Assembly (NCBI GenBank): GCA_902810755.1
Contig: CADDYT010000186.1
Location: 1 to 10,841, forward strand
Reading direction: 5' to 3'
Length of the DNA stretch: 10,841 bases
Source: Chloroflexota bacterium
GTDB taxonomy: Bacteria > Chloroflexota > Ktedonobacteria > Ktedonobacterales > Ktedonobacteraceae
This document shows positions 1 to 10,841 of the stretch, one piece after another (position 1 is the first letter of the stretch; each line of letters begins with the position of its first letter). Both the position numbers and the translations under genes were made by a program. The notes beneath the pieces are model-generated. The model saw only the letters and a program-made list of their open reading frames with translations, had not been told where the DNA came from and did not search any database.

Positions 1-2
1 GG

Positions 3-92
3 CTGGCCTGCGGCGGCGGAGTGGTGGTCTATGGACTCATTCATTTACTGTTACGAAAGACTGTCAGGTGGTGCTTATGGAAGCTGTATTGA
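3..92 (+). CDS. Possible C-terminal tail of an upstream membrane protein (partial)
   Basis: A reading frame is open from the window edge to a TGA at 90-92. It encodes about 29 residues that begin LACGGGVVVYGLIHLLLRK and end in WKLY. The hydrophobic stretch followed by basic residues would suit the end of a last transmembrane helix. The frame would overlap the aspartate kinase start by 16 bases, which is common in compact operons. The fragment is too short to name, and the frame could be open by chance. No other gene candidate is visible in the first 76 bases. Confidence 0.25.
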   Translation: MACGGGVVVYGLIHLLLRKTVRWCLWKLY

Positions 93-1558
93 GTGTTCTG
101 AAATTCGGGGGAACGTCGGTTGGCAGCGGGGAGCGTATGCGGCGCGTGGCGCATATCGTGGCGCACACGTATAACAGGGCGGAGGAGCCGTTTCCGGTCG
201 TCGTCGTCTCGGCCATGTCGGGCGTAACCGATCAGTTGCTGCGCATTGCGCGTTTCGCCTGCGAAGATGAGCAGGAGGAACTGGCGCGGGAAGTGCTGGC
301 CCTGAAGCAGCGCCATCTGGAGGCGGCGGAGAAGGCGGTCACGCACCGCGAGGCCCGGCATGCCCTGCGCGCCACGTTGCAGGAGGCGTTCTCAAAGCTC
401 GAACAGGACGTGCAGGCGTTGCAGGCTGCCGGACAGCATGGCGAGGATATTGCTCTGCCGACGGCGAGAGTTGCCGCCTGGGGCGAACGTCTCTCGGTGC
501 TGCTGGTGGCGGCTGCCGTGCAGGAATGCGGCGTGCAGGCCGCGCCGGTGCGCGAAGAGGTGATTATCACGGCGCGCCCGCAAGGCGAAGCGCCGCCGGT
601 TGGCACGGTAGTGGGGGCCGATCCCCTGATGGAGGAGACGCGGCAGAACGCGCAGCGATTGATCTTCCCCCTGATCGAGCGGCGTGTCGTGCCGGTGGCG
701 GCGGGCTTTATCGGGCGCACGTTCGACGGACATGTGACGACGCTGGGGCGCAACGGCTCCGACTATTCGGCCTCGGTGATCGGCGCGGCGCTGGATGGCG
801 TCGAGGTCACCATCTATACCGATGTCGATGGCGTGCTGACGGCAGATCCGCGTCTGGTGCCGAATGCGCGTCTGCTGCCCGTCCTCTCCTATGCAGAGGC
901 GGCGCGGCTCTCCTGGTTCGGCGCGAAGGTGTTGCACCCGCGCACGCTCATCCCGGTCGCGCCCCGCAACATCCCCGTGCGCGTGCGCAACACGTTTCGC
1001 CCGCACATTCGTGGCACCGTCGTGGGGCCGGAGGACGGAAGCAGCGCGGCAACGGCCATTACCATGCGCCGCCACCTGGCATTGATTACCGTAGAGAGTA
1101 CCGATTTGTTTGGCGCGCCTGAGAACGCCGGGCAGGTCTTCGCGCTGGCCGCGCGCGCGGGGGCCGCGCCGGTTGCCATCTGCTCCTCGTCGGGTCACCA
1201 CCTCTCCTTCGTTGTGGAGGAGCGAGCGGCAGAGAGCGTTGTCTCGCTTTTGCAGCACGACATGGGCGCGTGGCGCGTGCGCGCGCGTCCCGATCTGGCC
1301 GCCTGCGCCTGCATCGGCTCCGGCTTCACCGTTGACCCGATGAGTCCGGCCCGCGCTATCGCCGCTCTTGCTCGCGAGCGTATCCCCGTCATCACACAGG
1401 GCGCGTCCGAACAGAGCATCACCCTGATTATTGCGGATGAGAACGCCGAGCGCGCTCTGCGCAGCCTGCACCGCGACCTCATTGCCCCCGTTATTCCCCT
1501 CGTGCGCCATGATGCCCCCACCACTCGCGAGCGGCGGCGCAGCACGGGCGCGTTGTAA
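77..1558 (+). CDS. lysC: Aspartate kinase (monofunctional, with tandem ACT domains)
   Basis: The enzyme phosphorylates L-aspartate with ATP to aspartyl-4-phosphate, the first step towards lysine, threonine, methionine and isoleucine, in the cytoplasm. The amino-acid kinase domain opens with KFGGTSV at residues 9-15. It carries TTLGRNGSDYSA at 221-232, then TDVDGV, the ADPR segment and the FGAKVLHPRT segment, all close to the aspartokinase part of E. coli ThrA. From about residue 334 to the end there is a regulatory region with two ACT-like units, so allosteric feedback by an end-product amino acid is likely, but the ligand cannot be read. The total is 493 residues, a normal length for this form. 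I chose ATG 77 because AGGTGG at 66-71 lies 5 bases upstream. A GTG at 68 in the same frame overlaps that ribosome site. The gene for the next enzyme starts 29 bases after the stop, so the two are probably co-transcribed. The symbol lysC is by function; paralogues elsewhere cannot be excluded. Confidence 0.95.
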   Translation: MEAVLSVLKFGGTSVGSGERMRRVAHIVAHTYNRAEEPFPVVVVSAMSGVTDQLLRIARFACEDEQEELAREVLALKQRHLEAAEKAVTHREARHALRATLQEAFSKLEQDVQALQAAGQHGEDIALPTARVAAWGERLSVLLVAAAVQECGVQAAPVREEVIITARPQGEAPPVGTVVGADPLMEETRQNAQRLIFPLIERRVVPVAAGFIGRTFDGHVTTLGRNGSDYSASVIGAALDGVEVTIYTDVDGVLTADPRLVPNARLLPVLSYAEAARLSWFGAKVLHPRTLIPVAPRNIPVRVRNTFRPHIRGTVVGPEDGSSAATAITMRRHLALITVESTDLFGAPENAGQVFALAARAGAAPVAICSSSGHHLSFVVEERAAESVVSLLQHDMGAWRVRARPDLAACACIGSGFTVDPMSPARAIAALARERIPVITQGASEQSITLIIADENAERALRSLHRDLIAPVIPLVRHDAPTTRERRRSTGAL

Positions 1559-1587
1559 TGGCCTTGTCAGGATAGGAGGTGCGAAAG

Positions 1588-2658
1588 ATGACAGAGAGAC
1601 GCGAGCGTATCCCCGTTGCCGTGCTGGGGGCAACGGGCATGGTGGGGCAACGTTTCATAGAGTTGTTACAGGGGCATCCCTGGTTTGAACTGGTGGCGCT
1701 GGCAGCTTCAGAGCGACATGTGGGACAGCCCTACGGCGAGGTGGCGCGCTGGCGTTTGCCAGGTAGCGAGATGCCTGCGTCGGCGGCGCATTTGCCCGTA
1801 CAGCCTTGCAGGCCGGAGGCGTTAGCGGATGTGCGGATCGTCTTTTCGGCGCTGCCGGGCGAAGCGGCTGATCTGGTCGAGGCCGATTTTGCGCGCGCAG
1901 GCAAGGCCGTGTTCAGCAATGCGAAAAGCTATCGTATGGCCCCTGACGTGCCGCTAATCGTGCCGGAGGTGAACGCCGATCACGCCGCTGCTATCGTGCA
2001 GCAGCGCAGGCAGCGCGGCTGGTCGGGCTGCATCGTCACCAACGCTAACTGCTCCGCTACTCCGCTGGTGATGGCGCTCAAGCCCTTACAGGAGGCATTT
2101 GGCGTGCGTAAGGCGCTGGTGACGACCTTGCAGGCTATTTCCGGCGCAGGCTATCCCGGCCTGCCCTCGTATGATATCCTCGATAATGCTATTCCCTATA
2201 TCGGCGGTGAAGAGGAGAAGGTAGAGAGCGAGACGCGCAAGATGCTCGGCTCCTGGCAGGAAGGAGAGGGCTTTCGCGACGCGCCGCTCGTGGTGAGCGC
2301 ACACTGCAACCGCGTGGCGACGCGCGAGGGCCACCTGGAATGCGCCAGCGTCGAACTGGGCCGCGACGCGGAACCGGAGGAGATTATCGCCGCCTGGGAA
2401 GCGTATCAGGGCGAGCCGCAGCGTCTGGGCCTTCCCACTGCGCCGCCACGCGCCCTGCTCTACCGCTCCGAGCCAGACCGCCCGCAGACGCTGCGCGACC
2501 GCGACGCCGGGCAGGGCATGACCGTCACCCTCGGTCGCCTGCGCCGCTGCCCCATCCTGAGCTACAAATTCGTGTTGCTTGGCCACAACACCATTCGCGG
2601 CGCGGCGGGAGGCTCCATTCTCAACGCCGAATTGTGCGTGAGCAAGGGACTGATATAA
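1588..2658 (+). CDS. asd: Aspartate-semialdehyde dehydrogenase (archaeal/fungal-type subfamily)
   Basis: The enzyme reduces aspartyl-4-phosphate with NADPH to aspartate-4-semialdehyde, the step directly after the upstream aspartate kinase. The N-terminal Rossmann motif is LGATGMVGQRF, near residues 13-23. The catalytic cysteine is Cys155 in TNANCSATPL. Histidines in the HCNRV segment (His239) and the GHLE segment (His249) are candidates for the conserved base and substrate-binding position. The C-terminus GHNTIRGAAGGSILNAEL is typical of the family. The NCSA-type active site, the HCNRV segment and the 356-residue length point to the subfamily found in archaea, fungi and some bacteria rather than the E. 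coli type; this is from memory of the families. ATG 1588 is preferred because a strong ribosome site AGGAGG lies at 1574-1579, 8 bases upstream. The in-frame GTG at 1579 overlaps that site and is unlikely to be the start. The gene is intact and ends 9 bases before a terminator-like hairpin. Confidence 0.95.
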   Translation: MTERRERIPVAVLGATGMVGQRFIELLQGHPWFELVALAASERHVGQPYGEVARWRLPGSEMPASAAHLPVQPCRPEALADVRIVFSALPGEAADLVEADFARAGKAVFSNAKSYRMAPDVPLIVPEVNADHAAAIVQQRRQRGWSGCIVTNANCSATPLVMALKPLQEAFGVRKALVTTLQAISGAGYPGLPSYDILDNAIPYIGGEEEKVESETRKMLGSWQEGEGFRDAPLVVSAHCNRVATREGHLECASVELGRDAEPEEIIAAWEAYQGEPQRLGLPTAPPRALLYRSEPDRPQTLRDRDAGQGMTVTLGRLRRCPILSYKFVLLGHNTIRGAAGGSILNAELCVSKGLI

Positions 2659-2667
2659 CAAACGAGA

Positions 2668-2701
2668 CAAAGGGCATGGTCCGGCGCGCTCATGCCCTTT
2701 G
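2668..2701. terminator. Terminator-like hairpin between convergent genes
   Basis: CAAAGGGCATG at 2668-2678 and CATGCCCTTTG at 2691-2701 are a perfect 11-bp inverted repeat with a 12-base loop. The hairpin fills the 49-base gap between the asd stop and the stop of the convergent S53 peptidase gene, so it can serve both strands. The flanking tracts are only moderately T-rich (better on the - strand), so it is not a textbook intrinsic terminator. Its position makes the call reasonable. Confidence 0.7.
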
Positions 2702-2707
2702 CTCCTG

Positions 2708-4081
2708 TTATGTTGATGATTTCATTGCGCTAATCAAATCCGGCAGCAGCTTGTAGGCGACAGGGGCGCCGAGGCCGGTGATGGGGTCCCAGCCGATGGC
2801 GGCGGAATAACCTTGCACGTTGACGCCGTGACTGTGGACGCTGTTGTTGCCGCTGGTGATATCGTAGAAATCCTGATTATACTGGCTCGTGGTCGACAGC
2901 CTGTAGAGCGCGGGATTGAGAAAGCCGAGGGGGTGACCGGCCATCTGGTTAGCAATGGCGGTCAGACCGGCCCAGAAGGGCGCGCTGGCGCTGGTGCCAC
3001 CGGCAAGCCCCCATTGACCCTGGAAGTAGATGGCAAGCCCGGTATCGGGATCGGCGGGCGCGGAGATATCCGGGACGCCGCGCCGGTGATTGAGCAGACT
3101 CTGCACGGAGGCGGGCAGAAGTTGCTGGTAGCTCGGCTCTGTATAGAAGGAACTGAAGCCGCCGCCGCTGCCACTCCACGCCGTCTCCTGGTAGGTCTCC
3201 CCCACACTATTGACGGTAGTGCCGCCGCAGGCTGTGATCCAGGGATTGTCGGCGGGGAAGCTGGTCGTCGGCGTAGGCGAGAGCTTCGTGGCCTGCAGGT
3301 CGGTGTAGTCGGTTGCGCCGTTATCTCCGGAGGAGCCAAAGAAGGTCATGCCCTGCTGGGTGGTCGCCTGCTGGAAAAACGTATTCCATTTCTGCAATTC
3401 CTGCTGCCCTGCCGTGTCCTTCAACGTGACTTCAGACGCGCCCCAGCTCTGAGAGACGATGTTGCCGAGGTGGTGCGCGAGAGCGTACTGTTCCAGTTGC
3501 AGGAATTCAGGCAGCCCGACCGTTCCCTCGGTCTCCGCTACCGGGCTGGTCATGACGATGATGTTGGCGCCGGGGGCGATGGCGTGGATGATCTGCACAT
3601 CCAGTTCGGTTTCGCCCGCCCAGCCGTTCATATCGTGGTTGGGATCATAGGTTGGCTCGTTGACCACATTGGAGATGACCTGAATGTTGATCGGCGGCAG
3701 GCCAAATTCCTGATCGAACCTGTCCATATCCTGCTGGAGCGTGGGGCTGCCGAAGGAGACAATATCGATGATGGTTTGCCCCTTGCCTGTATAGCCCTGC
3801 TCGATCAATGGTTCAATACCGAAGGCGACGCGCATCTGGTGAGGCGTCAGGCAGGTCAGGCCGCCACCGCTGTTATTGAGGCCCTCAATGGGGCAGGTAT
3901 CGTCCTGGGTTGGTGTCGGGCCGCCGGGAAGCTGAGTATCTGGCGTGACATCGGGGAAAGGCTTTGCCGGTGTGGGCGTCGTGTTCCCACTACCCAGGGG
4001 GCCAGGCAGGCTGCACCCCGCCAGCAGCAGGAGCGAGAACAGAAAGATGGGGAGGAACCGCCGAAATGGATATCTGGTCAT
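2708..4081 (-). CDS. S53 family (sedolisin) serine-carboxyl peptidase, predicted lipoprotein, no propeptide
   Basis: This is a predicted secreted, lipid-anchored endopeptidase of the sedolisin family. These enzymes have a subtilisin-like fold with a Ser-Glu-Asp triad and often work at acid pH. Residues 1-23 form a lipoprotein signal with the lipobox LAGC (Cys23), followed by a Pro/Thr-rich linker to about residue 75. The catalytic domain then starts directly. Visible residues are Glu157 and Asp161 in GETELDVQ, oxyanion Asp253 in SSGDNG, and nucleophile Ser364 in GGTSASAP. The C-terminal calcium site is Asp407-Ile408 with Asp432 in GWDPITGLG. All key residues are present, so it should be active. 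The family normally has a propeptide of about 150-200 residues before this domain, and there is no room for one here. The start ATG has AGGAG 10 bases upstream, in the 19-base gap after the stop of the upstream paralogue, so the pair is probably one transcript. By eye the two catalytic domains are about two-thirds identical, which indicates tandem duplication. Confidence 0.92.
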   Translation of the reverse strand: MTRYPFRRFLPIFLFSLLLLAGCSLPGPLGSGNTTPTPAKPFPDVTPDTQLPGGPTPTQDDTCPIEGLNNSGGGLTCLTPHQMRVAFGIEPLIEQGYTGKGQTIIDIVSFGSPTLQQDMDRFDQEFGLPPINIQVISNVVNEPTYDPNHDMNGWAGETELDVQIIHAIAPGANIIVMTSPVAETEGTVGLPEFLQLEQYALAHHLGNIVSQSWGASEVTLKDTAGQQELQKWNTFFQQATTQQGMTFFGSSGDNGATDYTDLQATKLSPTPTTSFPADNPWITACGGTTVNSVGETYQETAWSGSGGGFSSFYTEPSYQQLLPASVQSLLNHRRGVPDISAPADPDTGLAIYFQGQWGLAGGTSASAPFWAGLTAIANQMAGHPLGFLNPALYRLSTTSQYNQDFYDITSGNNSVHSHGVNVQGYSAAIGWDPITGLGAPVAYKLLPDLISAMKSST

Positions 4082-4100
4082 ACGAAAAAGACTCCTGAAG

Positions 4101-5558
4101 TTATTGCAATGCGGCGATCAGGTCAGGGATGAACTGGCTGGCCTGCGGGCTGCCCAGGCCGGTGACCGCGTCCCAGCCCGGCACGGCCTGAAAGCCCTGC
4201 ACCTGCACCGTTCCATTGTTGACGTTATTGTTGCCGACAGTAATATCGCGAAAATCTTGCTGCGCACGCGCGGAGGCCGCGAGCTTGTAGAGGCCAGGGT
4301 TGATGAAGCCGAGCGGGTGACCCGCCATCTGGTTGGCGATGGCGACGATGGCCGCCCAGAACGGCGTGCTGGCGCTGGTGCCGCCCGTCTGATCCCACTG
4401 CCCGTTAAAGTAGAAAGCCAGGCCCGTATCGGGGTTGGCATCGGCGGCGATATCCGGGATGCCGCGCTGGCCCCCCAGCAGCGATTGCACCGAAGAGGGC
4501 ATGCCGCGCTGGAAATCCGGCTCGCTGAAAAACTTGCTGGTGCCGCCGCCGCTGCCCGACCAGGCAACCTCATTGTAGCTATCGCCTGTGTGCAGCAAGG
4601 TCGTGCCGCCGACAGCTGTCACCCAGGGAACATCTGCCGGGAAGTTGACGGTGCGCGTGGGCGATAGCTTCGTCGCGGCGATGTTTGCCCAGTCGGTCGC
4701 CCCGTTATCCCCGGAGCCGGAGACAATAGTGAAGCCCTCCTGTGTGGTGATCTGTTTGTAGAAGTCGGTGTAGGTTTTGACAAGCTGCTGCCCTGCGCTA
4801 TCGGAGAGCGTGACTTCTGAAGCCACATAGCTCTGTGAGAAAATCTGGCCGAGGTGGTGTGAGACGGCGTATTTTTCCAGATCCAGAAATTGCGGCAGGC
4901 CAATTGTCCCCTCGGTCTCGTCGACCGGGCTGGTCATCACGACGATATTTGCATCGGGCGCGATGGCATGCATAATCTGCACATCCAGCTCGGTCTCGCC
5001 TGCCCAGCCAACCATATCCTGATTATTCGGGTCGAAAGGCACGGTGCCGAGCGGGGCAACGACCTGTATGTTGATAGGCGGGAGGCTGAACTGCCGGTCA
5101 AAGACATCCATATCCTGCTGCAACGTGGGGCTGCCATATGAGACGATATCGATAATGGTCTGCCCCTTGCCCGTGTAGCCGCGCTCCGTCAGCGCCTCTA
5201 CGCCATAGGCCAGGCGCAGGGCGTAAGGAGTATAGCAGTTCTGATTCCTGTTCAACGGTGCGGGACAGGTGAGCTGTGCTGTTGTCGGTGTAGGTGAGGT
5301 AGTGGTTTTATGTGTTGGCGTCGCCGCCGGTGTACCGCTGGCATTGCCCCCACTGCTCCCCGGCAAATCGCAGGCCGCGAGCAGGAGAACGAAGATCAGC
5401 AGTGGAAACAGGCGTGAGCAGGCCACGCGCAAGGGAGTGGCCCTACTATACGATGGGCGACCGTACGGCCTGTGGAGGAGCCGTGTATAGTAGGGCCACT
5501 CCCTTGCGCGTGGCCTGCTCGGACTTACAATAACGTCCATGGGGGTAGACCTGTGCAT
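4101..5558 (-). CDS. S53 family (sedolisin) peptidase paralogue with a hairpin-derived N-terminal extension
   Basis: This is a second sedolisin, upstream of its paralogue in the same direction. Key residues are Glu188 and Asp192 in GETELDVQ, Asp284 in GSGDNG, Ser395 in GGTSASTP, and calcium ligands Asp438-Ile439 and Asp463. The hydrophobic signal LFPLLIFVLLLAAC with lipidation Cys63 is followed by a Ser/Thr/Pro linker and then directly by the catalytic domain, again without a propeptide. The oddity is the N-terminus. About 48 residues precede the hydrophobic core, and most are encoded by a perfect 36-bp inverted repeat (5416-5520) that reads through without a stop. The paralogue needs only 22 residues before its cysteine. 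The true start is uncertain. ATG 5558 has GAGG three bases upstream, ATG 5540 has a weak site, and an in-frame TTG at 5432 would give a signal of the paralogue's length but has no ribosome site. Insertion of the repeat probably displaced the original start, so export or expression may be altered. The catalytic part looks intact. Confidence 0.85.
   Translation of the reverse strand: MHRSTPMDVIVSPSRPRAREWPYYTRLLHRPYGRPSYSRATPLRVACSRLFPLLIFVLLLAACDLPGSSGGNASGTPAATPTHKTTTSPTPTTAQLTCPAPLNRNQNCYTPYALRLAYGVEALTERGYTGKGQTIIDIVSYGSPTLQQDMDVFDRQFSLPPINIQVVAPLGTVPFDPNNQDMVGWAGETELDVQIMHAIAPDANIVVMTSPVDETEGTIGLPQFLDLEKYAVSHHLGQIFSQSYVASEVTLSDSAGQQLVKTYTDFYKQITTQEGFTIVSGSGDNGATDWANIAATKLSPTRTVNFPADVPWVTAVGGTTLLHTGDSYNEVAWSGSGGGTSKFFSEPDFQRGMPSSVQSLLGGQRGIPDIAADANPDTGLAFYFNGQWDQTGGTSASTPFWAAIVAIANQMAGHPLGFINPGLYKLAASARAQQDFRDITVGNNNVNNGTVQVQGFQAVPGWDAVTGLGSPQASQFIPDLIAALQ
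5416..5520. repeat. Perfect 36-bp inverted repeat, REP-doublet (REPIN)-like element
   Basis: Positions 5416-5451 and 5485-5520 are exact reverse complements over 36 bases, separated by 33 bases that contain the palindrome CCGTACGG (5461-5468). Each arm is itself a small hairpin: GGCCAC, a 10-base spacer, GTGGCC (5494-5499 and 5510-5515 in the right arm). A GTAG sits directly 5' of that hairpin (5490-5493 on +, mirrored at 5446-5443 on -). A GTAG tetranucleotide next to a short imperfect palindrome is the known signature of REP sequences mobilised by RAYT (TnpA-REP) proteins, and two inverted REPs form a REPIN. No transposase gene or target-site duplication is visible here. The element lies in the 5' part of the upstream S53 gene and could also act as an mRNA stem-loop. 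The class assignment is inference; the repeat itself is certain. Confidence 0.75.
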
Positions 5559-5906
5559 ATTCCTCTTCTTGCTCCTCTAAAAAAAATCGGACGTTCTACA
5601 GTATCTTACGATAACCTCTCCTATGATACCCGCAAATTGGCGATCTGAGAAGTGGGAAACGTGAATACGGAATGTGAAAAATTCTCTTGTGCTTTTACCG
5701 GAAATGGTGTAAGGTAGCGTGGATGCTTGCCGCCGTGTCATGCTGAGCGGCAGTCAGCCGTTAGCCCTGAGTGCCGCGAAGGGAAGGCATCTGAGGCGGA
5801 CCATGCCGCCCGGTTGGTCACCAGAGATTCTTCGCTGCGCTCCGCATGACACGTCAGGGCCACGTTTTTACGGCATGGTATGACATGAAAAAGGAAAGGT
5901 GGTTGC
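5559..5906. other. Intergenic region between divergent S53 and A2M genes
   Basis: This 348-base gap must hold the promoters of the - strand S53 pair and the + strand A2M gene. The first part (5559-5733) is AT-richer than its surroundings and includes an A8 run at 5580-5587. On the + strand, TTGTGC, 17 bases, TAAGGT (about 5689-5717) is a weak sigma70-like candidate, but it matches consensus poorly. I found no convincing - strand promoter. The second part (5734-5853) is a repeat element described separately. The A2M ribosome site AGGTGG lies at 5897-5902, just before its ATG. I see no small gene or RNA gene here. Confidence 0.5.
5734..5853. repeat. MITE-like intergenic repeat with 16-bp terminal inverted repeats
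   Basis: The left end CGTGTCATGCTGAGCG (5734-5749) and the reverse complement of the right end (5838-5853) match at 15 of 16 positions. They enclose about 88 bases with no gene. The core TGTCATGCTGAGCGG (5736-5750) recurs exactly on the - strand at 9526-9540, downstream of the A2M gene, so this is a dispersed repeat family rather than a unique site. From memory, palindromes of the type 'TGTCATxCTGAGCG...AGCGAAG' are common intergenic repeats in several bacterial phyla. No transposase or clear target duplication is seen. Confidence 0.65.
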
Positions 5907-8210
5907 ATGTCAGCAGAGAAGTCACTGGCGCAGTATGATCCTGATGTGAGCGTTTCTGATGGCGCGCTGGCGGAACGCCTGGGTGACGCGGCGCTGGTCG
6001 GGGACTGGTTTGTGTTTGTGAAAGCGAGCTGGCTGGTGCGTTCGGGCATGGCGGGCCTGCTGGCGGCTTCTGGCGTTGAGAAGATACCGGTCAAACCGGC
6101 CATTTTCTTTCGTGGGGAAGAGATGACGCTGCCGGGGGCGAAGATAGCGGCGAAGAAGCTGCCGCGCCCATCCCTGGTTTCATTGACCAGCGATAAGATG
6201 TTGTACCGGGCCAACCGCGACACAGTGCGTTTGCTGCTCGTCGATTTCCAGCGTGCCAGCGCGTCTGTGCGCCTGCGGCTGCGTTTGAGCGGCAATCCCT
6301 ATGCCGATTATCCGGTGACGCTGGATGAATATGGCCTCTGTCTCTGGTCGATGCAGGGGCTGCCGGAGGGCGAGTACGAGGCGGTGATGGTCGCGGGCGA
6401 GAGCGAATCGGCCTCCTGCCGCTTCGAGGTGGCCGAATACCGGCTCGCGCCGCTCAACGCCGAATTGAACGACCAGCAACTCAACGGCGATGTTCTGCGC
6501 TATACGCTTTCCGTGACAGCATTCGGCCAGCCATATAGCGGCCCGGTCGAAGTGGAGTTGCAGGAGCGCGGGCAGCGCGTGGGTAAGCGTGAAAAGCTGA
6601 ATTGCAATCGCGAGGGCATCTGTCGCGGCGCGGTCAAGTTGACGGGGCAGGGGCCATACACGCTGAACCTCTTCGCGGGCGAGCGCACGGCAACGGTGGC
6701 CCTGAAAGGCTCAGAGCAGGAACGGCGCGAGACGCTGTCCATCAGCGAACTGGGCGAGCAGCGTCTGTTGAGTTTGCTGCCGCTGCCGCAATCTAATGAG
6801 TGCCGGGGCATGTATATCACACGCGGCGGGACCAATACGCAGCCGTTTCTGGTGCGGCGCGTCATTGGCAGCACAGTGGAGATCGCGGCGCGCCAGGATG
6901 TGGAGTTGTTGCGCGTCGTGGTGGTCGATCCGGCGCGCGGCACATATGAACAGGCCGTGCGCGAGAATCTGAAGGCCGATAGCAGCGTGCAGGTGCCGAT
7001 ACCCGAACCGTATGGCGTGGTGCTGCTTGGCGCGCTGATCGATGATGCCGCCTGGGAGGGCTGGTGCGCTGTTCTGCGCCCTTCAGACATCCAGTTGCAG
7101 TGCGAAGCCCCGGCGGAGGCGAAGCCAGGTAGCCGCGTGACCATCACCCTCAAGACGGGTGTGCCAGATCATGTGGTGCCTGTGCAGGTGATTGTGAAAG
7201 ACCAGCGCCTGATCTCGCCGAGCGACCCGCAGGTGGAACTGGCGGCGAGCATCAAGAAGAATCTGGCAAACTGGCGGGAGAGTACGTTTACGGGCAAAGT
7301 TGAACGCGAACTGCGCCAGCTGGGTAATGCGTGGCCTGCCGGTGGCCGGGGCAGCCCGCGCTTCAGGGCAATGGCATCCTACGGGCAACCGACGGCGTTT
7401 GCCGCGATCCCACCACCATCACCTGTTATGTCCGCTCCCCTGCCGCCCACCGCTCCTCCCATGATGGCTGCTGCCTCTATGCCGACAGCACAGGCCATGC
7501 GCGTATATGAGAGCGCATCGGTTTCCGCAGCCACTCAACGCGACCAGGCGCAGCAGGTAGCTACTGCCGCACCACCGACGACGCTGGCGAAGATGCGGCT
7601 GCAATTTCCAGAGGTCGTCTATAACAACGTTGTGAAGGTGCAGGGCGAGGCGCGCGTCGAGGTGAAGCTGGGCGATAGCATGACCCGCTACACTATCGAA
7701 GCTTTCGCGCTTTCCCCGCAGACGATGGACTGGCAGCGTGTGGAGACAACGCTGGAGGCGATGCAGCCGGTCTACGGAGAACTGACCGTTTCGCCCTTTG
7801 TCTTCCCCGGCGATCCCGTCATGGGCCGCCTGGACGTAGGAGCGTCATCGGGCAGCGCGCTGGTGGAAGTGCGCCACGATGACGAAGTATTGCCCCTCTT
7901 TTTCGCTGATGGCTCGGAGGTGATGCCCGGCCTACCCGTTCCGTCCGGCTCCGCGCTGCGCTTCCCCGTTCGCCCCGGCGCGATCACGGCGACGGTACGC
8001 GACGCGCGCAAGGGCGGAGTCGATGTGAGCGAACGCTATGTGACGGAGCCGGGCAAGCTGCGCCACCTCACGCGCCGCCTGCGCCTGCTCACCCCCGGCG
8101 ACGAGGTGACATTGCAGGAGCAGCGCCTGCTGGAGATCGCGCCGCTCCCCGGACTGGAGCGGCCCTTCCAGTTCTTTGTCGAGGGCGCGGCAAAATACCC
8201 CTTTGGCTGA
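5907..8210 (+). CDS. Alpha-2-macroglobulin-like protein, N-terminal MG domains, ending at a TGA at the thioester cysteine
   Basis: This is the first 767 codons of an A2M-like protein, a family that traps proteases through a bait region and a reactive thioester. A macroglobulin (MG2-like) domain starts near residue 91 with LTSDKMLYR. An MG3-like unit starts near 175 with FEVAEYRLAP. A bait-region-domain-like segment begins at 395 (IQLQCEAPAEAKPGSRVTITLK, the typical PG-V-T-T pattern) and leads to a Pro/Ala/Met-rich stretch at about 485-560 that sits where the bait region belongs. The FPE segment at 567-569 and the following GEARVEVKLGDSMTRYTIEA match the A2M core domain. The reading stops at FVEGAAKYPFG, exactly before the position of the thioester Cys. 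The same frame continues open to 9485. There is no signal peptide or membrane segment, and an in-frame TGA at 5886-5888 excludes a longer N-terminus. AGGTGG lies 4 bases before the ATG. Either this is the 5' part of one recoded gene (favoured) or a truncated product. Confidence 0.85.
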   Translation: MSAEKSLAQYDPDVSVSDGALAERLGDAALVGDWFVFVKASWLVRSGMAGLLAASGVEKIPVKPAIFFRGEEMTLPGAKIAAKKLPRPSLVSLTSDKMLYRANRDTVRLLLVDFQRASASVRLRLRLSGNPYADYPVTLDEYGLCLWSMQGLPEGEYEAVMVAGESESASCRFEVAEYRLAPLNAELNDQQLNGDVLRYTLSVTAFGQPYSGPVEVELQERGQRVGKREKLNCNREGICRGAVKLTGQGPYTLNLFAGERTATVALKGSEQERRETLSISELGEQRLLSLLPLPQSNECRGMYITRGGTNTQPFLVRRVIGSTVEIAARQDVELLRVVVVDPARGTYEQAVRENLKADSSVQVPIPEPYGVVLLGALIDDAAWEGWCAVLRPSDIQLQCEAPAEAKPGSRVTITLKTGVPDHVVPVQVIVKDQRLISPSDPQVELAASIKKNLANWRESTFTGKVERELRQLGNAWPAGGRGSPRFRAMASYGQPTAFAAIPPPSPVMSAPLPPTAPPMMAAASMPTAQAMRVYESASVSAATQRDQAQQVATAAPPTTLAKMRLQFPEVVYNNVVKVQGEARVEVKLGDSMTRYTIEAFALSPQTMDWQRVETTLEAMQPVYGELTVSPFVFPGDPVMGRLDVGASSGSALVEVRHDDEVLPLFFADGSEVMPGLPVPSGSALRFPVRPGAITATVRDARKGGVDVSERYVTEPGKLRHLTRRLRLLTPGDEVTLQEQRLLEIAPLPGLERPFQFFVEGAAKYPFG

Positions 8211-8244
8211 ATCCAGCAAACGTCGGCTAAGGTCTTAGCCATGT
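8208..8244 (+). promoter_or_regulatory. In-frame TGA followed by a bacterial SECIS-like hairpin
   Basis: Twenty bases separate the TGA (8208-8210) from the apical loop. GGCTAAGGTCTTAGCC (8225-8240) folds into six perfect pairs closing a GGTC loop (8231-8234). Below it, 8220-8223 can pair with 8241-8244 (one G-U), leaving C8224 as a single-base bulge. Bacterial SECIS elements sit just 3' of the UGA, with a G among the first two loop bases and the loop roughly 16-37 bases from the UGA. As I recall, the E. coli fdhF element GGUUGCAGGUCUGCACC has its loop 18 bases from the UGA and the same apical hexamer AGGUCU. The 3' strand uses the only in-frame TTA codon of the whole A2M reading. Functional status is inference. 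The hairpin also overlaps the AAGG that could serve ATG 8241. Confidence 0.55.
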
Positions 8245-9485
8245 ACACCGGCTACATCACCAATCAGGAGGATGAGGAAGCGGCCCGCGAGTACGAGGCG
8301 GCCATCCTCGTCTGGTATAAGCGGCTCAAGAGCATGTACCTGCCGGGCAGCGGCTTCTGCCTCTACCCGCCGGAAGAGGGCGGCGCGCGGAAGCCGGACA
8401 CCTATTGCGCTCCGCTGGGCGTCAGGCACCTGCTCAACCTGCCCACCGCTCAACGGTCCGGGCTGAAGAACCCGGCCCTGCGCGATCTGCTCGACGACAT
8501 TCGCGCGATGACGGGCGATGCTGCTGCCTGTTACAAACTCGATTACCCTCCAAAGAAGATCAGCGATTGCCACGCGGCCTACCAGGCGCTCGCAAACGGC
8601 TCCTCAGCGCAGGTGAAGAGCGAGGCGCTGGCCTATGTGCGCTCGCGCCTGAAAGAACAGCACGGGCAAACGTATGTCGAGGTGCAAGACAACCAGCCAT
8701 CGTATCGCCTGTGGGGCATGGCGGTTTCTACGCGGGAGGAAACGGCCTACGCGGCTGCCGCGCTGCTGGCGGGCGGAGAGCCGGGCGATTTGCCGCGCGC
8801 CATCGCCGCCACCAACTACCTGACGGGCCAGTTGAACGAAGAAGGGCGGCTCTATAGCACTGTCGATACGGCGGCCTGTCTCGCCCTGATGATCGGCCTG
8901 CGCAACGCCGGGGTGGTGACGACGCCGCAGAGCGGGCGCGTCGCCCTCAACGGGCAGGAGATGGCGCTGGCCGAGGCGCTGGCCTACCAGGGCAAGGTGG
9001 AGACGCTGCGCGCCGTAGAGGGCGTCGTTTCGGCCCAGCTCACCTCCGAAGTGATTGAGGACTGGAGCGCGTTCAAGAGCAATCTCCCGGTCGAGGTACG
9101 GCTGGAACGCAAGGGCCGCGTCCAGAGGCATTTCAAGGTTGGCGACGAACTGGACCTCGTCATCAGCGTGCCGCGCTACGAGCCGGGACTGATTGCCCAT
9201 GTCTGCCTGCCGGACGCGCTGGCGCGGGTCGTCGGGGGAGGCCAGGTCAAACGCTTCAGCCTGGATTTCACCGAAAAGTCTGTCCTGCGCGTCCCCCTGG
9301 CAGCCGTTGGCTCGACCGTGCTGCCGCAGGGCAAAGACGGGGCCGCGCAACATGGCCTGCTCCACTGGCTCGGTATCAAACGCGAGAGCGAACAGTCCGT
9401 CCAGCACTGGGCCGTGATCGTGCGCAACATGTTCAAAGAAGAGCAAATCGGCAACCCCGGCCTGCTCGAAGTCTCCGTCGCATAA
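8241..9485 (+). CDS. Alpha-2-macroglobulin-like protein, thioester (TED) helical domain and C-terminal beta domain
   Basis: This is the continuation of the A2M reading frame, given here from its first ATG after the TGA (414 residues). It is in phase with the upstream part: the TGA at 8208 and the ATG at 8241 are 33 bases apart. Codons 8211-8240 between them read IQQTSAKVLA, the expected sequence right after a thioester cysteine. The part up to about full-length residue 1040 is helical and alanine-rich. It has the TED-like segments VSTREETAYAAAALL and LNEEGRLYSTVDTAACLALM, which compare with the repeated helical hairpins of the complement C3/A2M toroid. From about residue 1062 there is a beta-rich domain (FKVGDELDLVISV) like the last MG/receptor-binding region. 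As an independent gene it would lack its first helix, and its only possible ribosome site is AAGG (8229-8232), which lies inside a hairpin. I therefore regard it as part of one gene, although reinitiation is possible. Its codon use is like the upstream half and shows no decay. Confidence 0.8.
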   Translation: MYTGYITNQEDEEAAREYEAAILVWYKRLKSMYLPGSGFCLYPPEEGGARKPDTYCAPLGVRHLLNLPTAQRSGLKNPALRDLLDDIRAMTGDAAACYKLDYPPKKISDCHAAYQALANGSSAQVKSEALAYVRSRLKEQHGQTYVEVQDNQPSYRLWGMAVSTREETAYAAAALLAGGEPGDLPRAIAATNYLTGQLNEEGRLYSTVDTAACLALMIGLRNAGVVTTPQSGRVALNGQEMALAEALAYQGKVETLRAVEGVVSAQLTSEVIEDWSAFKSNLPVEVRLERKGRVQRHFKVGDELDLVISVPRYEPGLIAHVCLPDALARVVGGGQVKRFSLDFTEKSVLRVPLAAVGSTVLPQGKDGAAQHGLLHWLGIKRESEQSVQHWAVIVRNMFKEEQIGNPGLLEVSVA

Positions 9486-9555
9486 GCCAACTCAGAAGCC
9501 AACTCAGAGATGTCATGCTTCGCTCCCGCTCAGCATGACATCTCTGAGTTGGCTT
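9484..9555. repeat. Tandem 12-bp repeat fused to a perfect 24-bp hairpin after the A2M gene
   Basis: AAGCCAACTCAG occurs twice in tandem (9484-9495, 9496-9507). The second copy begins a perfect 24-bp inverted repeat (9496-9519 with 9532-9555, 12-base loop). The hairpin starts 10 bases after the A2M stop and may end its transcript. It has only a short T run after it, so factor-independent termination is uncertain. The loop side carries TGTCATGCTGAGCGG on the - strand (9526-9540), identical to the core of the repeat at 5736-5750, so this is a member of the same dispersed palindromic family. Confidence 0.75.
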
Positions 9556-9619
9556 TCAATAATATGTATGCGTAAGAGGGCGGGTCTTCCTGTTCATTTT
9601 TTTGCAGCCATCGTTCTTT

Positions 9620-9640
9620 ACTAAGGATAGGTACCTTAGT
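9620..9640. promoter_or_regulatory. Operator-like inverted repeat upstream of the CHAP gene promoter
   Basis: ACTAAGG (9620-9626) and CCTTAGT (9634-9640) are a perfect 7-bp inverted repeat with a 7-base centre. The spacing of about 14 bases between half-site centres, roughly 1.3 helical turns, and the position 20 bases upstream of the -35 box suit an upstream-acting dimeric regulator. No regulator gene is nearby and the family cannot be named. Confidence 0.35.
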
Positions 9641-9660
9641 CCCAGACAGGCTGACTTTGC

Positions 9661-9689
9661 TTGACCAATAGCGGTAGAGCAGGTACAGT
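9661..9689 (+). promoter_or_regulatory. Sigma70-like promoter of the CHAP-domain gene
   Basis: TTGACC (9661-9666, 5 of 6 to the -35 consensus) is separated by exactly 17 bases from TACAGT (9684-9689, 4 of 6 to the -10 consensus). Transcription would start near 9696, about 70 bases before the ATG at 9768. This is the best promoter match I see in the window. It lies in an otherwise gene-free gap. Confidence 0.6.
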
Positions 9690-9704
9690 GTTTGATAACG
9701 CAGA

Positions 9705-9719
9705 GCGCACACCGTGCGC
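9705..9719 (+). promoter_or_regulatory. Small hairpin or operator in the CHAP gene leader
   Basis: GCGCAC (9705-9710), ACC, GTGCGC (9714-9719) is a 6-bp inverted repeat about 10 bases after the predicted transcription start. The overlapping GTGCGCAC (9714-9721) is also self-complementary. It could be a roadblock operator or a leader stem-loop. There is no further support. Confidence 0.3.
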
Positions 9720-9767
9720 ACGCAGGGTATTTTGTAGCGCATATTTTGAAGGATTGGGGAATTACGT

Positions 9768-10841
9768 ATGTCGTCGATGGATGATCGTCAGAATAGTAGT
9801 GCCGGTAGGAAAGGGCTGATCTCAGGGACATGGCGATGGCAAGGACAGGTGAACCAGATGTCGCCCGTTGAGCAAATACCCTTCCCGGATACTGTACAGA
9901 CCTCTCCCGCGCCGGGTAACACACCCATTCCCCCGTTATATCAGAATACTTCCATATCTTCTCCGACCGGGCCTTCGTCATTGCCGCCCATGACCGCTCC
10001 TTTGTCGCATGATGCTGCCGTCAGCGTTCCCCCTTCGACGCAGCAACTTGCCGGGATTGCCGTTTCACCGGCGGTAACCCGCCAGCTCAGCGATCTGGCA
10101 GAGGCGCAGACTGGCGCGTTGCCGGTCACTTTCAGGACCAGTACCACGACGGCACTGCGTCAGCCGGTGGTGATTCGGGGAACGGGCAAGAAACGTGAGG
10201 GAAGTATCCGCCCACCACGCGGTCGGCGCTGGGTTGTTCACCTGGCCGTGACGACTATTCTGGTACTGATCGTCCTGGGCAGTGTAATGTCCGTGCTGCC
10301 TACCAGCAACGGTAGTGTAGCTGCCTTTAATCCGTTCCAGCCCATCCTGAACCTTGTCAAGAGCAACGGCAACAATCCCGCGCTCATCGCGGCCCAGGCG
10401 GCGACGGCGACGGCAGTCATTACCCATCAGGACGGCTACGATCCCTCGCAATCCACAAGTCTGCCGCCCCCACAGACGGGCAATGGCAGCACGCTGAACC
10501 GTTTCGCCTTCGGGCAATGCACCTACTGGGCAAACATGCGCTATCACCAGTTGACCGGTTACTGGGTTCCCTGGCTCGGCAACGCCTATCAGTGGGCCTA
10601 CGGGGCGCAGGCATCTGGCTGGGTAGTATCCGCTACGCCGAGGGTTCCCTCAATCATCGTTCTGCAACCCTATGTCCAGGGGGCGGGCGGCTATGGCCAC
10701 GTTGCGGTCGTCGAGCGCATCAACTCCGATGGCAGCGTCTACACCAGCAACTACAACTGGTACGCCAACGGCGGCTGGGACACCCTCTCCTACTGGACCT
10801 TCAAACCCGGCCCCGGCGTCAGTTTTGTGTGGCACCCGTAG
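9768..10841 (+). CDS. Membrane-anchored CHAP-domain protein (putative peptidoglycan amidase/endopeptidase)
   Basis: CHAP domains are Cys/His hydrolases that cut amide bonds in peptidoglycan. Here the domain spans about residues 245-350. The nucleophile is Cys251 in FAFGQCTYWAN, the histidine is His311 in GYGHVAVV, and polar residues around Asn328 (TSNYNW) could complete the site. One transmembrane helix lies at about 155-178, preceded by the very basic segment KKREGSIRPPRGRR. The positive-inside rule therefore places the first 150 residues in the cytoplasm and the CHAP domain outside the membrane. The N-terminal 150 residues are rich in Pro, Ser and Thr and look disordered. A 65-residue linker, rich in Ala, Thr and Asn, connects the helix to the domain. 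The start ATG has GGGGA 7 bases upstream. The gene has its own promoter at 9661-9689 and ends with TAG at the last base of the window. It is probably a cell-wall remodelling enzyme; the substrate bond is not known. Confidence 0.88.
   Translation: MSSMDDRQNSSAGRKGLISGTWRWQGQVNQMSPVEQIPFPDTVQTSPAPGNTPIPPLYQNTSISSPTGPSSLPPMTAPLSHDAAVSVPPSTQQLAGIAVSPAVTRQLSDLAEAQTGALPVTFRTSTTTALRQPVVIRGTGKKREGSIRPPRGRRWVVHLAVTTILVLIVLGSVMSVLPTSNGSVAAFNPFQPILNLVKSNGNNPALIAAQAATATAVITHQDGYDPSQSTSLPPPQTGNGSTLNRFAFGQCTYWANMRYHQLTGYWVPWLGNAYQWAYGAQASGWVVSATPRVPSIIVLQPYVQGAGGYGHVAVVERINSDGSVYTSNYNWYANGGWDTLSYWTFKPGPGVSFVWHP

What the first reader, a model, noticed from the sequence alone, without database searches (positions are those of the whole stretch)
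5907..9485. Alpha-2-macroglobulin whose thioester cysteine codon is TGA: candidate selenocysteine A2M
The sequence shows two halves of one A2M-like protein in the same frame, separated by one TGA. The residue before it is the Gly of YPFG, and the residues after it are I-Q-Q-T-S-A-K. The family motif YP(Y/F)GCxEQ places the thioester Cys precisely at this codon. A random nonsense mutation would have to hit 1 codon in 1192, and the halves show no other damage. Replacement of a catalytic Cys by UGA-encoded Sec is an established pattern in selenoproteins. I know of no described A2M or complement-like protein with Sec at the thioester, which would create a selenoester trap.
Basis: partly seen in the sequence, partly recalled or inferred. 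Interest (0 to 1): 0.95.

Follow-up and report, generated by a model that had tools for sequence, protein, structure and literature searches.

The report
Selenocysteine alpha-2-macroglobulin in Ktedonobacteria
A bacterial gene for an alpha-2-macroglobulin, a family of protease traps, carries a UGA codon exactly where its reactive cysteine should be, and 95 related protein predictions break off at the same spot, so the codon is most likely read as selenocysteine, which would make the trap's warhead a selenium bond rather than a sulfur bond.

Summary
Window 5907-9485 is one A2M gene with a single in-frame TGA (8208-8210) at residue 768, the thioester Cys. It is no lone mutation: of 108 newly listed shorter homologues, 95 end exactly one residue before that Cys and the other 13 carry the Cys. 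All 120 homologues listed have Cys there. The two states interchange at least 13 times on supported branches, and the downstream half of interrupted genes is not relaxed. A GGUC-loop hairpin after the UGA meets the published bacterial SECIS constraints and holds the only TTA of the gene's 127 Leu codons. SelB passes its cut-off in 41 of 47 class genomes and tRNA-Sec scores 60 bits or more in 40. I conclude: a selenocysteine A2M family. A Sec-Gln selenoester is inferred. Limits: the window's genome is not held, other interrupted genes were seen only as proteins (stop codon unseen), no class genome searched had an interrupted copy, and the generic SECIS model is weakly specific.

The parts
5907..9485 (+). 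A2M gene, 1192 residues when TGA 8208-8210 is read through; ends in TAA
   Evidence: Translation; Pfam A2M PF00207 at residues 577-638, 22.2 bits against cut-off 21; AlphaFold2 model mean pLDDT 81.8 matching E. coli and human A2M, CD109 and complement
8208..8210 (+). In-frame TGA at the thioester Cys position (residue 768), predicted selenocysteine codon
   Evidence: recurrent stop at the same residue in 95 of 108 newly listed homologues
8220..8244 (+). SECIS-like hairpin: lower stem 8220-8223/8241-8244, bulged C 8224, upper stem GGCUAA/UUAGCC 8225-8230/8235-8240, apical loop GGUC 8231-8234
   Evidence: Fold -9.7 kcal/mol; meets the four bSECIS constraints quoted; a GGUC-loop hairpin with at least 6 pairs at this spacing follows 234 of 738,488 positions; 37 of 4000 synonymous recodings do as well under the generic model
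8235..8237 (+). TTA Leu codon inside the hairpin, the only TTA of 127 Leu codons in the gene
   Evidence: Codon counts
8217..8219 (+). Gln771, the predicted acyl partner of residue 768
   Evidence: Gln in 120 of 120 aligned homologues; role from the CxEQ thioester chemistry in passages of PMC3328433 and PMC4498604
7338..7601 (+). Disordered Pro/Ala-rich stretch, residues 478-565, predicted bait region
   Evidence: pLDDT under 50; sequence printed; bait role inferred from position
8157..8909 (+). Helical thioester domain (TED-like), residues 751-1001
   Evidence: Secondary structure of the model

Best explanation
The gene encodes an alpha-2-macroglobulin whose in-frame UGA lies at the conserved thioester cysteine position and is most likely decoded as selenocysteine with the help of the hairpin just downstream. 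SelB and Sec-tRNA would read the UGA; this step is predicted from the hairpin and from Sec machinery in relatives. Sec768 would then attack the side chain of Gln771 to form an internal selenoester in place of the usual thioester (inferred from family chemistry). Cleavage of the disordered stretch 478-565 by a protease would expose the bond and let it acylate the protease, a more reactive version of the A2M trap (inferred). Ktedonobacteria switch between the Cys form and the interrupted, predicted Sec form repeatedly (shown on the protein tree; that each interrupting stop is a UGA is assumed).
For: Exact recurrence: 95 of 108 newly listed hits end at YP[FYH]G and the other 13 contain the Cys. 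89 of 110 newly listed downstream hits start at the Met equivalent to M779. Cys in 120 of 120 aligned homologues. Tree of 88 interrupted and 108 Cys rows: 15 changes, at least 13 forced by supported branches; a careful tree of 39 chosen rows gives 8, at least 5 forced, with the Cys form P0002 nested inside an interrupted clade. Downstream/upstream divergence ratio 0.84 in interrupted genes against 0.99 in Cys genes. The ten codons between TGA and the next ATG still encode IQQTSAKVLA, including Gln771. Hairpin evidence. FdhA locus L043 has a TGA followed at 18 nt by a GGUCU-loop hairpin of 6 pairs, -10.4 kcal/mol. SelB over cut-off in 41 of 47 and tRNA-Sec at 60 bits or more in 40 of 47 class genomes (the next best match listed is 52.2 bits); UCA anticodon in 9 of 9 loci given to ARAGORN, of 15 fetched. 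The window's aspartokinase is 74% identical to that of G024 of this class; G024 has both SelB and tRNA-Sec.
Against: No DNA of another interrupted gene was obtained, so it is not shown that the other stops are TGA or that the hairpin is conserved. The window's own genome is not held. None of the 47 class genomes searched has an interrupted copy: 4 of 47 have the gene (in G002 only residues 761-1191) with no stop, although three of them (G001, G002, G022) have SelB and tRNA-Sec. The generic bSECIS model passes at 379 of 1173 codons of this gene (198 in the stricter form), and 39 of 1173 match the window's quality. The longest window piece folded, 48 nt, is not unusually stable (z -0.81, 42 of 200 shuffles as good; 43 nt z -1.54; 31 nt z -2.72). 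A Cys gene, L011, also has a 6-bp G-loop hairpin there. The GGUC motif test was chosen after seeing the hairpin, and five of the seven TGA triplets that pass it have no known meaning. In L043 the GGUCU hairpin is the best fold of short pieces only; the 48-nt piece prefers another fold at -19.8 kcal/mol.
Confidence: 0.9

Rival explanations
1. The TGA is a nonsense mutation or sequencing error in an otherwise Cys-type gene.
For: The close relative P0002 (89% identical over residues 560-1150) has a full-length Cys form, and G024 shows that the gene can decay: L041 keeps only residues 1-58 and 1127-1191.
Against: 95 of 108 newly listed homologues stop at the same residue; large interrupted-only clades; no relaxation downstream; TTA-containing hairpin after the codon.
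Confidence: 0.03
2. UGA is a true stop and the cell makes two separate chains: a 767-residue N-terminal part and, by re-initiation at ATG 8241, a 414-residue C-terminal part.
For: Databases hold the two halves as separate proteins; AAGG lies 8 nt before ATG 8241 and could be a weak ribosome site (sequence).
Against: The ten codons between the stop and the ATG keep the frame and the family sequence with Gln771. A split would not need its stop at precisely the catalytic Cys codon in many lineages (inference). The C-terminal chain would lack the reactive pair.
Confidence: 0.05
3. UGA is read as Cys or another residue by a different tRNA, either globally or as leaky readthrough.
For: None of the six genes of the window ends in TGA.
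Against: The 13 other Cys codons of the gene are TGT or TGC, so UGA is not a general Cys codon; tRNA-Sec is common in the class, with anticodon UCA in the 9 loci checked; a SECIS-like hairpin follows this codon.
Confidence: 0.02

Closest known systems
Bacterial alpha-2-macroglobulins (E. coli ECAM/YfhM, Salmonella A2M)
   Same: A2M fold over most of the chain (5a42, 4u48, 4rtd); thioester Gln conserved; disordered stretch ahead of the A2M domain
   Different: UGA at the thioester Cys; Gln instead of Glu in CxEQ; shorter (1192 residues against 1597 in chain 5a42); no evident signal peptide or lipobox by inspection of the N-terminus
Complement C3/C5, TEP1, CD109
   Same: Same superfamily fold
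   Different: Eukaryotic, no selenium known to me; far in sequence (9-14% identity for the listed C3, C5, TEP1 and CD109 chains)
Bacterial selenoproteins such as formate dehydrogenase FdhA
   Same: In-frame TGA with a GGUC-containing hairpin at similar spacing (L043)
   Different: Sec in FdhA serves redox/Mo chemistry (recalled); here it would sit in an acyl-transfer warhead
Published prokaryotic selenoprotein families
   Same: Sec/Cys pair, Cys homologues, SECIS
   Different: The terms macroglobulin and thioester had no occurrence in the main text of two reviews and one prediction paper queried (PMC9312934, PMC13188914, PMC12013277; term look-ups and passages only; supplements not seen)

Membership tests
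Alpha-2-macroglobulin family | A2M domain by curated profile | tested here: met
   PF00207, 22.2 bits against cut-off 21
Alpha-2-macroglobulin family | MG domains plus helical thioester domain fold | tested here: met
Alpha-2-macroglobulin family | CxEQ thioester motif | tested here: inconclusive
   Window reads TGA-I-Q-Q; Gln kept, Cys replaced by UGA, Glu replaced by Gln
Alpha-2-macroglobulin family | Protease-sensitive bait region | tested here: inconclusive
   Disordered residues 478-565 predicted; cleavage not testable
Alpha-2-macroglobulin family | Covalent trapping of proteases | not testable with these tools
   Needs biochemistry
Bacterial selenoprotein | In-frame UGA aligned with a conserved Cys of homologues | tested here: met
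   Cys in 120 of 120
[quoted passage not shown]
   Loop GGUC, 6 bp, 20 nt, -9.7; the model alone is weakly specific (379 of 1173 codons pass)
Bacterial selenoprotein | Conserved coding sequence after the UGA | tested here: met
   75% mean column identity among 18 downstream parts; divergence ratio 0.84 against 0.99
Bacterial selenoprotein | UGA in homologues of other genomes | tested here: inconclusive
   95 of 108 newly listed proteins stop at this codon, but the stop codon itself is not visible in protein records; 4 of 47 class genomes have the gene, none with a stop
Bacterial selenoprotein | selA-D in the same genome | not testable with these tools
   Window genome not held; SelB in 41 of 47 and tRNA-Sec at 60 bits or more in 40 of 47 relatives; SelA and SelD not searched
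Bacterial selenoprotein | Selenium in the protein | not testable with these tools
   Needs 75Se labelling or mass spectrometry

The most novel reading that the evidence does not exclude
Ktedonobacteria build a complement-like protein trap whose warhead is an internal Sec-Gln selenoester, a covalent acyl-transfer bond in which selenium replaces sulfur, and they have switched between selenium and sulfur versions of it more than ten times.
Probability: 0.6. Interest if true: 0.93.

Novelty: new variant of a known kind. Interest (0 to 1): 0.88.

Why it matters
As far as I recall, Sec is known in proteins mainly as a redox residue. Here it would occupy an acyl-transfer position, in the thioester of the superfamily that includes complement C3. 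If a selenoester forms, it would be a new natural protein bond and would allow a direct test of selenium against sulfur in the same trap, since relatives carry the Cys form. About a hundred genes are likely misannotated as two separate proteins, and the repeated switching between Cys and interrupted forms offers a natural experiment on why cells choose selenium.

Tried and rejected
Rejected: lone nonsense mutation; global UGA reassignment; two-chain re-initiation as the main explanation.

Led nowhere: Rfam listed no SECIS family in the window among matches up to E 5; its six matches are all below gathering score and five of them sit on the two inverted repeats. Plasmid records: none. Viral contigs: no relative. 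The one genome-contig scan used two motifs, of which the one at this site contains the Cys; it gave two Ktedonobacterial Cys loci, L001 and L002, and four distant loci, and no interrupted gene. Search of 121 genomes drawn from the phylum: only G001, G003 and G022, all without a stop. The generic bSECIS test proved too permissive to carry weight alone. P0001 has no NCBIfam match at E 0.001. Literature, in the open-access library held: no paper held all of selenocysteine+macroglobulin+thioester+UGA, selenocysteine+selenoester+thioester-containing protein, Ktedonobacter+macroglobulin or selenocysteine-containing+alpha-2-macroglobulin family; macroglobulin+SECIS+selenoprotein+bacteria gave one cancer review, seen in the listing only. 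Searches were seen as listings. Papers seen as passages found by term: PMC5330540, PMC12013277, PMC13188914, PMC5424206, PMC1794560, PMC9312934, PMC3328433, PMC4498604; none was read whole.
Full report
Observation. The window holds aspartokinase, aspartate-semialdehyde dehydrogenase, two subtilase-like peptidases on the minus strand, the A2M gene and a CHAP-domain gene. The A2M frame 5907-9485 contains one TGA at 8208-8210 and ends in TAA. The TGA is residue 768; the preceding Gly is part of YPFG and the following residues are IQQTSAKVLAM. One search found 225 homologues and listed 120; in their alignment the column is Cys in 120 of 120, the Gln three residues on in 120 of 120, and the Glu before it in 119 of 120.

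It is an A2M. Pfam gives A2M just over its cut-off, and a sequence profile finds human A2M weakly. The AlphaFold2 model from 52 sequences (mean pLDDT 81.8, pTM 0.62) shows beta-rich domains, a disordered stretch 478-565 and a helical domain 751-1001 with residue 768 just before a helix. Foldseek and VIA-align match E. coli and Salmonella A2M, human A2M, A2ML1, CD109, TEP1 and complement.

Recurrence. One search was designed to admit homologues too short to be full-length; 130 passed and 120 are listed. Of its 108 newly listed proteins, 95 end exactly at YP[FY]G (79) or YPHG (16), and the other 13 contain the Cys. Its remaining 12 rows were already listed, all with Cys in the alignment. One search found the other halves (138 passed, 120 listed): of 110 newly listed, 89 start at the Met equivalent to M779, the first usual start codon after the stop in the window; 10 contain the Cys motif; 11 are other fragments. 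At least 18 upstream/downstream pairs share the same longest-contig length and a source label (the pairing is inferred), among them the locus tags ACJ8CB_09135 and ACJ8CB_09130. Lists are capped, so these are not totals.

Evolution. A FastTree of the upstream parts (88 interrupted, 108 Cys) needs 15 changes between the states, at least 13 forced by supported branches. A careful IQ-TREE of 39 chosen rows needs 8, at least 5 forced; P0002, the Cys form 89% identical over residues 560-1150, pairs with interrupted P0131 (100/100) inside an interrupted clade, and holding 13 interrupted rows of that neighbourhood together without it is rejected (one of those 13, U_P0134, also lies elsewhere on the tree, which adds to that rejection). 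Paralogy of these rows was not resolved. The downstream half diverges 0.84 times as fast as the upstream half in interrupted genes and 0.99 times in Cys genes, the opposite of decay.

SECIS. After the UGA the RNA folds into GGCUAA-GGUC-UUAGCC on a short lower stem, -9.7 kcal/mol; against shuffles the 31-nt piece stands out (z -2.72), the 43-nt and 48-nt pieces less so (z -1.54, -0.81). The constraints given in a figure legend of PMC13188914 (loop 3-9 nt, stem 4-16 bp, G in the first two loop positions, 16-37 nt spacing, at most -7.5 kcal/mol; passage seen) are all met, with a spacing of 20 nt. That model is permissive: 379 of 1173 codons of the gene pass, 198 in a stricter form, and 39 of 1173 match this hairpin's strength; of 4000 synonymous recodings 37 do. 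A narrower motif, a GGUC-loop hairpin with at least 6 pairs at 16-24 nt, follows 234 of 738,488 positions in the sequence then held, overlapping loci included, and 7 of 10,905 TGA triplets, five of them without known meaning; that motif was chosen after seeing the hairpin. It also follows the TGA of a formate dehydrogenase in this class (L043), where the GGUCU hairpin has 6 pairs and -10.4 kcal/mol and is the best fold of short pieces, while the 48-nt piece prefers another fold at -19.8. I recall the residues around that TGA as the classical FdhA Sec site, and the loop as resembling that of E. coli fdhF. Of 127 Leu codons in the A2M gene the only TTA is in the hairpin. Of four Cys-type genes examined at DNA level none has a GGUC-loop hairpin, though one, L011, has another 6-bp G-loop hairpin.

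Machinery. No genome is held for the window. Its aspartokinase is nearest to members of the class of Ktedonosporobacter (74% to G024, 72% to G001), and by eye the gene order peptidase, peptidase, A2M, CHAP-like gene is the same in Ktedonosporobacter rubrisoli (L001). In that class SelB passes its cut-off in 41 of 47 genomes (in 2 of 14 control genomes). tRNA-Sec scores 60 bits or more in 40 of 47 by my count of the table; the tool's own cut-off (43 of 47, and 5 of 14 controls) also lets in matches of 47-52 bits that look like other tRNAs, so I did not use it. Of 9 such loci given to ARAGORN (of 15 fetched) 9 have anticodon UCA. The A2M gene itself is in 4 of these 47 genomes, without a stop in each, so the interrupted form was not seen at DNA level outside the window.

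Mechanism. In A2Ms the CxEQ Cys and Gln form a thioester that is exposed when a protease cuts the bait region and then acylates the protease (passages of PMC3328433 and PMC4498604). In the window the Gln is kept and only the Cys codon and the Glu differ from the motif; in the other interrupted genes the stretch between the stop and the Met could not be seen. I therefore infer Sec768 and a Sec-Gln selenoester that would react faster than the thioester. The Glu-to-Gln change in the window and P0002 touches a residue that, per a figure legend in PMC4498604, contacts a tyrosine guarding the thioester; its effect is unknown. The protein has no evident signal peptide by inspection, so where it acts is open.

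Verdict. Sec at the thioester site: 0.9. Selenoester: about 0.6. The selenoprotein papers that I could query do not mention macroglobulin in their main text, and no paper in the held library joined the terms searched in a relevant way.

Noticed in passing
2708-4081 and 4101-5558, minus strand: Two tandem, diverged peptidase copies (repeats 77% and 71% alike), Pfam Peptidase_S8, lipoprotein-like N-termini by eye; by recall they resemble sedolisins (S53). A similar pair lies beside the A2M in Ktedonosporobacter, so they may be the trap's partners or targets.
   Followed up: partly
5416-5451 / 5485-5520: Perfect inverted repeat with 36-nt arms and 33 nt between, inside the 5' end of the ORF 4101-5558; the true start of that gene is probably further in.
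   Followed up: no
9496-9519 / 9532-9555: Perfect inverted repeat with 24-nt arms just after the A2M gene.
   Followed up: no
8214-8216: CxEQ reads U-I-Q-Q: Glu replaced by Gln, shared among 120 aligned homologues only with P0002.
   Followed up: partly
homologues P0150-P0197: A Cys4 zinc-ribbon-like motif at the N-terminus of 23 homologues, all of them interrupted forms, which suggests an intracellular protein.
   Followed up: no
L041 (G024), 1256-1689: A remnant of the A2M gene with the middle missing: residues 1-58 and 1127-1191 remain 80 bases apart.
   Followed up: partly
L043, minus strand 1759: Formate dehydrogenase with in-frame TGA and a possible GGUCU-loop hairpin, a likely selenoprotein in Ktedonobacteria.
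   Followed up: partly
whole window: None of the six genes ends in TGA.
   Followed up: no
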